A stretch of DNA of 64,000 nt from Oscillospiraceae bacterium (lineage in GTDB: Bacteria; Bacillota; Clostridia; Oscillospirales; Oscillospiraceae): positions 480,754 to 544,753 of the forward strand of contig CADCKQ010000001.1 of NCBI GenBank assembly GCA_902802045.1. The letters run 5' to 3'. Position 1 is the first letter of the stretch; each line of letters begins with the position of its first letter. Positions 1 through 64,000 of the stretch are shown in pieces. The notes under the pieces were generated by a model. That model searched no databases, was not told where the DNA came from, and was given only the letters and a program-made list of their open reading frames with translations. The position numbers and the translations under genes were made by a program.

Positions 1-1
1 G

Positions 2-1135
2 AACATGGCACTTGCGGGAATCAGGGATATGTCCATGATAGAAGAACCGCCCGGAGACCGCCTTCCTGTTTCAACCTTTGTTCTTGAGCACGATTGGGAG
101 GTCGTAGCGGAGGCGATAACAAGAGAACTCCTGAGAGGCGGACAGGTCTATTATCTGCATAACCGCATAGACGATATAGAGCGCACCGCAAAAAAACTGG
201 AGCCGCTTCTGCCTGAAGGAACGACGATCGCCGTTGCCCACGGCAGAATGGACAAAGCCGAGCTTCAGACAGTAATGGAAGCGGTCTCTGCCGGTGAGGT
301 ACAGGTGCTTGTCTGTACGACGATAATTGAGGCGGGGATCGATATCCCCAATGTAAATACGCTGATCATTGAAGATGCTGACCGCCTGGGCCTTGCCCAG
401 CTGCATCAGATAAGAGGCAGGGTCGGAAGATCCTCCAGAAGAGCCTCCGCGTATCTGACCTTTCGCAGAGATAAGGTCCTGACTGAGATAGCCGAAAAGA
501 GACTCAGCGCCATCAGGGACTTTGCAGAGTTCGGGAGCGGGATAAAGATAGCGATGAGGGACCTCGAGATAAGAGGAGCCGGAAACCTTCTCGGAGCGGA
601 GCAGAGCGGGCATATGCATGAAGTGGGATACGATATGTATATGAAGCTTCTTGAAGAAGCGGTGCTTGAAGCCAGAGGCGTTCCCGCGGCGCCGAGAGCA
701 GACTGTTCCGCGGACCTGGCGGTTGCGGCATCGATTCCGGACAGCTATATTCCCGCGCAGGAACAGAGAATGGATATATACCGGAGAATTGCCCTGATCC
801 GGACGGAGGAACAGGCGGACGATCTGACGGACGAGCTTATAGACCGCTTCGGAGACCCGCCTCCGGGGGTCAATACTCTGATACAGGTCGCACTTCTCAG
901 GGGAGAAGCCGGAAGAGCCGGGATCACCGATATTTCCCAGAAAAACGGAAGACTCATATTTGTTATGAAAGACCTGGATGTGCAAACACTTCTTGACCTG
1001 TGTTCGAGGGAAGAGTATAAAGGTATACTGAAAGCGGAGCCCGGCGATAAGCCGACGGTATCTCTTAAGATAATATCAAGAAGCCGGATCACGGATCAGG
1101 CCAGAAAATTCGTAAGGAGCTTGGAAAAAGAATGA
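2..1135 (+). CDS. mfd: transcription-repair coupling factor Mfd, C-terminal part (5' truncated by window edge)
   Basis: Mfd is a dsDNA translocase that removes RNA polymerase stalled at DNA lesions and recruits UvrA. The frame is open at the left edge, so the true start lies outside the window. The visible residues cover the second helicase lobe, with motif V (TTIIEAGIDIPN, about 105-116 counted from the first Met) and motif VI (QIRGRVGR, about 135-142). The TRG-like segment RGAGNLLGAEQSG (190-202) and the C-terminal domain around AQEQRMDIYRRIA follow. RecG shares the helicase motifs, but the long domain after RGAGNLLG fits Mfd. The stop codon overlaps the next start in ATGA, so the downstream foldase gene is probably translationally coupled. 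Confidence 0.97.
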   Translation, partial: NMALAGIRDMSMIEEPPGDRLPVSTFVLEHDWEVVAEAITRELLRGGQVYYLHNRIDDIERTAKKLEPLLPEGTTIAVAHGRMDKAELQTVMEAVSAGEVQVLVCTTIIEAGIDIPNVNTLIIEDADRLGLAQLHQIRGRVGRSSRRASAYLTFRRDKVLTEIAEKRLSAIRDFAEFGSGIKIAMRDLEIRGAGNLLGAEQSGHMHEVGYDMYMKLLEEAVLEARGVPAAPRADCSADLAVAASIPDSYIPAQEQRMDIYRRIALIRTEEQADDLTDELIDRFGDPPPGVNTLIQVALLRGEAGRAGITDISQKNGRLIFVMKDLDVQTLLDLCSREEYKGILKAEPGDKPTVSLKIISRSRITDQARKFVRSLEKE

Positions 1136-2319
1136 AAAGATTCCTCATTATTCTGCTTGTGGCAGTAATTGCCTTCGGAGGCATAATCACTTATGCAGTT
1201 ACGCAAAAACCGTCTGTTCCTGCAGAAAGCGGTGAGATCTCCGGAACAGAAGCTGCTGAGAATACCGAAAATGCAGAGAGCACAGAGAGCACGGAAAGCG
1301 AAACGCTCTTTGATTATAATGCCCTGTACAGAACGCATGAGCCGGAAGAGACAGTTATGACGGTAAACGGCGAGGACATATCATGGGATGAATACTTCCA
1401 GAATCTCTCTCAGTGCATGCAGGAGGCGGAATACTACGGAATGACGGATCTCAGCGCAGCCGTCTCTGAAGGTGAAGATACGACCTGGGATGAGTATATA
1501 CGGTTAAATGCCGAAGAGTATGTTAAGAACATGTATGCCGTCACAGGCTACTGCAGCAAAAACGGAATCGAACTTACGGACGAGATCAGGCAGTCGATCG
1601 ACGAAACCCTCGCTGCTTATACCGCTTCGGTTTGCGGAGAGGGCGCCACAGAAGAGGATCTTGCAAAGTATCTCAAAGAACAGAAGTATGTGACGCTGGA
1701 TACATTTAAAAAGCTCGTGGACGCCCAGTATCTGGTTCAGAATATTCTTACGCTTGCTTACGGAGAGAATTGCGAAAAAATAACGGATGAGCAGGCTGTA
1801 TCTTATCTGGAAGAAAACGGATATATAAACGCAAACCATATCCTTCTGCTGACTATGGATATGACGACCCGTGAGGAACTGGACGAGGCGAAGCAGCAGG
1901 AGAAGGAAGCTCAGGCAAAAGAGCTGAGCGAACAGCTCAAAGCCGCAGAAGGCGACAGCGAAAAGCTTGTTGCGCTGTTCGAAGAGCTCAAGGAGCAGTA
2001 TGATGAGGATTCCGGGAAAGCAACCAATCCGCATGGCTATACCTTTAAGGATGGCGTCATGGTAAAAGAATTCGAGGAAGCAGCAAAAGCCCTTGACGAA
2101 TATGAGATATCGGATCCGGTAAAAAGCACATACGGCTATCACGTGATCATGAGACTTCCGCTTGATCCCGATGCACTTATAGCAGGATCTTCTTCAGCAA
2201 CCGGACGCATGATGTGTGCCTCGAAAGAAATAAGCGACAGGATCCAGGAAGAGTTTGACAATTCAGAAGTCAGGTACTCCGAAGGATTCAGAGATTTCAA
2301 AATATCGGATATAGTTTGA
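1132..2319 (+). CDS. membrane-anchored PpiC/PrsA-type peptidylprolyl isomerase (foldase)
   Basis: A 395-residue exported protein that probably assists folding of secreted proteins on the outer face of the membrane. An N-terminal hydrophobic segment (about residues 4-23) has no lipobox Cys, so it would be an uncleaved anchor or ordinary signal peptide rather than a PrsA lipoprotein. A Glu/Thr/Ser-rich linker follows. A SurA_N-like helical region occupies about 70-220. A parvulin domain begins near NANHILLLT (about 230) and ends with DPVKSTYGYHVIMRLPL near 345, the usual closing strand of PpiC domains. An extra helical tail of about 40 residues is present. The start overlaps the mfd stop by four bases. 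A foldase directly after mfd is a common clostridial arrangement. Catalytic competence cannot be judged. Confidence 0.85.
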   Translation: MKRFLIILLVAVIAFGGIITYAVTQKPSVPAESGEISGTEAAENTENAESTESTESETLFDYNALYRTHEPEETVMTVNGEDISWDEYFQNLSQCMQEAEYYGMTDLSAAVSEGEDTTWDEYIRLNAEEYVKNMYAVTGYCSKNGIELTDEIRQSIDETLAAYTASVCGEGATEEDLAKYLKEQKYVTLDTFKKLVDAQYLVQNILTLAYGENCEKITDEQAVSYLEENGYINANHILLLTMDMTTREELDEAKQQEKEAQAKELSEQLKAAEGDSEKLVALFEELKEQYDEDSGKATNPHGYTFKDGVMVKEFEEAAKALDEYEISDPVKSTYGYHVIMRLPLDPDALIAGSSSATGRMMCASKEISDRIQEEFDNSEVRYSEGFRDFKISDIV

Positions 2320-2335
2320 CGTGAAACAAAAAAAT

Positions 2336-2371
2336 CCGGGCACTCCGAAAAGGAGAGCCCGGTGCTTTTTT
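2336..2371. terminator. bidirectional rho-independent terminator
   Basis: The stem CCGGGC/GCCCGG, extended inside by CTCC/GGAG around a GAAAA loop, is followed by six T on the plus strand. A-runs precede it, so it also works on the minus strand. It lies between two convergent genes that stop at 2319 and 2383. Confidence 0.9.
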
Positions 2372-2382
2372 GATCAGTTTGA

Positions 2383-3636
2383 TTATCCGACAAATCTCAT
2401 ACCGAAACCGTCTGCTGCCTCATAGTTTGCGGAGAGCGTTCCGATCCACTCCGAAACGGCGGTATCAGTCAGCTGTCCCTTTGCGATCGCGAGGCGGTCG
2501 ATCGTCCCGTCACCGTCCGCGTCGGAGGAATTGTCGTTTCTGCTTTCGAAGACAACGACGTAATAACCGTAATCAGTATATTCGAGAACTTCAATGTCGC
2601 CTTCCGCGCGGCCTTCTTCCATCAGCCAGGAGCTGTAGGAAGAACCGAGGGAAGAGCCCAAGGCATCTTTCGAATATGTGCAGACGGCCTGTTCTTCCCC
2701 GTCTGCAGGAGCGACGACGGATGCAATGGCGGCATTGAGTTTTGCCTCGATGCTGTCATATTTGTTTTCGTCAGCTTCGAATGCCGCAACTATCGCTTTG
2801 GCACTGGCCTTTGCGGCGGTAAGCGTCTCCTCGCTTGCTGCCGTCGTTGTGTTTCCGTCGGCATCTGTGCTCTCTACGGTCTCGGCCGCTATATAGTAGT
2901 AAGCATATGTGAAAAGATCCGAGCTTCCGTTAAGAGATACATAGTAATCTTCGAGCTCTTCATCGGTATATTCAAGCGAATCGCGATAGGATGAAATGGC
3001 TTTGTTTGCAAGCGCGGACTCGGTGTTTGCTTCTTCAACCGTGTCGAGAGTGACCAGATCGCCGTATGCTGCCTTGAGATATTTCTTTGCGTTTGCGTAG
3101 CCGTTTTCTTTGGCAGAAGCCTCAAGATCTTTAAGTGAAGTGTTGAGAGCTTCAAGGTCATCCTCTTCGAGGGCTATTCCGTTTTCACCGGCATAGTCGC
3201 AGAGCGCCTTAAGCTGGGCCATCTCCGATCTGGCTGCATCGAGGAAATAGTCTTTCCATGTATAGCCTTCTTCACCTCCGGCATATTGCTGGCTTCCGAG
3301 ACCGGAAATGCCGTAGGTCGCGTCAAGTCCGAAGAGACTTGCGTAGGAGCCGTACGTCGAGTAGAAATTGTAATACTGGTTTGCGTAGTGGTATGTTACG
3401 TCATCGGGGCCGTAGCTTTTATCACCTATCGTCAAAGCCGTTGTGGATCTGTAGAAAATGTTTGAGGAGAAGAATAAGATCGCGATGATCAGAATGACAA
3501 CGCCGATGGTTCCCCAGGTCCATCTGGTCTTGCTTTTCTTCTTTTTCTTTTCCTCTTCCTGGAGGGCCAGCATCTTTTTGTCGGTTCCGGCTGCCCTGTT
3601 TTCTGCTCTTAATTTTTTTTCGGTTGATGCGCTCAT
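2383..3636 (-). CDS. membrane-anchored SurA-like protein, possible second foldase
   Basis: A 417-residue protein with a cytoplasmic, Lys-rich N-terminus (a run of five K near residue 30), one transmembrane helix (about 43-59, GVVILIIAILFFSS) and a large external domain rich in Tyr, Ala, Glu and Asp. The external part resembles the helical N-terminal region of SurA/PpiC proteins. Its C-terminus (EYTDYGYYVVVFESRND) looks like the last strand of a parvulin domain, but I see no clear catalytic core, so it may be a chaperone without isomerase activity. It faces the other foldase gene convergently and shares its terminator. The start is preceded by AAGGAAG on the minus strand. Function is inferred from architecture only. 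Confidence 0.7.
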   Translation of the reverse strand: MSASTEKKLRAENRAAGTDKKMLALQEEEKKKKKSKTRWTWGTIGVVILIIAILFFSSNIFYRSTTALTIGDKSYGPDDVTYHYANQYYNFYSTYGSYASLFGLDATYGISGLGSQQYAGGEEGYTWKDYFLDAARSEMAQLKALCDYAGENGIALEEDDLEALNTSLKDLEASAKENGYANAKKYLKAAYGDLVTLDTVEEANTESALANKAISSYRDSLEYTDEELEDYYVSLNGSSDLFTYAYYYIAAETVESTDADGNTTTAASEETLTAAKASAKAIVAAFEADENKYDSIEAKLNAAIASVVAPADGEEQAVCTYSKDALGSSLGSSYSSWLMEEGRAEGDIEVLEYTDYGYYVVVFESRNDNSSDADGDGTIDRLAIAKGQLTDTAVSEWIGTLSANYEAADGFGMRFVG

Positions 3637-3681
3637 ATCTTATAACTTCCTTAGAAATTTATATTTTTATTATAAGGCTTA

Positions 3682-4794
3682 TCAGTCTTTCCCGGCGGCC
3701 TTCATCGCGAGATAGGCGTTTATGAATCCGTCGAGATCCCCGTCCATGACATTGCCGATGTTTCCGTTTTCATAATCGGTCCTGTGGTCTTTAACGAGCT
3801 GGTAGGGCATAAACACGTACGATCTTATCTGGCTGCCCCATTCTATCTTCATCTGCACGCCTTTTATATCCGAGATCTTCTCGAGATGCTCGCGCTCTTT
3901 GATCTCAGCGAGGCGGGCTCTGAGCATTGCTTTGCAGTTTTCAAGATTCTGGAAATGGCTGCGCTCGACCTGACTGGAGACAACTATTCCCGTCGGAATA
4001 TGCGTAAGTCTTACGGCAGAGGAGGTCTTGTTGACTTTCTGTCCGCCTGCTCCGGAGGAGCGGTAGACATCCATCTTGATATCCTCATCGCGAAGCTCGA
4101 TCTCGCCGTCATCCGAGATCTCAGGCATTACCTCGATAGCGGCAAAGGAGGTATGACGTCTTCCTGCGGCATCGAAGGGGGAGATCCGGACAAGCCGGTG
4201 TATTCCGTGCTCGGAGCGGAGAAAACCGTAGGCGTTTTCGCCTTCGATCTTTATTGTAGCGCTTTTAATGCCGGCCTCATCTCCGTCGAGATAATCCATG
4301 ACGGTGACTTTGTAACCGTGCCTGTCAGCCCACATGTTGTACATGCGGTAGAGCATTGAAGCCCAGTCCTGAGCCTCTGTCCCGCCGGCTCCCGCATGGA
4401 AGGTGAGGATCGCGTTGTTCGAGTCGTATTCACCGGTCAAAAGTGTGCTCAGCCTGGTGGAATCCATGGATTCGGAGAATTGTTCGAATTCCTCTTCGAG
4501 CTCCGGAAGCATGCTGTCGTCATTCTCTTCGATCGCCATTTCGCACATCGTATAGAGATCGTCCCAGGCAGAACAGAGCTTTTTGTAGTTGTCTGTTTTG
4601 TTTTTCAGGGACTTGAGACGCATCTGGACCTTGCGGGATCTTTCCACATCGTTCCAGAAGCCCTCGCGTTCGGAGGCGGCCTCAAGTTCTTCGATCTCCT
4701 TTTTGGCGGCCTCAAGATTCAGCGCCGCGCTCAGATCGTCCAGAGAAGGCTTAATATTGTTCAGTTTTACTTTATATTCTTCAAATTCAAGCAT
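3682..4794 (-). CDS. prfB: peptide chain release factor 2 (no programmed frameshift)
   Basis: RF2 recognises UGA and UAA stop codons and triggers peptide release. The 370-residue protein carries the SPF recognition tripeptide at 205-207 and the catalytic GGQ at 250-252, the same numbering as in E. coli RF2. The N-terminus (MLEFEEYKVKLNN) runs straight into the helical domain 1 in a single frame. The autoregulatory in-frame UGA with +1 frameshift, found near codon 25 in many bacteria, is therefore absent. Its promoter lies in the region shared with the divergent prs gene. Confidence 0.97.
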   Translation of the reverse strand: MLEFEEYKVKLNNIKPSLDDLSAALNLEAAKKEIEELEAASEREGFWNDVERSRKVQMRLKSLKNKTDNYKKLCSAWDDLYTMCEMAIEENDDSMLPELEEEFEQFSESMDSTRLSTLLTGEYDSNNAILTFHAGAGGTEAQDWASMLYRMYNMWADRHGYKVTVMDYLDGDEAGIKSATIKIEGENAYGFLRSEHGIHRLVRISPFDAAGRRHTSFAAIEVMPEISDDGEIELRDEDIKMDVYRSSGAGGQKVNKTSSAVRLTHIPTGIVVSSQVERSHFQNLENCKAMLRARLAEIKEREHLEKISDIKGVQMKIEWGSQIRSYVFMPYQLVKDHRTDYENGNIGNVMDGDLDGFINAYLAMKAAGKD

Positions 4795-4825
4795 CTTTTT
4801 GCTCCGAAATTATCATAGCCGCAGT

Positions 4826-4853
4826 ATTATACCGAAAAGCGGCGGAAAAGTAA
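4826..4853 (-). promoter_or_regulatory. probable prfB promoter
   Basis: On the minus strand TTACTT (4853-4848) is followed, after 16 bases, by a perfect TATAAT (4831-4826), about 30 bases upstream of the prfB start. The -35 match is moderate. Confidence 0.55.
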
Positions 4854-4861
4854 ATAATCAA

Positions 4862-4890
4862 TTGAAAAAAGGAAGGTGTGCTATTATAAT
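4862..4890 (+). promoter_or_regulatory. sigma-A promoter of prs
   Basis: TTGAAA (4862-4867), a 17-base spacer and TATAAT (4885-4890) stand about 55 bases upstream of the prs start, divergent from the prfB promoter. Confidence 0.75.
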
Positions 4891-4945
4891 GAAAATGCAC
4901 GATTGTGTGCTGAAGGGCATAATAAAAAAGAGGAGAAAATAATAA

Positions 4946-5908
4946 ATGCTTTCTCACGGAAAAGAAATCAAGGTCTTCGCAGGAAACTCCAACCCGGAAC
5001 TCGCAGAGGGGATCTGCGCGCATCTATACAAGACTCTCGGAGACGCGACCGTTTCCCAATTTTCCGACGGCGAATGCAGCATTTCGGTGCATGAACCGGT
5101 CAGAGGCAAGGATGTGTTCATAGTCCAGTCTACCTGTTCGCACGTAAACGACAATCTTATGGAACTTCTCATTATGATCGACGCGATGCGCAGAGCGTCA
5201 GCAGGGCGTATCACGGCGGTCATTCCGTATTTCGGATATGCAAGACAGGACAGAAAAGCGAAATCCAGAGATCCGATCTCGGCGAAACTCGTGGCAAACC
5301 TCATTACTGCCGCCGGCGCGGACAGGGTCCTGACGATGGACCTGCACGCGGCACAGATCCAGGGCTTTTTCGATATCCCGGTCGATAATATGATGGGATC
5401 GTATATTTTTGCAAAACACTACATAAAACGCTTCGGCAAGGGAAATGACGATTATCTGGTCGTCTCCCCGGATGTCGGTTCGGTGGCAAGGGCGAGAGCG
5501 TTCTCCGTGAAGCTCGGGGTCGGAATGGCTATCGTCGACAAGCGCCGCGAAAGAGCAAACCAGAGCGAAGTCATGAACATAATCGGTTCGGTTAAGGGCA
5601 AGAAATGCATCTTGCTCGACGACATCGTCGACACTGCCGGTTCCCTTACCGGAGCAGCCGCTGCCATTAAAAACGCGGGAGCGGAAGAGGTGTTTGCCTG
5701 CGCGACTCACGGAGTGCTCTCGGGCCCTGCCATACAGAGGATAAACGACAGCTGCATCAACGAATTGCTGCTGCTCGACACCATCCCCTACCCGCAAGAC
5801 AGGGAGAGATCCGAAAAGATCAGATACCTGACAACAGCTCCGATCTTTGCGGACGCCATAAAGAAGATCTACGAAGAAGAGTCGATCTCAACGCTTTTTG
5901 ACGAATGA
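4946..5908 (+). CDS. prs: ribose-phosphate pyrophosphokinase (PRPP synthetase)
   Basis: Makes PRPP from ribose 5-phosphate and ATP for purine, pyrimidine, histidine, tryptophan and NAD synthesis. The 320-residue length is typical of class I enzymes. Visible motifs are the metal/ATP site DLHA (132-135), the flexible catalytic loop KRRERANQ (199-206) and the PRPP-binding loop DDIVDTAGS (225-233). A GAGGAG ribosome binding site lies about ten bases before the ATG. The gene stands at the head of a co-directional series that continues with pth and the glycogen genes. The 14-base gap to pth suggests cotranscription. Confidence 0.97.
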   Translation: MLSHGKEIKVFAGNSNPELAEGICAHLYKTLGDATVSQFSDGECSISVHEPVRGKDVFIVQSTCSHVNDNLMELLIMIDAMRRASAGRITAVIPYFGYARQDRKAKSRDPISAKLVANLITAAGADRVLTMDLHAAQIQGFFDIPVDNMMGSYIFAKHYIKRFGKGNDDYLVVSPDVGSVARARAFSVKLGVGMAIVDKRRERANQSEVMNIIGSVKGKKCILLDDIVDTAGSLTGAAAAIKNAGAEEVFACATHGVLSGPAIQRINDSCINELLLLDTIPYPQDRERSEKIRYLTTAPIFADAIKKIYEEESISTLFDE

Positions 5909-5922
5909 TATAACGGTATACG

Positions 5923-6528
5923 GTGAAGATCGAGGCAGCAAAAGCGGGAAAGCCGGGCTGGATCATAGCATTTCTCGGCAATCCCGGAATAAAGTATTCC
6001 GGAACAAGGCATAACGCCGGCTTTATGGCAGGCGATGCCCTCGGGAAAATGCTTGGCGTCAGGATAACCAGGGCGGCTTTCAGGGCATTGACGGCAAAAA
6101 CTGAGATAAACGGGGAAAAAGTCCTGCTGCTCAAGCCTCAGACCTATATGAACCTCTCCGGAGAATCGGTCGCAAAAGCGGCACGATACTACAAGGTGCC
6201 GGCCGAGCATATAATAGTGCTTTCGGATGAAATGCATCTTGCGCTCGGAAGCATAAGGGTGAGGACCAAAGGCTCTGCCGGCGGGCACAACGGACTGAAG
6301 AATATAATCGCGGAGCTCGGGACAGAGAATTTCCCGAGAATACGTATCGGAGTCGGAGAACCTCCGAATCCCGAATATGATATGAAAGACTGGGCACTGA
6401 CCGCTCTGAAAAACGCGGACGCCGAGCTTCTCGGTGCCGCTTCCGCCAGAGCGGCAGAGGCTGCGGTCTCTTATATTACCGAAGGCGCAGAAAAAACAAT
6501 GAATAAATACAACGGAGGAAGCCAATGA
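5923..6528 (+). CDS. pth: peptidyl-tRNA hydrolase
   Basis: Recycles peptidyl-tRNAs that drop off the ribosome. The 201-residue protein has the catalytic His in GTRHNAGF (His30), the substrate-binding Asn in TYMNLSG (Asn77), the Asp in LSDEMHL (Asp102) and Asn123 in GGHNGL. All are positions known to matter in bacterial Pth. The start is GTG, 14 bases after the prs stop. The C-terminus overlaps glgC by four bases (ATGA), so translation of glgC is probably coupled to pth, an unusual link between a translation-quality gene and a glycogen gene. Confidence 0.96.
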
Positions 6529-7706
6529 AAAAGAAATGCATAGCGATGCTCCTGGCCGGAGGTCAGGGCTCGAGGCTTTATGCACTGACCCAGGATGCAG
6601 CAAAACCGAGCGTGCCGTTTGGCGGAAAATACAGGATAATAGATTTTCCGCTTTCAAACTGTGCAAACTCCGGGATAGACACCGTCGGCGTTCTGACCCA
6701 GTATAAACCGCTCAGGCTGAACAGCTATATAGGCACAGGCGAGCCTTGGGATCTTGACGTATCGGACGGAGGAGTTTATATTCTTCCGCCGTATCTGGGT
6801 GCCCACGAGCAGGGGTCCTGGTTTGCAGGCACGGCAAACGCCATTTACCAGAACATAGAGTTTATTGAATTGTATGATCCCGAAAACGTCCTGATACTTT
6901 CGGGAGATCACATCTACAAGATGGATTATGAAAAGATGCTGGATGCCCATACCGAAAACGGAGCAGCCTGCACAATTGCAGTCCAGCAGGTCTCCATGCA
7001 GGAAGCGACCAGAATGGGAATAATGAGTGTCGACGCTTCGGACAGGATCACGGAGTTTGAAGAGAAACCCAAGCAGCCGAAGAGCGACCTTGCTTCAATG
7101 GGCATTTATATCTTCAACTGGCAGAAACTAAAGCAGTATCTGATCGAAGATGAGAAGGACCCGGATTCGGCCAAGGATTTCGGAAAGAACATTATTCCGA
7201 AGATGCTCAAAGCCGGGGAGAGGATGTTCGCATACAGGTTTGAGGGCTACTGGAGAGACGTCGGTACTATTATCAGCCTTTGGGACGCCAACATGGATAT
7301 GCTCTCCTCCGACAGAATAAACCTTTACGACCCCTCATGGCCGATAAACAGCCGGAGCCAGACGCTTCCTCCCCACTATGCCGGCGAGGAAAGCGAGATC
7401 ATCCACAGCATCGTAACAGAAGGCTGTGAGATAGAAGGCAGGGTCGAAAACAGCATACTGTCGCAGGGAGTAAAAGTCGGCAAGGGCGCCAGGGTGCTCT
7501 ACAGCGTACTGATGCCGGGCGCCGAGGTCGCTGACGGGGCAACAGTCGAGTACGCAATGCTGGGCGAGAACGTCAGGATAGGCGAAGGCGCAAAAGTCGG
7601 GAACGAACCGGACGGCAGTGAGGAATGGACCGTTGCAACTGTAGGACCGGGCGCAAAGGTAGAAGCGGGGCAGGTCGTACCGGCCTCTGCAATGATCTAC
7701 GCGTAA
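6525..7706 (+). CDS. glgC: glucose-1-phosphate adenylyltransferase, catalytic subunit
   Basis: Produces ADP-glucose from ATP and glucose 1-phosphate, the committed step of bacterial glycogen synthesis. The 393-residue protein has the nucleotide-binding signature [11 protein letters not shown] near residue 12, the [15 protein letters not shown] segment and the sugar-phosphate site near YWRDVGT. A C-terminal left-handed beta-helix follows, with repeated hexapeptides such as [13 protein letters not shown]. It lies directly before glgD; in Bacillota the two form a mixed GlgC/GlgD enzyme that is often insensitive to fructose 1,6-bisphosphate. Confidence 0.96.
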
Positions 7707-7724
7707 AGATAGGGAGGTAAGAAA

Positions 7725-8840
7725 ATGGCTGATTATCACGGAATAATATTTGCATACTCCGCTGCTCCCGAAATGGGTGAGCTTGTTAAGGAGAGGACGA
7801 GCGCGTCCGTTCCGTTCTGTGCAAGGTACAGGCTGATAGATTTTTCGCTCTCTTCTCTTCGCAACGCCGGGATCAGAAATGCCGGTGTCATAATGCAGAG
7901 AGACTACCAGAGCTTAATGGATCACTGCGCCAGCGGCAAAGCGTGGGATATGACAAGAAAGAACGGCGGACTTAAGCTTCTGCCGCCTTTCGGGCTTCCC
8001 GAGTATCACAGCGGCGATTATGTCGGGACTATGGAAGCGCTGAACGCTGTCTCCACGTATATCGAAGATATCAAAGAAGACAATGTAATACTCATGCAGG
8101 GCAATCTCTGTGCCAATATAGACCTCGAAGCGGCAACAGCCTGCCATGAGCAGTCCGGAGCCGCCATCACCGCCATCTGTTCCCCGAAAGCGCAGGGCGG
8201 AGTCAGATACAGATACATACTCAATGAAGACGGAAACAGCAGCAACAGGCTTCTTTTGAATCAGACGGAAAAAGGAGAAGGAATAGCATCGCTTGAGGCA
8301 TACATCCTCTCCAAAGAGCTGCTGCTTTCCATGATGAAAACCAAGCAGCAAACAAACGTATACAGGTTCCACGCGGAGGCGCTCTTTGAGTATCTGAATA
8401 ACGGAGGAAAGCTCAACGTCTATATCCACAACGGCTATGCCGCCTTCATTACGACGAAAGGCGAGTATTTCAAGGCTGCAACGGATATACTGGCACCGGA
8501 AAACAGAAGATCCGTTTTTCCCGGAGACAGACCTGTCCGCACTTCGGGGCTTGAAGGCGTTTCCTCCTATTACGGAGCGGAAGCAAAGAGCAGGAACTGT
8601 CTGGTCGCAGACAACTGCATCATCGAAGGGGAGATCGAAAACTGCATACTTCATTCCGGCGTCAGGATAGCAAAGGGCGCAAAACTCAAAAACTGCGTTC
8701 TCTTCAGAGGCACGGAAGTCGGGGAAAATTCGGAACTCGAGTGCATAGTTGCAGACAAATATGTAAAGTTTGCTCCCGGGACTGCCCTGAAAGGCAGCCC
8801 GAAGCTCCCGCTGGTAATACCGAAGGGCGCTGAAATATAA
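7725..8840 (+). CDS. glgD: GlgD, regulatory subunit of ADP-glucose pyrophosphorylase
   Basis: A 371-residue homologue of GlgC. Its N-terminus (MADYHGIIFAYSAAPEMGEL) lacks the GGxGxRL nucleotide loop, while the scaffold ARYRLIDFSLSSLRNAGI and the C-terminal beta-helix (CIIEGEIENCILHSG) are kept. This pattern defines GlgD proteins, which are not active alone but raise GlgC activity. It begins 18 bases after glgC with GGGAGG before the ATG and is followed 19 bases later by glgP. Confidence 0.93.
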   Translation: MADYHGIIFAYSAAPEMGELVKERTSASVPFCARYRLIDFSLSSLRNAGIRNAGVIMQRDYQSLMDHCASGKAWDMTRKNGGLKLLPPFGLPEYHSGDYVGTMEALNAVSTYIEDIKEDNVILMQGNLCANIDLEAATACHEQSGAAITAICSPKAQGGVRYRYILNEDGNSSNRLLLNQTEKGEGIASLEAYILSKELLLSMMKTKQQTNVYRFHAEALFEYLNNGGKLNVYIHNGYAAFITTKGEYFKAATDILAPENRRSVFPGDRPVRTSGLEGVSSYYGAEAKSRNCLVADNCIIEGEIENCILHSGVRIAKGAKLKNCVLFRGTEVGENSELECIVADKYVKFAPGTALKGSPKLPLVIPKGAEI

Positions 8841-8859
8841 AGAAAGGATCAACGGAAGA

Positions 8860-11265
8860 TTGACTGAACAGATTTCAAGAGATGAACTCAGGAGCGCGAT
8901 AGAAGACAAACTGTGCGCGTATTTCGGAGCAACAAGCGAAAAAGCCACGGACGAACAGTTCTTCATGGCCTGCGCGATGGTGCTGCGCGAAGTAATGAGC
9001 AGAGTGATCGCAATAGATGAAGAGGCACACCCGGCAGAAAAGGAAGTCCATTACCTTTCCATGGAATTTCTGATGGGCAGAAGCCTTATGAAAAACGCGT
9101 TTAACCTCGGGATCGGAGATCAGCTCAGGGGAGCGATAGAAGATCTGGGCAGAAACGCGACGGACATCTTTGAAGCTGAACCCGACGCGGGGCTCGGCAA
9201 CGGAGGCCTCGGAAGACTTGCCGCCTGTTATATGGACAGCATGTCCACTCTGGGGCTTGAAAGCACCGGATATTCCATATGCTATGAACTCGGGATATTC
9301 AAGCAGAAGTTTAAAGACGGGAAGCAGACCGAGGTCGCGGACAACTGGCGCGTAGCCGCTGAAAGCTGGCTTGTCCCGAGATATGACGAGGCGGTCGAAG
9401 TGCGTTTCGGCGGACAGATAGTGCCTTATTGGGACGAATACGGTTACTATCATGCCGAACACAAGGGCTATACCGCCGTTATGGCAGTTCCGAGAGATAT
9501 GCTCATAGCCGGTTACGGAGGAAGCAAGATAAATAAGCTCAGACTCTGGGATGCCAGGAGCGCCAACCAGCTTGACATGTATCTGTTCTCCGAGGGCAAA
9601 TATGTCGAGAGCATGGAACAGAGAACAATGGCCGAGGTGATAACGAAAGTTCTCTACCCCGCCGACGAGCATATAGAAGGCAAGACGCTGAGGCTTAAAC
9701 AGCAGTACTTTTTCGTCTCTGCAACTGCACAGAACATAGTAAAGCGCCATATTGAAAAATGGGGAGATGTCAGAAATTTCTCCGAGCATCACGCTATTCA
9801 GATCAACGATACCCACCCCACTCTTATCATTCCCGAACTGATGAGGATCTTCCTGGACGAGCACGGGATGCGCTGGGATGATGCCTGGGAGCAGGTGACG
9901 AAGGCGGTCGCGTATACGAATCACACCGTCATGTCGGAAGCCCTTGAGAAATGGCCTCAGGAACTGGTGCAGTCGCTCCTGCCGAGGATCTGGGAGATCA
10001 TGTGTGAGATCAATAAGAGATGGTGCAGCTATCTTGTTTCCAAGTTCGGAAATACGGAAGCTGTCGGACGCAATATGATCATCAACGGCGGACAGGTCTA
10101 CATGGCAAATATGTGTCTGGCTGCCTGCCATACCGTCAACGGCGTTTCCAGGCTTCACGGTGACATATTAAAGCGCGATCTCTTCAGAGACATCTGTTCT
10201 CTCGAGCCGGAAAAGTTCACCTATGTAACAAACGGAATAGACCACAGAAGATGGCTCGCCCAGATAAATCCCGGCCTGAATTCTCTGGTATGCGAGCTGC
10301 TCGGAGGCAACAGCTATCTGACAAGACCGGAAGAGCTGGCAGGGCTTGCCGCTTTTGAAAACGACGAGAGCGTCCGGCAGAAAATGAATGCCATCAAATA
10401 TGAGAACAAGCTGAGATTTGCCGAATTTGCAAAGAGAAACGACAACTTCTCATTGGACCCCTCTATGGTCATGGATGTGCAGATAAAGCGTCTGCATGAA
10501 TACAAGAGACAGCTGCTCTGCGCCATGAGCATAATCCGTCTGCAGCAGATCCTGCACGACGATCCGAACGCGGACTTCGTGCCGAGGACCTTCGTCTTCG
10601 GAGCCAAATCCGCGGCAGGCTACCGGACAGCCAAGAGAATAATAGAACTTCTGCTCTCGCTGGCAAAAGACATAAACAACGATCCGCTCTGCAAGGGCAG
10701 ACTCAGCGTATATTTTGTGGAAAACTACAGAGTATCTGCAGCCGAGGCGATGATACCCGGAGCACAGATATCCGAGCAGATCTCCACAGCCGGGAAAGAG
10801 GCCTCCGGAACCGGATGCATGAAGCTCATGATGAACGGTGCCGTTACCATAGGCACGCTGGACGGAGCCAACGTCGAGATGTATGAGCTGCTTGGTGACG
10901 AGAATATGTTCCTCTTCGGACTCAGGACGGAAGAAATAGCGGTACTGAAGAACGCGGGATACAATCCTCAGGAATATGTCAGAAAAGACGGTGAGCTCAG
11001 AAGAGTCCTCGACCGCATGAGCGCGGGCTTCTCGGACGGAAAGAATTACTCCGATCTCGCGTCCATGCTCCTCTACGGCGGAGACAATTACATGCTGATA
11101 GCGGATTTCAGAAGCTATGTCAACTGCCAGACAGCTCTCTACGAACGCATAAAGGACAGCTCCGAGACTGGAAGAATAGCGATAATGAATGTCGCGAAGA
11201 GCGGTATTTTCGCGGCTGACCGCGCGATAGGACAGTACAGGGACAATATATGGCATATAAAATAA
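8860..11265 (+). CDS. glgP: glycogen phosphorylase
   Basis: Releases glucose 1-phosphate from alpha-1,4-glucan ends using phosphate and pyridoxal phosphate. The 801-residue length and the motifs EPDAGLGNGGLGRLA (near 107), QINDTHPTL (near 310) and DVQIKRLHEYKRQ (near 543) are typical. The PLP lysine sits in EASGTGCMKLMMNG at about Lys655. The usual GTGNMK reads GTGCMK here. Translation starts at TTG with AAAGGA upstream. The gene overlaps the following kinase by 16 bases. No glycogen synthase or branching enzyme gene is in this window. Confidence 0.96.
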   Translation: MTEQISRDELRSAIEDKLCAYFGATSEKATDEQFFMACAMVLREVMSRVIAIDEEAHPAEKEVHYLSMEFLMGRSLMKNAFNLGIGDQLRGAIEDLGRNATDIFEAEPDAGLGNGGLGRLAACYMDSMSTLGLESTGYSICYELGIFKQKFKDGKQTEVADNWRVAAESWLVPRYDEAVEVRFGGQIVPYWDEYGYYHAEHKGYTAVMAVPRDMLIAGYGGSKINKLRLWDARSANQLDMYLFSEGKYVESMEQRTMAEVITKVLYPADEHIEGKTLRLKQQYFFVSATAQNIVKRHIEKWGDVRNFSEHHAIQINDTHPTLIIPELMRIFLDEHGMRWDDAWEQVTKAVAYTNHTVMSEALEKWPQELVQSLLPRIWEIMCEINKRWCSYLVSKFGNTEAVGRNMIINGGQVYMANMCLAACHTVNGVSRLHGDILKRDLFRDICSLEPEKFTYVTNGIDHRRWLAQINPGLNSLVCELLGGNSYLTRPEELAGLAAFENDESVRQKMNAIKYENKLRFAEFAKRNDNFSLDPSMVMDVQIKRLHEYKRQLLCAMSIIRLQQILHDDPNADFVPRTFVFGAKSAAGYRTAKRIIELLLSLAKDINNDPLCKGRLSVYFVENYRVSAAEAMIPGAQISEQISTAGKEASGTGCMKLMMNGAVTIGTLDGANVEMYELLGDENMFLFGLRTEEIAVLKNAGYNPQEYVRKDGELRRVLDRMSAGFSDGKNYSDLASMLLYGGDNYMLIADFRSYVNCQTALYERIKDSSETGRIAIMNVAKSGIFAADRAIGQYRDNIWHIK

Positions 11266-12089
11266 GCGTAATAGGCGGGATCAACCTTGATATCGGGGGA
11301 AGACCGTCCGAAAGCTTGAGGCTGAGGGATTCCAATATAGGAACGATCTCACGCAGCGCGGGAGGCGTCGGCTTCAACATAGCAAAAAATCTTGCCGAAA
11401 GAGGAACAACGGTTTCTCTGGTGAGCGCGCTTGGAGACGACTCGGACGGAGGAACGCTCATGCTGGCTGCCCGCGCGGCAGGCATCGATATTACGGACAC
11501 TCTGGTAACAGGCAGCCTGCCGACATCGCGATATCTGTATGTGACTGATGAAAACGGAGACATGTACACTGCCGTCAACGACATGCGGGTCACGGAGCTT
11601 ATCACTCCGGAGTACCTGCGGGATAAGATGTCGGAGATCAACAGAAGTGACGCCCTCGTCGCAGACGCGAATCTCCGCCGCGATACGCTCGAATATATTG
11701 CGGAGAGAGCGAAAAGACCGATATACGCGGACTCTGTCTCTGTTGCCAAATGTCTTAAACTCAAAGGCCTTGCTTTGAGAGCCTTAAAGCCGAATATGGC
11801 AGAGGCCGAAAAGCTGACGGGCAGAGACACGCCGGAAGAAGCGGCAAACGCCCTGCTCGAGAGCGGGATAGGGAGAGTTTTCATCTCTCTCGGAACAGAC
11901 GGCATGTACGCGGCCGAGGTCGGGAATTCCTGCCGGGTTCCCTGTCCTGAGGTCGTCAGCGGCAACACAAACGGAGCCGGTGACGCCGCCATGGCGGCAA
12001 TAATCCTCGCGGATCTCGACGGGAAGGACCTGGAGGAGACCGCGAGAGCTGCAGTTGAAGCTGCCGCGCAAGCAGTCGCGCTGCAATAA
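11250..12089 (+). CDS. PfkB-family sugar/nucleoside kinase, pseudouridine-kinase-like
   Basis: A 279-residue ribokinase-fold enzyme. It shows the N-terminal ISVIGGINLDIGG strand, the substrate-lid segment GGVGFNIAKNLAERG and the PfkB signature NTNGAGDAA with the presumed catalytic Asp near 245. The GGVGxNIAxNLA and ALKPNMAEAE elements are most like PsuK, which phosphorylates pseudouridine, but no PsuG glycosidase lies nearby, so the substrate is open. It overlaps glgP by 16 bases and is the last gene before a strong terminator, so it is presumably cotranscribed with the glycogen genes. Confidence 0.75.
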   Translation: MAYKISVIGGINLDIGGRPSESLRLRDSNIGTISRSAGGVGFNIAKNLAERGTTVSLVSALGDDSDGGTLMLAARAAGIDITDTLVTGSLPTSRYLYVTDENGDMYTAVNDMRVTELITPEYLRDKMSEINRSDALVADANLRRDTLEYIAERAKRPIYADSVSVAKCLKLKGLALRALKPNMAEAEKLTGRDTPEEAANALLESGIGRVFISLGTDGMYAAEVGNSCRVPCPEVVSGNTNGAGDAAMAAIILADLDGKDLEETARAAVEAAAQAVALQ

Positions 12090-12113
12090 AAGAATTGTTT
12101 AATAAAAGCAAAA

Positions 12114-12150
12114 AAAGAACAGGCACGGTCAAACGCGCCTGTTCTTTAAT
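12114..12150. terminator. bidirectional rho-independent terminator
   Basis: A perfect 11-bp stem (AAAGAACAGGC at 12114-12124 with its complement at 12137-12147) around a 12-base loop, A-run on the left, T-rich on the right. It separates the glycogen operon from the convergent WYL regulator. Confidence 0.92.
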
Positions 12151-12174
12151 ATTCCTGTCGCGGATCGGGGCTTT

Positions 12175-13188
12175 TTATTTCGCTTTTTCCTTAAGCATTT
12201 CGAGGACTTCCTCAACCCGTTCCTGGTATTCCGATCTCAAGACGGTCGGGTATGCGATGTCGATCTTATCGCCGTAGGTGAAGAGCCAGGCAAAGAAGTT
12301 CGGGGAGCTCTCGACCTCCACTGTTGCCGAATAGAGGCCTTCTTTTCCTCTGACTTTTGAGATCGGGGTCTTTTCTCCGAACTGGTCGTAGATATAGTTT
12401 ACGGCGTCTTTCGTAAAATGAAGCTCTGCCGTGTACCTGTCCCCGCCGAACATTTTGAAGGACCTTCTCGTATAGCTCGCAACACCAAGGCGCTCGGTCT
12501 TTGCCCGGGCGCTTATTTCTTCCAGCGTCTCGCTGACGTTTTCCAGCCTGTCGACGCGGAAATTCTTTACCGTAAAGGTTGCGTCGGTCAGGTCTATTGC
12601 TCTTAAGTAATAGTTGTCGTCATTGAATATCAGGGCGATCGGCTCTGCTTCATAGTATTTCTTGTCGTGCGCGTAATCTCTTTTTCCGTTTTCGTCCAGC
12701 TTGAAATAGTTGAACATCAGAGTATGGTTATTTGAGATCGCGCTGTTTATGACCGTCGTATTCGGGAGCGTTGACGGGTTTTTGTGCTTTGTTTTGTTGA
12801 ACTCCACGCGCCGTTTTTCCATTGCCTGCTGTACTCTTCTGCCGGCAAGACGGCCTATTTTTGCGATGATCTTTTCGGAGCTCTTCTCGTCCAGAAACGC
12901 TGATGCGTGAATAGCATCGGTTATGATGTTCATCTCTGTATCGGTCAGGGGATCGCGGTCCTCGTACCAGTAGCGCTTGGTACGCCAGTCTGTATCGTCG
13001 CAGACCCTGCAGAGGCCTTTTTCCCTGAGCATAGCGATATCTCTGGTAACGGCTCTGCGCTCAGCGGAAATGCCCTTCTTCTCTATCTTTCCGATGATGT
13101 CTTTCAAACTCAGCCTGTTCTCTTCGCCGGATTCATCGCGCAGGATCTGATATACAAGCACGGCTCTGGCTTTATCGTTCTTTTCCAT
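12175..13188 (-). CDS. WYL-domain transcriptional regulator
   Basis: A 337-residue DeoR/YafY-type regulator. Residues 1-65 form a winged HTH (RRAVTRDIAMLREKG is the recognition region). A helical linker runs to about 130. The WYL sensor domain follows (about 140-235, with the EPIALIFNDDNYYLRAID core where LIFNDDNYYL takes the place of the usual WYL strand). A WCX-like C-terminal extension contains FFAWLFTYGDKIDIAYP. WYL proteins often respond to nucleic-acid or nucleotide signals. It is divergent from the AAA ATPase gene and may control it. It ends at the shared terminator at 12.1 kb. Confidence 0.88.
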   Translation of the reverse strand: MEKNDKARAVLVYQILRDESGEENRLSLKDIIGKIEKKGISAERRAVTRDIAMLREKGLCRVCDDTDWRTKRYWYEDRDPLTDTEMNIITDAIHASAFLDEKSSEKIIAKIGRLAGRRVQQAMEKRRVEFNKTKHKNPSTLPNTTVINSAISNNHTLMFNYFKLDENGKRDYAHDKKYYEAEPIALIFNDDNYYLRAIDLTDATFTVKNFRVDRLENVSETLEEISARAKTERLGVASYTRRSFKMFGGDRYTAELHFTKDAVNYIYDQFGEKTPISKVRGKEGLYSATVEVESSPNFFAWLFTYGDKIDIAYPTVLRSEYQERVEEVLEMLKEKAK

Positions 13189-13276
13189 TGCAACACCTAA
13201 AAATAAAATCGATAATTCAAAACGATTGAAAAATAAGGATGTATTATTAATCAGATATGCCTCAATCGAAGCTATT

Positions 13277-13292
13277 GTACCATCTGTGGTAC
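13277..13292. promoter_or_regulatory. inverted repeat, candidate operator
   Basis: GTACCA-TCTG-TGGTAC is a perfect 6-bp inverted repeat in the 220-base region between the divergent WYL regulator and AAA ATPase genes, just upstream of the plus-strand promoter. Regulator identity is a guess from position. Confidence 0.4.
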
Positions 13293-13312
13293 TATATGCG
13301 CAAGCCGGACTG

Positions 13313-13340
13313 TTGATTTATATCTCCTGCTGTTTATAAT
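13313..13340 (+). promoter_or_regulatory. promoter of the AAA ATPase gene
   Basis: TTGATT (13313-13318), a 16-base spacer and a perfect TATAAT (13335-13340). The -10 box overlaps a possible upstream TTG start at 13340, which argues that translation really starts at the ATG at 13409. Confidence 0.6.
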
Positions 13341-13408
13341 TGACTCGAGCTCAAAAGAAGCGGCCCGCTTTTAATAATGTTATGATTGTATTGAGGTTAA
13401 AAAGAAAA

Positions 13409-14695
13409 ATGAACTTATTTAAAAAACATGTACCGGCAACAGAGGATGCTTCAGCAGCGGACGGTCAGAAAGAGATCCCGGAGAACAGCGCCGGAGAGAT
13501 CGTTCAGGAGCCCGGCGAGAGCTATATCAGCTTTCTCAACAGAAGGGCAGCCGCAGGCAGGGACCCGGACAGGCTTTTATCAATATCTGCTCCGCCGGGG
13601 CGCGAAAACGACAGGGAATTCATTGAAGACCGCCTTGCAAACGATATAAGCGAAAAGATAAAGGCCGTCGCACACGACTCGGATATGAATCCGGTGAACA
13701 TGCAGACTCTCTTCGATCTGCCCTATAAGGAAAGGCTCCCCGTCATAGAAGGGATACTGGACCCGGGAACCTATATCCTTGCCGGCGCTTCAAAGAGCGG
13801 CAAATCGCTCCTTGCCTATCAGCTCGCGTTTCATGTGAGCACGGGAACTCCCATGTGGGGACATGAGGTGAAAGATCCGGGTACAGTTCTGTATCTCGCA
13901 CTCGAGGATGATCTCCACAGGGTGAGAGCGAGATATACGAGGATGTTCGGAGTGAATCCCTCGGATAAGCTGGAGATAGCGACCCGCTCAGGGGATGTGG
14001 AGGGAGAACTTATAAAGCAGCTCGTGCAATTCCGCAGACGCCGCAGCGACCTCCGGCTCGTGATCATAGACACGCTGCAGAAGGTAAGAAGATCTGCAGG
14101 CAGTTATTCAGGAGACTATGATACCATGTCGCAGCTGAAGGCTTTCGCGGACAGATACCGGATCTGCCTTATACTCGTTCACCATACGAGGAAGAGCACG
14201 GCCAATGATATCTTCGATATGATATCCGGCTCAACTGGTATCATGGGTTCGGCCGACGGAGCGTTTCTCCTGCACAAGGAGGAGAGGAACGATCTCAATG
14301 CCATGCTTGACTTCGCGGGGCGCGACAGCGCGGAAAAGAGATTTAATCTGAAGCGCAACCTTGAGACTCTCACCTGGGAGCTTGTTAGCGAGGATGACGA
14401 GCTCTGGAGAAAGCCGCCGGATGAGACTCTTGAAGAACTGGCGGAAGTCATCAAGGCCTTCGACGGCTCATGGGAGGGGACTGCTACGGAGCTTCGCTCC
14501 GTGATGGAGACGGACAAGAACCCGAGCGCCCTTGCCAAGCATATTCTGAAGAATGCAGAGCGCCTTTTGGAAGAATACAAAATACGCGTCACGAGCAATA
14601 GAAATCATGACGGAAGAACTCTAGTGTTTTCAATGCCTGTGTACACGTGTGACGCGAGTGACGCGTATCTGAATACACCTCAAAAGTGCGTTTAA
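13409..14695 (+). CDS. RepA-like AAA ATPase (DnaB/RecA-fold)
   Basis: A 428-residue RecA-fold ATPase of the AAA_25/RepA helicase type found in plasmids, phages and integrated elements. The N-terminal 100 residues are hydrophilic and probably disordered. Walker A is GASKSGKS (126-133), Walker B is the LRLVIIDT strand, and LVHHTRKS acts as the sensor-like segment. A C-terminal winged-helix-like region follows. The last codons encode TCDASDAY from a GTGACGCG direct repeat that continues as related repeats downstream. I chose the ATG at 13409 because an upstream in-frame TTG overlaps the promoter. No primase, integrase or partition gene is adjacent, so the gene may be a relic or domesticated copy of a replication module. 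Confidence 0.82.
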   Translation: MNLFKKHVPATEDASAADGQKEIPENSAGEIVQEPGESYISFLNRRAAAGRDPDRLLSISAPPGRENDREFIEDRLANDISEKIKAVAHDSDMNPVNMQTLFDLPYKERLPVIEGILDPGTYILAGASKSGKSLLAYQLAFHVSTGTPMWGHEVKDPGTVLYLALEDDLHRVRARYTRMFGVNPSDKLEIATRSGDVEGELIKQLVQFRRRRSDLRLVIIDTLQKVRRSAGSYSGDYDTMSQLKAFADRYRICLILVHHTRKSTANDIFDMISGSTGIMGSADGAFLLHKEERNDLNAMLDFAGRDSAEKRFNLKRNLETLTWELVSEDDELWRKPPDETLEELAEVIKAFDGSWEGTATELRSVMETDKNPSALAKHILKNAERLLEEYKIRVTSNRNHDGRTLVFSMPVYTCDASDAYLNTPQKCV

Positions 14696-14794
14696 GGCAT
14701 ATATCTGTTTTCCCGTCACACGTGTCACACGTGTCACAAACCCAGCAAAATCAATACTTTCTGATTTTCAGCTCTCCTGTCACGCGTGACGCGT
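14644..14794. repeat. short GTGAC/GTCAC direct and inverted repeats (iteron-like)
   Basis: GTGACGCG occurs at 14649-14656 and 14658-14665 inside the end of the ATPase gene. GTCACAC/GTGTCAC units follow in tandem at 14715-14737. A palindromic TGTCACGCGTGACGCG lies at 14779-14794. The elements read partly through coding sequence and continue past the stop codon at 14695, so coding constraint does not explain them. Confidence 0.7.
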
Positions 14795-14800
14795 AAAAAG

Positions 14801-14829
14801 CAGGCACTTCGTGTTATACGAAGTGCCTG
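14801..14829 (-). terminator. rho-independent terminator
   Basis: A perfect 12-bp stem (CAGGCACTTCGT and its complement) with a five-base loop. On the minus strand it is followed by CTTTTT, so it best serves the minus-strand split-barrel genes that end at 14908. It may also block read-through from the ATPase gene. Confidence 0.8.
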
Positions 14830-14907
14830 TGTTATTATGCATTTCTGATGCCAACTCAGGAAAAGAAGCGTCAATCCATGCCGGTATTCAGGCCAGAAAC
14901 AAGCGGG

Positions 14908-15414
14908 TCAGGCTTCATGAACCAGCTTGCCGGTCATGGATTCGATCTGTATGGAAAAACAGAGGGTACTGCTTCCGAATTTGGAGATCTCGTGTTCCAC
15001 ATATTCATCTGTTGCGGGGAATTTGCTTGAGATCAGACGGCTGACAAAAGCCGTTTTATCGCGGTCTTCAATGATCTGCGCTTTTCCGAACACTACAACG
15101 CTCTTAACATAGTACGCCCAGTCTCCGTCCCGCTTTTCGTCCCGGCCGAAGACACAGAAAGAGACTTTGGGATCTTTTTTTATGGCATCGACGCGGTGCC
15201 CGATATTTCCTCCGTGAAAATACAGCCTTCCGTCTTCCTCGCAGTAATAATGATTGATGGGGATCCCGTAGGGATAACCGTTGTCTCCCAGAACGGACAG
15301 AACGCCTCTGGTCTCGGTTTTCAGGAGATCGATACATTCCTCCTGAGTTAAAGCCTGTTTTCCGCGCCTCATGGGACGGAATGATGAATACAGGCGATCA
15401 GAAATATCCGGCAT
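14908..15414 (-). CDS. pyridoxamine 5'-phosphate oxidase-family flavoprotein (NimA-like)
   Basis: A 168-residue FMN-binding split-barrel protein. The core begins MRRGKQALTQEECIDLL and continues with RGVLSVLGDNGYPYGIPINHYY and LYFHGGNIGHRVDAIKKDPKVSFCVFG, the pattern of NimA-related reductases. Family members bind FMN or F420 and reduce varied small molecules; some inactivate nitroimidazoles, but the substrate here is unknown. I chose the upstream ATG because GGGAGG precedes it at a good distance, giving 14 residues before the usual family start. It lies 27 bases downstream of a second split-barrel gene, probably in one operon. Confidence 0.8.
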   Translation of the reverse strand: MPDISDRLYSSFRPMRRGKQALTQEECIDLLKTETRGVLSVLGDNGYPYGIPINHYYCEEDGRLYFHGGNIGHRVDAIKKDPKVSFCVFGRDEKRDGDWAYYVKSVVVFGKAQIIEDRDKTAFVSRLISSKFPATDEYVEHEISKFGSSTLCFSIQIESMTGKLVHEA

Positions 15415-15440
15415 ATTGATGGCCTCCCATACGGCCCTGT

Positions 15441-15842
15441 TTAAAATACCAGTTCTTCAGGAGCTTCAGTGAAGGAGCTGAAAACAGCCTTGCCGGATCT
15501 GAAGTACAGCATCTGCATATTGCCGTCGTCAGGGCTGTACATTCCCTTAAGACTCGGCAGCTTCTCGAGCATTGCGACCTTTACATCGCGGTTATCGTCC
15601 TCTTCGAGGATCCCGGAGAGGCGCAGCCACTTGCCGCCGGTGAAAGCGCAGAGCTCGACTCTGGGGTTGGCGGCGATCTGCCTCGAGACGGCTTTGACCT
15701 TGCCGGTCTGGATGTAGAGCTTTCCGTCATAGAGCAAAATGGTGCCAAACGGCCTTACTCTGGGCTGGTCTCCCTCAACGGTCGCCAGATAGTATGTACC
15801 CGCGTCGTCAATAAACTTACAGATCTTTTCAAGGGCTTCCAT
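15441..15842 (-). CDS. pyridoxamine 5'-phosphate oxidase-family protein
   Basis: A compact 133-residue split-barrel protein (ATYYLATVEGDQ-like core, VRPFGTILLYDGKLYIQTG, NPRVELCAFTGGKWLRLSG). It is typical of single-domain FMN-binding proteins of clostridia, often annotated as general stress or NimC/NimA proteins. The ATG at 15842 is preferred over an upstream in-frame ATG because GGAGG sits eight bases before it. The two adjacent split-barrel genes are different in sequence, so they are not a recent duplication. Substrate unknown. Confidence 0.78.
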   Translation of the reverse strand: MEALEKICKFIDDAGTYYLATVEGDQPRVRPFGTILLYDGKLYIQTGKVKAVSRQIAANPRVELCAFTGGKWLRLSGILEEDDNRDVKVAMLEKLPSLKGMYSPDDGNMQMLYFRSGKAVFSSFTEAPEELVF

Positions 15843-15979
15843 GATCTTTACCTCCGTTTTTGTTATATGTTTCACTCAACTGCTGTTACCATTATACCTC
15901 TGCATAAGCAAATAGCAATATGTTCAAGAGAGCGTCAGCGACGCGGCGGCATTAAGAGGAAGACCGGATAATAATATGC

Positions 15980-16031
15980 TTGACAGGTGACCGGGCGGTT
16001 TCTATAATATCAGGTGTCCAAATGGTCACCT
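15980..16031 (+). promoter_or_regulatory. promoter and operator of the TetR gene
   Basis: TTGACA (15980-15985), 17 bases, TATAAT (16003-16008). AGGTGACC overlaps the -35 edge at 15985-15992. AGGTGTCC-AAAT-GGTCACCT (16012-16031) forms an imperfect inverted repeat over the transcription start. Shared AGGTGACC half-sites suggest autoregulation by the TetR protein encoded next. Confidence 0.75.
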
Positions 16032-16052
16032 CAAGTATGATCGGAGAGTATA

Positions 16053-16646
16053 ATGGAAGTTACGACAAAGGACAGGATACTGGACGAGGCATTGAAATGC
16101 TTCGCGGAAAACGGATACAACGGCACGAATCTGCGGGATCTGGCAGCGAATCTGGGGCTGAGCAAATCCGCGCTCTATAAGCATTATAACAGTAAAGAGG
16201 ATATCTGGAATGCCATGATCGACAGGATCAGGAACTATTACAACGCGAATTTTGACCATCATCCGCAAATTCCGGAAACCTGCGGGGAACTTCTTGAGCT
16301 TACAATGCAGCTTGTCGGATTTACCATTCACGACCCCAGAATAATCCTCACGAGGCGGCTGCTTATGACGGAGCAGTTCAGGGGCGGGCAGGCATCCGAA
16401 CTTGCTTCGGAATATTTTCTTAACGGTACAAAAAGAATGTTTTCCGAGATCTTCAGAAACATGATCGAAGACGGCCTCCTGAAACGGGATGATCCGGAGC
16501 TTTTGGCACTTGCCTACACTGCCCCGATAACGGTCCTGATCCATCAGTGCGACAGGGAGCGGGACAGGGAACCGGAGATCACGGAACAGATCGGGGCTTT
16601 TGCCCGGCATTTTATTGAAACATACCGCGCAGATTGCGAAAAATGA
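16053..16646 (+). CDS. TetR-family transcriptional regulator
   Basis: A 197-residue regulator with a canonical N-terminal TetR HTH (KDRILDEALKCFAENGYNGTNL then LAANLGLSKSALYKHY at about 31-46) and a divergent ligand domain of about 140 residues with no recognisable ligand. Its own promoter carries matching half-sites. It stands 16 bases before a broken ABC-transporter ATPase gene, so it probably once controlled that exporter. Confidence 0.9.
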   Translation: MEVTTKDRILDEALKCFAENGYNGTNLRDLAANLGLSKSALYKHYNSKEDIWNAMIDRIRNYYNANFDHHPQIPETCGELLELTMQLVGFTIHDPRIILTRRLLMTEQFRGGQASELASEYFLNGTKRMFSEIFRNMIEDGLLKRDDPELLALAYTAPITVLIHQCDRERDREPEITEQIGAFARHFIETYRADCEK

Positions 16647-16661
16647 TCGGAGGATATATCG

Positions 16662-16862
16662 ATGCTGAAAATCAATCATCTTACAAAAACATTCGGGGAT
16701 AAGACTGCGGTAGACGATCTGACCCTTCACATAGCACCGGGTGAGATATACGGTTTTATCGGACATAACGGCGCAGGCAAGAGTACTACACTGAGATCCG
16801 CCGCGGGAATGCTTGCCTGGCTTAAGAAAAACGGCGCCAAGAGATTTTCGGAATTACAGTGA
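16662..16862 (+). pseudogene. truncated ABC transporter ATP-binding protein (remnant)
   Basis: Only 66 residues remain. The first about 50 match the start of an ABC-2-type ATPase, with strand [18 protein letters not shown] and an intact Walker A (GHNGAGKS) followed by [10 protein letters not shown]. The reading frame then passes into [15 protein letters not shown] and a stop. The Q-loop, ABC signature and Walker B are all missing, which points to an internal deletion that joined the 5' end to unrelated or distal sequence. No permease gene follows. Confidence 0.8.
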
Positions 16863-16899
16863 ACAAACAAATGAAAACCATCAATTAAGAGGTAAGAAG

Positions 16900-17775
16900 A
16901 TGAAAGACAAACTGATGGAAGAAGATAGCTTCTTCTATGGGAAAAAGGCAGTCAAAGTATTCTTTATACTTGTCATCATTTTGTCGGCAGGAACAGAAGC
17001 GGCATATTGTCTTGGAGCGCCCGGGTGGCTCGTTGCGGTACTTATGTGGATCCCTGCCTTGTCGGCCATTATTGCTGCAATTATTTCAATAAAAGAGAAG
17101 AACGAAGCTATTACGATAAGAAAGCTGTTTTCCGGGATAGGAATAAGAAAGTGCAATGTGCTTTATATTGTTTTGGGAATAATCATACCTCTTATTTATC
17201 TTCTCATACCATATATGGTCTACTGGCATATATACCCTGATAATTTTGCATATACCGGCGTCGCCTTTTCTCTGATAATGAAAGACCTGGTGCTGTATAC
17301 GATCGTCAGCGTCATTATCGGTCTGCTCACTGCAACAGGAGAAGAACTCGGCTGGAGAGGATTCATGCTGCCGGCCCTTTTGGAACGCTTCGGGCTAAAA
17401 AAAGCATTGCTCCTGTCAGGGCTTATCTGGTGCCTCTGGCATTTCCCGCTACTCATCTGGGGAGGATATATGGACGATTCCGTTTTATGGTACAGGCTTA
17501 TCGCTTTTGTCCTCTGTATCTTCCCGGTCGGCGTTATAGCAGGCCTTCTCGCCATAAAAAGCGGCAGTGTTTGGCCTGCTGCCTTCCTGCATGCTGCGCA
17601 CAATGCCTACGATCAGTCGGTATTCGGGATCATTACCCGCGGCGACAATATGATGTACTATGTAAGTGAGACAGGTATACTGACTATTGTTTGCGCCTGG
17701 ATTATCGCGGCCATACTGTATGCTGCATACTCCAAAGCGAAAATCATACATAAAGAAAACGGCAATGACGGATAA
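16900..17775 (+). CDS. CPBP-family intramembrane metalloprotease
   Basis: A 291-residue polytopic membrane protein with about eight hydrophobic helices. It has the CPBP (Abi/Rce1-like) motifs: EELGWRG, FPLL preceded by His (WCLWHFP), and HAAHN. These residues form the glutamate/histidine active site of the Rce1 family. Bacterial members act in bacteriocin self-immunity or membrane protein maturation, and the substrate here is unknown. The ATG at 16900 is chosen because AAGAGG stands nine bases upstream. The upstream open frame overlaps the ABC remnant. Confidence 0.85.
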   Translation: MKDKLMEEDSFFYGKKAVKVFFILVIILSAGTEAAYCLGAPGWLVAVLMWIPALSAIIAAIISIKEKNEAITIRKLFSGIGIRKCNVLYIVLGIIIPLIYLLIPYMVYWHIYPDNFAYTGVAFSLIMKDLVLYTIVSVIIGLLTATGEELGWRGFMLPALLERFGLKKALLLSGLIWCLWHFPLLIWGGYMDDSVLWYRLIAFVLCIFPVGVIAGLLAIKSGSVWPAAFLHAAHNAYDQSVFGIITRGDNMMYYVSETGILTIVCAWIIAAILYAAYSKAKIIHKENGNDG

Positions 17776-17787
17776 AAATATATAAAA

Positions 17788-18336
17788 ATGAAATATGAAC
17801 GCAATTTAATACTGAAAAACGGTAAGAGCTGCCTTCTGAGGAGCGCCGGCCCGGCAGACGCCGAAGCTCTGCTTGGGACTTTTATACGTACTCACGAAGA
17901 GACAGATTATCTCCTGACTTATCCTGAGGAGAACGGGCATACAACAGAAGAAGAACAAAAGTTCCTTGAAGGACTGGAAAATGATGACAAAGGGATAGAG
18001 ATCCTTGCTTTTGTTGACGGGAAAGCCGTCGGGAGCGCAGGGATAAACCGTGTTGGCGCGAAAGAGAAGATCCGCCACAGGGCAGAATTCGGGATAAGCG
18101 TTGAAAAGGCATACTGGCATCTCGGAATCGGAAGAGCACTGACGGAAGCCTGTATCGGTTGCGCTAAGGAGGCAGGCTATTCACAGATGGAACTTGAGGT
18201 CGTATCTGAAAACAGGGCGGCGATCTCTCTTTATGAAAGCGTCGGATTTAAGGAATACGGAAGAAATCCCAAAGGGTTCCGTTCCAGAATCACGCTCTGG
18301 CAGGAACTTGTGCTTATGCGGCTTGAGCTGGAATAA
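17788..18336 (+). CDS. GNAT-family N-acetyltransferase
   Basis: A 182-residue acetyl-CoA-dependent acetyltransferase. The acetyl-CoA loop is seen in YWHLGIGRALTEACIG (about 110-125). The C-terminal NRAAISLYESVGFKEYGR segment is the classical GNAT motif B. Substrate not predictable. The gene starts 13 bases after the CPBP gene with only a weak ribosome site, so it may depend on read-through translation. Confidence 0.88.
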   Translation: MKYERNLILKNGKSCLLRSAGPADAEALLGTFIRTHEETDYLLTYPEENGHTTEEEQKFLEGLENDDKGIEILAFVDGKAVGSAGINRVGAKEKIRHRAEFGISVEKAYWHLGIGRALTEACIGCAKEAGYSQMELEVVSENRAAISLYESVGFKEYGRNPKGFRSRITLWQELVLMRLELE

Positions 18337-18379
18337 AACCGGCTTTATAAAGTAATGACCCTGAAAAAGGAGGATCGAT

Positions 18380-19072
18380 ATGGAAAAAAGCGGGATAGTC
18401 GGGAAGCTTTTTCAAATGCGGGATGAGAAATATGCCGCCTTGCAGGTGAAGATCCTTCCGACAGTTGGGAAGGATCGTATAATAGGAGTGAGAACTCCCG
18501 AACTTCGGGCCTTTGCGAAGGATCTGTTCAGGGAGGAGGAAACAGAGTCGTTTCTCAGAGAGCTTCCGCACCGGTACTTTGATGAAGACCAGCTCCATGC
18601 ATTTGTGATCTCGCAGGAGAAGGATTTCGATAAATGCATTGCCGAAACGGAAGCGTTTCTCCCGTTCATAGACAATTGGGCCACCTGCGACCAGCTTTCA
18701 CCGAAGGCATTCAAGAATAAGCCGCAAAAACTGCTTCCGTATATACGGAAATGGATCGGATCGGAACATGTCTATACTGTCCGTTTTGCCATAGGAATGC
18801 TTATGCAGCACTTCCTTGACGGCAATTTTTCTCCCGAATATCCGGAGATGGTGGCCGGAGCAAGATCGGAAGAATACTATGTCAATATGATGAGAGCCTG
18901 GTATTTTGCCACGGCGCTTGCCAAACAGTATGATTCCGTAATCCCGTATCTGGAAGGGAATAAGCTGGATACCTGGACCCATAACAAGACTATTCAGAAA
19001 AGCATAGAGAGCTTCAGGATAACGGATGAGCAGAAAGAGTACCTGAGAACCTTGAAAATCGGGAAAAAGTAG
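18380..19072 (+). CDS. DNA alkylation repair protein (AlkD-like HEAT-repeat glycosylase)
   Basis: A 230-residue all-helical protein of the AlkC/AlkD family, which excises bulky or cationic N3- and N7-alkylpurines without base flipping. Recognisable parts are VRTPELRAFAKDL (near 38), the conserved DNWATCDQLSPK (near 97), where the Trp and Asp are catalytic in AlkD, and VRFAIGMLMQHFL. An AAGGAGG ribosome site precedes the ATG. It is the third of four closely spaced small genes on the plus strand. Confidence 0.85.
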   Translation: MEKSGIVGKLFQMRDEKYAALQVKILPTVGKDRIIGVRTPELRAFAKDLFREEETESFLRELPHRYFDEDQLHAFVISQEKDFDKCIAETEAFLPFIDNWATCDQLSPKAFKNKPQKLLPYIRKWIGSEHVYTVRFAIGMLMQHFLDGNFSPEYPEMVAGARSEEYYVNMMRAWYFATALAKQYDSVIPYLEGNKLDTWTHNKTIQKSIESFRITDEQKEYLRTLKIGKK

Positions 19073-19087
19073 TGACAGGGGAAGATC

Positions 19088-19660
19088 ATGGAACATAAAG
19101 GAACAAAGACGATCGAAACGGAGCGCCTTGTGCTGCGGCCGTTTAAAGCGGACGACGCGGGACCGATGTACAGGAACTGGGCCTCCGATCCCGAGGTTAC
19201 AAAGTATCTGACATGGCCCGCGCACAGCAGCGTGGAAGTCTCGGAGCATGTCATTGCGGACTGGACAGAACAGCTGAAGGATCCGGCGTTTTACCAGTGG
19301 GCGATCGAACTGAAGGAGATCAAAGAACCCGTAGGCAGTATCAGCGTTGTAAGGATCGATGAGCAGACAGAGTCGTTTGATGTCGGCTACTGCATCGGAA
19401 GAAAATGGTGGCACAACGGCATTACCCCGGAAGCGCTTAGCGCCGTTATCGCTTTTCTGTTTGACCAGGTCCATGTAAGGTGTGTCAGAGCCTGCCATGA
19501 TACGAACAATCCGAATTCCGGCAAAGTCATGATAAAAAGCGGAATGAAGTACGACGGATTGCGGCGGCAGGCGGGCGTAAACAATCAGGGGATCATAGAT
19601 GAAGCCTGGTATTCGATCCTCAGATCGGAATATGAGAACGGGAAATCACAATACCAATGA
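19088..19660 (+). CDS. GNAT acetyltransferase, RimJ/RimL-like
   Basis: A 190-residue enzyme of the Acetyltransf_3 type. It opens with IETERLVLRPFKADDAGPMYRNWASDPEVTK-type sequence (read in parts: TERLVLRPF, then NWASDPEVTKYL), has VGYCIGRKWWHNG as cofactor loop, and NPNSGKVMIKSGMKYDG near the end. Relatives acetylate ribosomal-protein N-termini or small amines. The function here is not known. It starts 15 bases after the AlkD-like gene and is followed 15 bases later by a lipoprotein gene. Confidence 0.87.
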   Translation: MEHKGTKTIETERLVLRPFKADDAGPMYRNWASDPEVTKYLTWPAHSSVEVSEHVIADWTEQLKDPAFYQWAIELKEIKEPVGSISVVRIDEQTESFDVGYCIGRKWWHNGITPEALSAVIAFLFDQVHVRCVRACHDTNNPNSGKVMIKSGMKYDGLRRQAGVNNQGIIDEAWYSILRSEYENGKSQYQ

Positions 19661-19675
19661 GACTGGAGATATAAA

Positions 19676-20518
19676 ATGAAAAAAACCGTATTGCTGCTTG
19701 CGCTGGTCCTCCTGCTTTCGGGTTGCGGAAAAGCGGCGGAAAAAACAGAAGACGCGAATACCGGAGCCGAGACCGCGTACATGGAGTTCCTGAGCGGAAG
19801 ATCATCCGTTACGACAGCCGAATGCTTCAGGGATGACGATCAGGAATACAATCAGGACGGGCTGGCGTTCGGTACATACACGATCGGGGAGATGAGATCC
19901 GCGATCGCAGAGTATGAAATGAGCGAACCGGCTGTAAAATACACTTTCTTCGATTTCGGAAATGACGGCACTGAGGAGCTTATTATTAAATTTGAGAGCG
20001 TTGATCCGGCTTTTATGAACTGGATCGGCATAATAAGCTTTGACGGCGAAAACCTCGGCCTCAACTATTCTTATGAGGACGGATATCGCACTAATTCCGT
20101 ACTTTATGACGGGGGATATCTCGAAAACGGAGGCTCCTCCGGAGCCGGAGCTCACGGGTACAGGATCGTCTCGTTTGACGGCAAAGGTTTCGGGACAGAA
20201 GAATACAGACAGAACGAATATTACGGATCCTTTGCGGAAAGCATAGAATTCGATCTTACCGGCGATTCGAATTGGGAAGATGAGCATGCCATACCGTATG
20301 AATCCGGGCTTCTGGTATATGAATATATAAAAGACGGCGATGTAAAGATCGCCGTCTCCGGAGGCTGGAGCGAAGACGCTCCGCTGCGTTATGAAGAAGA
20401 GGATTATATCGGTTATCTTGTTTCTCTGGGAGCGGAACAGATCTCCATGGAGGAAATGAACGCCCTCTGCTCGAAAGAGAAGCTCGGCGCCGGGATCAGC
20501 ATCGACAGATCATTATAA
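19676..20518 (+). CDS. predicted lipoprotein of unknown function
   Basis: A 280-residue secreted protein. The signal peptide ends in the lipobox LLSGC (Cys about residue 16), so it should be lipid-anchored outside the cell. The mature part is acidic and contains FDFGNDGTEELIIKF, a VCBS/FG-GAP-like Asp-rich loop common in clostridial extracellular proteins. I recognise no catalytic domain. It ends the four-gene plus-strand run that began with the CPBP/GNAT genes. Confidence 0.75.
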   Translation: MKKTVLLLALVLLLSGCGKAAEKTEDANTGAETAYMEFLSGRSSVTTAECFRDDDQEYNQDGLAFGTYTIGEMRSAIAEYEMSEPAVKYTFFDFGNDGTEELIIKFESVDPAFMNWIGIISFDGENLGLNYSYEDGYRTNSVLYDGGYLENGGSSGAGAHGYRIVSFDGKGFGTEEYRQNEYYGSFAESIEFDLTGDSNWEDEHAIPYESGLLVYEYIKDGDVKIAVSGGWSEDAPLRYEEEDYIGYLVSLGAEQISMEEMNALCSKEKLGAGISIDRSL

Positions 20519-20543
20519 AAGAACGGTTAAAAAAACCCATTGT

Positions 20544-21224
20544 TTATCTTTCAAGAATTCCCTCGTACAGCGCCGTATTGCCGGTAAAGTATGCCCAGAA
20601 CTTCGTCCCGTAATCATAGTGCCACCATTCTGTCGGCAGATTTGAAAATCCCGCATTGAGCATGGTGTGGTAAAGAAGCCTTCTGTTGTTGCGGATCTCT
20701 TCATTCAAGCCCGGTTTTTCATAATACGCGGTGTTGGCCGTTTCGCGAAAATCGTCAAATCCGGTGCCCATGTTCAGAATATGTCCGTCGGAGTCGCGGA
20801 GAGTCAGATCTACAGCCCCGCCCGTGTTGTGTACCGACGGGCTGTAAATATCATAAGACGGTTTGCTCACAAAAAAGCTCGTTTTAAAGTCCAGTTCTTC
20901 TTCCCCAAGGCCGGACTCACCTTCGGAAACGATACGCCTGAATTCGTCCCAGAGCGCCTGCTGGACAGAGATCGGTCTCCAGGCGTCCAGAATGACAAGG
21001 CTGTATCCTTTCGGAAGTAAGTCCTGCGCTTTTATAAGCATATCTGCAACACTCTCTCTGGCATATGCCTCGTATGTCGCACCCGGAAGCAGTCTGGCAT
21101 AGTATACGGAGAGGATCTCGAAGCCGAGATTCTCAAGATCTACAAGCTTTTCATCGCTTCCGAGAATGTCGTATTTTCCGATGTCCGGGAAACTTCTTTC
21201 CGGAATCGCGGCATATTCAAACAT
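20544..21224 (-). CDS. D-alanyl-D-alanine dipeptidase, VanX/DdpX-like
   Basis: A 226-residue zinc peptidase of the M15D family that hydrolyses the free dipeptide D-Ala-D-Ala. The zinc motif SVHNTGGAVD supplies His and Asp, and EWWHYDYG supplies the catalytic Glu and the second zinc His. The Arg of DAWRPISVQ matches the transition-state Arg of VanX. The ATG at 21224 follows GGAGG by four bases. No vanH, vanA or vanRS genes are nearby, so cell-wall turnover or use of D-Ala-D-Ala is more likely than an intact glycopeptide-resistance cluster. Confidence 0.85.
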   Translation of the reverse strand: MFEYAAIPERSFPDIGKYDILGSDEKLVDLENLGFEILSVYYARLLPGATYEAYARESVADMLIKAQDLLPKGYSLVILDAWRPISVQQALWDEFRRIVSEGESGLGEEELDFKTSFFVSKPSYDIYSPSVHNTGGAVDLTLRDSDGHILNMGTGFDDFRETANTAYYEKPGLNEEIRNNRRLLYHTMLNAGFSNLPTEWWHYDYGTKFWAYFTGNTALYEGILER

Positions 21225-21306
21225 GGCGCCTCCTTTCGGCCGTCCGGGCGCGGGATCGGCCGGACCACGATCGATTATAACATTTTTCTCAGAAAGAATC
21301 AGGGAA

Positions 21307-21344
21307 ATCGGCATAGTCTGTCATATCTGACCGACTATGCCGAT
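21307..21344 (-). terminator. hairpin ending the minus-strand acyl-CoA operon
   Basis: A perfect 12-bp stem (ATCGGCATAGTC at 21307-21318 and its complement at 21333-21344) around a 14-base loop lies 67 bases beyond the stop of the flavoreductase gene. The following T-run is short (ATTTCCC), so termination efficiency is uncertain. Confidence 0.6.
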
Positions 21345-21410
21345 ATTGTTTCAGTTGTTCCGATCCCGAAAATGCCCCGTTTCAGGCCGGGTCATTTTCG
21401 AACGGAAGGA

Positions 21411-22625
21411 TCAGAAGAACTCGCCGGGGATCTCCAGTGTCAGATCGCTTGTCGGGAAGCTGCAGCACGGGTGGATATAACCGTAGTGCACATCCGCCCA
21501 GCGGCGCATCTCGTTTTCCTGGGGAATGAAGACCGTGCCGGAAAGGAGACGGGAGCGGCACCAGCCGCACTCGCCCGCCCGGCAGCGGGAAGGAGCTTTG
21601 ATGCCCGCACGCTCAATGGCGACGAGTACCGGCTCGTCGGCAGATGCCGGGATAGTCCATTCCTGAGGTCCCTGTCTGACGACAAAAGTAAACTCTTTTC
21701 CTTTGATATCTGCGGGATAGCCCTCACATTCCCAGGGCGTTTTGGTGACGTCGATGAGCTTGCGGCGGAACAGTCTTTCCGGAAGACCGAGTTTTTCGAT
21801 CTCGGGACGGAGGAACTTGTACATCGCCTCAGGGCCGCAGAGAAATACGGAGAATTCTTCGCCCTCGGGAGCATACTTGCGGATAAGCTCTGCTGTTATG
21901 AAGCCGTGCTCAAAGCCGGCTTTCTCCTCTTCGGAGAGGACATGGATGACCTTGAATTTCGGGCAGATGCGGGCAAGCTCATCCAGCTCGCCGCGGAAGA
22001 GGATGTTGTCCTCATCACGAGAGCCGAAGAGCAGAGTCAGCGAAAAGTCCTCGATCCCGTCAGCCAGCGCGCGCGCCATTGACAGGAAGGGCGTAATGCC
22101 TGAGCCGCCGGCGAGGCCGATTACATTTTTGCAGTCGCGCAGGTCTTCATAGTAGAAGAATCCCTGCGGAGAAGAGGAAATGATCGTGTCGCCCGGTTTC
22201 TTTTCTTCAAGCAGACGGTCTGCGACAAAGCCGCCCGGATTAGCGCGGACAGTAATGGAATACAACCCGTTAAGCGCCTCTTTCGGAGAGGAGCAGAGAG
22301 AGTAGGAGCGGGAGACAAAGCTTCCGTCGATCGGCAGTTTCAGCGAGATATACTGCCCGGCGCGGAAATACGGCAGGGGAGCGCCGTCGGCGCGTTTCAG
22401 CACGAAAGTTTTGGCCTGGGCCTCACCGCGGTCGATTATGCGGTCGATCACAAGCTCGAGATAATCCGGATGCAAAGCTTTCGCGTTCTCATTGATCGGG
22501 AAAACACCGCTTATCTCATTTGCGGGCGAAGACTGTATCATGTTTTCGCGCACTTTGCCCATGTTTTTGAACTTGAGCATATCAAGTTTGCCGATCAGGC
22601 CGACTTTAACATTCAGATCAGACAT
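21411..22625 (-). CDS. FAD/NAD(P)H reductase with C-terminal 2Fe-2S ferredoxin domain
   Basis: A 404-residue electron-transfer flavoprotein. A short N-terminal segment precedes a ferredoxin-reductase module: FAD motif SRSYSLCSSP (about 105-114) and nucleotide motif GLAGGSGITPFLSM (about 170-183). A plant-type 2Fe-2S domain follows, with Cys in CRAGECGWC and a fourth Cys in HPCCSFP. It would pass electrons from NAD(P)H to a partner through the iron-sulfur cluster, or the reverse. It overlaps the CrtI-like gene by eight bases, so the two proteins are likely a functional pair. The ATG at 22625 follows AAGGAGGTG. Confidence 0.88.
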   Translation of the reverse strand: MSDLNVKVGLIGKLDMLKFKNMGKVRENMIQSSPANEISGVFPINENAKALHPDYLELVIDRIIDRGEAQAKTFVLKRADGAPLPYFRAGQYISLKLPIDGSFVSRSYSLCSSPKEALNGLYSITVRANPGGFVADRLLEEKKPGDTIISSSPQGFFYYEDLRDCKNVIGLAGGSGITPFLSMARALADGIEDFSLTLLFGSRDEDNILFRGELDELARICPKFKVIHVLSEEEKAGFEHGFITAELIRKYAPEGEEFSVFLCGPEAMYKFLRPEIEKLGLPERLFRRKLIDVTKTPWECEGYPADIKGKEFTFVVRQGPQEWTIPASADEPVLVAIERAGIKAPSRCRAGECGWCRSRLLSGTVFIPQENEMRRWADVHYGYIHPCCSFPTSDLTLEIPGEFF

Positions 22626-24174
22626 TGCTTTCACCTCCTTCACTCCATTCTTTCAGATCTTTGAGAGCGTTGAAAGCCATCAGCTGTCCGCAGATGATAG
22701 TGGCGGAATAACCGTCGCTGCGCGGGCCGGCAGCGCCGATAGGCCTTAAGCCTTTTATCGGATAGTCGGATGAGATCATCATCATACGGGCCATCATACC
22801 GTCCCAGTCACGGGCCTCATACCCGTAGGCCGAACCTTCAGGCGAGCCGAGATAACGGGCAAAGGTCCACGGAGAGGCAACCTCCATCTCTTCAATATGG
22901 CCTGCAAGATCTATGCCGGTCTTCTCCTTGAGGTTGCGCAGCATCTTTTTGGCGCCCTCGTTCTTGAATTTGAAATAATCTTCCTGCTTAAGTTCGCCCC
23001 ATTCGTCCGGGTTGCCGAAGGTCGTGAAGGAGCAGACACAGGTTCCCTTGGGTGAGAATTCGGGGTTTACGATGTTGTAGCACAGGAAAATGGAATAATC
23101 ATTTGTCTTCATGCCGCCCTGTATGCGCTTGTACTCCTCGACGGAATTGGCGGTACTGGGCAAGAAGTAGCTGTAATCGGTGATGCCGAGCTCCTCGGGC
23201 GAGGCGTCACAGCAGAAGTAGGCTGTGTACATGCGTCCGCCCATGATCCTTCCGCGGGCCGCGGAGAGTTTCTTTTCACGCTCGGGAACCAGTTCTTTGG
23301 GCATCATACGACCGTAAATGATATCCGGGTTGATGTTGGCCAGAGCATAGTCGCACTCGATATCGCCAAGATTGGTGCGCACACCGCAGAGCCTGTCGCC
23401 GTTGAAGAGGAACTCCTCTGCGCGGCAGTTGAACCAGACTTCGCCGCCGAGCTCACGGAAACGCTCGATCATTGCCGTGGAGAATTCATGCGAGGTGTGT
23501 GCCGGAATGTAGGCGCTGCGCTGCACATATTTGTGCACCATCGCCGCGTAGTGGATAAAGGCCAGATGCTCCATATCCACACCCAGGTAGCTCCAATAGG
23601 TCGAGAGGATATCCTGGCACTTTTTCGGCAGCTTGAGTGCGTCGAAGACCTTCTGCGTGCTGTAGGCACCGGTCCTCAACATGTTCGGATAGTCGGATTG
23701 AAGCACCTTCGAATCGGCGTGGCCCTTCGATGCGGTTATGTATGCTATACCGTCGAGCACCTCCTGGAACAGATCGAAGAGCTGCGTCATCTTCTCGCGT
23801 GATCCGGGAACGTATTCTTCCATCTTGTCGATGAAATTGGGGATCCCGGCAGGCATGGTTACATCCATCGGACTCCCGTCTGAGTACTTGGAGATCACGC
23901 GGAAGCAGTCTTTGCATTCATACCATTTTAGAAAAACGCCATAGCCTTCAAGGATCCGCCGCACATCGCCGGGATTGTCGTCCGGGCCGTAGTCGCAGAT
24001 CTCGTGAAGGGACGGCTCAACCTCAAAGCGGCCGCGGACAAAGCTGCTGGCTGCGCCGCCGGGGAGATTGTGCTTTTCGATCAGCAGTGTCTTTTTTCCG
24101 GCCAGCTGGCATTGCAGTGCTGCAGACATGCCGGAGTTGCCGGCGCCCACGACCACTATGTCATATTTGGGCAT
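22618..24174 (-). CDS. CrtI/phytoene-desaturase-like FAD-dependent oxidoreductase
   Basis: A 518-residue flavoprotein. The Rossmann FAD motif VVGAGNSGMSAALQC is at about 7-21 with the acidic strand end LLIEKHNLPGG. The C-terminal FAD-binding segment GLRPIGAAGPRSDGYSATII is near 490. This is the amine-oxidase/phytoene-dehydrogenase fold, used for desaturation, isomerisation or saturation of conjugated double bonds (CrtI, CrtISO, retinol saturase). No carotenoid synthesis genes are present. Position between an enoyl-CoA hydratase and a flavoreductase suggests a redox step on an acyl chain. That role is inference. AAGGAGG precedes the ATG. Confidence 0.85.
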   Translation of the reverse strand: MPKYDIVVVGAGNSGMSAALQCQLAGKKTLLIEKHNLPGGAASSFVRGRFEVEPSLHEICDYGPDDNPGDVRRILEGYGVFLKWYECKDCFRVISKYSDGSPMDVTMPAGIPNFIDKMEEYVPGSREKMTQLFDLFQEVLDGIAYITASKGHADSKVLQSDYPNMLRTGAYSTQKVFDALKLPKKCQDILSTYWSYLGVDMEHLAFIHYAAMVHKYVQRSAYIPAHTSHEFSTAMIERFRELGGEVWFNCRAEEFLFNGDRLCGVRTNLGDIECDYALANINPDIIYGRMMPKELVPEREKKLSAARGRIMGGRMYTAYFCCDASPEELGITDYSYFLPSTANSVEEYKRIQGGMKTNDYSIFLCYNIVNPEFSPKGTCVCSFTTFGNPDEWGELKQEDYFKFKNEGAKKMLRNLKEKTGIDLAGHIEEMEVASPWTFARYLGSPEGSAYGYEARDWDGMMARMMMISSDYPIKGLRPIGAAGPRSDGYSATIICGQLMAFNALKDLKEWSEGGESNV

Positions 24175-24254
24175 AATTGCATTCCTCCTTTTTTATTTAT
24201 TATTTGTATTCCCGGGCGTTCCGGCTGATCTGGGGGAGCGCCAGGGAACAGATC

Positions 24255-25031
24255 TTACTTTTTGCTGCGGGCAGCGAGCATCGCCTTGTAGGCCGCGATG
24301 GCATTCTGAAGGTCCTCGGTTCCGCAACAGTAGGTTGACTGGGCCTGTTCAAAGATCCGGCCGGCGTAGAGGCCGCCTTCGTCCGTAAGATTGACGCCCT
24401 TCTTGGCAAAGCGAACGGCAGCGGCAGGGCTGCGCGCAATGGTTTTGGCCATCTTCATGGCACGTTCGTTCAATTCCTCAAGCGGGACAACAACTTCGAC
24501 AAGACCTATGCGCAATGCCTCCTGTGCGTCGATCTCTTCGCCCGCGATGATCAGACGTTTTGCCTGACCCATACCTACCAGGCGCGTGAGACGTGAGGTG
24601 CCTCCCATATCCGGTGAAAGGCCCAATTGAACTTCAGGCAGGGAGAAACGGGCACCCTCTGCGGCGATCCGGATGTCGGCGCCGAGTATAAATTCCATGC
24701 CCGAGCCGGTGCAGAGCCCCTGTACGGCGGCTATGACAGGGTAATTCTGCTCCTGCCAGAAGCCGTAGATCCTCTGAAGCCAGGGCAGCTTCTCAAGCAC
24801 ATAGGCAGAGCTCACACCCTGCAGATAGTTCAGGTCAATACCCGCCGAAAAGCACTTGCCGTTTGCGTTGATGACAAGACAGCGGATCCCCTCCTGAGCG
24901 GCAATATGATCCTCGACCTCTCCGAGCTCCACATAGAAGCCCGCTTCGAATATGTTGTAGGGCGGACGGTTCAGAGTCAGGACACCTACGCCCTTTTCCA
25001 GAGAAAAGAGAAAGTATTTTCCTTCAAACAT
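24255..25031 (-). CDS. enoyl-CoA hydratase/isomerase-family protein
   Basis: A 258-residue crotonase-fold enzyme. CoA/oxyanion segments are NANGKCFSAGIDLNYLQG and VQGLCTGSGMEFILGADIR. Both acidic residues of true hydratases are present (Glu in GSGMEF and Glu in LPEVQLG). In addition GLSPDMGG carries an Asp eight residues after the second Glu, the spacing seen for the Glu/Asp pair of dienoyl-CoA isomerases. It could therefore hydrate enoyl-CoA, isomerise dienoyl-CoA, or both. It lies between the acyl-CoA ligase and the CrtI-like gene. Confidence 0.87.
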   Translation of the reverse strand: MFEGKYFLFSLEKGVGVLTLNRPPYNIFEAGFYVELGEVEDHIAAQEGIRCLVINANGKCFSAGIDLNYLQGVSSAYVLEKLPWLQRIYGFWQEQNYPVIAAVQGLCTGSGMEFILGADIRIAAEGARFSLPEVQLGLSPDMGGTSRLTRLVGMGQAKRLIIAGEEIDAQEALRIGLVEVVVPLEELNERAMKMAKTIARSPAAAVRFAKKGVNLTDEGGLYAGRIFEQAQSTYCCGTEDLQNAIAAYKAMLAARSKK

Positions 25032-25088
25032 GAATTATCCTCCGATTATAATAATTGCTCCGGTTGAGAAGAAAACACCGCGGCGAGA

Positions 25089-26777
25089 TCACAGACCGAG
25101 TTTTTCCTTGTACATTGCACTCAGAGCCTTGCGGTCCGCCTTGCCTGCTGCTGTACGGGGCAGCTCGGAAATGAACTCATAGGCGATGGGGATCTTGTAA
25201 GGTGCGAGGGACTTGCGCAGATACTGCTCGGCTTCCTCAGCAGTCATTTCCTCACCTTCCTTGAGAACCGTGTAGAGCACGGGAGCTTCACCCTTCTTCG
25301 GGTGAGTGATTCCGACTGCACAGGCTTCCTTGACCTTCGGGTTGGCAAACATGGCCTCGTCGATCTCACGCGGGAAGACATTGAAACCGTTGACGATAAT
25401 CATATCCTTCTTGCGGTCCTTTATAAAGATGAAGCCGTCTTCGTCCATAAGCACAATGTCAGCGGTGTAGAGCCAGCCGTTCCGGATCGTTGCCTCAGTG
25501 GCCTCGGGGTTCTCCCAGTATTTCTTCATGACCTGCGGGCCGCGGCAGATGAGTTCGCCGGTCTCGCCCAGAGGCACAGGAGTCTTGCCGTCGACAGCGT
25601 CAACAACGACCAGATCCGTATCAGGTACAGCAACGCCGACAGAGCCGGGCTTGCGGACATGCATCGGGTTGATCGTCAGAATGTTCGAGGTCTCGGACAT
25701 GCCGTAGCCCTCGACTATAGTCGCTCCGGTCTTGGCCTCAAGCTGCTCCATGACAGCAACCGGGCAGGGAGCAGAGCCGCAGAACACGCCCTTAAGCGAA
25801 GTGATATCCGCTTCGCCGGCCTGTACCTGCGGTGTGTTGAGCAGACCGATGAGCATTGCCGGAACAGCCGCGAAGATATTGGGCTTGTTTTCGACGATCT
25901 CGGCGAGCAGAGCGTCCGGCTTGGGCTGCGGAACGACGATGATCGTGCCTCCGTTGGTCAGTGTGATACCGACATTGGCGTTGAAACCGTAGACATGATT
26001 GAGCGGGATCGCAGCCAGCGTGACGATTTCGTCTTTTCCGACGATCGTGTAGCTGCGTGTCGTCCACAATGCCGTGCGGTAGCCCATCGTGTATACCATT
26101 TTGTTGGTCAGCACACAGCCCTTGGGAATACCGGTGGTACCGCCGGTGTACTGCAGACGGATCGGATCGTCCATACCGATCTCGATGTCCGGCTCAGTAT
26201 TCGGATGTGTGCCGACAAGCTGGTTGAAGTCATACAGACCGTCGACCTGAGGCAGCTCGACAGCGCCTGAGGGAAGCTGGAAGGCGATGACGCGCTTGAC
26301 AGCACAGTCGGGATTCTGAAGCATAGCGATCGCTTTGGGAGCGAAGGCTGCCATGACGACGACAGTTTCTGCACCGCTGTCGTTGAACTGACCTGTCAGT
26401 TCAGGTACGGTGTAGAGCGGGTTCGCGGGAACTTCAATTGCGCCTATCTTCCATACTGCGTGCATAGCCAGCAGGTACTGCGGCACGTTCGGGGCCATGA
26501 TCGCAACACGGTCTCCCTTTTTGACGCCGAGATCCAGAAAAGCGTTTGCAAGACGGCGGGCAACGTCATTGCAGTAGCCGTATGGGAGAACGAGCTTGCC
26601 GAGCACTGCATAAGGTTTTGCGGGGTTCTTTTCCGCCCAATGATTGAACCACCATTTGCAGGGCTTGTCCTCATACTCGATCTTCTCCGGGATCTCCGGG
26701 TCGTACTGGCTGCGCGCCAATTCGGCGTTTTTCAGCGCAACCTCATCCAATTGTTTCAGATAGTCCAGTTCTGCCAT
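25089..26777 (-). CDS. AMP-forming acyl-CoA ligase (long-chain fatty acid/aromatic acid:CoA ligase type)
   Basis: A 562-residue ANL-superfamily enzyme that activates a carboxylic acid with ATP and CoA. Motifs in order are the P-loop YTGGTTGIPKGC (A3, about 212-223), EGYGMSETS (A5, about 355), YTADIVLMDEDGF (A7), IKDRKKDMI (A8) and RTAAGKADRK with the catalytic A10 Lys. The substrate pocket cannot be assigned by eye. It is the first enzyme gene after the GntR regulator and presumably supplies the acyl-CoA used by the whole island. Confidence 0.93.
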   Translation of the reverse strand: MAELDYLKQLDEVALKNAELARSQYDPEIPEKIEYEDKPCKWWFNHWAEKNPAKPYAVLGKLVLPYGYCNDVARRLANAFLDLGVKKGDRVAIMAPNVPQYLLAMHAVWKIGAIEVPANPLYTVPELTGQFNDSGAETVVVMAAFAPKAIAMLQNPDCAVKRVIAFQLPSGAVELPQVDGLYDFNQLVGTHPNTEPDIEIGMDDPIRLQYTGGTTGIPKGCVLTNKMVYTMGYRTALWTTRSYTIVGKDEIVTLAAIPLNHVYGFNANVGITLTNGGTIIVVPQPKPDALLAEIVENKPNIFAAVPAMLIGLLNTPQVQAGEADITSLKGVFCGSAPCPVAVMEQLEAKTGATIVEGYGMSETSNILTINPMHVRKPGSVGVAVPDTDLVVVDAVDGKTPVPLGETGELICRGPQVMKKYWENPEATEATIRNGWLYTADIVLMDEDGFIFIKDRKKDMIIVNGFNVFPREIDEAMFANPKVKEACAVGITHPKKGEAPVLYTVLKEGEEMTAEEAEQYLRKSLAPYKIPIAYEFISELPRTAAGKADRKALSAMYKEKLGL

Positions 26778-26814
26778 TTTTTTGTTTTTCCTCCTTTAAT
26801 TGATCTATTAACCG

Positions 26815-27528
26815 TTACTGCTCATTGAGGCAGCTGAGATACTCATTTACGCTGCGTTCGAGCCGGTGGAAAGCGCCTTCGGCGTCTCCGGCGCGGATCA
26901 GTTCGAGATAGCGTTTGGCCAGATGTACATTGGAAGCAGCGCCGAATACCGCTATCGAACGCAGCCAAAACCCCATAATAATGGGACGGAATTCATTGAG
27001 AAGGAGAGGGAAGAACTCGTTTCCGCTCCGCAGACAGATCCCCCTGTGATAACAGAAGAGTGTGTCCGCAAGCGCATTGTCGTCAGGTATATCTCTTTCA
27101 AGCAGAGCGTCAGCACGGGCAATGATCGCTTCCAGATAGGCGAGATCTTCATCCGTATGCTGCCGGGCAAGGAGGCGAAGGGCAGTTCCCTCTATGGCGA
27201 TGCGTGCCTCCATAAAACTCCTGGCCTGTTTTTTCGTCATATTGCCGCCGTTGAGACGGATGCGGGCGTTCAGCGTCTCCATCGTGCCGGATTCCGCATA
27301 ATTGGCCACGACAGCTCCCCTGCGCGGTGTGATCTCCAGGAACCCTTTCTGTTCAAGCTCTACGAGCGCAGCATGGATCATAGTCTTGCTGATGTGAGTC
27401 TCTTCCTGCAGCTGGCGTTCAGAGGGCAGACTGTCGCCCACGCGAAGCTGGCCCGAGAGGATCTGCTCTTCAATTTTCTGGACGAGCAGCGCCTTTCGAG
27501 TAGGAACTTCAATCACACCGATCTGCAT
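26815..27528 (-). CDS. GntR/FadR-subfamily transcriptional regulator
   Basis: A 237-residue regulator. The GntR winged HTH spans about 8-75 with the signature LRVGDSLPSERQLQEETHIS (LPSER is diagnostic), followed by an FCD-type all-helical ligand domain (ARSFMEARIAIEGTALRLLA onward). FCD regulators bind acids or acyl-CoA-like effectors. It is the first gene of the minus-strand operon and sits opposite the fadN-like operon across a 335-base control region. It is the obvious candidate repressor of both. Ribosome site before this ATG is weak. Confidence 0.9.
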   Translation of the reverse strand: MQIGVIEVPTRKALLVQKIEEQILSGQLRVGDSLPSERQLQEETHISKTMIHAALVELEQKGFLEITPRRGAVVANYAESGTMETLNARIRLNGGNMTKKQARSFMEARIAIEGTALRLLARQHTDEDLAYLEAIIARADALLERDIPDDNALADTLFCYHRGICLRSGNEFFPLLLNEFRPIIMGFWLRSIAVFGAASNVHLAKRYLELIRAGDAEGAFHRLERSVNEYLSCLNEQ

Positions 27529-27863
27529 ATCCCGCTGCTTGGTCCGACCACAAGCCGGACGCCCTCCTTTTGCATACTATTTAGACATATTGCCGCAAGC
27601 AGTCTAGACGACTGTGCCATGCAGAACCAAGTATATACCAACTTGCACAAAAATGCAAGAAAATTGTGGGCGATAATTATACAGCAATAGTAAAAATGCA
27701 CAAAAGATCCTTGAAATAAAAAATGGGATATGGTATACTGAGACAGCTGGTCGGCCCAGGTGATGTGAAGCGCTTGCAGCTATGGATTCTCGCAGGAGCT
27801 TCTGTTGGGCTGCCGGCATGAATTGATGTACGATCTGAACACGGAAAGGAGTATTTTGCATAT
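27529..27863. promoter_or_regulatory. divergent control region of the acyl-CoA island
   Basis: No gene is seen in these 335 bases. For the plus strand there is a strong promoter, TTGAAA (27711-27716), 17 bases, TATACT (27734-27739). Candidate operators are the palindrome GTCTAGAC (27602-27609), the dyad AAGTATATACCAACTT (27629-27644) and TTGCA-N6-TGCAA (27643-27658). TGGTATAC recurs over the -10 box and resembles half of the dyad. A long leader (about 120 bases) separates the promoter from the first plus-strand start. Confidence 0.65.
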
Positions 27864-30164
27864 ATGGGAAAAAGCATAAGAAAATTGGCAGTCGTGGGAG
27901 CGGGGACTATGGGTGCTGCAATCGCCGCCTGTGGTGCACGTGCGGGTCTGGATGTGATTCTGATGGTCCGGGGAAAGGCGGAAGAGAGCGGGCGCGAGCG
28001 GGCCCAAAATGCCATTGCCGCAATTCTTAAGAGCGGGGAGATGAAAGGCTCGGATGAAGCACGTATTCGCGCCGGGGTAGTTTGTGCAGACATGCAGCAG
28101 GATGCCTCGCTTCTTTCCGGATGCGACCTGGTAATCGAGGCCGTGGCGGAAAACCTTGCCGTCAAGCAAAGCACAGCACAATTCATCTTTGACAATTCCT
28201 CAGCCGATACCATAGTCGGCACGAACACGTCGAACATATCCATTTCGTCGATAGCAGAAGGCATGGATAAGGACAGACGGAGCAGATTCCTTGGCATCCA
28301 CTTCTTCAATCCTGTTCGCTATATGGATCTTGTCGAGCTCATACCCAACTCTGATACAGATGAAGAGATCCTATCTGCCGTGCACGGACTCATAAACGAC
28401 CGTTTCGGCAAGACGCCGATCCGCTGCAAAGACGAGCCCGGCTTTATTGCCAACCGGATCGGCTCTATGGCACTTACCTCGATCATGAACGCGACGACGG
28501 AAGGAGGCTACGGTTTTGCGAAAGCAGACGCTCTGACGGGCGATCTGATATTCCGCCCCAAACAGGGAGCTTTCAAACTTCTGGATCTCGTCGGGCTCGA
28601 TATCAGCGTGCATACCGTGGACTATATGGCAGGGGCGGATATTCCCGATTATGAGAAGCCTTTCCGCAACCGCCCTGCTGTGCTTTATGACATTGCCGGC
28701 AGAGGATTTCTCGGCAACAAAGCCGGGGCGGGATTCTATATGAAGAAGAAGGGAGCAAAGGGGACCGAGCGGTTCGTCTGGGATTATGAAAAGACCGACT
28801 ATGTCCCGCTTGAGCGGGTGAAGGTCGAGTCTCTCGCTCCGGTCCGGGACAAGGCAGAGCGTCTGCGCGGCTTGCTTTTCGGCGATTTCCCCGAGACTCC
28901 GTTCCTGCGCCGAGTCGTGCTTGAGCCGATGTGGCTTGCAATGAAGGCTGCAGATGATATCAGCTACGATTTCCGGGATATAGATGCTGCCATGAGGGGC
29001 GGCTACAATTGGATAAAAGGACCCTTTGAGCTCTGTGATATGCTTGGCGCAAAGGAGATCCTGGAACTGATGGAAGCTCAGGGGCTCGAGCCTCCTGCCT
29101 GGGCAAAGGACAAGATCGGACGTGACGGCAGTTTCTATGCCGGCACAGCACGTCAGGCTTCATCCTATCTGCAGCTGACAGATAATAAGGGAGTCATACT
29201 GGAGAACAGCGATGCTGCACTGTGCGATCTCGGGGACGGCGTGGCGCTGTTCTCACTCAGGACCAAGGCAAACACATATACGATCCCCGCTGCCAGACTG
29301 ATGCTTGAGGCGGCTGAAGAGGTAGAGAAGAGCGGAGCGTTCAAGGCAATGGTCGTATGCAATCCGGGGCCGAACCTTGGCGCAGGAGCTAATCTTTATG
29401 AAGTCGCAGCTGCCATCGAGTCAGGGCAATTCGATATGCTGGAAAAAGGTGTGGAAGATTTCCAGAAAGCAAATCTCCGCCTGAAATACCTCAAAAAACC
29501 GGTCGTAGTGGCAGCTAAGGGGCAGGCACTCGGCGGCAGCGCGGAATTGATGCTTCATGCCGGATGTGTTGTCGCACATCAGGAGCTGTACGCAGGCCTT
29601 GTCGAGATGGGAGTCGGTCTGGTTCCATCCGGAGGAGGCTGCGCCGAACTGCTCTTCCGCGCGACGGAAGGCCTGGAATACGGCCAGATGGCCAGGATCA
29701 TACAGGAAATAGACGCGCTGGTGCTTCCGATCGCACAGGCGAAATACAGTATGAGTGCGGAGGACGCACAAAAGAGCCTTTATCTGCGCAAGGGCGACTT
29801 TATCATCGCCAAAGCGGACTCGCTTCTCGAGCAGGCAAAGGGCATAGCGCTGCGCCTCGCCGACGCGTATTGGCGCCCGCCGGTCAAAGGCACTGTGACT
29901 GCAGCCGGCGAAAGCGGATATACTCACCTGATGGCCACTGTGAATGTCATGCTCCAGGGACGGATGATGACACCCTATGATGCGGTGATAGTCGAAAAAC
30001 TTGCACGCATATTCAGCGGTGGGGATGCACTTGCCGGAGAGCAGATCTGCGAGGAGGATATTATGCTTCTCGAACGCAAGTCGTTCATGGAGCTCTGTCA
30101 TAATGAAAAAACACTCGAGCGCATTAAGGGCATGGTCCAGACGGGCAAGCCCGTGCGGAATTAA
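27864..30164 (+). CDS. fadN: FadN-like fused 3-hydroxyacyl-CoA dehydrogenase / enoyl-CoA hydratase
   Basis: A 766-residue two-function beta-oxidation enzyme. The N-terminal half is the NAD-dependent dehydrogenase: VVGAGTMGAAIAACGARAG (about 9-27), the catalytic His in FLGIHFFNPVRYM (near 153) and a second helical dehydrogenase domain to about 400. The C-terminal third is a crotonase domain with both hydratase glutamates (GGSAELML and LVEMGVGLVPSGGG). This order, dehydrogenase before hydratase, is that of Bacillus FadN and the reverse of E. coli FadB. It is the first gene of the plus-strand operon and is followed 12 bases later by thiolase, as in fadNA operons. Confidence 0.92.
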   Translation: MGKSIRKLAVVGAGTMGAAIAACGARAGLDVILMVRGKAEESGRERAQNAIAAILKSGEMKGSDEARIRAGVVCADMQQDASLLSGCDLVIEAVAENLAVKQSTAQFIFDNSSADTIVGTNTSNISISSIAEGMDKDRRSRFLGIHFFNPVRYMDLVELIPNSDTDEEILSAVHGLINDRFGKTPIRCKDEPGFIANRIGSMALTSIMNATTEGGYGFAKADALTGDLIFRPKQGAFKLLDLVGLDISVHTVDYMAGADIPDYEKPFRNRPAVLYDIAGRGFLGNKAGAGFYMKKKGAKGTERFVWDYEKTDYVPLERVKVESLAPVRDKAERLRGLLFGDFPETPFLRRVVLEPMWLAMKAADDISYDFRDIDAAMRGGYNWIKGPFELCDMLGAKEILELMEAQGLEPPAWAKDKIGRDGSFYAGTARQASSYLQLTDNKGVILENSDAALCDLGDGVALFSLRTKANTYTIPAARLMLEAAEEVEKSGAFKAMVVCNPGPNLGAGANLYEVAAAIESGQFDMLEKGVEDFQKANLRLKYLKKPVVVAAKGQALGGSAELMLHAGCVVAHQELYAGLVEMGVGLVPSGGGCAELLFRATEGLEYGQMARIIQEIDALVLPIAQAKYSMSAEDAQKSLYLRKGDFIIAKADSLLEQAKGIALRLADAYWRPPVKGTVTAAGESGYTHLMATVNVMLQGRMMTPYDAVIVEKLARIFSGGDALAGEQICEEDIMLLERKSFMELCHNEKTLERIKGMVQTGKPVRN

Positions 30165-30176
30165 GGAGGGGTGTAA

Positions 30177-31361
30177 ATGGAAAGAAAAAATGCGGTTATC
30201 GTTGCCTTCGGTCGCAGCGCGATCGCCAAGGCTATTCGCGGAAGTTTGCGCTATACAGGCTGTGCAGACTTCGGGTCTCAGGTGCTGAAGGGTATCCTTG
30301 AGAGAAACCCAGGTTTTGATCCCGCTCTGGCAGAAGATCTGATCTGCGGCTGCGCGATCCCGGAGGCGGAGCAGGGGCTGAATATCGGACGTCTTTTGGC
30401 CGACAGTTCCGGGTTCCCCATTACCACTGCCGGCCAGACCGTGAACCGTTTCTGCTCCTCCGGACTGCAGTCGATCGCCAGTGCAGCGAACGCCATCATG
30501 GCCGGACAGGCGAAATGTATAGTTGCCGGAGGCCTGGAGAATATGAGCAAGGTCCAGATGCACCGTGTGGCTATCATACCGGACAGCGCGAGCTTCGGAA
30601 GCTATCCGGACAATTTTGATACGATGGGCATCACTGCTGAGAACGTGGCGGAAAAATACGGGATCTCCCGTGAGCGGCAGGATGCTTTCGCCTGTGAAAG
30701 CCACCGAAGAGCAGCTGAAGCCATTCGTGCAGGCAAATTCAAGGACGAGATCATTCCGGTTATGGCCAAGCGCCCGAAGAAAAATGAAAACGGGGCTCCG
30801 GGCTGGGAGACATTTGTATTCGATACCGATGAGTGTGTTCGCCCCGATACGACCATGGAAGGACTCGCCAAACTGAAACCGCTGTTCCGTATGGGCGGCA
30901 GCGTGACGGCGGGCAACTCATCGCAAATGAATGATGCTGCGGCCTTTGTTGTGCTGATGGAAGAGGAATTTGCCCGCGAGCAGGGGCTTACACCGATCGC
31001 CCGCTTTGTCTCCTTTGCAGTCCGGGGCGTACACCCCGGCTATATGGGCATCGGACCGACGGAAGCCATTCCGCGCGCCTTGGACATCGCAGGCATGACA
31101 CTGAAGGATATTGAGCTTATTGAGCTCAACGAAGCATTCGCCTCCCAGTCGCTGGCCTGTATCGATATACTTGGCCTTGATCCGGAGATCGTCAATGTCA
31201 ACGGCGGAGGCATAGCATTTGGTCATCCGCTCGGCTGCACAGGCGCATATCTCACTATCAAGCTCATCGGCGAACTGCGCCGCCGCGGCCGGGAGCGCGG
31301 GCTTGTTTCAATGTGTATCGGCGGCGGCATGGGCGCTGCAGGAATATTTGAATTGATCTGA
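30177..31361 (+). CDS. fadA: acetyl-CoA acyltransferase (thiolase)
   Basis: A 394-residue thiolase that cleaves 3-ketoacyl-CoA with CoA in beta-oxidation, or condenses two acyl-CoAs in the other direction. The acyl-accepting Cys is in NRFCSSGLQ (about 88), the His in GGGIAFGHPLGCTGA (near 348) and the second catalytic Cys in SMCIGGGMG (near 378). AAGGAGGGG stands before the ATG. It is paired with the FadN-like gene, which favours a degradative role. Confidence 0.94.
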   Translation: MERKNAVIVAFGRSAIAKAIRGSLRYTGCADFGSQVLKGILERNPGFDPALAEDLICGCAIPEAEQGLNIGRLLADSSGFPITTAGQTVNRFCSSGLQSIASAANAIMAGQAKCIVAGGLENMSKVQMHRVAIIPDSASFGSYPDNFDTMGITAENVAEKYGISRERQDAFACESHRRAAEAIRAGKFKDEIIPVMAKRPKKNENGAPGWETFVFDTDECVRPDTTMEGLAKLKPLFRMGGSVTAGNSSQMNDAAAFVVLMEEEFAREQGLTPIARFVSFAVRGVHPGYMGIGPTEAIPRALDIAGMTLKDIELIELNEAFASQSLACIDILGLDPEIVNVNGGGIAFGHPLGCTGAYLTIKLIGELRRRGRERGLVSMCIGGGMGAAGIFELI

Positions 31362-31378
31362 TCACAGGAGGGGGAGAC

Positions 31379-32344
31379 ATGAAAACCAGGATAACAGAAT
31401 TGTTCGGCATTGAATATCCGATCATCTGCGGCGGCATGCTCTGGGTCACGGATGCCAGGCTCTGCGCCGCAATTTCCGAGGCAGGCGGCCTCGGGTGCAT
31501 CACTGCGGATCAGTATACCAGCGGCGATGCGCTGCGTGAGGCGATCCGGGAAGTAAAATCTATCACAGACAAGCCCTTCGGGGTGAACATCACGCTGATG
31601 AAAAGCTTCAGGATCACAGAGGAGACATTTATGGACTTTTTCCGCGTCTGTGCGGAGGAAAAAGTGACCAATATTGAAGTCTCCGGCCTCTTTGCAACAG
31701 ACTTTATCCCTATGCTTCACGCTGCAGGCGTGAAAATTACACACAAGGTCGGCGCGGTTCGCCATGCGATGAAGATCGAGAGACTCGGCTATGATGCGGT
31801 GATCGTTGCGGGCGTTGAGGAGGGCGGACACCCGCTTTCCGACAATGTGGCGACCTCTGTACTGCTGCCGAAGGTGGCGGAGAGCGTAAAAATCCCAATA
31901 CTGGCGACGGGTGGTATGGTAGACGGAAAATCGATGGCTGCGGCACTCTGTCTCGGAGCGGACGGCATCATGATGGCCACACGCTTCCTTGCCTCTGAGG
32001 AGTGCTGGGTACATGAAAATATCAAAAACTGGATCATCCAGCTGAATGAAACGGATACAGACCTGTTCTGCCATACGACACTGCAGGCGCGCGGGGTGAA
32101 GAACAGCGTGCTGAAAAAAGTCAACGAGCTTGAAAGAGCCGGCGCTGAACCCTCGGAGATCGTGCGCGCCGTATCGGGCAAAAAGCTGTTGGCCGCTCTG
32201 CGTGACGGCGACACGGAAGGCGCGGCTTTCCTGTTCGGCCAGAGCATAGGCCGCATTCACGAGATCAAATCCTGCAAAGCGATCATCGAGGATACTGTGG
32301 CAGAGGCAGAGGCAACACTCCGGGCCAAGGTTGCGATGCTGTAA
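31379..32344 (+). CDS. FabK/nitronate monooxygenase-family flavin oxidoreductase (copy 1)
   Basis: A 321-residue TIM-barrel FMN enzyme of the NMO/FabK family. The N-terminus IEYPIICGGMLWVTDARL and the phosphate-site segments IPILATGGMVDG and GADGIMMATRFLA are typical. Relatives are enoyl-ACP reductase FabK, nitronate monooxygenases and 2-enoate reductases. Position inside an acyl-CoA operon lacking an acyl-CoA dehydrogenase makes an enoyl-CoA redox step likely. It is about as long as the second copy at 34.5 kb and similar in its opening, so an ancient duplication is plausible. Confidence 0.85.
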   Translation: MKTRITELFGIEYPIICGGMLWVTDARLCAAISEAGGLGCITADQYTSGDALREAIREVKSITDKPFGVNITLMKSFRITEETFMDFFRVCAEEKVTNIEVSGLFATDFIPMLHAAGVKITHKVGAVRHAMKIERLGYDAVIVAGVEEGGHPLSDNVATSVLLPKVAESVKIPILATGGMVDGKSMAAALCLGADGIMMATRFLASEECWVHENIKNWIIQLNETDTDLFCHTTLQARGVKNSVLKKVNELERAGAEPSEIVRAVSGKKLLAALRDGDTEGAAFLFGQSIGRIHEIKSCKAIIEDTVAEAEATLRAKVAML

Positions 32345-32358
32345 GCAAGGAGAGGGAG

Positions 32359-33150
32359 ATGGACGAAAACGACAGAACACCTCTCTACCGGGTGGAAGAA
32401 GGCGTGGCATGGCTGACGCTCAACCGGCCCGAGACTCTCAATTCCTTTACGACGGAATTTGTACATGAGATCAACGAAGCGATACGTACGGCTGAAGAAG
32501 ACGATGATGTACGCGCGATAGTTGTTACCGGTGAAGGCCGCGGCTTCACCTCCGGAGGCAATCTCTCGGAACTGGCGGCGATGAACCTCGATCGCAAGCG
32601 CGCCATATATGACGTGGATTCTACTGCCGATATGGTCAGGTTGCTGTATAATGTGAAAAAACCCGTTATCGCTGCAATAAACGGCCCTGCCTTCGGCGCG
32701 GGAATTGCGTTGGCAATGGCATGCGATATTCTGATCGCCTCAGATCGGGCGCAGTTCGGCTTTTCCTTCACGGGTCTCGGCTTCTGCCCTGACAGCGGCA
32801 CATGCTGGTTCCTGACGCAGCGCGTCGGATATAACAAGGCCTGCGAGATCCTGTTTTCAGCCAAAACACTTGGTGCAGATGAGCTCAAGGAGCTTGGCCT
32901 GGTCAACGACGTCGTGCCGCATGAGCAGCTTCTGCCGGCTGCCGCCAAGACAGCAGGCAGAATAGCAAAGGGCCCCGCACTGGCGCTGATGCTGCAGAAG
33001 CGCGTATTGCGAAACGCTGTTTCGACAAGTTTCGAACAGAACCGCGATTACGAGGCGATCAGCCAGATCTTCGCCTCTCAGACGGACGACTGCCGTGAAG
33101 GACTCTCGGCTGCGCTGGAGCGGCGCAGACCGGAATTCAGCGGAAAATGA
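32359..33150 (+). CDS. enoyl-CoA hydratase/isomerase-family protein, PaaG-like
   Basis: A 263-residue crotonase-fold enzyme. Both hydratase glutamates are replaced: GAGIALAMACD has Ala at the first site and the second lies in FGFSFTGLGF. The Asp of CPDSGTCWFL is kept. This combination matches PaaG-type isomerases (1,2-epoxyphenylacetyl-CoA and dienoyl-CoA isomerase), where that Asp is catalytic. A simple hydratase role is therefore unlikely. CAAGGAGAGGG precedes the ATG, 14 bases after the FabK-like gene. Confidence 0.85.
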   Translation: MDENDRTPLYRVEEGVAWLTLNRPETLNSFTTEFVHEINEAIRTAEEDDDVRAIVVTGEGRGFTSGGNLSELAAMNLDRKRAIYDVDSTADMVRLLYNVKKPVIAAINGPAFGAGIALAMACDILIASDRAQFGFSFTGLGFCPDSGTCWFLTQRVGYNKACEILFSAKTLGADELKELGLVNDVVPHEQLLPAAAKTAGRIAKGPALALMLQKRVLRNAVSTSFEQNRDYEAISQIFASQTDDCREGLSAALERRRPEFSGK

Positions 33151-33199
33151 ACAGAAAAGCAGAGTCCGTTGCGGATTCTGCTCAGCGGAGGAAACGGAA

Positions 33200-34543
33200 T
33201 TGAACTGGAGAGAAGACTACGAGTCAAAATTCAAAAGCGCTGAAGAGGCTGTAGCAGTCGTCCGAGACGGAGATCAGGTCGTCTACGGGGAGTTCGCAAT
33301 GGCGTCAATGACGCTCGATGCAGCTTTTGCTGCGCGTGTGCCCCAATTGCATGACATCACCCTGCGCTCCACCACCTGTCTGTTCCCGCCCAAAGCGGTG
33401 CTGGCGGATCCGAAGCTGGAGCACCTGATGTATAACGACTGGCACTTTTCTCCTGCCAGCCGAAAGCTTTGTGACGCAGGACTGTGCCGCTATGTGCCGA
33501 TGAATTACCACGCCGGACCGGAAACGATACGCAGAGGTCTGATCGGACAGATCGACGTCGCAATGCTGATGGTGGGGCCCCCGGACGAGGAAGGCTTTGT
33601 CAGTCTGGGCACTTCTTCATCTATTACACCGACTTATATCGAACATGCGCACCATGTCATCGCAGAGGTCAACGGGAGCGTGCCGAGAACCTTTTGCGAC
33701 AGGAGCAGCCGGATCCATGAATCACAGATCGATTGCTTTGTCCAAGGCCCGAACCGTCCTCTTATTGAAGCGCCGACACCGCCTCCGACAGAGGTAGATG
33801 AGAAGATCGCTGGGCTGGTAGTGAGCTTTGTAGATAACGGAGCCTGTCTTCAGCTGGGCATCGGGGCGATGCCGAACGCTGTGGGCGAGCTGATCGCCCG
33901 CTCGGGACTGCGGGATATCGGCGTTCATACGGAGATGCTGTGCGACGCCTACGTCGCTATGGCTGAGGGAGGCTGTATCAGCGGCAAATACAAGACCACC
34001 GATCCCGGGAAGATAGTCTACACTTTTGCTATGGGCACAAAGAAACTCTATGATTTTCTCGACGGCAATCCCGACTGTCTGCTTGCGCCGGTGGACTATA
34101 CCAACGACCCGTATATCATTGCACGCAATGACAACATGGTATGTCTGAACAATGCCATCGAGGTGGATCTGTACGGCCAGGTTGCATCGGAGAGCTCGGG
34201 TACAAGGCAGATCTCCGGAACCGGCGGGCAGCTGGACTTTATCCAGGCAGCAGCGCGCTCAAAAGGAGGAAAAGGCCTCGTCTGTCTGTCTTCAACATAT
34301 ACGGACAGGGACGGCGCCGTGCGCTCACGTATACTGCCTCACCTTGGCCCGTGTCAGATAGTGACTGTTCCCCGCAGCTTCAATCAGTTCGTTATAACCG
34401 AATACGGAATAGCGGATCTGCGCGCGAAGACGACGTGGGAGCGTGCAGAGGAACTGATCTCGATAGCGCACCCGGATTTTCGCGAAGAGCTGATCCGCAA
34501 TGCGGAGGCTCAGGGGCTGCGTATCCGCCATATCAGAGAGTGA
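33200..34543 (+). CDS. acetyl-CoA hydrolase/transferase-family CoA-transferase (butyryl-CoA:acetate type)
   Basis: A 447-residue class I CoA-transferase that moves CoA between an acyl-CoA and a free acid. Key features are LGIGAMPNAVGELI, the catalytic Glu in GVHTEMLCD and the C-terminal ISGTGGQLDFIQ, which closely resembles butyryl-CoA:acetate and 4-hydroxybutyrate CoA-transferases. The start is taken as TTG at 33200, where GCGGAGGA gives a good ribosome site and the product begins MNWREDYESK as in the family. It could activate the incoming acid or release the shortened product. Confidence 0.9.
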   Translation: MNWREDYESKFKSAEEAVAVVRDGDQVVYGEFAMASMTLDAAFAARVPQLHDITLRSTTCLFPPKAVLADPKLEHLMYNDWHFSPASRKLCDAGLCRYVPMNYHAGPETIRRGLIGQIDVAMLMVGPPDEEGFVSLGTSSSITPTYIEHAHHVIAEVNGSVPRTFCDRSSRIHESQIDCFVQGPNRPLIEAPTPPPTEVDEKIAGLVVSFVDNGACLQLGIGAMPNAVGELIARSGLRDIGVHTEMLCDAYVAMAEGGCISGKYKTTDPGKIVYTFAMGTKKLYDFLDGNPDCLLAPVDYTNDPYIIARNDNMVCLNNAIEVDLYGQVASESSGTRQISGTGGQLDFIQAAARSKGGKGLVCLSSTYTDRDGAVRSRILPHLGPCQIVTVPRSFNQFVITEYGIADLRAKTTWERAEELISIAHPDFREELIRNAEAQGLRIRHIRE

Positions 34544-34550
34544 GGAGAAT

Positions 34551-35522
34551 ATGGAAAGAAAGCTGAATACAAGAATAACCGAAATGCTCGGGATCGAACG
34601 CCCGATCCTCTCAGGCGCGATGCAGTGGCTGGCTAAGGCCGAACTGGTATCTGCCGTTTCAAACGCCGGCGGCCTGGGGGTGATGTCCTCAGCAACCTTC
34701 CGGACCGCTGAGGATCTGCGTGCAGAGATCCGCAAATGCAAGGAGCTGACAGACAAGCCCTTCGCAGTCAACCTGACACTGATGCCCTCGCTGGCGCCTC
34801 CGGACTACCCTGCCTATGTCAAAGTCTGTATCGAGGAAGGTATCCGCATCATGGAGACTTCAGGCCGTGCTCCGGAGCAATTTATGCCTTATTTTAAAGA
34901 CGCAGGGATGACGGTAATTCATAAATGCACGATCGTCAGACACGCGCTCAAGGCACAGGCCATCGGCTGTGATGCAGTAATCATGGACGGCACAGAGGCG
35001 GCCGGCCATGTCGGAGAGAACGATATCGGCTCAATGGTGCTCTGGCCCGCGGCTGCTGATGCATTGGATATCCCCGTGATCGCCTGCGGCGGAGTGGGCG
35101 ACGGGCGCGGACTTGCGGCAGCGCTGATGCTCGGCTGTGAGGGAGCGACGGTAGGCACGCGATTTTTCCTCTCTGAAGAAGCTCCCGCACTGCGTGCCGG
35201 TAAGGAGGCAGTTGCCATGCATGCCGACGAGATGAGCACGACGCTGGTGCTGCGGCGCTTTGCAAACACGACGCGTGTGCTGAACAACGGACTTGCGGTC
35301 AAAGTCTCCGAGCTTGAAAAAAACGGCGCGCCCTTTGAGGAGATTGCACCTCTGGCCTCCGGCAGGCGCCTTAAGACGGCTTTCGACACCGGAAACCTCG
35401 ACGACGGAGTACTGACGATAGGACAGGTCACAGGCATTCTCCATGATGTCCTCCCTGTAAAGGAGATCATGGACAAAATGATGGAGGAGTGTTTCGCCTG
35501 TCTCGACAGATACAGGGAATAA
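34551..35522 (+). CDS. FabK/nitronate monooxygenase-family flavin oxidoreductase (copy 2)
   Basis: A 323-residue FMN-dependent TIM-barrel enzyme with LGIERPILSGAMQWLAKAEL at the start, then DKPFAVNLTLMPS, IPVIACGGVGDGRGLAAA and GCEGATVGTRFFLSEE. It differs clearly from the first copy at the acceptor side (SGAMQWLAK versus CGGMLWVTD), so the two probably have different substrates. The ATG follows TGAGGAGAAT, which includes the CoA-transferase stop. Last gene of the plus-strand operon, before a strong terminator. Confidence 0.85.
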   Translation: MERKLNTRITEMLGIERPILSGAMQWLAKAELVSAVSNAGGLGVMSSATFRTAEDLRAEIRKCKELTDKPFAVNLTLMPSLAPPDYPAYVKVCIEEGIRIMETSGRAPEQFMPYFKDAGMTVIHKCTIVRHALKAQAIGCDAVIMDGTEAAGHVGENDIGSMVLWPAAADALDIPVIACGGVGDGRGLAAALMLGCEGATVGTRFFLSEEAPALRAGKEAVAMHADEMSTTLVLRRFANTTRVLNNGLAVKVSELEKNGAPFEEIAPLASGRRLKTAFDTGNLDDGVLTIGQVTGILHDVLPVKEIMDKMMEECFACLDRYRE

Positions 35523-35551
35523 ACTGCAGAAAGCATATAAACATAAAGTAT

Positions 35552-35579
35552 AAAGGCAGGGACTTGTCCCTGCCTTTAG
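35552..35579 (+). terminator. rho-independent terminator of the plus-strand acyl-CoA operon
   Basis: A perfect 13-bp stem, TAAAGGCAGGGAC at 35552-35564 and its complement at 35567-35579, with a two-base apex. It follows the second FabK-like gene by 30 bases. Confidence 0.85.
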
Positions 35580-35682
35580 TGTATTATTTACACAATTGAC
35601 TGCATAATCCGCATCCGGGTATAATAAACAAAATATCATTTAAGCGGATCCGAAGACCTCCGATTCCGGATAAAGGGAAAAA

Positions 35683-36009
35683 ATGAGTATAGGAAAGAGA
35701 ACTGTATGCCTTTTGCTGTGCATGATCCTTCTGCTGCTGGCCGCCTTCGGCGCAGCTGAAATCCGGACGGTGCAGCACAGTGAATTCGATTATGTGTTTG
35801 TCCACGGGCTGGTCAACACCGTATCGGCGATGGCTCCAGCAGGAGCGCCCAGCGCCGTCTATTCGGAAGAAGAGCTCCTGCTGGGGATCTGGTATGTCGT
35901 GCCGACATACCGCGGCGACCACATGTCACTGCAGGGCGGAATGACAAAGCACAATAATATACGCCCGTTTTTCATGGAGCTGCTTGAAATGATCGATGCC
36001 TTGGCGTAG
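35683..36009 (+). CDS. small exported protein of unknown function, possibly a truncated hydrolase
   Basis: A 108-residue protein with a strong N-terminal hydrophobic signal (about 8-24, CLLLCMILLLLAAFGAAE). The mature part starts with EFDYVFVHGLVN, which resembles the first strand and oxyanion loop of secreted alpha/beta-hydrolases. It then ends without a nucleophile elbow (GxSxG). It may be the 5' part of a decayed lipase gene that gained a stop, or a real small protein. AAAGGGAAAAA precedes the ATG. A terminator follows 36 bases later. Confidence 0.5.
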   Translation: MSIGKRTVCLLLCMILLLLAAFGAAEIRTVQHSEFDYVFVHGLVNTVSAMAPAGAPSAVYSEEELLLGIWYVVPTYRGDHMSLQGGMTKHNNIRPFFMELLEMIDALA

Positions 36010-36045
36010 ACAGTTGAAAGGGCATCTCAACAGACGCAAAAAGGA

Positions 36046-36080
36046 AAGGATCTGCAGAAAACTCTGCAGATCCTTATTTT
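36046..36080. terminator. rho-independent terminator
   Basis: Perfect 12-bp stem AAGGATCTGCAG (36046-36057) with its complement at 36064-36075, six-base loop, then ATTTTG. It separates the small exported protein from the convergent hydrolase gene. Confidence 0.85.
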
Positions 36081-36098
36081 GATCTGAAAAGATCCGTT

Positions 36099-36902
36099 TT
36101 ATGACAGAAAGAATCTCAGCATCCTCTCGCGGTAATCCGGCGCCGTATCAAACGCGGCATGCCCGTAGCCGATGTACATGTACAGCCTGAAGTCCGGACG
36201 GCGATCCAGATTTTCTGCGATCTCCATCGTCGCGTCAGAGTCAAGGACGCTGTCTTCATAGGCGCCTACTGCCATGACCGGGCACTGTATTCTTTCCAGG
36301 TCTTCCACAGCGTTGAAGCCTTTTGTGCCTTCGATCAGGATTATAAATCTTTCAAGATCCTCATCCGTTACGCTTTTTGCCGCATCGATCAGGGTATCGC
36401 GGTATTGTTCGTATACTTCCGGCGGATATATCTCACGCCCGAACTCCAGATACAGCCCGACCCTGTCTTTTTCTTTTGCCAGCTGCTGCCATTTTTCCAG
36501 GACACGGTATTGAGCTTCCTTCACATGCGCAGAGGAGGAACCCAGAACCATTTTCTTTACCAGGTCAGGGTGTTCTGCGGCTATGACCAGGGCGATCATT
36601 CCGCCCTGGGAGGCACCGAAAAGACAGACGTTTTTCAGCCCGAGAGACTGAAAAGCCTCAGCTGTATCCCGCGCCATTTCACGGATGGTATAAGAAGCGG
36701 GAAGGTTCCTGCGCCTGTCAAAAACATAAATGGTGAAAATGTCTTCGAGAGAGCGGTATGCCTGTGCGATGGCGTCAGCTGCGCCCATAACGCTTTGAAT
36801 GCTCAGGCCCGGCAGGATGACCAGCGGCTGATCTCCTTTGCCGAAACAGAAATAGTCCATGGAGAAAGAATCTGCGACTACGGTTTTAATTTCAACAGCC
36901 AT
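36099..36902 (-). CDS. alpha/beta-hydrolase
   Basis: A 267-residue serine hydrolase. The nucleophile elbow GASQGG (about 107-112) supplies the Ser, an Asp is expected near AYEDSVLDSD, and the His is in IGYGHAAFD close to the C-terminus. Substrate unknown; esterases, acylhydrolases and peptidases share this fold. The ATG at 36902 follows GGAGGAAA. It lies 31 bases downstream of the CbiO gene on the same strand and may be cotranscribed with the metal importer, though no functional link is obvious. Confidence 0.82.
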   Translation of the reverse strand: MAVEIKTVVADSFSMDYFCFGKGDQPLVILPGLSIQSVMGAADAIAQAYRSLEDIFTIYVFDRRRNLPASYTIREMARDTAEAFQSLGLKNVCLFGASQGGMIALVIAAEHPDLVKKMVLGSSSAHVKEAQYRVLEKWQQLAKEKDRVGLYLEFGREIYPPEVYEQYRDTLIDAAKSVTDEDLERFIILIEGTKGFNAVEDLERIQCPVMAVGAYEDSVLDSDATMEIAENLDRRPDFRLYMYIGYGHAAFDTAPDYRERMLRFFLS

Positions 36903-36933
36903 AAAAACATTTCCTCCATTTTCATAATGGAGC

Positions 36934-37683
36934 TCAAAGACCGGATCCGGGATCTTTTTCTTCAGCCTCCCCCGCCAGGCAGAACGGCAATTCCATACGA
37001 TGGGCTTCAAGCAGTTCCCGATCGCGAAGTATCTCGTCTGCAGGTCCGTCTGCGACTATGCGGCCACGATCAAGGAGAATAACCCGCTCGCAGGTGTCCA
37101 GGATCATGTCCAGATCGTGAGAGGCGATCAGCTTGGTCTGTTTCAGGCCGCGGATCGTATTGATAACGATACGGCGGTTATAGGGATCAAGCGCAGAACT
37201 CGGTTCGTCCATCAATATCACATCAGGCTCCATGGCGAGGATCGTGGCAATTGCTGCCATACGTTTCTCTCCGCCGGAGATGCGGTGGTTATGACGGTAT
37301 TTCAGCTCCTGAAGTCCCAGCTGCCCGAGCGCCTTGTCTACCCGCTGTTCCGCTTCCTCACGGCTGAGGCCGTAGTTCAGCGGTGCAAATATCATGTCTT
37401 CATAGACTGTTGGCATGAACATCTGGTTGTCGGAATTCTGGAGCACAAATCCGATCCTGCGCCTCACATCGGCAAGATTCGCCCTGCTGACTTCGATACC
37501 GTCAGCAAGGATCCGACCTTCACCGCTGAGCAGACCAAGCGCCAGTTTCATAACGGTGGATTTGCCGGCGCCGTTGGCACCGATCAGTCCGACGCTCTCC
37601 CCGGGTCCTATGCGGAAGGAGAGATCTTCCAGAACGCTCCGCTCCTTCTCATAGGAAAAACTGACATGCTGGAATTCTATCAT
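36934..37683 (-). CDS. cbiO: CbiO-type ATPase of a cobalt/nickel ECF importer
   Basis: A 249-residue ABC ATPase powering an energy-coupling-factor transporter. Walker A is GANGAGKS (about 37-44), the Q-loop is FVLQNSDNQMF, the signature is RISGGEKRMAA, and Walker B is VILMDEPSSALDP. The QNSDNQ element is typical of CbiO/EcfA proteins. The start (MIEFQHVSFSYE) is taken at 37683, five bases after the CbiQ stop, which matches family length. It is the third gene of the cbiMN-Q-O operon. Confidence 0.92.
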   Translation of the reverse strand: MIEFQHVSFSYEKERSVLEDLSFRIGPGESVGLIGANGAGKSTVMKLALGLLSGEGRILADGIEVSRANLADVRRRIGFVLQNSDNQMFMPTVYEDMIFAPLNYGLSREEAEQRVDKALGQLGLQELKYRHNHRISGGEKRMAAIATILAMEPDVILMDEPSSALDPYNRRIVINTIRGLKQTKLIASHDLDMILDTCERVILLDRGRIVADGPADEILRDRELLEAHRMELPFCLAGEAEEKDPGSGL

Positions 37684-37688
37684 ATTTC

Positions 37689-38492
37689 TCACCTCACAAC
37701 AAGTCTTCCGAGAAGCTCCGCTGCATTGACAAACCGAAGCAGCAGGAACACGGCGGAAGAGCCGGCAGTATACAGCGCGTCCCAAAGTCCGAAGCGACGG
37801 CCAGGCGCGTAATGGAAATGTCCGTGATAACCCCGAAGCAGCATGCTTCCGTACAGCTCCTGAGCGCGATCCATGCTGCGCAGGAGAAGCTGCCCCAGGA
37901 AACTCCCCCAGGCTGACACATGGATGCCCTTTTGCCCAGGTGCACGCAGGTGGTAGGCGTCAGTCATCACAGCCAGCTCCTCAGTCATTACACCGACATA
38001 GCGATAAGTAAGCAGCAGGAGAGTGACGAGCGTTGAGGGCAGATGCAGCTTGCGCAACGCAGCACATAGACTGTCGATCGGCGTTGTGGCGATCAGCAGG
38101 AACGAAGCCATAAGGCACAGGAGACCTTTGAGCATCAGGCTCAGCATTGACACAACGCCGCCTGACACGGGCAGCGAACCCAGGGTCAGCAGCGGTGCCC
38201 GGTCATATAAAGGATTGAAAAGCCCCACAGCCATAACCAGAGGAAGAACGATCCGCAGCTTGTAAAAGCATGTGCGTACCGGAACACCGCTTATCTGAAA
38301 CAATATAACCGGAAACAGAAGCATTACGGCAAGTCCGCTCAGGTCGTATTTGCGGAAAGACACAACTACTATTATATAAATTATCGCAGTTAAAAGTTTG
38401 GCCAGGGGACTGAGGCGGTGGATCGGAGAATCCATGGCTGTGAGATCATCCATCTCGCCGAGCTCATGCAGGGCCTTTTCCATTTTGTTCAT
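37689..38492 (-). CDS. cbiQ: CbiQ-type transmembrane component of a cobalt/nickel ECF importer
   Basis: A 267-residue membrane protein with five to six hydrophobic segments (for example LLTAIIYIIVVVSF and LLCLMASFLLIATT). The cytoplasmic helices that dock the ATPase are recognisable around SLCAALRKLHLPSTL and MLLRGYHG, the latter matching the conserved A-R-G region of T-components. It lies between the CbiM-like and CbiO genes. Confidence 0.9.
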   Translation of the reverse strand: MNKMEKALHELGEMDDLTAMDSPIHRLSPLAKLLTAIIYIIVVVSFRKYDLSGLAVMLLFPVILFQISGVPVRTCFYKLRIVLPLVMAVGLFNPLYDRAPLLTLGSLPVSGGVVSMLSLMLKGLLCLMASFLLIATTPIDSLCAALRKLHLPSTLVTLLLLTYRYVGVMTEELAVMTDAYHLRAPGQKGIHVSAWGSFLGQLLLRSMDRAQELYGSMLLRGYHGHFHYAPGRRFGLWDALYTAGSSAVFLLLRFVNAAELLGRLVVR

Positions 38493-38566
38493 ACAGTTGT
38501 TCCTTATTTGAGAAAAGTCTAAAAAGGGGCAGCACTGCTGCCCCTTCGGATAATGTTTACGGATAC

Positions 38567-39619
38567 TTACGACTTTTTGTTTTTTCGGAAGAAACCGCCC
38601 GCAAGGCAGATCAGAAGCGCCACGCCGGCCACCATGACTGAACCCACGATGCCTGAGACCGTGGTGCCGACAGGCGTGTCATTGTCGGCAAAGGCGTAGT
38701 CCGGAAGGAAAGAAGTCTTTTCCTGGATCGCACCTGCTTTATCCGCTGTAACGCTGGCCACACCGAAATCATCCTCGTCAAGACCCATATTCTCGCTGTA
38801 GCCTTTTTCGGCGTTTCCGAAGAGCGCCCATTCAAGGCCGTCGGGGTTGGAGCTGGCCAGGAGGCTAAGTCCGCCGCCTACGACTAGAGCCAGGACCGCA
38901 AGGATCGCGATCACGGCTTTAAGGGAGCGTTTGGCAGGCATCTCCTGTCCTTCGTCTGCGACATCACGCAGGAGCTCGGGCCTGGAATCAAATACAAAAA
39001 CAAGCACCGCGGCAGTTATAAGACCCTCGATAAGGCCTATTGCAAGATGTATGGGAAGCATCAGTGCAACGAACGCGCCAAAAGGCAGCTCGGTAATGCC
39101 GGAGAGCGTGGTCTCAAGTACGACAGAGAAGGCACCGAGCTGAAGAGTAACGATGCAGCCGATGATGGAGGCGGCAATGATACGTGAGCGCTGGGCGTTC
39201 TTGCCTTCTCCAAACCAATGGCTACGCATGATCGGCCGCCAGATCAGATAATAACCGACAAAGCAGCCGTAAAAGGCCATGTTCCATATATTTGCCCCCA
39301 GCGCCATCAATCCTCCGTCTGCAAAGAACAGGCATTGGATCGCCAGTATCACTATCATGGACAGAAAGCCCGCTTGCGGGCCGAGAAGCGCGGAGAGCAG
39401 CATGCCGCCGCACATATGACCGGAAGAACCGGTGCCGGGGATAGTATAGTTGATCATCTGTCCCGCAAAGACCAGAGCGGCGGTAACTGCCATGGTGGGC
39501 AGCTTTTGCGGTTCATCGTCTTTTCTCAGTTTGTGGATCGAAACGCCGGCGGCAGTGCCGGAGGCTACATACATTGTTGCTGCGACAGCAGGAGCCAGCA
39601 GCGCGTCTGCCATATGCAT
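38567..39619 (-). CDS. cbiM: fused CbiM-CbiN cobalt (nickel) substrate-binding component
   Basis: A 350-residue membrane protein. Residues 1-220 are CbiM, with the N-terminal Met-His (MHMADALL) whose amino group and His2 coordinate the metal in this family, and GSSGHMCGGMLLSALLGPQAG. Residues 230-350 resemble CbiN: one helix, an external loop containing SSNPDGLEWALFG, and a final helix. CbiM and CbiN are separate proteins in many bacteria. Here they are fused, as in some NikMN proteins. First gene of the operon. Co versus Ni cannot be decided. Confidence 0.88.
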   Translation of the reverse strand: MHMADALLAPAVAATMYVASGTAAGVSIHKLRKDDEPQKLPTMAVTAALVFAGQMINYTIPGTGSSGHMCGGMLLSALLGPQAGFLSMIVILAIQCLFFADGGLMALGANIWNMAFYGCFVGYYLIWRPIMRSHWFGEGKNAQRSRIIAASIIGCIVTLQLGAFSVVLETTLSGITELPFGAFVALMLPIHLAIGLIEGLITAAVLVFVFDSRPELLRDVADEGQEMPAKRSLKAVIAILAVLALVVGGGLSLLASSNPDGLEWALFGNAEKGYSENMGLDEDDFGVASVTADKAGAIQEKTSFLPDYAFADNDTPVGTTVSGIVGSVMVAGVALLICLAGGFFRKNKKS

Positions 39620-39868
39620 AATAACACCTTCCTACTTCAAAATAAACGGATGTGTTCAGTATAGCATCGATTTACGCGCCTGCAAGCTCCCCCGGGGGTT
39701 GTTTTCCGAAGATATTTCTGCTCGCGGGGGTCATGCTTTTTGTCGGCAGTTCCCGCCGGAGAGCCTGATATGTTTGTTTCAATTGCCTTTTTCTTGCATT
39801 ATTTCACTGTTGCCGATAAAATATTATCAGAACTTTTTTTGGAATGGACTGCAGGAGGACGCTGAAAT
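39620..39868. other. intergenic region between cbiM and the NTPase gene
   Basis: These 249 bases separate divergent genes. They contain the palindrome CCCCCGGGGG near 39690 and the dyad GATAA-AATA-TTATC at about 39815-39828, upstream of the NTPase gene. I could not match a cobalamin or NiCo riboswitch consensus on the cbiM side, although metal-dependent control would be expected. The NTPase gene has GCAGGAGG before its ATG. Confidence 0.5.
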
Positions 39869-40994
39869 ATGGGTACACTGGATGAACTGATCCATTATTG
39901 CAGGATAGAAGATCCGATCGGCTCGCTGGTCCTTATCGGAGAGAGCGGTTGCGGGAAGACCTATCTCATCGAGCGGGAACTGAGGGAAGCGCTGGAGGAT
40001 ACTCATTGCATTGTCCGGGTTTCGCTGTTCGGCATTAATAGCATTGGCGCCCTGCACGATGCTGTTAAGAAGCAATGGCTTTATGCGCTGAGCCCGCTCT
40101 TCACCAAATTCAGCAGGCATCCGGATCAGATAGAAAAAATGGCGTAATTTTGCCAAAGCCGGCAATTCCGTACTGCAGATAATCAATCCTCGTGCCGGGA
40201 GTTTGAGCAATACGCTGATGAATACGCTGGACTACATTGTGGTCTCGCCGGTCGTGGAGGATCACATAACAAAAAAAGAAAAAAGAGTTGTGCTGGTGTT
40301 CGACGACGTTGATCGCACCACGTTGAACAGCGCTGAATTGCTGGGCTGCATCAACGATTACTGTGAGAACAAGAATTTCAGTACGATCATCATTGCCAAC
40401 AGAGAGTACTTTGCGAATCCCAATATGGAGGACTTTATCCGGTCTGTGAGAGAGAAGACCGTTGCCTATACAGTCCTCAACTGTCCGGATTTCAAGAACA
40501 TCGTACACGATCTGATCGGGAACTGGAACTGGAGGACAGAAGAGTACGCCGAATTCCTGAAGGAACAGGAGGAAACGATCGTGGAGATCTTTGCTTCGGA
40601 ACCGGATACTTCCGGTACGCAGGAAGCCGGCGCAGCATTAGTGAAAAATCACAACATACGCAGCCTTATCACGTCCCTGGAAAGCTTTTTCCGCATATAT
40701 TATCATATGTGCAGGGCAGGGGTTTCCGATATTTGCCCGTATTTCCGCTCGTTCCTCGCTTTTTCTCTTGCCGAGAAAGGCGGATTCTGCAGAGACGGGA
40801 AGACCTCTTATACGTTTTCCGATGAGGAAATCAGCCAGCTGTATCCGCAGTTTTCTGCAGACTGCCTGTTTGACAGCGTACGCCTGTGGATACGGCTAGG
40901 CGAATGGAACAAGAAGCAGTTCCTGGAAGAACTGTCCCGCATCAGCGGCGCGGACCTGTCGGAGATGATGCATGAAGAGAATGGGCCTGCCTGA
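39869..40994 (+). pseudogene. P-loop NTPase (KAP/STAND-like) interrupted by a frameshift
   Basis: Two adjacent reading frames form one protein. The first (39869-40147, 92 residues) carries Walker A GESGCGKT. The second (open from about 40134 to 40994) carries Walker B VVLVFDDVDR, a sensor strand FSTIIIANRE and a helical C-terminus. At 40134-40139 an A6 run, when read as A5, joins ...PDQIEK to WRNFAKAGNS and gives one uninterrupted frame of about 375 residues. The DDVDR Walker B is typical of KAP-type NTPases. It may be a pseudogene, a sequencing error, or corrected by transcript slippage on the A-run. No partner gene is adjacent. Confidence 0.7.
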
Positions 40995-41024
40995 TTCCGG
41001 AATAAGGCAGCGGAATATCATATT

Positions 41025-42320
41025 TTAAATATCGAGAGAACAGACGTCCTCAACTGTCTCACGGCGGACCGCTGTATAGGAATCGTTATCTGTCAGCATG
41101 ACAAGCGCAGGGCGCCCGAGGCGGTTATAGTTGGAAGCCATGGAGTAATTGTAGGCGCCGGTCGTACAGACAGCGATGTGATCTCCCCGGGAGATATCGA
41201 CAGGGAGCTTGACAGAGGGTTGAACGATATCTCCGCTTTCACAGCAGCGTCCCGCAAGATCGAAAACGGCAAAGAACCGGCTCTCTCTGTCTGCACAGAG
41301 AACGGTATAGGGAGCGCCGTAAAGACAGTAACGGGGGTTGTCCGCCATTCCTCCGTCTACAATGGCATAGTATTTGTATCCGGGGATACGCTTTACGGAG
41401 CTTACGGTATAGACCGTCATTCCGGCGTCAGCGACGATGCTTCTCCCGGGCTCCATCAGGAAGAAGGGAAGTTCAAGAGAAAGCTGTTTGCAGCGCTCCT
41501 TGAGGTGAGAGGCAACACTCCCGATGCGCTCTGGAATGTCTATATGCTTGTCGGTGTCCAGATAACGCACGCCGTATCCTCCTCCGACATTCAGCATCCG
41601 TGTCTTGAGCCCCAGCTTTACGGACAGTTCAGCCATGAAATCGGTCATGACATCTATGACATCTTCGAAGACGGTCTCGTCGAAGACCTCTGAACCGACA
41701 TGGCAGTGAAGGCCGCAGAACTCCAGGGAGCTGCATCTGAGAGCTTCCTCTGTAAAGGCGAATGCCTGCCCGGTCTCCATCGGAACACCGAATTTGACGT
41801 CTACAGTACCGGTATTAACTGCCTTATATGTGTGAGGGTCTATCCCGGGCGTAACCCGGAGAAGGACCTTCTGTTTTTTCTTCTGAGAGGCCGCTTCTCT
41901 GTTGACTGCGAGGAGCTCCTCAGGATTGTCAACGATAAAATAACCTATGTTTTTGCTTATCGCGTAACGGATATCCTCGTCTGTCTTGCCGTCGCCGTGA
42001 AAGAAGATCTTCTCTTCTGGGAATCCGACGCTGAGCGCAGTGTGGATCTCTCCGGGAGAAACGGCGTCAAGGCCCATTCCTTCGGACATGACGACCCTTA
42101 TAATCTGTTTGAAAGAAGCTGCTTTTCCGGCGTAGAGCGGGAGCGCGTTTTCGCCGAAAGCCTGCTTGAAAGCCTTGGTATACAGGCGGCAGTTATGGCG
42201 GATACGTTCTTCGTCCATAAGATAGAGCGGAGTCCCGTATTTTTCCGCGAGATCGGGAACGGAATGCCCCGCGAAGCAAAGCACTCCGTCGGCGCGTCTG
42301 GTAATGTTATCAGATAGCAT
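41025..42320 (-). CDS. lysA: diaminopimelate decarboxylase
   Basis: Last step of lysine biosynthesis, decarboxylating meso-diaminopimelate with PLP. The 431-residue type III-fold enzyme has the PLP lysine in PLYAGKAASFKQI (about Lys46), the glycine-rich phosphate loop GGGYGVRYLD, EPGRSIVADAG and the dimer-contributed Cys in GRCCESGDI. AGGAGG precedes the ATG. It stands alone between the broken NTPase gene and a lipoprotein gene, not in a lysine operon. Confidence 0.96.
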   Translation of the reverse strand: MLSDNITRRADGVLCFAGHSVPDLAEKYGTPLYLMDEERIRHNCRLYTKAFKQAFGENALPLYAGKAASFKQIIRVVMSEGMGLDAVSPGEIHTALSVGFPEEKIFFHGDGKTDEDIRYAISKNIGYFIVDNPEELLAVNREAASQKKKQKVLLRVTPGIDPHTYKAVNTGTVDVKFGVPMETGQAFAFTEEALRCSSLEFCGLHCHVGSEVFDETVFEDVIDVMTDFMAELSVKLGLKTRMLNVGGGYGVRYLDTDKHIDIPERIGSVASHLKERCKQLSLELPFFLMEPGRSIVADAGMTVYTVSSVKRIPGYKYYAIVDGGMADNPRYCLYGAPYTVLCADRESRFFAVFDLAGRCCESGDIVQPSVKLPVDISRGDHIAVCTTGAYNYSMASNYNRLGRPALVMLTDNDSYTAVRRETVEDVCSLDI

Positions 42321-42357
42321 GGCAGCCTCCTGTTACAATATTGGAATTATTTTAAGA

Positions 42358-42384
42358 AAAAAGTCCTTCCGTGAAGGGCTTTTT
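42358..42384 (-). terminator. rho-independent terminator of the lipoprotein gene
   Basis: A 12-bp stem (AAAAAGTCCTTC with its complement, one G-T pair) and a three-base loop. On the minus strand it ends in a run of six T. It lies between the lipoprotein gene and lysA. Confidence 0.85.
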
Positions 42385-42430
42385 CCTGTCCGTGTTTCAT
42401 CAAAGGAAGTCAGGCAGATCCTGTCACAAA

Positions 42431-43018
42431 TCAGAAGTGACAGTTCTTTTCAAATTCCGCCGAGATCGGATCGCCGAATTCTCTTTTGGCGGTCGGGTAA
42501 GTGATCCAGAAGGACTTCAAGCCGTTGTCGGTCGAACTCTCCTTTGAATAAAAGATCTCGTCTCCGTTATTGTTATAGCCGCTCTGTACGAACCAGTTTT
42601 CTCCCTTATTGAAATAAGTTACATCCGGATTGTTCGCTGCAATATTGCAGTCCGTCTCATAGGCGTCTTCCGGAATGCTGCCCGGAGTGATCTCATTGAC
42701 CACGATCCTGATCTCATGTTCCGGATGCCAAAAGGTGTACTGATATCCGATATTCGGACTTTCATCCAACTGAATAAAGCCCTCCGGCACAAAAAACGCT
42801 GTCCCCGCCACGCCTGTAAAGCTGCCGGAAGAGTTCTGCTGATCCAGGTCTGCTGCGCCGGGTGCGATTTCAACAGGACCGGGTTCTTCCACTGCCGGTG
42901 CTGCAGTTTCTTCAGGCTCGCCGGAAACTGCTGCCGGGTTCTCTCCCCGGGAAGCTGACCCGCATGCAGTCAGAAACAATAATGAAAAGAGACATACCGC
43001 TATAAAAAAGCGCTTCAT
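42431..43018 (-). CDS. predicted lipoprotein of unknown function
   Basis: A 195-residue exported protein with signal peptide and lipobox LTAC (Cys about 19). A Pro/Glu-rich linker runs to about 60. A compact domain of about 130 residues follows, with a TAFFVPEGFIQLDESPN opening and repeated aromatic residues. It could be a PsbP- or DUF-type beta-sandwich, but I do not recognise the family. Monocistronic by layout. Confidence 0.72.
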   Translation of the reverse strand: MKRFFIAVCLFSLLFLTACGSASRGENPAAVSGEPEETAAPAVEEPGPVEIAPGAADLDQQNSSGSFTGVAGTAFFVPEGFIQLDESPNIGYQYTFWHPEHEIRIVVNEITPGSIPEDAYETDCNIAANNPDVTYFNKGENWFVQSGYNNNGDEIFYSKESSTDNGLKSFWITYPTAKREFGDPISAEFEKNCHF

Positions 43019-43156
43019 CTGGTTCTCCTTGCAGATTGATTTAACGTGGAATTATACCTCTGTGAATTATAATCTCCGCGAACACGTTTTTCAATAAGGT
43101 GTTCGATGCACAGAGGAGGACCTTGCACCTTAAACTATTCTTAATCTTTTACCGTA

Positions 43157-43185
43157 TTGGATCTTAAACATATTTCGGGTACAAT
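43157..43185 (+). promoter_or_regulatory. promoter of the condensation/MATE/SpoIIE operon
   Basis: TTGGAT (43157-43162), 17 bases, TACAAT (43180-43185), followed by AGGTG before the response-regulator stub. It appears to have been inherited from the original response-regulator operon. Confidence 0.55.
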
Positions 43186-43204
43186 ACACGCGAGGTGAAA
43201 AAAG

Positions 43205-43345
43205 ATGGCAACAATTCTGATCTGCGATGATGAAAAGGATATTGTGTCAGCTTTGGAGAAAGTCGGTAATTGTGTTTTCACGGGGCTTATGATATTATTT
43301 GGCGAGCGAGTTCACAACCGTTATCGGAAGGGAGGCAAGCAATGA
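43205..43345 (+). pseudogene. N-terminal stub of a response regulator
   Basis: A 46-codon frame that begins MATILICDDEKDIVSALE, the exact opening of OmpR-type receiver domains (the two Asp of the acidic pocket are present). It then changes to unrelated sequence (KVGNCVFTGLM...) and stops. The phosphoacceptor Asp and the rest of the receiver are missing. The stop overlaps the next start (ATGA), so the stub may now serve as a leader cistron that feeds ribosomes into the following gene. Confidence 0.7.
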
Positions 43346-44607
43346 AGCAGAATCTTTTGAAAACCAATTTTCTGTACCGGACTTGGGAAGACTTTCCCAA
43401 TGTCATTCGATTCTGTTTCAGGATGGATCGCCCGATAGACGGTCAGATGCTCTGCCATGCGGTTCAGGAATCGATTGCCCGTTATCCTTACTTCTGTATA
43501 CGGGTGGAGCGGCACGGTGAAGAGTACAGCTTCTTTCACAACGACTCTCCGGTTCCCGTATTCCAGGGGCAGGATCCGGTCTGTCTTGGCAGCGAACAAA
43601 CGAACGGCCATTACCTGGCGGCCTCCTATCAGGACGATAAGATATGGTTTTATATCTATCATAATCTTTGTGATGCAAGAGGCTTCATCCCCTGGGTCAA
43701 GACGGTTTTGTACCTTTACCTTGTAAAGACCGCCGATCCGGCGCTCAGTCGGGAAGGCGTAAACCTTCCCGGCGAACCGTTTCTTACGAATGAGACGGAG
43801 GATCCCTATCAGACGCTGGTGCTGCCCGATGATTTGCAACCTTTCTATACACTGGAACCTGTCCCGGTCTTCGTTCCCGATATGCGATATGCTCAGGGCC
43901 CGGGACGGCTCGATTATTATGTCCGGGCAGACGGCAAGGAGTTTCTTAGCCTTTTCAAGACTAAGGACGGTTCACCAATCGTTTTGACAGCATGGTTCCT
44001 GAAAGAGATGATAAAGCATCTGTTTCCTGAACGGGATGGTCTCCCTGTTGCTGCAGCTATTCCCCATTCGCTCAGAAACGTACTACTGGGAGAGAATAAT
44101 TACCACGACCAGCTTACACCCCTGATGCTCCGGTATGATGAAAAGACCGAAAGACTTCCGATGGACAGGCAGTTCACGGCGAGCAGAGGATCGCTTTTTC
44201 TCCAGAGCTCGGAAGAAAACATGCTGTGCAGAATCAAATGGAATATTGACTTTGCTGAAGAACTGGAGCATCTGCCCAGCGTGGAAGAACGGCGGGCAGC
44301 CTCAAAGAGATCGGTAGAGCAGTTTATACGTAACCCGGAAACTATGTGTGTGACCTATCCCGGAAATACGCAATGGGGAGACCTGAGCCGATTTGTACGC
44401 GAAATGTATATGCATACCACGGTATTGTCTGCACCGCTGATGGTGGTGTTCCACCCTATGAACGGCAGTTTCTGGTTTACATTCCACCAGCGCGACAATA
44501 CATCAGCCTATGCGGATACCTTTGTTGCGCTACTGAAAAAACACGGAATCGGTGCAGAAGTAATGGGATGCGCTGCACCGGAAGACTGCTCGGTATACAT
44601 TCCGTAA
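43342..44607 (+). CDS. condensation-superfamily (CoA-dependent acyltransferase-like) protein
   Basis: A 421-residue protein with the two-lobed chloramphenicol-acetyltransferase/condensation fold. It has MDRPIDGQMLCHAVQESIARYP near the start, then YHNLCDARGF at about 120 in place of the HHxxxDG active-site motif. The first His is Tyr, while the second His, the Asp and the Gly remain. Similar stand-alone proteins include PapA-like and alcohol-acyltransferase relatives. The start at 43342 overlaps the response-regulator stub stop by four bases and follows AAGGGAGG. It lies directly before the MATE-ATPase fusion, hinting that it makes or modifies the exported molecule. Confidence 0.75.
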   Translation: MKQNLLKTNFLYRTWEDFPNVIRFCFRMDRPIDGQMLCHAVQESIARYPYFCIRVERHGEEYSFFHNDSPVPVFQGQDPVCLGSEQTNGHYLAASYQDDKIWFYIYHNLCDARGFIPWVKTVLYLYLVKTADPALSREGVNLPGEPFLTNETEDPYQTLVLPDDLQPFYTLEPVPVFVPDMRYAQGPGRLDYYVRADGKEFLSLFKTKDGSPIVLTAWFLKEMIKHLFPERDGLPVAAAIPHSLRNVLLGENNYHDQLTPLMLRYDEKTERLPMDRQFTASRGSLFLQSSEENMLCRIKWNIDFAEELEHLPSVEERRAASKRSVEQFIRNPETMCVTYPGNTQWGDLSRFVREMYMHTTVLSAPLMVVFHPMNGSFWFTFHQRDNTSAYADTFVALLKKHGIGAEVMGCAAPEDCSVYIP

Positions 44608-44651
44608 GGACTGGAAGAAATGGAAATAATTAATACGGAGAGAATCACATA

Positions 44652-46439
44652 ATGCTGATCGGAAAACGAAGGCGTGACGACGAAATCCTTTCAGCGCTTT
44701 TCTTCCGGCTGTTGCCGGTCCAAGTGGGACTGGTGGCCATGGAATCGATCAACGCCATCATCGACGGCGTCGTGGCGGCGCGCTTTATCGATCCGGCCGC
44801 GGTTGGCGTCATCGGATTGTATTACACTGTGTTGCGCATTTTGGAGGCGATCGGCGGCCTCCTGCTGAGCGGAACCGCAGTTCTCTGCGGAAGATATCTT
44901 GGCGCCGGAAATCTCGAAAGAACAAGAGGCGTCTGTTCTCTAAGCATATCGGTGGCCTTTCTGGCGGGCGCTTTACTCACGATACTCAGTTTTGCTGCTC
45001 CCCGCGGAATTGCCATACTTCTGGGTGCAGATGCGAATCTGGCCGGTGATCTCGCCGGCTACGTGAAAGGATACGGCATCGGCATCCTGCCGCAACTGCT
45101 GGGACAGCAGTTTGCAGCTTTCCTGCTGCTCGAGCGGCAGGAAAGACGCGGCCGTTTGGGGATCCTTGCAATGATTCTCAGTAATGCATGGTTTGACCTG
45201 CTGCTTGTGATCGAGTGGAAAATGGGCGCCTTCGGTCTTGCGCTGGCTACCTCCGTAAGCAACTGGGTGTATTTTATTATTACCGCGGGGTATTATCTGA
45301 CAAACAGAGCACAACTGAAGCCGAATCTGAAGCTCATCGACTTGAGGGAACTGCCGAAAATCGCGAGGATCGGATTTCCCTCTGCCTTACTGGTAGGATG
45401 CCTGGCGGCGCGAAGCCTTGCACTCAACCGGCTTCTGCTCACTTATGCGGGGGAGGACGGACTCTCCGCGCTCTCTGCATTTAATATGATATGCAGTCTG
45501 ATACTGGCTGTGGCGATCGGGACAGGGGCGACGGTGCGGATGCTCTCAAGTGTGTTTATAGGCGAGGAGAACCGCGAGGGATTGAAACAACTGATGAAGA
45601 TCGTTTTCACAAAGGTGATCGCGTTTGTACTGGTGCTGACACTTGCTGTGGTGCTGCTGGCCCCGCTTTTGGCCGGTATCTTCTTCCCGGACCGCGCCAG
45701 CAACGTCTTCCGCCTGACCAGACAGCTTATAGTGATTTACGGATGCTTCATCCCTCTCATGCTAACATGCATCGTATACAGCAGTTATGCGCAAGCGGCG
45801 GGGCACCACCTTTATGACAATCTGGTCTCTCTTTCTGACGGCTTTTTCGGCGTGGTCATTCCGGCTGCTCTCCTTGCGCCGAGATTCGGTGCGCTTGGCG
45901 TATGGACAGCCTTTGCAGTATCGCTATTGATCACCGCTTCCATAACCCTGGCGTATATTCTGATCCGTTCAAAAAAATGGCCGGGGAACGCGGATGAGTG
46001 GCTTTTGCTGAAACCTGAGTTCGGCCGAAGCGAGCATCTGGTAATGACTCTGCACAACATGGACGAAGTCATGAAGAGCTCCGGACAGGTTGAAGAATTT
46101 TGTCTTGCCCACGATCTTCCCCTGAAGCTCAGTATGCATGCCGGCCTGTGCATAGAAGAAATGGGAGGAAATATCGTCCAGCACGGATTTCATGCGGATA
46201 AGAGAGCACATTCCATTGAAGTTCGCATCGTGCTCCGGGAAAACGGAGTCATCCTTATCATCAAGGATGACTGCATCCCCTTCAATCCAAAGGAGTTGTA
46301 TGAGATAACAAAACCCGATTCCGAGGATCCCCTGGCCAACATAGGGATCCGCATGGTGTTCGGCCTTGCCGAGGAAGTGGATTATCAGAATCTGCTCGGC
46401 CTGAATGTGCTGACGGTCCGGTTAACGGATATCTGCTGA
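44652..46439 (+). CDS. MATE-family transporter fused to a C-terminal GHKL (anti-sigma/RsbW-like) ATPase domain
   Basis: A 595-residue two-domain protein. Residues 1-440 form a MATE/polysaccharide-flippase-type transporter of about 12 helices (VQVGLVAMESINAIIDG at the start). Residues about 455-595 form a cytoplasmic HATPase_c_2 domain. Its N-box is CIEEMGGNIVQHGF, the G1-like box is IIKDDCIPFNP and the G2-like segment is NIGIRMVFGLAEEVDY. Such domains normally belong to RsbW/SpoIIAB-type serine kinases that are opposed by SpoIIE-type phosphatases, and exactly such a phosphatase is encoded next. A MATE transporter carrying this domain is very unusual. Domain boundaries are estimates. Confidence 0.87.
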   Translation: MLIGKRRRDDEILSALFFRLLPVQVGLVAMESINAIIDGVVAARFIDPAAVGVIGLYYTVLRILEAIGGLLLSGTAVLCGRYLGAGNLERTRGVCSLSISVAFLAGALLTILSFAAPRGIAILLGADANLAGDLAGYVKGYGIGILPQLLGQQFAAFLLLERQERRGRLGILAMILSNAWFDLLLVIEWKMGAFGLALATSVSNWVYFIITAGYYLTNRAQLKPNLKLIDLRELPKIARIGFPSALLVGCLAARSLALNRLLLTYAGEDGLSALSAFNMICSLILAVAIGTGATVRMLSSVFIGEENREGLKQLMKIVFTKVIAFVLVLTLAVVLLAPLLAGIFFPDRASNVFRLTRQLIVIYGCFIPLMLTCIVYSSYAQAAGHHLYDNLVSLSDGFFGVVIPAALLAPRFGALGVWTAFAVSLLITASITLAYILIRSKKWPGNADEWLLLKPEFGRSEHLVMTLHNMDEVMKSSGQVEEFCLAHDLPLKLSMHAGLCIEEMGGNIVQHGFHADKRAHSIEVRIVLRENGVILIIKDDCIPFNPKELYEITKPDSEDPLANIGIRMVFGLAEEVDYQNLLGLNVLTVRLTDIC

Positions 46440-46473
46440 ATAAGCACTTGAAATGATCCTGAAGGTGAAGCTT

Positions 46474-48240
46474 ATGAAAAAGAACGCGCTTTTCACACAA
46501 ATCACGATTTTCTTTCTGATCGGTCTGACAATGACAGCGCTCCTGTCCGGGACGATCATGAAGAGAATCGCGGATAAAAACGTACTCCGGGAAAGGGACG
46601 CTCTGTCCTCCGGGATCCTTGCGGATGTCGAGAAATCCATGAAAGAATACCAGGCTTACGAATGGGTGTTCGACTATCTGCTTGTGCACAGCTCGGACGG
46701 GTTGGATCTGGAATATGACAGTTCCGAGAAAACGGACATCAAGGAGGCGGAGTTTCTGAGAGGTCAGCCCGGTCTGACACTGACGGGGGCGACGGCGGAT
46801 CAGCTTAACAAGCTGTCTGCAGAGGAGCAGAAAATCTTTGCTGAAATCATCTACAACCACTGGATGCGCCGCTTGAATGATATGAAACGGTCTTATGCCG
46901 CCAGTTTCCTTTATATTGTCGCGGTGGATGACAACTACGCAGACGGCACCTTCCTGCTTACTGCCTCTGACGGAACAAGAGCGCGGGGAACCGGTTTTGA
47001 TGATGCCTACATATTGGGGAAACAGGTACAGGTCACTCCCGACCAGGCGGAGACCTTCCGGAATCTCAAAGTACAGAACGACCGCTTCGTTTATTCACAG
47101 GATTATGCAGACCGGTATCGCTATCTTTTCAGAATCAATGAGATGAACGTCATCACCGGCATGACTTTCGAAATCGCTTCGATCCGCTCTGATGTTGAAA
47201 ACCAGCTGCTTCCAAACGTCACCTACAATACGGCGCTGCAGTTCCTGCTCTCAGCGTTTTACCTGATCTATGTCTTCTTTTTTGCTTTCAAACCGCTGAA
47301 AAAGATCAAGGAGAACGTTCAGGAATATGCTGAAACAAAGAACAGCGAAAAGGTTCGGGCTCAGCTCAGCGAGATCCATTATAAAAATGAAATCGGAGAT
47401 CTCGCCAGGGGCGTTTCCGCAATGACGGAGGAAATCGATTCTCATCTCCTGGAGATTCAAAGGATAACAACGGAAAAGGAACGCATCGGCGCGGAGCTGA
47501 ACATTGCAAAAAAGATACAGGCCGATATGCTGCCGAACATCTTTCCGCCCTTTCCTCAAATCGGCGAGTTTAACATATACGCGACCATGCGTCCCGCAAA
47601 AGAGGTAGGCGGAGATTTCTACGATTTCTTTATGGTGGACAAGACGCACATCGCCCTGGTAATAGCGGATGTTTCCGGCAAGGGTGTGCCTGCCGCCCTG
47701 TTCATGGTGATTGCAAAGAGCGCGATTAAAAACCGCACCATGCTCGGAGGAACGCTCGGAGAGATCTTTCGGGATGTCAACAACCAGCTCTGTGCTAACA
47801 ACACAGCGGACTTCTTTGTCACAGTCTGGATGGCCATCGTTGACATTGAGACCGGGAAGGGCATCTCCATTAACGCAGGGCATGAGCATTCGGTTGTCCG
47901 AAGAGCAGACGGCAATTTTGAACTTCAGCGATATCAGCATTCACTTCCTCTTGCTGTCATGGACGGAACGAAGTTTAAAGAACGTGAGTTCAAGCTGAAT
48001 CCCGGAGATCGGATCTTTGTCTACACTGATGGAGTTCCGGAAGCCAACAATCAGAAGGATGAGCTATTCGGGACAGACCGTATGCTTTTCTCGCTGAATC
48101 AGGATCCGGAAGCCCCGCTGCAGGACATTCTTCATCAGCTTCAGAAGGATATCGACCGCTTTGCCGAAGGCGCGGAGCAGTTTGACGATATCACAATGCT
48201 GATCTTTGATTATCTCGGCGAAAACGGAGAACAAAAATAA
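46474..48240 (+). CDS. transmembrane SpoIIE-type PP2C serine phosphatase
   Basis: A 588-residue signalling phosphatase. One helix near 5-27, an external sensor of about 215 residues, and a second helix near 248-270 (LQFLLSAFYLIYVFFFAF) are followed by a HAMP-like linker and coiled coil (TTEKERIGAELNIAKKIQADMLP). The PP2C domain has its metal motifs in order: AKEVGGDFYDFF, ADVSGKGVPAALFM, YTDGVPEANN and FDDITMLIF. ATG at 46474 is preferred since AAGGTG precedes it; an upstream in-frame ATG has no ribosome site. It starts 34 bases after the MATE-ATPase gene. No STAS antagonist gene is present in the window. Confidence 0.92.
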   Translation: MKKNALFTQITIFFLIGLTMTALLSGTIMKRIADKNVLRERDALSSGILADVEKSMKEYQAYEWVFDYLLVHSSDGLDLEYDSSEKTDIKEAEFLRGQPGLTLTGATADQLNKLSAEEQKIFAEIIYNHWMRRLNDMKRSYAASFLYIVAVDDNYADGTFLLTASDGTRARGTGFDDAYILGKQVQVTPDQAETFRNLKVQNDRFVYSQDYADRYRYLFRINEMNVITGMTFEIASIRSDVENQLLPNVTYNTALQFLLSAFYLIYVFFFAFKPLKKIKENVQEYAETKNSEKVRAQLSEIHYKNEIGDLARGVSAMTEEIDSHLLEIQRITTEKERIGAELNIAKKIQADMLPNIFPPFPQIGEFNIYATMRPAKEVGGDFYDFFMVDKTHIALVIADVSGKGVPAALFMVIAKSAIKNRTMLGGTLGEIFRDVNNQLCANNTADFFVTVWMAIVDIETGKGISINAGHEHSVVRRADGNFELQRYQHSLPLAVMDGTKFKEREFKLNPGDRIFVYTDGVPEANNQKDELFGTDRMLFSLNQDPEAPLQDILHQLQKDIDRFAEGAEQFDDITMLIFDYLGENGEQK

Positions 48241-48262
48241 AAGATCTGCCGTAAAAAGGTAT

Positions 48263-48319
48263 AAAAGAACTCAGTAAAAAATGCCCTAAAGCATTGAAAT
48301 TACTGAGTTCTTTTATATT
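48263..48319. terminator. long hairpin terminator, copy of a repeated element
   Basis: An imperfect long stem (AAAAGAACTCAGTAA and its complement) encloses a small ATGC/GCAT hairpin and ends with TTTTAT. Bases 48263-48309 match 60594-60640 at 46 of 47 positions. It sits between the convergent phosphatase and sugar transporter genes. Confidence 0.85.
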
Positions 48320-48394
48320 TCGGGACACCGTTAATCATACAATACGGCGTTTATATTGCCTCCAAAGGGAGGCGCGTGCAAATCCGGAGCGCCC

Positions 48395-49807
48395 TCACTT
48401 CACCGTGCGCGGATAGGGGTGCGAAAGTCCGGCTTCACAGCTCTCGAGGTCGATCTCTCCGTTGTTGAACCTGGCCATCAGCCCGACATCGCTGGTCTTG
48501 AGGTCATATTTGCGCCAGGTCAGGACCGCGAGCACCGCGCCGATCGCGGGCAGCAGCGTGAACACAGCCCAAAGCGCCTTGAGCGCCGTATCGGTCTGCG
48601 CGACATTGAGCGCCGCGAGCTCCGCGAAGCTCTCGGCTGCGACGCTTTGCCAGCCGAAGAGCCCGAGGACCGCAATCGCGACGACGGAGGCCAGCGCGCT
48701 CACCAGCTTCATCGTGAAGGTCTGGATGGCGAAGGTGATGCCCCTGGCCTCGATGCCGGTGGTGTACTGGCCGTACTCGGCGCAGTCGGGCGTGAACATG
48801 AACTCCAGCACCGTGATCGCGCCGAAGACGAAGCCGCGCAGCGTCAGCAGTACGAGCTGCGGGACGAGCAGCGGTCCGACGAGCCAGATCACGACGGACA
48901 GCGCGGCGTACACGACGGCGCTGAGATAAAAGACGCGGAACTTGTCCCACTTCTTCAGAATCTTCGGCATGAAGAAGGCGACGATGACCGAAGGCACGAA
49001 GGCCAGCGCCGCGATCACCGTGGCGATCGTTGCATTCTTGAAGAGATAGAAACAGGCAAACTGCAGCACGGTGGTCGCCGTGTTGAGGCCCTGAAACAGC
49101 AGCATGCCGCCGTAATAGATGAACAGATACCGATTGTGGACCAGATAGCGGAACATGCTCCGCAGCGTGTATTCCTCCGTGCGCTCCTCGCTCTGCACGT
49201 GCTCCTTCGCTCGGAAGCAGAGCCAGAACATGGTCCCGAGCGCGATCGCGCAGACGATCAGCGCGGAGTTGGAGAAGGATAGGCCGATCGCCTCACTGGG
49301 CAGGAGGTAGCCGATCATCATCGCGACCAGCACGCCGATATTAGCCCAGATGCGGCCCGTCGTCATCAGCGAGGTGCGCTCGTCCTGGATGTCCGTCATG
49401 GTCGTGACGAGACCGAAGACCGGCACGTCGCATAACGTGTAGGCGGTGTCCCACAGGATGTAGGCGACCGCGAAGAAGACGAGCTTCTGGTTGAGCCCCA
49501 GACTCTGCGGGATGTGGAACAGCAGAGCCGTCGTCAGGATGATCAGCGGCAGCGAGATCCTCAGCCAGGGCATAAAGCGCCCCTTCCTGAAACGGAACTT
49601 GTCGATCAGTCCGCCGAAGAGGCAGTCGTTGACGGCATCCCAGACCTTGACCAGCAGCAGAACGCCTGCGGTGGCGACCGCGTCCAGGCCGCATAGCAGC
49701 AGATAGGTCGCGAGGAACATGTAAGTGAAGGTGTAGACCGCGTTCTGACCCATGAAATAGAGACCGTAGAAACTCCGCTCTTTTTTGGAGGTGTACCAGC
49801 TATCCAT
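48395..49807 (-). CDS. GPH-family (MFS) sugar:cation symporter
   Basis: A 470-residue 12-helix transporter of the glycoside-pentoside-hexuronide group. It shows the N-terminal YFMGQNAVYTFTYMFLATYLL, the KVWDAVNDCLFGGLIDKFRFRKG region (D-x-x-x-D loop 2-3 motif, read in parts) and a second repeat near EYGQYTTGIEARG. Substrates are glucosides or other oligosaccharides with Na+ or H+. The ATG at 49807 follows AAGGAAAGGG. It is 40 bases downstream of an alpha-glucosidase gene, so an imported glucoside is expected. G+C is clearly higher than in neighbouring regions. A small GCCTCC/GGAGGC hairpin lies after the stop. Confidence 0.9.
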   Translation of the reverse strand: MDSWYTSKKERSFYGLYFMGQNAVYTFTYMFLATYLLLCGLDAVATAGVLLLVKVWDAVNDCLFGGLIDKFRFRKGRFMPWLRISLPLIILTTALLFHIPQSLGLNQKLVFFAVAYILWDTAYTLCDVPVFGLVTTMTDIQDERTSLMTTGRIWANIGVLVAMMIGYLLPSEAIGLSFSNSALIVCAIALGTMFWLCFRAKEHVQSEERTEEYTLRSMFRYLVHNRYLFIYYGGMLLFQGLNTATTVLQFACFYLFKNATIATVIAALAFVPSVIVAFFMPKILKKWDKFRVFYLSAVVYAALSVVIWLVGPLLVPQLVLLTLRGFVFGAITVLEFMFTPDCAEYGQYTTGIEARGITFAIQTFTMKLVSALASVVAIAVLGLFGWQSVAAESFAELAALNVAQTDTALKALWAVFTLLPAIGAVLAVLTWRKYDLKTSDVGLMARFNNGEIDLESCEAGLSHPYPRTVK

Positions 49808-49847
49808 CGTAAAGCCCTTTCCTTGTTTTGTGTGATTCCGTTTGCAC

Positions 49848-51500
49848 TTAGTCCCAGAGATATACGCGGCACTCATAGGGCCGCAGCCTTCCCTCGGGCG
49901 CGTCGGGATAGTTTTGCAGTACGAGCTTCGCCGCGCTCAGGTCAAAGCCAGCCGGAGCGCGGAAGCGCTGTTCCGCCTCGCTGAACGCGCAGGCGACCAG
50001 CAAGCGCTGGCCCGCTCCTTCGCGCGCGTAGACGTAGCGTCTGCCGGAGGTCGCGTCGAATTCCCGATACGAGCCGCTGCGCACGACCGGCAGCGACTGG
50101 CGCAGGGCGATGGACCGGCGGTAGAAGTGGAGGAGCGAGTCGGGATCGGCCTCTGCTGCAGCGACGTTGACCTCCCTGTAATTGTCGTTCAGGTAGAACC
50201 AGGGCTCGCCTTCGGTGAAGCCGGCCTTGGGGCCGTCCGTCCACTGGACAGGCGTGCGGGCGGAGTCTCGCGAGGCTGCCCACAAGCGCTTCAGCCGCTT
50301 CTCCGGGGATCGCTTCGTCGCCTTGTTGAAGTACTGCCAGCGGGTCTGCACGTCCTCGTACATCTCCGGATCGGAGGGGTACCAGTTGGTCATGCCGATT
50401 TCCTGGCCCTGATACACGAAGGGCGTGCCCTTTTGGAACAGATACGCCGCGGCCAGAGTCTTGCCGCTCAGGACGCGGTATTTTTCGCTGCCGTAGCGGG
50501 ATATGACACGGGGATGGTCATGGTTTTCCAGATAAAGCATGTTCCATGCCTTCCCCTCCAGCCCCTTCTGCCACTTCGTCCAGGCTCGCTTGAGCCGGCG
50601 CAGAGAAAAGGGCGTGTGGATGTAGTCGCTGGCGATGCAATCGGCGCTCATGCACTCGAACTGGATGATCATGTCGATGACCTTGCCGGGCTTTTCCTCG
50701 ATGTATTCCAGCGCCTTCTTCACGTTCACCATGGGTCCCTCAGCCAGGGTCATGCAGTCGTAATCCGCGAGCGCGCCGTTGTAGAACTCGGTCAGGTACT
50801 CCAGCAGGTGCGGGCCGTTGTTGTACTGGAGAAGGCCGCGGGACGCGGGCATCAGCCGGTCGTCGGGCAGACCCTCGGCCTTGGAGATGAAGGTGATCAC
50901 GTCCTCGCGGAAGCCGTCTACGCCCTTGTCCAGCCAGAAGCGGAGGATTTTCTTCACTTCCTCCCGCACGAGGGGGTTGTCCATGTTCAGGTCCGGCTGC
51001 TCGACAGCGAAGAGGTGCAGGTAGTATTCGCCGCGCAGCTCGTCATACTGCCAGGCCTTGCCCTCGAAAAGACTGTCCCAGTTGTTGGGCAGTCCGCCGT
51101 CCGGGCGCGCGGGCCGCCAGATATAATAGTCCGTGTAGGGCTCGATGCGGCGACGGCTCTTCTGGAACCACTCATGCTGACTGCTGGTGTGGTTCACCAC
51201 CAGATCCATGATCACCTTGATGTCCCGGTCGTGCGCGCCCTCCAGCACCTTTTCAAAGGCCTCCATGCCGCCGTATTCCGGGGCTATGTCCATATAATCC
51301 GAGATATCGTAGCCGCAGTCCACCCCCGGCGAGGGATACAGCGGCGAGAACCAGATCCCGCCGACGCCGAGAGATTTGATGTAATCCAGCTTTTCATAGA
51401 CGCCCCAGAGGTCGCCCATGCCGTCGCCGTCGCCGTCTTTGAAGCTGCGCGGCCAGATCTGATAAAAGACCCGGTCCTTGTACCATTGCGTGTGTTCCAC
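49848..51500 (-). CDS. GH13 alpha-glucosidase / oligo-1,6-glucosidase
   Basis: A 550-residue cytoplasmic glycoside hydrolase. Conserved regions are DLVVNHTS (region I), DGFREDVITF with the nucleophile Asp (II), TLAEGP with the acid/base Glu (III) and LENHDHPR (IV). The N-terminal QIWPRSFKDGDGDGMGDL contains the DxDxDG calcium loop. The region II to IV pattern is that of GH13_31-like enzymes acting on isomaltose, sucrose isomers or short maltosides. Translation is assigned to GTG at 51500 after AAAGGAGGAA. Local G+C is high: the 60 bases from 50041 contain 42 G+C, against 28 in the 60 bases from 10021. Confidence 0.93.
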   Translation of the reverse strand: MEHTQWYKDRVFYQIWPRSFKDGDGDGMGDLWGVYEKLDYIKSLGVGGIWFSPLYPSPGVDCGYDISDYMDIAPEYGGMEAFEKVLEGAHDRDIKVIMDLVVNHTSSQHEWFQKSRRRIEPYTDYYIWRPARPDGGLPNNWDSLFEGKAWQYDELRGEYYLHLFAVEQPDLNMDNPLVREEVKKILRFWLDKGVDGFREDVITFISKAEGLPDDRLMPASRGLLQYNNGPHLLEYLTEFYNGALADYDCMTLAEGPMVNVKKALEYIEEKPGKVIDMIIQFECMSADCIASDYIHTPFSLRRLKRAWTKWQKGLEGKAWNMLYLENHDHPRVISRYGSEKYRVLSGKTLAAAYLFQKGTPFVYQGQEIGMTNWYPSDPEMYEDVQTRWQYFNKATKRSPEKRLKRLWAASRDSARTPVQWTDGPKAGFTEGEPWFYLNDNYREVNVAAAEADPDSLLHFYRRSIALRQSLPVVRSGSYREFDATSGRRYVYAREGAGQRLLVACAFSEAEQRFRAPAGFDLSAAKLVLQNYPDAPEGRLRPYECRVYLWD

Positions 51501-51756
51501 GGCTATTCCTCCTTTTTCGGTCGATCGTTGCAATTTGTACAAAAATTATATCACACAGGGGCTTTGCAATCCAGCCCGAACAGGCTGTTGTGCGCCCGAA
51601 AGCTGACAGCGTTTGAAGATGGGCCGGTTCTCACGCTGACCAAAAAAGAAGATGTGAAGGTTTTGAGAACACCTTTTTCCGCAGGTGGACACAACTTGCT
51701 TTTCTTCTGATATTCGAATAAAATGCACATTGAGAAATTGCAAAGGAGCAGAAGAG

Positions 51757-52200
51757 ATGACATTTGAAAAGGCTGTGCAGACTATACAGCCCGGACGCTA
51801 CCGTCACTTCAAGGGCAATATGTATGAGGTGGTCGGGGTCGCAAGGCACTCAGAGACGGAAGAGCCGTTGGTGGTCTATCGCGCCATCTACGGAGAAGGC
51901 GGCCTGTGGGTGCGTCCGGCAGAAATGTGGAATGAAATCGTTGAGAGGAATGGCAAGACATATCGCCGCTTCTATCGCTTGGACCGAATCGAGCGGGTGG
52001 AGAAGTACGAACGACTGTTTAACGAAGCATCTGTCTCTCGCAATCCGGAGAAACTCCGCCTTCTGGACGCCTACTACAGCTCCGGGGAGTGGCGGGAGGA
52101 CTATGAGGCAGATGAGCGGGGTGAATTGCCGCCTGACTTGAAACGCGGCGTACTGGCGCAGGATGCCTTGTATGACCTGCTGGAGGACTCGAAGCTGTGA
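51757..52200 (+). CDS. DUF1653-DUF4298 fusion protein
   Basis: A 147-residue cytoplasmic protein. Residues 1-70 are a DUF1653 domain (GRYRHFKGNMYEVVGVARHS, then YRAIYGEGGLWVRPAEMW), a small barrel-like fold often found alone. Residues 80-147 resemble DUF4298 (EKYERLFNEAS, LLDAYYSSGEWREDYEADE, LAQDALYDLLED). Neither has a known function. CAAAGGAGCAG precedes the ATG. The 256 bases upstream, shared with the divergent glucosidase gene, contain TTGTACAA at 51535-51542, a possible LacI-type operator. Confidence 0.85.
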   Translation: MTFEKAVQTIQPGRYRHFKGNMYEVVGVARHSETEEPLVVYRAIYGEGGLWVRPAEMWNEIVERNGKTYRRFYRLDRIERVEKYERLFNEASVSRNPEKLRLLDAYYSSGEWREDYEADERGELPPDLKRGVLAQDALYDLLEDSKL

Positions 52201-52220
52201 TCTTATTTGGAAATATCAAT

Positions 52221-52250
52221 AAATCAGGCCAAAAACAGACATATAAAGAA
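52221..52250 (+). repeat. 30-bp repeat B, copy 1
   Basis: These 30 bases match 60571-60600 at 28 positions. Both copies run straight into a hairpin terminator, but the hairpins differ. On the minus strand the repeat is the T-rich tail that follows each hairpin. Confidence 0.75.
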
Positions 52251-52287
52251 AAGAACGGCAATTCTATCAAAATTGCCGTTCTTTTAT
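52251..52287. terminator. rho-independent terminator
   Basis: A perfect 13-bp stem, AAGAACGGCAATT (52251-52263) and its complement (52271-52283), seven-base loop, then TT and A. It follows the DUF1653-DUF4298 gene and faces the convergent GLUG protein gene. Confidence 0.88.
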
Positions 52288-52389
52288 GCATCAGGACAAT
52301 AGAATTATATTCCTTAGAAATATAACAAAGCGAGATGGTCGGTTGGATATTTTGTTAAGGAGCAGCTATGCTCTGTTAAGGGCCGGTTA

Positions 52390-55300
52390 TTATGCTTGAT
52401 CTGCATCTTCCTTTCCGGGAGCTTCGCTCTCGTTATCTGCCGGATCGCCTTGCGGCTCCTCTGCCGGTTCCGCCTCGTTTTCCGTTTTTTCATCCGCTTC
52501 GGTTTCGCCGGCAGGAGCGTTTGCAGCCGTAGCGCTTCGGAGCTTTCTGTGCGTCCTTACCAATACAAGCACGATAATCGCGAGCAGCAGGACAATTGCG
52601 CTTGCGCCAATAATCAGCACTGTCGGATTCCATTCCGAAACCAACACACAGAAGCAGATTTCTGACCCGGTCGAATCAAAAACAAGGTAGCTGCCATCAA
52701 TCTTGTATTCCCGAACTTCAAGCCCGTTTTTGCCTCTTACGCAGAGAACAGGATTGCCTTGGAAAAAGGATGTCTCCGGAACGAGATAATGAATGGAGTG
52801 AGACTCCAGATCCGCCACCCGGCTGGCGATATTCACCTTCAGTGCCTCACATAGTTTATAATGCTCTGCCGGAACTACATTATTACTCCAGTCGCTGACC
52901 GATACGGATGATTCCGGTTCAAAGAGGCCTTCGACGATCACGACCGACAGCGGAGTTCCCTCGCGGCTATACTCCGCGGAAAGACCGGTCAGCCGGTCAA
53001 GATAGACCGCATCAATCGTTACGGAAGAAGTGAGATCCGTGAGATCGGTTTCCGGCCAAAAGCCGCTGTATCCGCTGACCTCGGGAACCTGCGGGATTTC
53101 CTCCGGCAGGACGCTTCCTCCATAGGGAACGGACAGCTCGCGGATTATCAGGCCTTCTGCCCTGAAGCTGACACGCAGTGAGCGGAAGCGCTCAGGCACT
53201 CCTTCCATTTCATACAATTCACGATAGCTTACAGGCTCGGCAGCCTCGTCATAGCTGATGCCGTCAATTCCGCCAAGCGTATCACTGACAAAGGTATTGT
53301 TATAGATGAACAGATCCTCATCCTCATTGTCTGCCCAGCCGCATATCGCTCCGCTGTAGGCTATGGATTCATCCATATCCACGATCGAACTACAGGAAAT
53401 TACACGTTTGCCCTGTCCGGAGATTCCTCCGACGTATTCTCCGCCATCAAGCGAACACATGGAATAGCTGTCCGTTACGATGGATTTGGACTGACCAACA
53501 ATACCGCCGACATATTCTCCGCTGGCGCTGACGTCACCATAGTTCTCAGATGAGGAAATTACTCCAAGTTCCGCCAGTCCGCAAATACCGCCGTTGTAGT
53601 CCTTTTTCGCCATAACAGCGCCGTTGTTGATACACTTGCGAGTGACACAGCGTGCAAAATAAGAGTCTGTTGAGATTTGAATACTGTCGGTAATATTGGC
53701 CGACAGTATTCCTTCCATGTCGAACTCCGCTTCCACTCCCATCGATCCAGTTATGCCGCCGACATTGGTGTCGCCGTTAATCTCGCCGTTGTTCATGCAG
53801 GAAAGAACCTTGCCGTTCATATCTTCGTCGGTATCCAGGTCAGAAATGTCCTCCATTACGCGCAGCTGCATATTCCCGGACAGGGCGTTTGTGAACATGG
53901 TCAAAATGTTGCTGTAATGCGCGTTTACACTGCGCATGTCTCCTGCGAGACCGGACAGCGTGTTGTGGATCGTGCGGCCCATGTTGTTCAGTCCGGCTGA
54001 AAGTGAGGCAAATTCTGCCCGCATACGGGCATTTTCAGCCTCCATCGCGGCAAGCTCTGCCTCCCGTTGCTGGTTGAGAAGATCCAGGCGGTTGAGGAGA
54101 TCGGCGCCTCCATCGGCAGCCAGATCGCCGCCCGCATTTATGAGCGCATCTTTGTCACTGTCAGATATATTGCCGTTAACAACATTGTTGATCGTGTCGT
54201 CCCCCAGCGAACCGGCTGCATCGCTGACCGCACTGCCTGCACTGGAAGCGGCGTCATTGAAATCCTCTCGGTGGGCCTGTTTTTCTCTTTCCTCCGCCGC
54301 ACCGGAGCCGTTGTCGATCGCCTTGTCGGTATAATAACCGGCAATGTTTGTGCCGCTTTCGGATACCTGTTGTGCGGACGATCCCAGACCTGCGGACGCC
54401 GCGCTCATGTTTCCCATCGCTTCGTTCATGGATGCCTGCAAGGCCTCGATCTCATCAACAAGACTCGCAGAATCATCCAGAATCAGATAGGGTTCCATCT
54501 GTCCCACGATACCGCCGACATCCTTGCGGCCGAAAACAGTTCCGTTGTTGACACACTGTTCAAGATATCCGGACTGGCGGCCGGCAATCCCGCCAACATT
54601 GTACCCATAATGCTGATAGCCGACTGTTCCCTCGTTGATGCAGGAATCGACAAGACCCAGACTTATGCCTGCAATTCCGCCAATGTCGGAAACGGTGTCC
54701 TTATCTTCTGACGAAACGAGATTGATACCGATGATGTCGCGGATGTCGAGCGTTTCAATATCAATCGCTTCGTCGCGAACTTCAATATTGACCTCGGCCT
54801 TGTTGGTGCATTCGCGGATTGTTCCGTCGTTGTAACCGGCAATACCGCCGGCAAAGTGCTTTCCGCTGATGCTGCCGGAGGATTCGCAGTCACTGATGAT
54901 GCCAAGATTTTCACCCACAATACCGCCTACGGAAATCAGGCCGTTCACAGTGCCGGAGAACGTGCAGTTCAAAATGGTACCGCGACTGGTGCCGACGATC
55001 CCGCCGATACTGCTCTGGCTGCCGCCGGGCGTGATCGTGCCCATGACATTCAGATCAGCGATCCGACCACCCTCTTCAAGATAGCGGAACAGCCCCTGAT
55101 GTGAGCCGTTGGAACCGCAGTAAAAGTTTTTGATTGTGTGTCCGTTTCCAAGGAATGTTCCGGAGAAGGAGGGAACAGGCATGATCGAACGGCCTTCAAA
55201 GTCGATGTCCGCGTCAAGATACACGGTCAGACCGATGGACCAGACGTTGTTCCGGCAGTTGAGCGAAAAAGCTTGAAAATCCTCGGCAGTGGAGAGTACG

Positions 55301-55509
55301 ATACGCTTTCCCTCGTTTTCTCCGGCTGAACCGTCTGCGTTCCCGATGATGAGTTTTCCTTCATTGGAAGGAACTTCCTCGACGATCTCTTCTCCCTCTT
55401 CCTGGGAAGGATAGTCCGCGAAAACCGCAGAGGGAAGCAGCGATAAAAGCACTGTTACGGTGCAAAAGAACGCTGCTGCGGCAGACCAGTAATTCGTTTT
55501 GTGTTTCAT
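52390..55509 (-). CDS. large cell-surface protein with GLUG repeats, coiled coil and C-terminal membrane anchor
   Basis: A 1039-residue exported protein. Signal peptide about 1-31. From about 60 to 340 a chain of GLUG-like repeats of the form GGIVGxxxGxIxxCxxxGxV forms a beta-helix-like block. About 345-580 is Ala/Ser/Glu-rich and helical (for example REAELAAMEAENARMRAEFA), a likely coiled coil. More GLUG repeats follow to about 740, then two or three beta-sandwich-like segments. A single helix (ILIGASAIVLLLAIIVLVLV region, near 980) anchors the protein, with an acidic cytoplasmic tail. No LPxTG is present. The start overlaps the RND gene by four bases, so the pair is translationally coupled. 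Confidence 0.8.
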   Translation of the reverse strand: MKHKTNYWSAAAAFFCTVTVLLSLLPSAVFADYPSQEEGEEIVEEVPSNEGKLIIGNADGSAGENEGKRIVLSTAEDFQAFSLNCRNNVWSIGLTVYLDADIDFEGRSIMPVPSFSGTFLGNGHTIKNFYCGSNGSHQGLFRYLEEGGRIADLNVMGTITPGGSQSSIGGIVGTSRGTILNCTFSGTVNGLISVGGIVGENLGIISDCESSGSISGKHFAGGIAGYNDGTIRECTNKAEVNIEVRDEAIDIETLDIRDIIGINLVSSEDKDTVSDIGGIAGISLGLVDSCINEGTVGYQHYGYNVGGIAGRQSGYLEQCVNNGTVFGRKDVGGIVGQMEPYLILDDSASLVDEIEALQASMNEAMGNMSAASAGLGSSAQQVSESGTNIAGYYTDKAIDNGSGAAEEREKQAHREDFNDAASSAGSAVSDAAGSLGDDTINNVVNGNISDSDKDALINAGGDLAADGGADLLNRLDLLNQQREAELAAMEAENARMRAEFASLSAGLNNMGRTIHNTLSGLAGDMRSVNAHYSNILTMFTNALSGNMQLRVMEDISDLDTDEDMNGKVLSCMNNGEINGDTNVGGITGSMGVEAEFDMEGILSANITDSIQISTDSYFARCVTRKCINNGAVMAKKDYNGGICGLAELGVISSSENYGDVSASGEYVGGIVGQSKSIVTDSYSMCSLDGGEYVGGISGQGKRVISCSSIVDMDESIAYSGAICGWADNEDEDLFIYNNTFVSDTLGGIDGISYDEAAEPVSYRELYEMEGVPERFRSLRVSFRAEGLIIRELSVPYGGSVLPEEIPQVPEVSGYSGFWPETDLTDLTSSVTIDAVYLDRLTGLSAEYSREGTPLSVVIVEGLFEPESSVSVSDWSNNVVPAEHYKLCEALKVNIASRVADLESHSIHYLVPETSFFQGNPVLCVRGKNGLEVREYKIDGSYLVFDSTGSEICFCVLVSEWNPTVLIIGASAIVLLLAIIVLVLVRTHRKLRSATAANAPAGETEADEKTENEAEPAEEPQGDPADNESEAPGKEDADQA

Positions 55510-57956
55510 GGCTTCTCCGCCTCCTCTCTGGATGTTGAAAGCCCCTCCGGGCTCTCTTCGGATGCAGTAGTATCGATATCCATATGAACGTTGACCTCGC
55601 CATTAAACCTGCCTCGGACCTCCGCATCGATATACCCGCTGACATAGCCGCGAACATGGCCGTCGAGGCGGACTGATCCGGCATGACTGAACATAGTGCC
55701 GATTTGGGTGGTAAAGCTTGTCTTGCTGATCACTCCGTCTCCGAGAAGCAGGATCTGCGGCAGGACACAGGTAACAAGAAATATTGATATCAGCGTGCCC
55801 TTTCCAAGATATACACCGATAGCGGAGATCGTTTCGTTCGAGGCAACAAGCGCGATAACAACACCGGCAGCGGCCATCATCGTACCGGAGGTTACAATTG
55901 TCGGAAATGCCTTGTTCAGCGCATCGGTAATGGCCTCCTTCGGCTCCATATATCTGCGTGATTCGAGATACCGGTCGGAAATCACGATGGCATAGTCGAT
56001 GTTGGCGCCCATCTGGATCGCGCTGATAATCAGATAGGTCAGGAAGAACAGGTTTTTATTATGCAAAAACGGCGAGGAGAAGTTGATCAGAATGCTTCCC
56101 TGTATTACAACGATCAGAAGAAGAGGCAAGCCTACTGAATGAAATGTGAAAATCAGAATCAGCGTGACAAATACGATCTCCAGAATTGTAATGACAGTAT
56201 TATCGTTTTCAAATGAGGACTTGAGGTCACTGCAGCTTGTCGTATCGCCGATGATATAGCTTTCGTCGTAATAACGCGCCACAATGCCGCGTAAAGCGCT
56301 TAAATATTCATAACTCTCAGCCTCTTCATAGGGGACATCCGAATCGATGACAATGCGGCTCCAGTCATCACTGAGAAGCTGCAGCTTGCCGTCGTCAAGC
56401 TCTTCTTTCATTTCGTCGATCTTGTCCTGTGTCTCCTGGTCAAGATTGAGGGTAACATCCTCGCGGCTCTCCAGCAGGTAGTCGAAGATATCCAGCAATG
56501 CAATGCGGTAACTGTCCATCCCTGTTATAGCTTTTCCGTATTCGTTGTGCTCCAGCGCATAACTTCCGTAAGCAAGCTCCGCAACCTCGATATCGATGTC
56601 CAGCAGTTCGGCAAACTGGCGGGGCGTAACTTCATCAAGAAGTTTGTAATCGCCGATCGCATCGATGTCAGAAAGTCCGGTGACAGACAGCGTGTGGCGC
56701 AGATCCTTGACCTCTGAAACGATTTCCTTTTCACTGTCGTTGTCTCCGGCTGGGATGATTATAGCAAAGGTATTCGGAGTGCCGAAGGTCGTGCGGATTT
56801 TCTCTTTGGCCAGCTGGATCTCATTTTTGCGAATCGATTCCACGCTGTACTGGTCATAGACATAGTGCGCGCGGCTGGAGCAGAAGTATGCTCCGATCAG
56901 CAGAGCGGCAAACAGGAAGGGCACAACCTTGCGAGTCCGATAGGCAAATTTGCCCAGGAACGGGACATCAGGCAGGAACTTGCGGTGAGCTGTACGATCG
57001 ATCAGGCCTGAGAACGTCACCAGCAGTCCCGGCATCAGGCAGAAGACGGAGAGAAGACTGATCAGGACTGCCTTGATCAGGACAAAGCCCATATCTGCTC
57101 CAAGCCTGTACTGCATGAACGTCAATGCAAGCAGACCGGAGATCGTGGTCAGACTGCTGCCGGCGATCTCCGGGATAGCCTTACTCAGCGCAGCGATCGC
57201 CGCCTCCCGGGGGGCTTTGTCGGCCTGTTCTTCGGTGAAGCGGTGGCAAAGGATGATAGCATAGTCGATTGCCAGCGCAAGCTGCAGTACAAGTGCGATA
57301 GAGTCTGTTACAAAGGAAATCTCGCCCATGAGGAAATTGGTGCCTATGTTCAGCAATGCAGCCGCTCCGAAAGTAAGCAGAAGTACCGGGATCTCACCAT
57401 AAGTGCGTGAGGTAAGCAGCAGCACCAGAATGATGATGACGAAGGCGATAATGTCGACGATGACCATCTCATTGTCAATGATCACCTTCAGCGGGTTGCC
57501 GACTTTAGTGTTGACGTAAAGGTCATAGGGGGACAGCAGGTCTTCGATCTCATTGAGCGCGGTCTTGCTCGAAGGGTCGTCACTTGCACCGTTAAAAGTT
57601 ACATCAAAGAGTGCTGACAGCTCTTTATAGTGATCGGAGCTGTCATCGAATTTGACTTCTTTTACGTTCTCGATACCGGCAAGCTCGTCCGCAATGGCTC
57701 TGGCCTGATCGAGAGAAATATTCCTCACAACAACCTGAGCCGTATCGTAAGTAACAAATTCCCGGTCCATGATGTCAAGGCCAAGCCGGGTCTCCGTGTC
57801 GGCAGGCAGAAAGTGCTCAAGACTGTCATTGGTAACGACAAGCGTACTTGTGTACACGCTGATAAGTGCGAGGACAATGAACACGATCAGAATCAGCTTT
57901 CGTCTGTCGACAATATATTGCGCGACATGCGTCATCAGGTTTTTCTTGCTTTCCAT
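55506..57956 (-). CDS. RND/MMPL-family exporter
   Basis: An 816-residue membrane pump with two repeats, each one helix, a large external loop and five helices. The first helix is KLILIVFIVLALISVY; DYAIILCHRF and DYAIVISDRY are the conserved motifs in helix 4 of each half, their Asp-Tyr pair being the proton-relay site in MMPL proteins. The cytoplasmic C-terminus of about 70 residues has GHVRGYVSGYIDAEVRGRFN, a possible short beta-helix, then a Glu/Ser-rich tail. Substrate could be a lipid, toxin or drug. It is the first gene of a two-gene operon with the GLUG surface protein, a probable partner on the outer face. Confidence 0.9.
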   Translation of the reverse strand: MESKKNLMTHVAQYIVDRRKLILIVFIVLALISVYTSTLVVTNDSLEHFLPADTETRLGLDIMDREFVTYDTAQVVVRNISLDQARAIADELAGIENVKEVKFDDSSDHYKELSALFDVTFNGASDDPSSKTALNEIEDLLSPYDLYVNTKVGNPLKVIIDNEMVIVDIIAFVIIILVLLLTSRTYGEIPVLLLTFGAAALLNIGTNFLMGEISFVTDSIALVLQLALAIDYAIILCHRFTEEQADKAPREAAIAALSKAIPEIAGSSLTTISGLLALTFMQYRLGADMGFVLIKAVLISLLSVFCLMPGLLVTFSGLIDRTAHRKFLPDVPFLGKFAYRTRKVVPFLFAALLIGAYFCSSRAHYVYDQYSVESIRKNEIQLAKEKIRTTFGTPNTFAIIIPAGDNDSEKEIVSEVKDLRHTLSVTGLSDIDAIGDYKLLDEVTPRQFAELLDIDIEVAELAYGSYALEHNEYGKAITGMDSYRIALLDIFDYLLESREDVTLNLDQETQDKIDEMKEELDDGKLQLLSDDWSRIVIDSDVPYEEAESYEYLSALRGIVARYYDESYIIGDTTSCSDLKSSFENDNTVITILEIVFVTLILIFTFHSVGLPLLLIVVIQGSILINFSSPFLHNKNLFFLTYLIISAIQMGANIDYAIVISDRYLESRRYMEPKEAITDALNKAFPTIVTSGTMMAAAGVVIALVASNETISAIGVYLGKGTLISIFLVTCVLPQILLLGDGVISKTSFTTQIGTMFSHAGSVRLDGHVRGYVSGYIDAEVRGRFNGEVNVHMDIDTTASEESPEGLSTSREEAEKP

Positions 57957-58004
57957 TTATATAAATTCCCTTTTTCCCGCTTTGGCCAATTCACAGCCAA
58001 AATA

Positions 58005-58069
58005 ATACTATATAGTATGTTTTGCTCTTTTCAAGAAAAGATATAATTTTGACAATCCCTTTCAAAATT
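58005..58069 (-). promoter_or_regulatory. promoter and operators of the RND-GLUG operon
   Basis: On the minus strand TTGAAA (58034-58029), 16 bases, TATAGT (58012-58007). A perfect 14-bp palindrome, ATACTATATAGTAT (58005-58018), covers the -10 box. A second dyad, AATTTTGA-N9-TCAAAATT, is at 58045-58069. Palindromes of the first type are common for TetR-family repressors, but none is encoded next to this operon. Confidence 0.6.
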
Positions 58070-58094
58070 AACTTGTTGACAGTTCCGGCCAATG

Positions 58095-58127
58095 AAAACA
58101 AGCCATTTTACAAAAATGGCTTGTTTT
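58095..58127 (-). terminator. rho-independent terminator of the second sugar transporter
   Basis: A perfect 15-bp stem (AAAACAAGCCATTTT, 58095-58109, and its complement, 58113-58127) with a three-base loop, 54 bases beyond the transporter stop on the minus strand. Confidence 0.8.
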
Positions 58128-58180
58128 AGTGTGCAAGTACGCCCAAAAGGGCAAGAGTCCGGGTTCGTTTGTTTTAATGT

Positions 58181-59671
58181 TCAGCCTTTTTTCTTCAGAG
58201 TGGCGTTCAGCGGGTTCCAAAGATCCTCATAGTCAAAGCCGGTGACCTTTCTGAGGGCCGCCTTCTCTTCCTCGCTCGCCTCGCTCTGCTCCGTTCCCTT
58301 GCGCCTGGCGACGTCTTTCTGGACCATCTTGAACTCCTTGTCGGTCACGGGGAAGAGCACCGCGCATACGAGCAGCAGAGCCGACATGATGGCGGGAGCC
58401 AGTACGAAGCAGATCCCGATGCCATGCTGTGTCGCAGCGGTTTGCTCGTGGCCTGCGTTGGCAAGCGTCTCATTATAGTGCACGGCCGTGAGCATAAAGC
58501 CGATGATCGCCACCGAAAGGCCGGAAGCGATTTTCCTGATAAAGGTGGCCATGCTGGACACGATGCCCGGTCTGCGGATCGACGTGATCAGCTCATCGAC
58601 GTCCGTCATATCGGCCATGATGGCGAAGATTCCCGTGAGAGAGCCGGCGTTGCCGAGTCCGATGAGAGCCGCGAGCGCCAGGATCGGGATGAGCGGAGCC
58701 CCGTGATGCGAGAAGGCCAGAAGCCCCAGTACGCCGACCAGTCTTACGGGAGCGGCGATGAGGATCGCCAGCTTTTTGGACGTCTTGCTCATGACCGGCC
58801 CAAAGATGAGCATGCCGACGAGCTGGGCCACCATCAGCACCGCCAGGATCGGGATGTAATATGCGGGATACGCGCCGAGCGCATGCTGTACATAGTAGAC
58901 CGCCATGCCGGAAATAAAGTCCATGCCGCCCTGTCCGAAGAGGTAGAGTCCCAGGAAAATCAGGAACGAGCGGCTCCTGAACACGCTGGCCGCCTGCGTG
59001 AAGCTCTCAAGGAGCGTCATTTTGACGGGCTCCTTCTGCTTCTCCCAGGTGCCGAAGAACACGGTGATCGAGACCACGAAGAAGAGCGCGCCGAACAGGA
59101 GCATGCAGCTCATGTACTGCGAGGGATCGTAAGTCTGCTTGATGAGCATGCCCGGAACGAGTCCGCAGATGGCGGCGCCGAGCGTCGAGAACACCATACG
59201 CATGTTGGAAAATCTGGCACGCACCGCGTAGTCGTCCATCATGTCCGGAAGCAATCCGTTATAGGGCACGCTCAGTACCGTGAAGCCCGTGTTGAACAGG
59301 CAGTACATCACGAGGTAGAAGACATAGTTCGCGGTCATCGACGGCGAGTGGATATTGATCCACATGAGCACGAAGGTGACGGCGGAGGCGATGCTGCCCA
59401 CCAGGATGTAGAAGCGCTTCGGCCCGTATTTCGACCTGGTCCTCTCGACGATGTTGCCCATGATGGGGTCGGTGATCGCATCCCAGATCTTGCCGATCAT
59501 GGGGATCGTGCCCGCAAGGACAGGGTTCATGCCGAGAGCGTCTGTCAGGAAGACAAGGAAGAACGCGTTGATAATAACGAAACATCCGCCCCCGAAGATC
59601 TCTCCCACTCCATAAGTCAGTCTGCTGAAGAAGCCGTAATTTGGTTTTCTGCCGCTGATTCTCTCTTCCAT
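58181..59671 (-). CDS. GPH-family (MFS) sugar:cation symporter, second paralogue
   Basis: A 496-residue 12-helix transporter of the glycoside-pentoside-hexuronide family. It shows RLTYGVGEIFGGGCFVIIN at the N-terminus, PMIGKIWDAITDPIMGNIVE as the cation-site helix and TFIRKIASGLSVAIIG in the second half. The cytoplasmic C-terminal tail is highly charged. It is only distantly similar to the transporter at 48.4 kb. AGGAGGAAACA precedes the ATG. A palindromic TTCCGCGC/GCGCGGAA hairpin is in the 83 bases between it and the upstream YczE-like gene. No hydrolase gene is adjacent. Confidence 0.9.
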   Translation of the reverse strand: MEERISGRKPNYGFFSRLTYGVGEIFGGGCFVIINAFFLVFLTDALGMNPVLAGTIPMIGKIWDAITDPIMGNIVERTRSKYGPKRFYILVGSIASAVTFVLMWINIHSPSMTANYVFYLVMYCLFNTGFTVLSVPYNGLLPDMMDDYAVRARFSNMRMVFSTLGAAICGLVPGMLIKQTYDPSQYMSCMLLFGALFFVVSITVFFGTWEKQKEPVKMTLLESFTQAASVFRSRSFLIFLGLYLFGQGGMDFISGMAVYYVQHALGAYPAYYIPILAVLMVAQLVGMLIFGPVMSKTSKKLAILIAAPVRLVGVLGLLAFSHHGAPLIPILALAALIGLGNAGSLTGIFAIMADMTDVDELITSIRRPGIVSSMATFIRKIASGLSVAIIGFMLTAVHYNETLANAGHEQTAATQHGIGICFVLAPAIMSALLLVCAVLFPVTDKEFKMVQKDVARRKGTEQSEASEEEKAALRKVTGFDYEDLWNPLNATLKKKG

Positions 59672-59754
59672 TGTTTCCTCCTGTTAGTTCCGCGCTCCGC
59701 GCGGAAGTATTCTTTGAATAATTGTAACAAGTTATTCCTGATTCTGCAAGTCGA

Positions 59755-60417
59755 TCATTTCCTGTTCTTTTCGTTTCCCGCGCCCAGCAGTGGCCGGGAA
59801 ACGGTTTTGTTGAAAAACTCGATCAGAGGGCCCATGAAAAAGGCCGTGATGACAGTGGCAACGCCGACTGATCCGAAGAGCTGCGGGTAATTCATGCCGG
59901 AAAGCAGGCAGAGTACGCTGCCCGCAAGCACACACGCGCTGTCCGTCAGAATACGGCAGAGAGGGAAAGCGATCCTGCTCTGCCGCTCGCTCCAAACCAG
60001 AGCGACGGCGTCGTAAGTGGAGACCCCCAGATCCGCCGTGAAGTAGAGAGAGGAAGCGAGGGCCAGGGGCACAAGCGCCGCCGCGAGGAGGATCGCGCGG
60101 CCGCCGAGTCCGAGAGCGGGAAAAAGCCGCGCGCACAGGGATTGGGAAAACTCTACAACATAACCCAGCAGGAAAAGATTGATAAAGGTCGCAAGGCCGA
60201 TCTTATGCCGGTCCAACAAGAGCGGAAAGCTCAGGAGCAGAATGTTGACGATCACATACAGCGTCCCAAAACGTATAGGGATCACGGCGGCAAGCCCGCT
60301 CATGAGCGCCTGAAAGGGATCTACGCCTAACGCGGCGTGCTTGAACATCCCGACGCTCATACCGCAAAGCACAACGCCGGAAATGCTCATAATGATCCGT
60401 TTTGTCATAACTCTCAT
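59755..60417 (-). CDS. YczE/YyaS/YitT-family membrane protein
   Basis: A 220-residue protein with five predicted helices. ISGVVLCGMSVGMFKHAALGVDPF (shown in part: GVDPFQALMSGLA) and the second-repeat DLGVSTYDAVALV are the paired GxxPxD-like signatures of the YczE group. Members are annotated as permease-like membrane proteins without a proven substrate. GGGAGGCG lies eight bases before the ATG at 60417. High G+C and codon use resemble the transporter gene that follows, so the two probably moved together. Confidence 0.82.
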   Translation of the reverse strand: MRVMTKRIIMSISGVVLCGMSVGMFKHAALGVDPFQALMSGLAAVIPIRFGTLYVIVNILLLSFPLLLDRHKIGLATFINLFLLGYVVEFSQSLCARLFPALGLGGRAILLAAALVPLALASSLYFTADLGVSTYDAVALVWSERQSRIAFPLCRILTDSACVLAGSVLCLLSGMNYPQLFGSVGVATVITAFFMGPLIEFFNKTVSRPLLGAGNEKNRK

Positions 60418-60570
60418 GTCAATACGCCTCCCACAGAACCGCGCATGTTCTTTTGAAATACGTTTAGTCCAAATCGCTGAGAACAGTTCTGATGTGTATT
60501 ATAAATGCGTTGAGGCTGAAAATGCAAATCCCGCATGCGGACATATTTCTCCGCAGCTGCACATTTCTCC

Positions 60571-60600
60571 AAATCAGGCCAAAAATAGACATAAAAAGAA
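60571..60600 (+). repeat. 30-bp repeat B, copy 2
   Basis: Matches 52221-52250 at 28 of 30 positions and overlaps the start of hairpin repeat A at 60594. The 230 bases between the YczE-like gene and the tRNA hold nothing else I can identify. Confidence 0.75.
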
Positions 60601-60645
60601 CTCAGCAAAAAATGCCCTAAAGCATTGAAATTACTGAGTTTCTTT
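60594..60645 (-). terminator. hairpin terminator after the initiator tRNA, copy of repeat A
   Basis: 46 of 47 bases match the hairpin at 48263-48309. Here, on the minus strand, it stands three bases after the CCA end of the tRNA and is followed by TTTTTAT, so it terminates the tRNA transcript. Confidence 0.85.
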
Positions 60646-60647
60646 GA

Positions 60648-60723
<76 letters not shown>

Positions 60724-60742
60724 GTATTCAATTGCGGGAGTT

Positions 60743-60771
60743 AATATACCACGGAAGCCGATTTAAGTCAA
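60743..60771 (-). promoter_or_regulatory. promoter of the initiator tRNA
   Basis: On the minus strand TTGACT (60771-60766), 17 bases, TATATT (60748-60743). The bases just before and through the -10 box (CGTGGTATATTAA) are identical to those of the presumed rRNA promoter at 63.9 kb. Confidence 0.85.
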
Positions 60772-60782
60772 GCCTTTTTTCC

Positions 60783-60811
60783 TTGACTAAAAAAACCATT
60801 CAGCATATAAT
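60783..60811 (+). promoter_or_regulatory. promoter of the asp23-yloV-sortase genes
   Basis: TTGACT (60783-60788), 17 bases, TATAAT (60806-60811). Its -35 box is 12 bases from the -35 box of the divergent tRNA promoter. Confidence 0.85.
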
Positions 60812-60843
60812 GTAATACCTGTTTTTAAAGGAGGATTCTGCCG

Positions 60844-61194
60844 ATGATGAACATAAAAAACGACAGAGGCATGATCACCGTCAACAATGAGGTCTTCTCA
60901 AGGCTTGCGGGCGATGCAGCCACTTCCTGCTTCGGAGTCAAAGGAATGGTCAGCATATCATCAGACGGGAGCAGGCACCAGCTTTTAAAGCGCGACAGCA
61001 TGAGCAAAGGCGTCTACGTCCGGTACTATGAGGACGAATCCGTCTCGCTGGATCTGCACATCGGAGTCGACTACGGAGTAAATATCAGCGCGGTCTGCCA
61101 CCAGATCATAAACGAAGTCAAGTACAAGCTTGAAAAGTCCACGGGAATCAGCGTTAAGAGCGTGGATGTATTTATAGATAACATTATCGCCTGA
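60844..61194 (+). CDS. Asp23/Gls24-family protein (YloU-like)
   Basis: A 116-residue small cytoplasmic or membrane-associated protein. It opens with NDRGMITVNNEVFSRLAGDAA, passes through CFGVKGMVS and ends in VKSVDVFIDNI, the full Asp23 pattern. Asp23 proteins help cell-envelope stress tolerance or form scaffolds. AAAGGAGG lies nine bases before the ATG. In Bacillota this family is regularly encoded just before the yloV/fakA gene, as here. Confidence 0.92.
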   Translation: MMNIKNDRGMITVNNEVFSRLAGDAATSCFGVKGMVSISSDGSRHQLLKRDSMSKGVYVRYYEDESVSLDLHIGVDYGVNISAVCHQIINEVKYKLEKSTGISVKSVDVFIDNIIA

Positions 61195-61213
61195 ATTCGG
61201 AGGACTTTTTGCT

Positions 61214-62857
61214 TTGAAAGATTATATTGACGCGTCGGCCTTCAAGGAGATGATCCTCTGCGCCGATGCCGCTCTGCAGAAGGATGTTCAGAAAATAAAC
61301 GAGCTCAATGTTTTCCCGGTTCCTGACGGAGATACGGGAACAAACATGGGCATGACGATAGGAAACGCCGCAAAGGATCTCCGCGCCAAGGACGCGCAAA
61401 CGGTCGGAGAAGCGGCAAAGACAACAGCCTCGGCGATGCTCAGAGGCGCAAGAGGAAATTCCGGAGTTATACTCTCCCTGCTTTTCAGGGGGATCTCGAA
61501 ACGCATGAAGGGAATGGAGACTGCAGACGCGGCGGGATTCGCGGCAGCTCTCACCGACGGCGTTGAGGCTGCATACAAGGCAGTCATGAAGCCTGCAGAG
61601 GGCACGATCCTTACGGTCTCCCGTCTGGCAGCTGAGGCGGCCACAACGGCCGCAAAGAAGCAGCACTCGCTGGAGGAGGTCTTCATCAGCGCGATCGCCG
61701 CGGGCGATGACGCGCTTGCAAATACAGTTAACCTGAACCCGGTCCTGAAAAAAGCCGGAGTCGTGGACGCGGGCGGACAGGGCTTTATGGTCATATTAAA
61801 GGCCATGCTGGCGTCTCTGAGAGGCGAAGTGCTCTCAACGGACGATATCCCTGAAGAACCTGCCGCAGAGAAGACCGGCAACGTCTTTTCCGAATTTGAA
61901 ACGTCAGACATACGCTTTACCTATTGCACCGAGTTTATAGTCGAAAGAGAGAACGACAAATCGGCGTCCCTTCTCAGAGCCTTCCTCGATCCGATAGGCG
62001 ACAGCATAGTCGTTGTGAGCGATGAAGACGTCATAAAGGTGCATGTGCATACGAACGACCCGGGCAGAGTGCTCACGGAGGCTGTTACATACGGGCACTT
62101 TGTATCCGTCAAGATAGAGAACATGAAGCTTCAGCACACGGCAATGACCGAGGCGGCTCCTGAGGCGAAGGAGGCCGAGCCTGAGATCGCAGCTCCCGAG
62201 AAGCAGTACGGGATCGTTACCGTCTGCGCGGGCGAAGGCATGGAAGCCCTGTTCAGAGAGCTCGGCGCCGACGGAATCGTCACCGGAGGCCAGACGATGA
62301 ACCCGTCCACCGAGGACATATTAAAAGAGATCAACAAGACCCCGTCGGAGGTCGTCTTCGTGTTCCCGAACAACAAGAACATAATCATGGCCGCCGAGCA
62401 GTGCGTACCTCTGACCGAGAAAAAGGTCGTGGTGCTCCCGTCCAAGACGGTCCCGCAGGGGATAACGGCTCTGCTGAACTTCAACCCCGACCTGGATGAA
62501 GAGGAGCTGAAGAACGTCATGACGGAATCCATGGATACCGTCCACACGGCAATGGTGACCTATGCCGCGAGAAACTCCGACTACGACGGGCACAACATCC
62601 ACGCGGGAGAATTTCTCGCCCTGCTTGACGGAGCCCTGCTCGGAAGCTACACCAACATAACGACCCTCTTCAAGGAGCTCAGCTGGGCTATCGACGAGTT
62701 CGGTCCGGAATATATAACCGTATATTACGGCTGCGATGTAAATGAAGCCGACGCTGAAGAGGCCGCGAAGATAATCGAAGGCAATTTCCCGGAAGCAGAC
62801 GTCAAGACGATCTCCGGAGGACAGCCCGTGTACTATTATATGATCTCCGTAGAATAA
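61214..62857 (+). CDS. DAK2-domain protein, YloV/FakA-like fatty acid kinase subunit
   Basis: A 547-residue homologue of FakA, which phosphorylates fatty acids presented by FakB and feeds them to phospholipid synthesis. The N-terminal DhaL domain has FPVPDGDTGTNMGMT (about 35-49, three metal Asp) and ARGNSGVILS. The middle domain contains DEDVIKVHVHTNDPG. The C-terminal EDD-like domain ends QPVYYYMISVE. Translation starts at TTG after CGGAGGA. No fakB (DegV) gene is in the window. It follows the Asp23-family gene by 19 bases. Confidence 0.9.
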   Translation: MKDYIDASAFKEMILCADAALQKDVQKINELNVFPVPDGDTGTNMGMTIGNAAKDLRAKDAQTVGEAAKTTASAMLRGARGNSGVILSLLFRGISKRMKGMETADAAGFAAALTDGVEAAYKAVMKPAEGTILTVSRLAAEAATTAAKKQHSLEEVFISAIAAGDDALANTVNLNPVLKKAGVVDAGGQGFMVILKAMLASLRGEVLSTDDIPEEPAAEKTGNVFSEFETSDIRFTYCTEFIVERENDKSASLLRAFLDPIGDSIVVVSDEDVIKVHVHTNDPGRVLTEAVTYGHFVSVKIENMKLQHTAMTEAAPEAKEAEPEIAAPEKQYGIVTVCAGEGMEALFRELGADGIVTGGQTMNPSTEDILKEINKTPSEVVFVFPNNKNIIMAAEQCVPLTEKKVVVLPSKTVPQGITALLNFNPDLDEEELKNVMTESMDTVHTAMVTYAARNSDYDGHNIHAGEFLALLDGALLGSYTNITTLFKELSWAIDEFGPEYITVYYGCDVNEADAEEAAKIIEGNFPEADVKTISGGQPVYYYMISVE

Positions 62858-62875
62858 CGGGGATCGTCGGCAGAG

Positions 62876-63691
62876 ATGAAAAATACCGACAGACTTATAA
62901 AAATACTCGCCGTCGCGCTCGCCGTCCTGGTGTGCGCGATAGCGGGTTTGATTTTTTTGCAGGGCAGGGGAAAAAAGGAAGTGCTCAAGGCGGTCGAAAC
63001 CCCCGTACCGGAGGCGCACACAGAGCAGGAAATTGTCGCGACCCCGGAGCCGACTCCGAGCCCCGAGCCCACTCCGACTCCGGAACCCACGCCCACGCCT
63101 GCTCCCTGGGATACCGTAAGGCAGAGCGCGAAGGATTTCGCGCAGCTGAAAGCGAGGTATCCGGATATATGCATGTGGATCGAAGCGGAGGGCACGCAGA
63201 TCAACTACCCGGTAATGTCCGCCACGGACAACGACTATTATCTGCACCACGCGCCTGACGGGAGCTACAGCGTAGCGGGAACTCTGTTTACGGACTGCAT
63301 GAATCTGCCGGATCTCGGCTCGGACTGCACCGTCATATACGGGCACCACATGGCGGACGGGTCCATGTTCCAGAATCTGATGTTTTATAAGGACCAGAAA
63401 TATACCGACGAGCATCCTTATATTAGAATATATACCCCTGCTGGAGACTACAACCTCGAGGTCTTTGCGGGAGTGTACTACAACGGCGGCACAGACAGGC
63501 TCTATTTCGATTTCGCCAGCGACGAGCAGTTCGTCATGTACTGCGAAAACCTGAAGGCAAAGTCCGCCATAAGCTCCGACGTGGAGATAAACGCGGGGGA
63601 CAAGATAATCGGGCTCTGCACCTGCACATACGAGTTCGACAACGCCCGATATGTCGTGTACGGCAAGCTCAACGCCGCAGACCTGAGCTGA
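62876..63691 (+). CDS. srtB: class B sortase
   Basis: A 271-residue membrane-anchored transpeptidase. N-terminal helix about 8-29, then a Pro/Thr/Glu repeat linker (PTPEPTPTPAP) that spans the wall, and a sortase barrel from about 85. The catalytic His is in VIYGHHMADG, the Cys in GLCTCTYEF (about Cys250) and the Arg in NARYVVYGKL (about Arg258). Class B sortases anchor a few proteins, often haem carriers or pili, but no NPQTN- or LPxTG-type substrate is encoded nearby; the GLUG surface protein has none. It starts 18 bases after the DAK2 gene. Confidence 0.93.
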   Translation: MKNTDRLIKILAVALAVLVCAIAGLIFLQGRGKKEVLKAVETPVPEAHTEQEIVATPEPTPSPEPTPTPEPTPTPAPWDTVRQSAKDFAQLKARYPDICMWIEAEGTQINYPVMSATDNDYYLHHAPDGSYSVAGTLFTDCMNLPDLGSDCTVIYGHHMADGSMFQNLMFYKDQKYTDEHPYIRIYTPAGDYNLEVFAGVYYNGGTDRLYFDFASDEQFVMYCENLKAKSAISSDVEINAGDKIIGLCTCTYEFDNARYVVYGKLNAADLS

Positions 63692-63713
63692 AGCCGGATC
63701 AGATTTAACAAAG

Positions 63714-63739
63714 GACGTCCGCGCCGCGGGCGTCTTTTT
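63714..63739 (+). terminator. rho-independent terminator after the sortase gene
   Basis: GACG-T-CCGCG pairs with CGCGG-G-CGTC, followed by five T and C. It lies about 25 bases past the sortase stop and closes the asp23-yloV-srtB transcript. Confidence 0.82.
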
Positions 63740-63846
63740 CTTCGCGGAAATTTGCCGGATTTTTGCCACCGGCACGGCGTACAAATAATAAATATACAGC
63801 GGGAACAGCCGAAAAAACCCAGTAATATCAATGCATTGAGGCAATT

Positions 63847-63907
63847 TAAAAAAATTTTTCAATTTTTGAAAAAAAGTGTTGACATCAAACCTTCCCCGTG
63901 GTATATT
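63847..63907 (+). promoter_or_regulatory. strong stable-RNA promoter with UP-like A/T tracts
   Basis: A/T tracts at 63847-63875 precede TTGACA (63879-63884), 17 bases and TATATT (63902-63907). The sequence CGTGGTATATTAA at the -10 box matches the tRNA-fMet promoter. No open reading frame follows. Confidence 0.85.
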
Positions 63908-64000
63908 AATCAAGCTCGCCTCTCAAGAGGGAGCGCGATGTACCTTGAAAATTGAACAAAACAGAACGAAAAAGTAAGCTGTTTCCGATGAGGAAGCAGC
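63908..64000 (+). other. probable rRNA operon leader (16S gene expected just beyond the window)
   Basis: The transcript starts with a hairpin (GCTC-G-CCTCT against AGAGG-GAGC, 63914-63934). It then contains ACCTTGAAAATTGAACA, which is characteristic of clostridial pre-16S leaders and spacers. A 9-bp stem at 63978-64000 (one G-T pair) ends exactly at the window edge. No mature rRNA sequence is visible, so the assignment rests on promoter and leader. Confidence 0.7.

Follow-up and report, generated by a model that had tools for sequence, protein, structure and literature searches.

The fusion of a complete MATE transporter to an RsbW/SpoIIAB-type ATPase domain and the membrane-bound SpoIIE-type phosphatase encoded directly behind it may represent the two arms, kinase-side and phosphatase-side, of a partner-switching circuit gating the transporter itself, a reading to which we assign a probability of about 0.55. 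Both genes lie in a 64,000-nucleotide stretch of Oscillospiraceae DNA (the window), in the following arrangement:

43342..44607, + strand: condensation/acyltransferase-like gene, 421 aa from the ATG at 43342, labelled by eye
44652-46439, + strand: MATE-RsbW fusion gene, a complete MATE transporter with a C-terminal RsbW/SpoIIAB-type domain
44652..45971, + strand: membrane (MATE) part of the fusion protein, residues 1-440, from MatE, the AF2 model and Foldseek
46032..46427, + strand: C-terminal ATPase domain of the fusion protein, RsbW/SpoIIAB type, about residues 461-592, with N-box, G1 and G2 boxes
46453..48240, + strand: gene for the membrane-bound SpoIIE-type PP2C phosphatase (SpoIIE 2e-46), starting 13 bp 3′ of the fusion gene
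48261..48316, + strand: perfect 17-bp inverted repeat (arms 48261-48277 and 48300-48316), read by eye

The membrane part of the fusion is a MATE (MOP superfamily) transporter, as judged from its repeats and predicted fold. The MatE profile matches at 5.5e-19 in two stretches corresponding to two MatE repeats, and the AF2 model of the entire fusion protein places about 12 membrane helices in this part, the modelled fold of which has 3wbn as its top PDB match in Foldseek (target TM 0.85 over 432 columns). The first-pass annotation had described a complete MATE-like part followed by a C-terminal GHKL domain and had proposed modelling the two together; the profile match, the model and the N-box residues E502, E503 and N507 bear out this description. 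The fused domain also features a G1 box reading K538-D-D-C-I-P-F-N-P546 and a G2 box reading N563-I-G565. In structure comparison, its modelled fold lies nearer to RsbW/SpoIIAB than to histidine kinases, and this Z gap disfavours a histidine-kinase-type identity.

E503 and N507, which we take to be the N-box catalytic base and the Mg-binding Asn, are invariant across 75 aligned sequences. When E503, N507, D539 and G565 were scored as ATP-site residues in 118 untruncated fusions, all four were intact in the window's protein and in 94/118 relatives. At least one was lost in 24/118 wider relatives, never E503, and the two N-box glutamates are invariant even in these. Decayed domains account for 22/40 family-sample fusions vs. 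2/78 in the named set. The ATP-binding residues are therefore not missing in all relatives, a weakness that the first-pass annotation had allowed for; a universally dead ATPase domain is rejected, as neither the protein in the window nor those close to it fit this view, which holds in part for the 24 wider relatives.

The window's domain keeps the G1 Asp and the second G2 Gly, with Cys541 in place of the G1 Gly and Asn563 in place of the first G2 Gly. This Cys is shared by the window's clade, in which Asn is also the usual residue at the first G2 position, so ATP binding or turnover may be weak there. Separate RsbW-like domains from fusion loci keep both glycines in 18/18 cases; their alignment has 19 rows, one of which (L082), a fragment of the fused type that follows a stop, was excluded from the residue counts and kept in the in-house separate-RsbW-like profile. 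On its sequence, the window's fused domain is predicted to be kinase-competent.

Loss of ATP-site residues bears on the direction of control, for which the earlier annotation had offered two options. That the switch gates export is favoured, since a domain that has lost ATP-site residues in 24/118 relatives is hardly a kinase; that transport controls the switch is not. If the transporter were instead a receptor, with substrate or transport state setting the activity of the fused kinase toward a STAS protein that has its output elsewhere, the four residues kept in the window and in 94 relatives would fit, as would the distance between the fusion and the STAS genes of its own genome. But decayed domains could send no such signal, because none exists without phosphorylation, and the 24 relatives keep the domain all the same. 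A similarly decayed RsbW-type domain is borne N-terminally by one family of Na+/dicarboxylate symporters (SDF), where the Mg-Asn position is non-Asn in 103/110 proteins. We therefore regard the receptor reading as unlikely.

The second arm of the proposed gating circuit is the product of 46453-48240. It was earlier described as a membrane-bound SpoIIE-type PP2C phosphatase with an external sensor, which agrees with its SpoIIE match, its hydrophobic segments and an outer sensor region at about 46558-47232. The PP2C domain (about 47641-48210) has its Asp motifs present, and the protein reads GGDFYDFF, ADVSGKG, YTDGV and FDDITML. A second phosphatase in the same genome shares 39% identity with it. 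Close orthologues of the fusion (68-99% identity) are known as proteins alone, with no gene context from which phosphatase adjacency could be read.

Gene neighbourhoods in relatives support the earlier proposal of a partner-switching set that includes both the transporter-borne domain and the phosphatase. Tabulation of neighbours, as had been suggested, found a STAS and/or SpoIIE gene within 8 kb of 21 of 41 fusions drawn from across the window's family vs. 0 of 40 ordinary MATE genes used as a control; RsbW-like genes recur near such fusions as well. In nine loci a STAS gene lies immediately upstream of the fusion, at a spacing of -8 to 56 bp. Contiguous genes for MATE-HATPase, SpoIIE-HATPase and STAS, in this order, occur at L146, from a different genome of the same genus. 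The median number of STAS genes per fusion-bearing genome is 3 vs. 1, and the Fisher and rank tests in these comparisons count related genomes as independent. The control comparison, the spacing of the STAS-fusion pairs and the excess of STAS genes per genome argue against the domain being an accessory ATP binder for stability or energy sensing, unrelated to STAS and only incidentally next to a phosphatase. Such a role would accommodate the 20/41 family-sample and 59/80 named-contig fusions with neither gene within 8 kb, some of them on contigs that end early, but we consider it quite improbable. The same fusions, and the lack of a STAS gene adjoining the pair in the window, count against the gating circuit as well.

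Further observations weigh on that side. In several complete modules the fused domain falls below the Pfam cut-off (L138, L143 and L146) or is uncalled (L151), and it lies above only in L154. Also, the association of a decayed fused domain with a separate kinase nearby is suggestive only: it is not significant in the family sample (10/22 vs. 4/18, p 0.19), and for the pooled value (11/24 vs. 7/94, p 3.6e-5) the different selection of the two sets is a confounder.

The genome of the window encodes two STAS proteins, a STAS-APH protein on contig 3 and a 99-aa STAS protein on contig 1. Both read YISSAGLR, with a predicted phosphorylatable serine, and neither gene adjoins the fusion-phosphatase pair, in keeping with the earlier statement that no STAS gene is local and that the target would be elsewhere. 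Sigma70_r2 matches in this genome (95.75% complete) number seven, a single 414-aa frame and six others between 170 and 212 aa, and none has the length of SigB or SigF. It is thus unlikely that the fused domain binds and inhibits a sigma factor. One could picture the domain as an anti-sigma factor tethered to the membrane, keeping a sigma factor at the transporter until SpoIIE and STAS release it; in fold and residues it is of the anti-sigma type, with SpoIIE and STAS as the classical partners. However, the missing SigB/SigF-length match, in a search that covered the window's own genome, makes this a very remote prospect.

Under the gating circuit, the fused domain would serve as a dock for STAS, and phosphatase-controlled STAS binding would gate transport. 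A dephosphorylated STAS protein from elsewhere in the genome (STAS-APH or the 99-aa protein) would dock on the cytoplasmic domain; the domain would phosphorylate the STAS serine and so release it; and the phosphatase, reading an outside signal, would strip the phosphate and restore docking. The weakest step is the sign of the effect: docking is proposed to switch transport on, much as STAS proteins lift the inhibition exerted by RsbW. In relatives with a decayed fused domain, the kinase may be a free-standing RsbW or one fused to SpoIIE, leaving the transporter domain to dock only.

A wider proposition is possible, though we hold it at somewhat less than even: partner switching may be a direct allosteric gate on transport, for which domains derived from RsbW would have been taken up by two or more transporter folds (C-terminally in MATE, N-terminally in the Na+/dicarboxylate symporter) and perhaps by ABC ATPases. 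STAS would dock on these domains, kinase chemistry would often be lost, and sensor phosphatases would open or close transporters without transcription. The ABC case concerns L032, with relatives in L020, L026 and L144, whose tail was recovered by the in-house profile and phmmer. This tail has no Pfam call and hhalign probabilities of just 3% and 40%, weak grounds for an RsbW-like identity.

The Bacillus systems RsbU/RsbV/RsbW and SpoIIE/SpoIIAA/SpoIIAB have the same parts, a SpoIIE-type phosphatase, a STAS protein with an acceptor serine and a kinase domain of the RsbW/SpoIIAB fold. They differ in that the kinase-type domain here is covalently part of a transporter, in a genome without a SigB/SigF-length Sigma70_r2 match. 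In the parts of the sources consulted, partner switching is mainly known for sigma-factor release, with few and partly unresolved other outputs, among them SypA in biofilm formation and BtrUVW in type III secretion (PMC8256260). SypA, BtrUVW and SiaA/SiaB (the last compared by NCBIfam name and PDB title only) likewise use RsbW-type kinase, STAS and PP2C parts outside the classical sigma switch, but the portions consulted describe no transporter-borne kinase domain. In MlaFB, the STAS protein MlaB is bound to the ABC ATPase MlaF, the phosphomimetic Thr52Glu lowered binding, and phosphoregulation was posed as an open question (PMC7367683). A STAS protein thus acts directly on a transporter there, as proposed here, but on the ABC ATPase itself and in another transporter class, with no RsbW domain or phosphatase named in the portion consulted (PMC7367683). 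SulP/SLC26 anion transporters also carry a part of the partner-switching toolkit covalently, in the form of a cytoplasmic STAS domain; there the STAS half is fused rather than the RsbW half, and the consulted text describes no kinase/phosphatase pair (PMC8256260). If the gating circuit is correct, this widespread family would let an outside signal reach transport directly, at the post-translational level, and would account for a genome like this one, which has STAS, SpoIIE and RsbW parts but lacks a SigB/SigF-length sigma factor.

The fusion is not unique to the window through an assembly join, as had been feared: among the matches listed, both domains are present in 119/120 homologues, and a 99% identical cluster of 112 member sequences and orthologues at 68-95% identity with the same layout rule out a join. 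In the MATE-part tree (a quick method with SH-aLRT only), the profile marks as fusions 122 of the 125 rows in the group that contains them; the other three are a decayed tail with EEM, a protein cut at a contig end and a tail without placement. A strictly single origin is not established, because 4 label changes were counted, 3 of them forced by starred branches. No study of a MATE-RsbW fusion was found among the matches listed in searches of freely accessible literature, so an earlier description is possible. Two JGI proteins (P0053 and P0085) bear the product name ‘Na+-driven multidrug efflux pump/anti-sigma regulatory factor (Ser/Thr protein kinase)’, which by name alone gives the domain make-up of the window's fusion. 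Named records with the fusion are largely of ruminant-gut origin by their titles, and strain-named Butyrivibrio and Pseudobutyrivibrio records are among them, including those of Butyrivibrio LC3010, MC2021 and XPD2002, so the fusion should be testable in culture.

The condensation/acyltransferase-like gene ends 44 bp 5′ of the fusion and is the first gene of the probable operon. Its last 420 residues gave zero Pfam matches even at E 10, and none of its 29 homologues has an informative name. A pattern scan for promoters and terminators gave matches not above the shuffled-sequence level. The inverted repeat at 48261..48316, which is absent from the list of that scan and has a loop longer than its limit, is likely a two-way terminator at the end of this probable operon.

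The ATPase domain carried by the MATE transporter (HATPase_c_2, of predicted RsbW/SpoIIAB-type fold) sits in a trio of plus-strand genes separated by 44 bp (condensation-like/fusion) and 13 bp (fusion/phosphatase). The locus lies on contig 1 (window, 480754-544753) of an 11-contig, 2.03-Mb genome that is 95.75% complete (G000).

Features of the locus (window coordinates; flanks by position)
43205-43342, response-regulator-like frame start (MATILICDDEKDIVSALEK..., by eye), ending after 46 codons just 5′ of the next gene
43342-44607, + strand, condensation/acyltransferase-like gene (label by eye)
44652-46439, + strand, MATE fusion gene
46453-48240, + strand, SpoIIE-type phosphatase gene
48261-48277 / 48300-48316, 17-bp perfect inverted repeat 3′ of the phosphatase (read by eye)
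Upstream flank, strand opposite to the trio, lysA-type decarboxylase
Upstream flank, strand opposite to the trio, small lipoprotein-like gene (label by eye)
Downstream flank, strand opposite to the trio, sugar-symporter-like gene (label by eye)

The response-regulator-like frame looks like a remnant. The condensation/acyltransferase-like family (here and at L086:12697-13974; L-numbers denote neighbourhoods from related genomes) gave just 29 homologues in the search and no Pfam match. In three of these homologues the longest contig is as long as that of a fusion homologue (4271, 4848, 11183), which hints indirectly that the linkage is conserved; in L086, the family member stands 5′ of an unfused MATE gene.

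The product of 46453-48240 is a membrane-bound SpoIIE-type phosphatase, as the first-pass annotation had it: it matches SpoIIE at 2e-46, has about 225 residues between two hydrophobic segments, and carries the Asp motifs typical of PP2C. Its top NCBIfam match, SiaA, falls far under the cut-off (58.2 vs 700 bits). Contig 7 encodes a second phosphatase, 39% identical to that of the window.

The fusion is not unique to this sequence, which argues against the assembly join considered at first pass. Among 7,996 candidates scored, 242 homologues were found at E <= 1e-3, and both Pfam domains occur in 119 of 120 among the matches listed. At full length (a match beginning by residue 40 and extending to residue 545) it is present in at least 31 of 200 genomes of the family, the own genome counted. 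A tree built from 178 MATE parts places the fusions together, in a single group whose 125 rows include 122 that the profile identifies as fusions. A named-contig set, the best 80 of 230 places in one-per-species genomes, includes four strain-named Butyrivibrio/Pseudobutyrivibrio records without a MAG label (L027, L035, L044, L049), along with numerous MAGs of ruminant-gut Bacillota and others whose names give Spirochaetes/Spirochaetales or Chloroflexi, the latter possibly mis-binned. Among the papers listed in a literature search, none is a study of MATE-RsbW-type fusions; a JGI product name does record the domain pair. By in-house profile, 22 of the 80 loci have an HD-CE domain (PF24391) fused C-terminally to the MATE-HATPase protein, and another 8 have it as a neighbouring gene (loci named: L021, L023, L025, L039 and others; L016, L022, L027, L032; Pfam check on L023 and L032).

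The proposed tie to partner switching is supported by gene linkage. In-house profiles were run on 40 family-sample regions (41 fusion ORFs by profile), on the 80 named-contig loci, of which 79 hold fusion ORFs (80 in all), and on 40 control regions around the unfused MATE genes of the same family sample that best match the query. STAS, SpoIIE, separate RsbW-like, and either STAS or SpoIIE genes lie within 8 kb of 16, 16, 15 and 21 of the 41 family-sample fusions and of 16, 8, 5 and 21 of the 80 named-contig fusions, vs none of the 40 controls in any category. Counted by genome, linkage is 17/28 vs 0/31. With full 3-kb flanks demanded, STAS and SpoIIE are each found in 8/29 vs 0/27 (p 0.005 each), and genomes with the fusion (n = 31) have a median of 3 STAS genes vs 1 in the other 169 (p 4.9e-12), in tests that ignore relatedness between genomes. 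By ORF calls, a STAS gene lies immediately 5′ of the fusion, at -8 to 56 bp, in L073, L083, L084, L086, L138, L143, L148, L151 and L154. Complete sets exist, as in another genome of the window's genus (L146), where the order is MATE-HATPase, SpoIIE-HATPase, STAS. Pfam confirms the submitted STAS, SpoIIE and separate HATPase_c_2 parts (L130, L138, L143, L146, L151, L154, L156). Among the fused domains, Pfam scores that of L154 over the cut-off and those of L138, L143 and L146 under it; the one in L151 gets no call.

STAS-APH and three-domain STAS-APH-HATPase proteins recur next to fusions (L001:1474-2664; L077:6946-8145; L083:10772-11962; L130:6410-7951), and the own genome holds one STAS-APH of this kind. 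The gene between fusion and phosphatase differs (by eye GNAT-like, GH3-like, formyltransferase-like and others; L138, L140, L143, L148, L149, L151, L154), as if one switch served different small-molecule-modifying enzymes.

Loss of ATP-binding residues throughout the relatives, a prospect raised at first pass, is not what the alignment gives; they are lost in some. After three truncated domains were set aside from 121, all four of E503, N507, D539 and G565 are kept in 94 of 118, as they are in the window fusion, and at least one is missing in 24 (22/40 of the family sample, 2/78 of the named set). The sole invariant residues of these 24 are E502, E503 and N585, while N507, D539 and G565 vary. 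E503 is the counterpart of the SpoIIAB catalytic base facing the STAS serine, and the residues lost are those that hold Mg and ATP. Judged from sequence, this pattern is as expected of a domain that docks STAS without catalysis. A separate nearby kinase accompanies 10/22 decayed vs 4/18 intact domains in the family sample (p 0.19), and the pooled association (p 3.6e-5) is confounded, so that the expected link between decay and a separate kinase is only suggestive.

Two STAS proteins of the own genome score over the cut-off: contig 1 encodes one of 99 aa, and contig 3 a STAS-APH protein of ~400 aa whose start is uncertain. Two HATPase_c_2 proteins are also over the cut-off; one is the window fusion, the other a SpoIIE-HATPase protein whose gene is close to the 99-aa STAS gene. 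Two weaker HATPase_c_2 matches fall under the cut-off, and three SpoIIE proteins are encoded as well. Sigma70_r2 matches seven open frames, six with lengths of 170-212 aa and one with 414 aa. Judged by length, none of these is a SigB/SigF-type factor, so this 95.75% complete genome appears to lack the classical sigma output of such a circuit. SpoIIE-HATPase and STAS genes also have NHLM-like peptide-export genes and small leader-like proteins as neighbours (by eye) in L002 and L007 (own contig 1, ~114-117 kb), and in L156 (10881-11351) a MATE fusion lies near a similar gene; peptide secretion may be a further process served by partner switching.

The fusion locus is probably a variant form of partner switching, and the most economical reading is that a STAS protein binds the fused domain and thereby changes transport. 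Phosphatase and kinase activity would set the amount of unphosphorylated STAS available. The analysis shows the parts, their predicted fold, the residues and the gene linkage; binding of STAS, its phosphorylation, the gating and the sign of that gating are inferred. If they hold, these proteins might define a class of STAS-gated transporters. MlaB on MlaF offers a precedent for STAS acting on a transporter (PMC7367683), and SulP/SLC26 shows the mirror arrangement, with STAS itself fused to the transporter (PMC8256260).

A second transporter family has a comparable extra domain. In L152, the gene between STAS and the MATE fusion encodes a Na+/dicarboxylate symporter extended by an N-terminal domain. 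The symporter's family is large: 354 homologues were found at E <= 1e-3, and 110 sequences from the 120 matches listed were aligned. This N-domain matches separate RsbW-like domains (hhalign probability 96, E 3.6e-9), with a weak direct match to the MATE-borne domain (probability 1-4), and was not called by Pfam in L152, the one checked. All 110 keep the first glutamate; at the second, 98 have Glu and 12 have Asp, and 7 of the 110 have Asn at the Mg-Asn position. Of 20 places with an N-domain symporter, 10 have a STAS or SpoIIE gene no more than 8 kb away, compared with 3 of 20 for plain symporters (p 0.04); all three of those control matches are pairs of STAS and RsbW-like genes. Symporters with such a decayed N-domain were noted at L152:6279-7871, L136, L077, L252 and L255. 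In L032 (7721-8812), L020, L026 and L144, MATE fusions adjoin an ABC ATPase whose C-terminal tail may be RsbW-like, though the evidence is weak.
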